Positions 1-5,687 of a DNA stretch of 5,687 nt are shown here, piece by piece. Under the pieces are notes generated by a model that was not told where the DNA came from, searched no databases, and saw nothing but the letters and a program-made list of their open reading frames with translations. The position numbers and the translations under genes are program-made. The DNA comes from Pseudomonadota bacterium (GTDB taxonomy: Bacteria; Pseudomonadota; Gammaproteobacteria; Halothiobacillales; Halothiobacillaceae), in contig JAJYPA010000531.1 in assembly GCA_021795795.1 (NCBI GenBank), forward strand, positions 1-5,687. The letters are read 5' to 3'. Positions within the stretch are counted from its first letter, which is position 1, and each line of letters begins with the position of its first letter.

Positions 1-300
1 ATGGTGGTTGTATGCTGAAACGCGGCGAAAACTAACAGCAAACCTTCAGCAATTAAAACGTTGTTTTATCGTCGCGGGGACAACAAAGCACCTTAATTTC
101 TCTGTGACACTAACGGATCGAGTGTTCTTGCAGAACGTTTACGTACTGACTACGGAACGATGGGATATATTTTCTGTTGTCCAATCCACACCACACGAAG
201 TCTGGGCGCGTAAATATAGTGGTGCACTTGAGACTCGACTTCATTACACGCCTACAGACTGCTTTGCGAATTTCCCCTTTCCCGAAGGGCTCTGGCAAAC
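1..300. other. Low-GC segment within the methyltransferase gene
   Basis: By hand count, bases 1-300 are about 46% G+C (1-240 about 45%), while 301-540 are about 62%. Codons change from AT-ending forms to mostly C-ending forms. The step falls just after the FPFP motif (272-283), which ends the target-recognition region in this family. It therefore looks like a recombination joint rather than gradual drift. Confidence 0.6.
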
Positions 301-1330
301 CGCCAATCCCGCTTTAGCCAACCTCGGCGAGCGCTACCACGAACACCGCCGCGCCCTCATGCGCCAGCTCTGGCTCGGCCTCACCGACATCTACAACCTG
401 TTCCACACCCGCGACCTTACCCTCACCCAAGTCGCCAAGGTCAGCAAGAAATCTGTTGAGGAATCCGAAGCCGGCTACCAAGGCATCCTCGAACTACGCC
501 GCCTGCATCGCGAACTCGACAACGCCATCCGCGACGCCTACGGCTGGTCCGATCTCGACCTCGGCCACGATTTCGTTGAGGTCGAAACCCTCCCCGAAAA
601 TGACCGCATCCGCTACACCATCAGCCCTACCGCGAGAAAAGAAGTTTTGAAACGTCTCCTGGCAGAAAACCACCGCCGCGCCGCCGCTGAGGCAACAGCC
701 GCTGCAATGCTCGCGCCTGCCAAGAAAACACGCACCAAGAAGGTCAAAACCGCAGCCCCCATGGAGGATTTGTTTGATATGGACATTGCTGTTTCGGCAC
801 CCCCAGCGGCTACCGTCAAGACCGGCCAGACTGGCCTCTCCGGTCTTGCTGATGGGGCTTGGGAAAGACCGGGTGCAGACCAGCTGAATGAGGTAACCGC
901 GGTGTTGGCGGCAGTTCTCAAGGCTAATGGTAGTCCCATGCCCAAGCGTGATATCCGGCTGGCGTCTGTGCTCACTTTGCAGCCCAGGTTGCTCATTCCA
1001 TCTTTATCCGCCGATGAGGCCGCGCAGTGGCGGCGCTTGATTGGCAATGAGGGGGAATCACTGGCGGCAGATGTCAAAGCGCTGCAGCCCCCAGCAGATC
1101 ATTTTTGGGGTAATGCTGTTCGAGGACTGCTCGGGCGAGGCCGTATGGTCGAAGATTCCGCTGCCCAGACTTGGGCGCCAGGCGAGGGGCTGGATACTTA
1201 CCTCACCGAAGGCTGGCCCGAGGGACGGGTTGGCATGGTGCTGCGTGTGCTGCGCCAACGCGGCCCTGAGAAGGTTGTAGAAAGTTTGTCTGAAGAGTTC
1301 CGGGAGTGGTTGAGTGTCCGCGCAGCTTGA
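2..1330 (+). CDS. DNA adenine methyltransferase, Eco57I/MmeI/DrmMI-like, C-terminal part (5' end outside window)
   Basis: The reading frame is open from base 2, so the true start and the catalytic SAM-binding domain (with its NPPY-type motif) lie upstream. The visible part is the C-terminal half of a large class I SAM-dependent DNA methyltransferase of the kind found in type IIG/IIL enzymes, BREX PglX and DISARM DrmMI. Supporting blocks are TTKH at about 83-94, a VVQSTPHEVWARKYSG segment near 176-223, LHYTPTDCF near 239-265 and FPFP at 272-283. These form the family's target-recognition end. A helical tail follows with LRRLHRELDNAIRDAYGW (about 491-547) and a KRLLAENHRRAAAE-like end near 690, where relatives usually stop. 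This protein continues through a Lys/Ala-rich linker (about 690-830) into an extra domain of about 150 residues that I do not recognise. The stop codon overlaps the next gene, which suggests translational coupling. The family is fairly sure; the specific enzyme and its recognition site are unknown. Restriction activity cannot be judged from this part. Confidence 0.85.
   Translation, partial: WWLYAETRRKLTANLQQLKRCFIVAGTTKHLNFSVTLTDRVFLQNVYVLTTERWDIFSVVQSTPHEVWARKYSGALETRLHYTPTDCFANFPFPEGLWQTANPALANLGERYHEHRRALMRQLWLGLTDIYNLFHTRDLTLTQVAKVSKKSVEESEAGYQGILELRRLHRELDNAIRDAYGWSDLDLGHDFVEVETLPENDRIRYTISPTARKEVLKRLLAENHRRAAAEATAAAMLAPAKKTRTKKVKTAAPMEDLFDMDIAVSAPPAATVKTGQTGLSGLADGAWERPGADQLNEVTAVLAAVLKANGSPMPKRDIRLASVLTLQPRLLIPSLSADEAAQWRRLIGNEGESLAADVKALQPPADHFWGNAVRGLLGRGRMVEDSAAQTWAPGEGLDTYLTEGWPEGRVGMVLRVLRQRGPEKVVESLSEEFREWLSVRAA
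1302..1306 (+). promoter_or_regulatory. Shine-Dalgarno site for the SMC-like ATPase gene
   Basis: GGGAG lies seven bases before the GTG at 1314, inside the end of the methyltransferase gene. A TGA in the ATPase frame at 1311-1313 lies immediately upstream of that GTG, so no longer N-terminus is possible. Together these fix the GTG as the start. Confidence 0.7.
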
Positions 1331-3290
1331 TTTGCTGCCGCGCGCCGGGGTGGAAGTGCGCTCCGAACCAGGCCGTATGGGGCCACGCTTCTGGGTGCGC
1401 CGTCTGGTGATATGGGAAAAACCGGGGGTATTGCTGCGTGAAAATTTCCTGCGTCCAGGCCTCAACATCGTCTGGTCTCCCGATCCTGCTGACCAAGGCC
1501 AGACAATAAAATCCGAAAGCAACTTGGGGCACGGCAGTGGAAAAACCCTGTTCTGCCGCCTGCTGCGCTATGTGCTGGGGGAAGATCGCTTCTCGCCGGA
1601 CGACCAGCGCTTCCGCATTGCCCAGGCTTACCCGGAGGGTATGGTGGGCGCCGAGGTGATGATCGACGGCACGCAATGGGCCGTGCTACGGCCAATCGGC
1701 AGCGGTCGCCATCATTACGCTGTGCCGGATATGGGACTTGAGCAGGTACTTACAGGCGATATTGCTGCCACTGGCATCACTCCATTCCTGAAAGCGGTTG
1801 AGGGCAGCATCCTCTCCAAGGATGTGGTGGCGTTGGTTCCCGTTGAGCACCCGCTGCAAGCCTGGCTGGTGGCGCTAGCCTGGCTATCTCGGGATCAGGA
1901 ATGTCGTTTCGACAAGGTGCTGGATTGGCGGTCTCCTGACTCCGATTCCGACTCTCCGGCGCGCGGGCTATCGACAACCAAACTCCTTGACGCATTGCGT
2001 GGCCTAATCGGTGCCATCGTCCCTGAGGAATACAGATTACGCGCTGAAATAGGCGAATTGGAAACCCACCAGAAAGAGGTGGCACAGGAAGCCGCTCGCC
2101 AGGTATGGGAGATGGAACGGTTACGCACGCGCTTGATAGCCGAGCTGGAACTGAACCCCAATGATCTACTACCAGGCCGCTTGTCGGTGGAGCCCTTGCG
2201 GCAAGCTGCCAAGGCTAGGCTGACACGATTGGCTGCCGTCTTGCCGAGTGTAGACGTGACTGATCTGGATGGGCTTCGATCTCGGGCCGATGAAGCTAAA
2301 CAACAAGTAGAAAATTTGAAACATGCCTTGGCTGGGATTGGCGCGCGCATCCCCGAAATCGAAACCTTGATCCGGCAAATCAAGGGAGAGCGCCCAGGCC
2401 TGTCAGTGGAAATCGATAATCGGGAAAATCCTCTTTGCCCGGTCTGCGATGTGCCTATCAGCCGCGCACTTGCCGAGGGCTGCAACTTGTCCCACAAGCT
2501 GCCCGACCTGGACACAGCAAAGCAACGCCTTGAGCAACTCAATCGAGACCTGGCAGCAGAAGAATCTCGCCTCCGTAGCAACCAATTAGATCAGGAACGA
2601 CTCCGGCAAGAGCTGTCTCCTGCGCTTGAGCAGTCTTCTGCGTTGCAGCAGCAGGTACGTGATGTCGAGCGTAGCCGAGATGAGCGATCCGATATTTGGT
2701 TTAATACACGGCGATTGCTCGATGATGCCAATCGCTTGGAAGAGGGCTTATTGGCACAGGAGGGGAAACACGCCAATGCAGAGGAATTGACCAAGGCAAT
2801 TGAGCTGAAACGCGAACAGGCCGCTGCGTTCCGTGATGCGCAGGCCGATGTATTTGCCCGCCTGTCCAATTTCTTCGATGCCATTATCCGCGAGATGGTC
2901 GGCCCCAATGCTGGTGGCAAAGTCACGCTCGATGGTAATGGACTAAAGTTATCGGTCGAGTTGGGTGGCGACCGCTCCACAGCGGCAATTGACTCCCTGA
3001 AAGTAATCGCCTTCGACTTGGCAGTGATGTGCATGAGCATCCAGGGCGACACTCGTTTACCTGCCTTCCTGATACATGACAGCCCGCGTGAGGCTGATTT
3101 GGGCTTGAGTGTTTACCATAGACTGTTCCACGTGGTTCGAAATCTGGAGCAAACTGAAAATCAGCCACTTTTCCAGTACGTCGTTACCACCACCACACGC
3201 CCACCCGACGATTTGGTGGAAAAGCCGTGGCTATGCGACAAGCTGGGAGGCTCGCCAGCAGAGGCGAGGCTTTTAAGGCGAGACCTATAA
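1314..3290 (+). CDS. SMC/Rad50-like ABC ATPase with zinc hook (DUF2326/ABC-3C-like)
   Basis: A 658-residue soluble protein with split ATPase halves around a coiled-coil arm. The Walker A motif GHGSGKT is at residues 72-78, preceded by a strand typical of the group (GLNIVWS, 49-55). Gln/Glu/Arg-rich helices likely to form coiled coil cover about 240-360 and 400-510, separated by CPVC at 375-378, a Rad50-type zinc hook expected to dimerise two arms. The Walker B region is FLIHDSPRE (585-593), where HDS stands in place of the usual D-E pair. No LSGGQ-type signature is present; the corresponding region is STAAIDSLKVIAFDLAV (555-571). The H-loop position reads VVTTTTRPP (623-631). The HDS motif and the missing signature resemble DUF2326-type ATPases of ABC three-component conflict systems. 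That assignment is from motif memory, so the subfamily is tentative. It starts at a GTG overlapping the methyltransferase by 17 bases, so the two are probably made in proportion. A DNA-sensing or DNA-loading role is inferred from Rad50/SMC architecture and context. Confidence 0.85.
   Translation: MSAQLDLLPRAGVEVRSEPGRMGPRFWVRRLVIWEKPGVLLRENFLRPGLNIVWSPDPADQGQTIKSESNLGHGSGKTLFCRLLRYVLGEDRFSPDDQRFRIAQAYPEGMVGAEVMIDGTQWAVLRPIGSGRHHYAVPDMGLEQVLTGDIAATGITPFLKAVEGSILSKDVVALVPVEHPLQAWLVALAWLSRDQECRFDKVLDWRSPDSDSDSPARGLSTTKLLDALRGLIGAIVPEEYRLRAEIGELETHQKEVAQEAARQVWEMERLRTRLIAELELNPNDLLPGRLSVEPLRQAAKARLTRLAAVLPSVDVTDLDGLRSRADEAKQQVENLKHALAGIGARIPEIETLIRQIKGERPGLSVEIDNRENPLCPVCDVPISRALAEGCNLSHKLPDLDTAKQRLEQLNRDLAAEESRLRSNQLDQERLRQELSPALEQSSALQQQVRDVERSRDERSDIWFNTRRLLDDANRLEEGLLAQEGKHANAEELTKAIELKREQAAAFRDAQADVFARLSNFFDAIIREMVGPNAGGKVTLDGNGLKLSVELGGDRSTAAIDSLKVIAFDLAVMCMSIQGDTRLPAFLIHDSPREADLGLSVYHRLFHVVRNLEQTENQPLFQYVVTTTTRPPDDLVEKPWLCDKLGGSPAEARLLRRDL
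3249..3274 (+). promoter_or_regulatory. GC-rich hairpin followed by TTTT at the junction of the two ATPase genes
   Basis: CTCGCC (3251-3256) and GGCGAG (3263-3268) form a perfect six-pair stem with a six-base loop. After one G-G mismatch, further pairs with 3270-3271 extend it outward, and TTTT follows at 3271-3274. It looks like a weak intrinsic terminator or attenuator lying within the last codons of the SMC-like gene, just before the nuclease gene. The U-tract is short and the stem is also coding sequence, so it may be accidental or may only shape translation or mRNA stability. Confidence 0.3.
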
Positions 3291-3295
3291 ATCCA

Positions 3296-5605
3296 ATGAA
3301 ACAAGTTCCAATCACCCGGATCAGTCGAATCAAAGGGCATCGCATCTTTCGAGAGTTTTCCTGGCCAGTCGACCTGCACGAATTTGGCCGGTTCAATCTT
3401 ATCTTTGGATGGAACGGCTCGGGTAAATCCACACTCGCGGGCCTCTTTCAAAGTCTCGAAAAACGCGCAGCCATTACCGAGGGGTCGATTGAGTTCACGA
3501 TCAACGGCAACGCAGTTGCAGGCTCGACTCTTTCTACAGCAGCGGGCTTGCCAGTGGTGCGTGTCTTCACCCGTGACGGCGTCAACGCCAGTGTGTTCGC
3601 TGCCGGTTCACCGTTGGCACCAATCTATTATTTCGGCGAAGGGAACGTCGAGAACGAAAAGCGGCTTGATGAGCTCAAGGCTGAGCGCACCAAGACCGAG
3701 GTTGAACATGCCAACGCACAAAGGGGTAAGCAAAGTAAGGACAAGGAGCTTGAACAGTTCTGCACCGATCAAGCTAAATCCATCAAGGATTTACTGACGG
3801 CTCCGGGTAGTCCTTACAACAACTATGACCGGCGAGCCTTCCGCACGAAGTGCGACGCCCTTAACAAGGGGGACTATTCGTCCAAGCTGCTTTCCGATGA
3901 GGAGAAGAGCCGCCTGATGCATCAGAAGGGGGCTCAGGCAAAGCCCAAGGTTGAGCTAATTGCTGATGTTATGCCTCGGCTGGCCGACCTGACGCATGAC
4001 ATAAGAGTCCTGCTGCGGAAAACAGTTATTTCTCAGGTGATCGACTGCCTTGTTTCCCTCCCCAAGGTAGCTGCATGGGTGCAAGAGGGGTTGGCATTGC
4101 ATCCGCATGATGCTGGCCCGGTAGACTGCCAGTTTTGCGGGAATGCCCTATCGCCCGAGCGTATTCAGGCACTGGAGGCGCACTTCAACGACCAGTACAA
4201 CAGTTTCATCCAAGAACTTGATAAAACGAATTCCAGGGTAGAAGCCGCTCTCCGTTCAGTAAACAGCACTCAATTCCCTGATCCTGCCAAGCTCTACGAC
4301 CACCTGGCACCCTCGTATCAGGGAACCCAAGGCATGTGGAATAAGTCTCTGGATAGACTGCGTGACATCCTTTCGTCGTTGGGATCGGCGCTCATGGCAA
4401 AGCGTGACAAACCGTTTGAGTCCCTTGACCTGGACAGCTTTATAGTCGGCAAGGACAGCGATGCGGATAAGGCCTCGCGAGAACAACTTGGCCGCCTCAA
4501 CCGCTTCATCGAACAGCATAACCAGCACACTCAAGATTTCCAGCGAACCGTGGATAGCGCACGAAAAGGCCTGGAGGAATGTTTCGTTGCCGAGGCTATG
4601 ACCCGATTCAAAGGAATTCTTACGGCAACGCAGAACGAAGAAGCCCGCGTTCGCTCCGCCGACGAAAAAGTGAGACAGCTCAAACAACAGATTTCAACGT
4701 TGGAGCGCACCCTGATCGAACACCTAACCCCAGCAGATGAACTCAATGCCGAATTACGGAGCTTTCTTGGCCGAGCTGATATCACTCTGGCGGTGAAGGA
4801 CACCGGCTATACAATCACCCGCCAAGGCCAACCGGCATCTAACCTGAGCGAGGGCGAGAAAACGGCCATTGCATTCCTCTATTTTCTGAAATCATTGCAG
4901 GACAAGTCCATCAAGATCGAAGAAAGCGTAGTGGTGATTGACGACCCCATTTCAAGCCTGGATTCGAATGCGTTGTTCAGCGCCTTTGGCTACATGAAGA
5001 TGCGCACCAAGGATGTCCGCCAGTTATTCATACTGACGCACAGCTTCAGTTTCTTTGGGCAGGTCAAAAACTGGTTTCACCACATGAAAAACCAGAAAAA
5101 ACCAGAAGTAACGAAACGTCCCGCCCGCTTTTTCATGCTTACGCGCAACCTGTCGCCCGCTGGCCCGGCATCCTGCATCACAGCCCTTCCGAAACTACTG
5201 GAGGAGCACGAGTCGGACTACCACTATCTGTTCAAGCGCATACACGAAGCTGCTAATCACGAAGGAGAACTTGATGATGCCTACCCACTGCCAAACCTTG
5301 CGCGCAGGCTAGTTGAGACGTTTCTAACCTTCCGCTATCCCAGTGTCACCGGTGACTTGGTCAAAAAATTCGACTTGGTCAGCTTCGATGAAGGAAAGAA
5401 GGTCAGGATTTTGCGATTCCTGAATGTCTTCTCACACGATAAACAGATTGGTGCAGCGGAACATGATGTGTCTTTGCTGGCCGAGGCAAAACCTGTACTG
5501 GTACAGGTGCTGGAACTGATTAAGGCCGAGGATGAACGGCATTTCGAGCAAATGATTCTTTGCCTTGGAAATAGCCCTGCCGATGGTGGCGAGGATGATG
5601 TATAG
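3296..5605 (+). CDS. RloC/PrrC-like AAA_13 ATPase with zinc hook and putative C-terminal HEPN anticodon-nuclease domain
   Basis: A 769-residue protein. The ATP-binding core has Walker A GWNGSGKS (residues 38-45), an ABC signature LSEGEK (517-522), Walker B VVVIDDPISSLDS (545-557) and the switch histidine in LTHS (580-583). A helical insert contains CQFC at 278-281, a hook-like zinc site as in RloC. The segment SIKDLL...YNNYDRRAF (about 162-182) is typical of AAA_13 proteins. The C-terminal 130 residues or so carry R670-x3-E674, and H714 closing an R707-x6-H714 motif. This matches the order of the PrrC catalytic triad Arg320-Glu324-His356, with identical Arg-to-Glu spacing, and the R-x4-6-H signature of HEPN RNases. 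Predicted role (inference): an ATP-controlled tRNA anticodon nuclease that stops translation when host DNA modification is disturbed. The ATG at 3296 is chosen because the family N-terminus begins there, five bases after the preceding stop. An in-frame GTG at 3227 would add 23 atypical residues. No good ribosome site precedes the ATG, so re-initiation from the upstream gene is likely. Family well supported; RNase activity unproven. Confidence 0.85.
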   Translation: MKQVPITRISRIKGHRIFREFSWPVDLHEFGRFNLIFGWNGSGKSTLAGLFQSLEKRAAITEGSIEFTINGNAVAGSTLSTAAGLPVVRVFTRDGVNASVFAAGSPLAPIYYFGEGNVENEKRLDELKAERTKTEVEHANAQRGKQSKDKELEQFCTDQAKSIKDLLTAPGSPYNNYDRRAFRTKCDALNKGDYSSKLLSDEEKSRLMHQKGAQAKPKVELIADVMPRLADLTHDIRVLLRKTVISQVIDCLVSLPKVAAWVQEGLALHPHDAGPVDCQFCGNALSPERIQALEAHFNDQYNSFIQELDKTNSRVEAALRSVNSTQFPDPAKLYDHLAPSYQGTQGMWNKSLDRLRDILSSLGSALMAKRDKPFESLDLDSFIVGKDSDADKASREQLGRLNRFIEQHNQHTQDFQRTVDSARKGLEECFVAEAMTRFKGILTATQNEEARVRSADEKVRQLKQQISTLERTLIEHLTPADELNAELRSFLGRADITLAVKDTGYTITRQGQPASNLSEGEKTAIAFLYFLKSLQDKSIKIEESVVVIDDPISSLDSNALFSAFGYMKMRTKDVRQLFILTHSFSFFGQVKNWFHHMKNQKKPEVTKRPARFFMLTRNLSPAGPASCITALPKLLEEHESDYHYLFKRIHEAANHEGELDDAYPLPNLARRLVETFLTFRYPSVTGDLVKKFDLVSFDEGKKVRILRFLNVFSHDKQIGAAEHDVSLLAEAKPVLVQVLELIKAEDERHFEQMILCLGNSPADGGEDDV

Positions 5606-5618
5606 ACAGCATCTGATC

Positions 5619-5622
5619 GGAA
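5619..5622 (+). promoter_or_regulatory. Weak Shine-Dalgarno site for the last gene
   Basis: GGAA sits seven bases before the ATG at 5630, in the 24-base gap after the RloC-like gene. The gap holds no hairpin or T-run, so transcription probably continues into the next gene. Confidence 0.45.
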
Positions 5623-5629
5623 TGAAGCC

Positions 5630-5687
5630 ATGACCACAAACCCCGCTGCCCTCGACTGGCTTCGCATCGCCCTAGCCAACCCCACCG
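5630..5687 (+). CDS. Start of an unidentified protein, cut by the window end
   Basis: An ATG with a plausible ribosome site opens a frame that stays open to the window edge (19 codons plus one base). The peptide begins MTTNPAALDWLRIALANPT. Its GCC/CTC/CCC-rich codon use resembles the 300-660 part of the methyltransferase gene. Same strand and a gap of only 24 bases place it in the same operon. The fragment is too short to assign a family. In such islands the next gene could be a helicase, a nuclease or another ATPase, but nothing here decides that. Confidence 0.6.
   Translation, partial: MTTNPAALDWLRIALANPT

Follow-up and report, generated by a model that had tools for sequence, protein, structure and literature searches.

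An SMC-like ATPase gene and the methyltransferase end domain that goes with it in a probable ARMADA Type I-like operon, followed by a probable RloC-type nuclease gene

Introduction

ARMADA is a recently named phage-defence operon related to DISARM. According to the main text of the preprint (Bell et al. 2025, PMC12458937), its Type I consists of a YprA helicase, a BrxHII-like helicase and a PglX-like methyltransferase, in this order; the words SMC, ABC, Lamassu and RloC do not occur in that main text, figures and supplements aside. The YprA homologues of Type I fall in their own clade of the YprA tree. In Type II the methyltransferase comes first and is followed by YprA and by a GajB-like helicase with a RelE-like domain. 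RloC is defined, in the portion of the source drawn on here, by an Arg-X3-Glu-X36-52-His triad, a CxxC zinc hook and a length of 658-897 aa (PMC2610378). Here, we compare these systems with a locus on a stretch of 5,687 nucleotides, termed the window.

Results

The ORF listing revealed three long ORFs on the same strand, joined by an overlap of 17 bases and a gap of 5 bases, exactly as a sequence-only reading of this DNA had described. ORF 1 runs in from beyond the window edge. The longest frame of ORF 3 would begin at 3227; the ATG at 3296 was preferred because the best PADLOC match begins at residue 29 of the longest frame, just past that ATG. The features are as follows.

2-808, + strand: C-terminal part (target-recognition region) of a DrmMI/MmeI-like DNA methyltransferase (ORF 1, from 2 to the stop at 1330), based on PADLOC DrmMI, Pfam MmeI_TRD and identity to the methyltransferase of locus L001
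815-1330, + strand: C-terminal extension domain of the methyltransferase (the tail), 171 aa, proposed to dock the SMC ATPase
1314-1330, + strand: overlap of the methyltransferase and SMC genes, 17 bases, identical in 9 loci including the window, if the ATPase starts at the corresponding codon
1314-3290, + strand: SMC/Rad50-like ABC ATPase, LmuB/YydD-like, 658 aa, GTG start (ORF 2)
1527-1547, + strand: Walker A-like motif GHGSGKT of the SMC ATPase, Lys77 in 69 of 69 relatives
2436-2483, + strand: zinc-binding apex CPVC...C of the SMC ATPase (C375, C378, C390), each in 69 of 69
3063-3083, + strand: Walker B AFLIHDS of the SMC ATPase, with Ser at the position of the ABC ATPase catalytic Glu; D589 and S590 in 69 of 69
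3296-5605, + strand: probable RloC-type ABC ATPase with C-terminal nuclease domain (AAA_13, PDC-S06), 769 aa (ORF 3), based on model matches and on the motif as given in PMC2610378
4127-4138, + strand: RloC-like zinc hook CQFC, C278 and C281 in 58 of 58 relatives
5303-5437, + strand: putative anticodon-nuclease triad Arg670-X3-Glu674-X39-His714; Arg and Glu in 58 of 58, His in 57 of 58 with one gap
5630-5687, + strand: possible start of a further gene (ATG, open to the window end), read off the sequence

No promoter-like site was found, and terminator-like matches numbered 4, with 6.8 expected by chance. GC content is 52% in the RloC gene and 57% in the ATPase gene; third-position GC is alike and the difference is uninformative.

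DrmMI was the best PADLOC match of ORF 1 (4.5e-61), Pfam returned MmeI_TRD (9.5e-7), and the fragment shares 53% identity with the L001 operon's methyltransferase (E 2e-156), placing it in the same family. A catalytic motif is not visible, because the window holds only the C-terminal 442 aa and the catalytic domain lies upstream. The earlier label of an Eco57I-type methyltransferase thus holds as to the methyltransferase, while its Eco57I-type character rests on the full-length L001 relative (PF07669, 3.8e-21) and not on the window. In L001-L005, L085, L086, L097 and other relatives the gene order is YprA, BrxHII-like helicase, methyltransferase, of which the window shows the methyltransferase end alone. 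The first gene of L001 encodes a single helicase of 1720 aa with DruE as best models and an MZB match just under the Pfam cut-off; the second helicase of the operon matched DpdE best (1.4e-183), with DrmD models among the best in L001. Judged by gene order, sizes and model matches in these relatives, the first two genes of the window seem to belong to an ARMADA Type I-like operon. The kinship with class 1 DISARM suspected in the sequence-only reading is supported. Unlike Type I as described, the window adds an SMC ATPase gene overlapping the methyltransferase gene, and an extension of the methyltransferase itself. It also differs from Type II, since the gene after the methyltransferase is the SMC gene, and no GajB model is found among the PADLOC matches of ORF 2.

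ORF 2 matched LmuB models in PADLOC (best 1.3e-17), whereas its Pfam match to DUF2326 (25.5 bits) stayed below the cut-off of 28.7 bits. The closest folds to this ATPase are YydD and Lamassu LmuB. YydD, a B. subtilis member of DUF2326, is partnered in that model by YydB, unlike ORF 2 with its methyltransferase. With Lamassu (DdmABC) ORF 2 shares the LmuB-like fold, a length of about 650 aa and a coiled coil with a zinc apex. The Walker B catalytic Glu is missing in both, being Ser in ORF 2 and Gln in LmuB, as stated in the part of PMC10586767 drawn on here. In contrast to Lamassu, the neighbour of ORF 2 encodes a DNA methyltransferase, and neither LmuA nor LmuC appears among the matches listed for the three ORFs (for ORF 3, 25 of 44). 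The CxxC hooks proposed for both ATPases proved to be real and conserved; in a more distant set (A1) of ORF 2 relatives, C378 was kept in 15 of 20. Together with the invariant Cys390, a mostly conserved His394 (61 of 69) makes the site look nearer to a four-ligand zinc knuckle than to a plain Rad50 hook. A viral origin of the SMC gene was rejected: in viral contigs none of 14 pattern matches was confirmed by tblastn, and 50,697 phage records held no relative. Within the order of A. ferriphilus one of 31 genomes carried an SMC relative, the one already known.

The new point is the domain of about 170 residues that ends the methyltransferase and goes with the SMC gene. The tail of the window had no match in Pfam (E<=1), PADLOC (E<=10), PHROGs (0.01) or PDB sequences (E<=10). 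Members of the tail family showed Pfam matches to DUF3631 (2 of 11, best 0.069) and TPR_28 (1 of 11, 0.033), which were taken as chance. Among 72,556 plasmids the tail was present in exactly the 8 that carry a full-length relative of the ATPase, and it adjoins the SMC ATPase gene in every case where neighbour genes could be read. At measurable loci, the methyltransferase has 157-203 extra C-terminal residues with an SMC gene versus 1-36 without one; of 37 ARMADA loci where the methyltransferase end could be read, 20 lack the ATPase gene. The proposal that the methyltransferase is tied to the SMC-like ATPase is supported. From this co-occurrence we infer that the tail serves for docking and links the complex that marks DNA with a DNA-sensing clamp; co-occurrence differs from binding, and the tail could serve another purpose. 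A single common origin of all the extensions is unsupported: the tail and the L041/L042-type extension matched weakly (hhalign E 0.042), and the 157-160 residues added in L040 and L047 bear no convincing relation to the tail.

Across 12 loci, ATPase distances correlated with those of YprA, BrxH and the methyltransferase at Mantel r 0.65, 0.63 and 0.48, respectively, compared to 0.996 for YprA-BrxH and 0.88 for YprA-methyltransferase. Such loose co-variation speaks against a strict lifelong partnership of the ATPase with the operon and would fit cassette exchange.

ORF 3 matched Pfam AAA_13 (2e-149) and PADLOC PDC-S06 (1e-250). Its CQFC lies in a coiled-coil insert splitting the ATPase, flanked by long helices in the predicted model, and the triad ends in SH714. 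The triad, the hook and the size, which falls within the RloC range, make ORF 3 a probable anticodon nuclease of the RloC type, as the sequence-only reading had supposed. PrrC, in contrast, is linked to type Ic R-M systems, measures 341-416 aa and is without the zinc-hook insert; the neighbour of ORF 3 is not hsd. Most of the 50 matches listed from a fold search were generic Rad50/SMC-type heads, and the absence of an RloC or PrrC chain among those listed excludes nothing. In the genus of A. ferriphilus, none of 17 genomes held an RloC relative. Unlike described RloC, ORF 3 sits behind an ARMADA-type methyltransferase and an SMC gene.

Whether all three genes form one system was examined in 398 genomes of one phylum, with cut-offs of E<=1e-20 (RloC), E<=1e-3 (SMC) and E<=1e-60 (YprA). 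The queries matched 11, 10 and 14 genomes, respectively, and the RloC set shared no genome with either of the others. At the other 16 ARMADA loci that carry an SMC gene, the retrieved sequence, which extends less than 2 kb past that gene in L041, L044, L048 and L051, showed no RloC. The slot after the SMC gene holds HNH nucleases, the reverse transcriptases UG35/UG36, GmrSD or a UvrD-like helicase elsewhere. A conserved three-gene system was thus rejected, RloC being non-recurrent. The sequence-only reading had proposed such a system and had held that its novelty would be lost if the two ATPases rarely co-occurred elsewhere; they do not co-occur in this sample, so by that measure the pair is no longer novel.

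Discussion

With a probability of roughly two-thirds, the window covers the 3' portion of an SMC-bearing phage-defence operon, a variant of the ARMADA Type I-like kind, in which the methyltransferase tail docks the ATPase and an exchangeable slot holds RloC. YprA helicase-nuclease and a BrxHII-like helicase would be expected upstream, outside the window. The methyltransferase would mark host DNA and specify sites, and its C-terminal domain would bind the LmuB-like ATPase of the overlapping gene. As a dimer, this ATPase may act as a clamp with slow hydrolysis, recognising aberrant DNA (ends, forks) on helicase-processed DNA and thereby licensing or amplifying the attack. By itself, RloC would cleave tRNA anticodons on meeting DNA ends, which would provide a back-up should direct restriction fail. 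The gene order of the relatives, the fold, the motifs and the linkage of tail and SMC gene are observed; docking, sensing, this division of labour and the co-operation of RloC with the rest are what we infer.

It is unlikely, taking both ATPases together, that they are independent stand-alone defence genes gathered behind an ARMADA operon by the defence-island effect, with nothing coupled. The highly variable slot past the ATPase would agree with this, as would the 11 genomes whose RloC relatives all occur without a YprA or ATPase match, and for RloC independence is about as likely as coupling. For the ATPase, however, its constant position, the overlap with the methyltransferase gene and the tail linkage argue otherwise, because a free passenger would need no added domain on its neighbour.

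A PrrC-like guard, under which the RloC-like nuclease would be kept silent by the complex of methyltransferase and SMC ATPase until a phage blocks that complex and so frees the nuclease, is similarly improbable. PrrC is silenced by its linked type Ic system, in the portion of PMC2610378 drawn on here; the RloC gene of the window lies 5 bases behind the SMC gene in the same operon, and in L074 an RloC relative lies within a type I R-M locus. Yet in A. baylyi the R-M protein did not silence RloC and was not the mediator through which DNA breaks activate it, according to the part of PMC3874168 used here, and the lack of RloC in the sequence retrieved for the other 16 ARMADA loci with an SMC gene also tells against a guard. 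Class 1 DISARM has separate drmA and drmB genes and the PLD nuclease gene drmC, and BREX has pglZ and brxC; none of these is visible in the window. That the operon is simply one of these two, with accessory genes, is very improbable despite the DrmMI and DrmD matches and a phospholipase D family protein and further helicase at least about 2 kb before the operon in L004, since the first L001 gene is a single DruE-like helicase and drmA, drmB, drmC, pglZ and brxC are not named among the incomplete annotation listed for L001-L005.

If true, tail docking of the clamp would join ARMADA to a Lamassu-type clamp, linking two defence families that were described separately; it would offer a directly testable handle on ARMADA and show defence operons swapping sensors and effectors as modules. 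It also points to a domain without a match in the databases searched. More tentatively, and with the balance somewhat against it, the domain and the LmuB-like SMC clamp encoded directly after it might form a portable coupling cassette, carried on DNA-marking or restriction proteins of at least three kinds, that would turn a restriction complex into a DNA-state sensor driving exchangeable effectors (RloC, HNH, reverse transcriptases). The carriers named for it are ARMADA methyltransferases, separate ARMADA specificity-type proteins and a type III restriction subunit (L042). As a possible free-standing "middle component" version of the tail, 24 short proteins were found. Seven of these were read by eye: P0241, P0246 and P0262 start without the methyltransferase C-terminal motif, and P0242, P0251, P0253 and P0254 start with it.

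Genes of the window

Three collinear genes were read from the open reading frames of the window, all on the same strand:

Gene 1: methyltransferase, 442 residues, truncated at the window start; the first ~265 residues match DrmMI/MmeI-type enzymes
Gene 2: SMC/Rad50-like ATPase, 658 residues; overlaps gene 1 by 17 bases
Gene 3: AAA_13 protein, 769 residues; begins 5 bases past gene 2

The last ~171 residues of the methyltransferase (the tail, positions 815-1330) gave no convincing match in Pfam, PADLOC, PHROGs or PDB sequences. The ATPase is 100% identical to an Acidithiobacillus sp. protein (97% coverage) and shares 77% identity with the ATPase of A. ferriphilus, which makes Acidithiobacillus or a near neighbour the probable origin of this DNA. 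An ATG at 5630, 24 bases past the stop of the third gene, opens a frame (5630-5687) that runs off the window; this may be a further gene and a continuation of the operon.

The relatives resemble ARMADA Type I operons

The ATPase served as query in a translated search across 72,556 plasmid records; 10 records matched, eight of them at a coverage of at least 80%. The five annotated plasmid loci that were opened have a common order: a DEAD/DEAH helicase of ~1720 residues, a helicase of ~930-950 residues, the methyltransferase and the ATPase. In the relative L001, the best PADLOC models for the first helicase were DruE, with MZB just under the Pfam cut-off (23.7 vs 24.2 bits). A family scan gave DpdE as the best model for the second helicase, followed by DrmD, HmaA and BrxH models, and Eco57I/MmeI domains plus DrmMI for the methyltransferase. 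Gene set and order of the L001-type relatives are those of ARMADA Type I, a phage-defence operon of YprA helicase, BrxHII-like helicase and methyltransferase (PMC12458937), a likeness judged from gene order, sizes and model matches. The main text of that paper reports anti-phage activity for an ARMADA Type II cluster, and the words SMC, ABC, Lamassu and RloC do not occur in it.

Co-occurrence was analyzed across the phylum of A. ferriphilus in a sample of 398 genomes that contains G001, already known as positive. YprA was matched in 14 genomes at E<=1e-60, the ATPase in 10 at E<=1e-3, and both in 8; leaving out G001, 7 of 13 YprA genomes also have the ATPase and 7 of 9 ATPase genomes also have YprA. 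The two ATPase matches lacking YprA are a decayed remnant (L054, genome G140) and a distant match at 3e-6 (L053, genome G396). At L054 (3788-4945), remnants of a BrxH-like helicase and the ATPase lie next to a full-length HNH gene, apparently a decayed ARMADA locus. The ATPase profile matched 3 of 327 genomes of one class, two of them found before. On plasmids, YprA matched 69 records (E<=1e-30), many of them near-duplicates, and seven of the eight ATPase plasmid records recur among the 60 of these 69 matches that were listed.

On a Deinococcus radiodurans MP1 plasmid (L055:12001-24471), the third position of an ARMADA-like operon is taken by two methyltransferase genes, and an insertion sequence adjoins. 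A Nocardioides plasmid (L087:3583-29982) carries annotated DISARM drmA/drmB near an ARMADA-type operon, and this operon is followed by an AAA ATPase and a McrC family gene. In A. ferriphilus (L007:2919-4532), second helicase and methyltransferase are separated by a 537-residue ORF that has no match in the reference set.

The methyltransferase tail is linked to the ATPase gene

Among 50 stretches, 17 (window included) are ARMADA-type loci in which the ATPase adjoins the methyltransferase or, in L041, L044, L046 and L051, a separate specificity-type protein, and in another 20 the 3' region of the methyltransferase could be read and the ATPase is missing; these counts are not a frequency, because the sample was partly picked via ATPase matches. 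The remaining 13 are cut by a contig edge, are a second stretch from a genome already sampled or have an incomplete gene set.

Tail and ATPase gene are linked in these sequences. The window tail matches the methyltransferases of L001-L005, L007, L048, L085, L086 and L097, each of which has the ATPase; it gave no match in SMC-less loci, i.e. those without the ATPase gene (phmmer E<=10, profile E<=1). All 14 measurable SMC-bearing proteins, four of them separate specificity-type proteins, extend 157-203 residues past the conserved enzyme end. The 17 measurable SMC-less proteins extend 1-36 residues, a short remainder partly by construction because the end motif was derived from 12 of them (the other five extend 1, 26, 27, 27 and 36 residues). 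The rank-test p of 2.3e-6 for this difference overstates independence, because the loci are related. The window, L001 and L002 (SMC-bearing) and L055, L092 and L102 (SMC-less) were left out of the measurement.

With two different tails as queries, the search of all plasmids returned eight records each, the same eight that have the ATPase at 80% coverage or more. L006 (Paracoccus versutus) has kept the last ~70 tail residues, which run into the ATPase start, with no other methyltransferase match. The two Priestia DUF2326 proteins among the 10 records of the ATPase search (21-24% identity to the ATPase, half covered) showed no tail match. The tail profile matched 2 of the 398 genomes, abutting the ATPase in both (L007, L048); since both belong to the query alignment, this adds only that no other genome carries the tail, with or without ATPase.

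Extensions also occur on another carrier. At L042 (70-8015), the same ATPase family lies behind a type III modification/restriction pair. The restriction protein of this pair has an added C-terminal extension, and the last ~165 residues of the protein are homologous to the extensions of L041, L044, L046 and L051 (E 1.5e-17 to 2.1e-21). The L041-type tail as query found no match in plasmids. A single origin of all extensions is disfavoured, because those of L040 and L047 convincingly match neither the window-type nor the L041-type tail, and these two types are weakly related at best (hhalign E 0.042).

A possible shared history of tail and ATPase

The 17-base overlap of methyltransferase and ATPase recurs in nine loci, if the ATPase begins at the codon equivalent to that of the window. 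It is annotated in L001-L004, and the start was read here for L007, L085, L097 and the window; in L005 the annotated start lies 117 bases later than the codon giving this overlap. Other overlaps measure 14 (L086), 11 (L048) and 8 bases (L047), and L040 has a gap. Between two groups (window, L001, L002 and L007 vs L003, L004, L005, L085 and L097), identity reaches 42% for the tail and 46% for the ATPase, compared with 30% for the methyltransferase core, 25% for the last 250 residues ahead of the tail, 34% for YprA and 38% for the BrxH-like helicase. Slower evolution of tail and ATPase could produce such higher identity; however, between L001 and L002 YprA is more alike (96%) than the ATPase (89%). 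Thus, transfer of a tail-ATPase unit between operon backbones is the better fit.

The third gene is a putative RloC

The sequence-only reading had proposed a probable anticodon nuclease as the third gene, and this assignment is supported: triad, CxxC hook and size all fit the definition of RloC in PMC2610378 (Arg-X3-Glu-X36-52-His, Ser before the His, CxxC hook, 658-897 residues). Arg, Glu and His are kept in 58/58, 58/58 and 57/58 aligned relatives. RloC-type nucleases have been assigned to the HEPN superfamily (PMC3710099), and in A. baylyi a DNA-break inducer activated RloC in R-M mutants too (PMC3874168).

Conservation of the three genes as one system was not supported. RloC relatives (11 of 398 genomes, E<=1e-20) share no genome with the 10 ATPase or the 14 YprA genomes, indicating no association rather than avoidance, because the overlap expected by chance is <1. 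A script found the triad in 10 of the 11 RloC loci (absent in L072), and none of the 11 had a match to YprA, BrxH, methyltransferase or SMC in its surrounding 20 kb; L081 had an HNH match. At L074 (4645-14119), an RloC relative and an adjoining 358-residue ORF are flanked by hsdR on one side and by hsdS/hsdM on the other within a type I R-M locus, a PrrC-like arrangement. One further contig probably carries the ATPase-RloC pair, since among the 120 matches listed per search two close relatives, one from each, lie on contigs of the same length (33,333); a second such agreement among these matches (19,247) may be coincidence.

Proposed mechanism and the exchangeable gene slot

Overall, an ARMADA Type I-like core with a tail-recruited LmuB-like clamp and an exchangeable downstream gene, here RloC, is the best explanation, with a probability of roughly two in three. 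The methyltransferase would recruit the clamp via its C-terminal domain, and RloC would be a probable second line in the window. Gene order in the relatives, domains, motifs and linkage can be read directly from the sequences; from these we infer a sensing role, methyltransferase-ATPase contact and any regulation of RloC. The open-access literature matches listed showed no description of this arrangement, and MmeI, Druantia, RloC and DISARM do not occur in the main text of PMC12839542.

Behind the ATPase, HNH genes are found in L003-L006, L047, L048, L085 and L086, GmrSD followed by HNH in L097, and a UvrD-like helicase in L040. Transposition genes lie ~0.7 kb past the ATPase in L001, and a DUF262 gene ~0.35 kb past it in L002. 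HNH genes also follow the SMC-less operons L057, L090 and L092-L094. In A. ferriphilus (L007:10813-13517), the slot holds two genes that match UG35 and UG36, models of defence reverse transcriptases.
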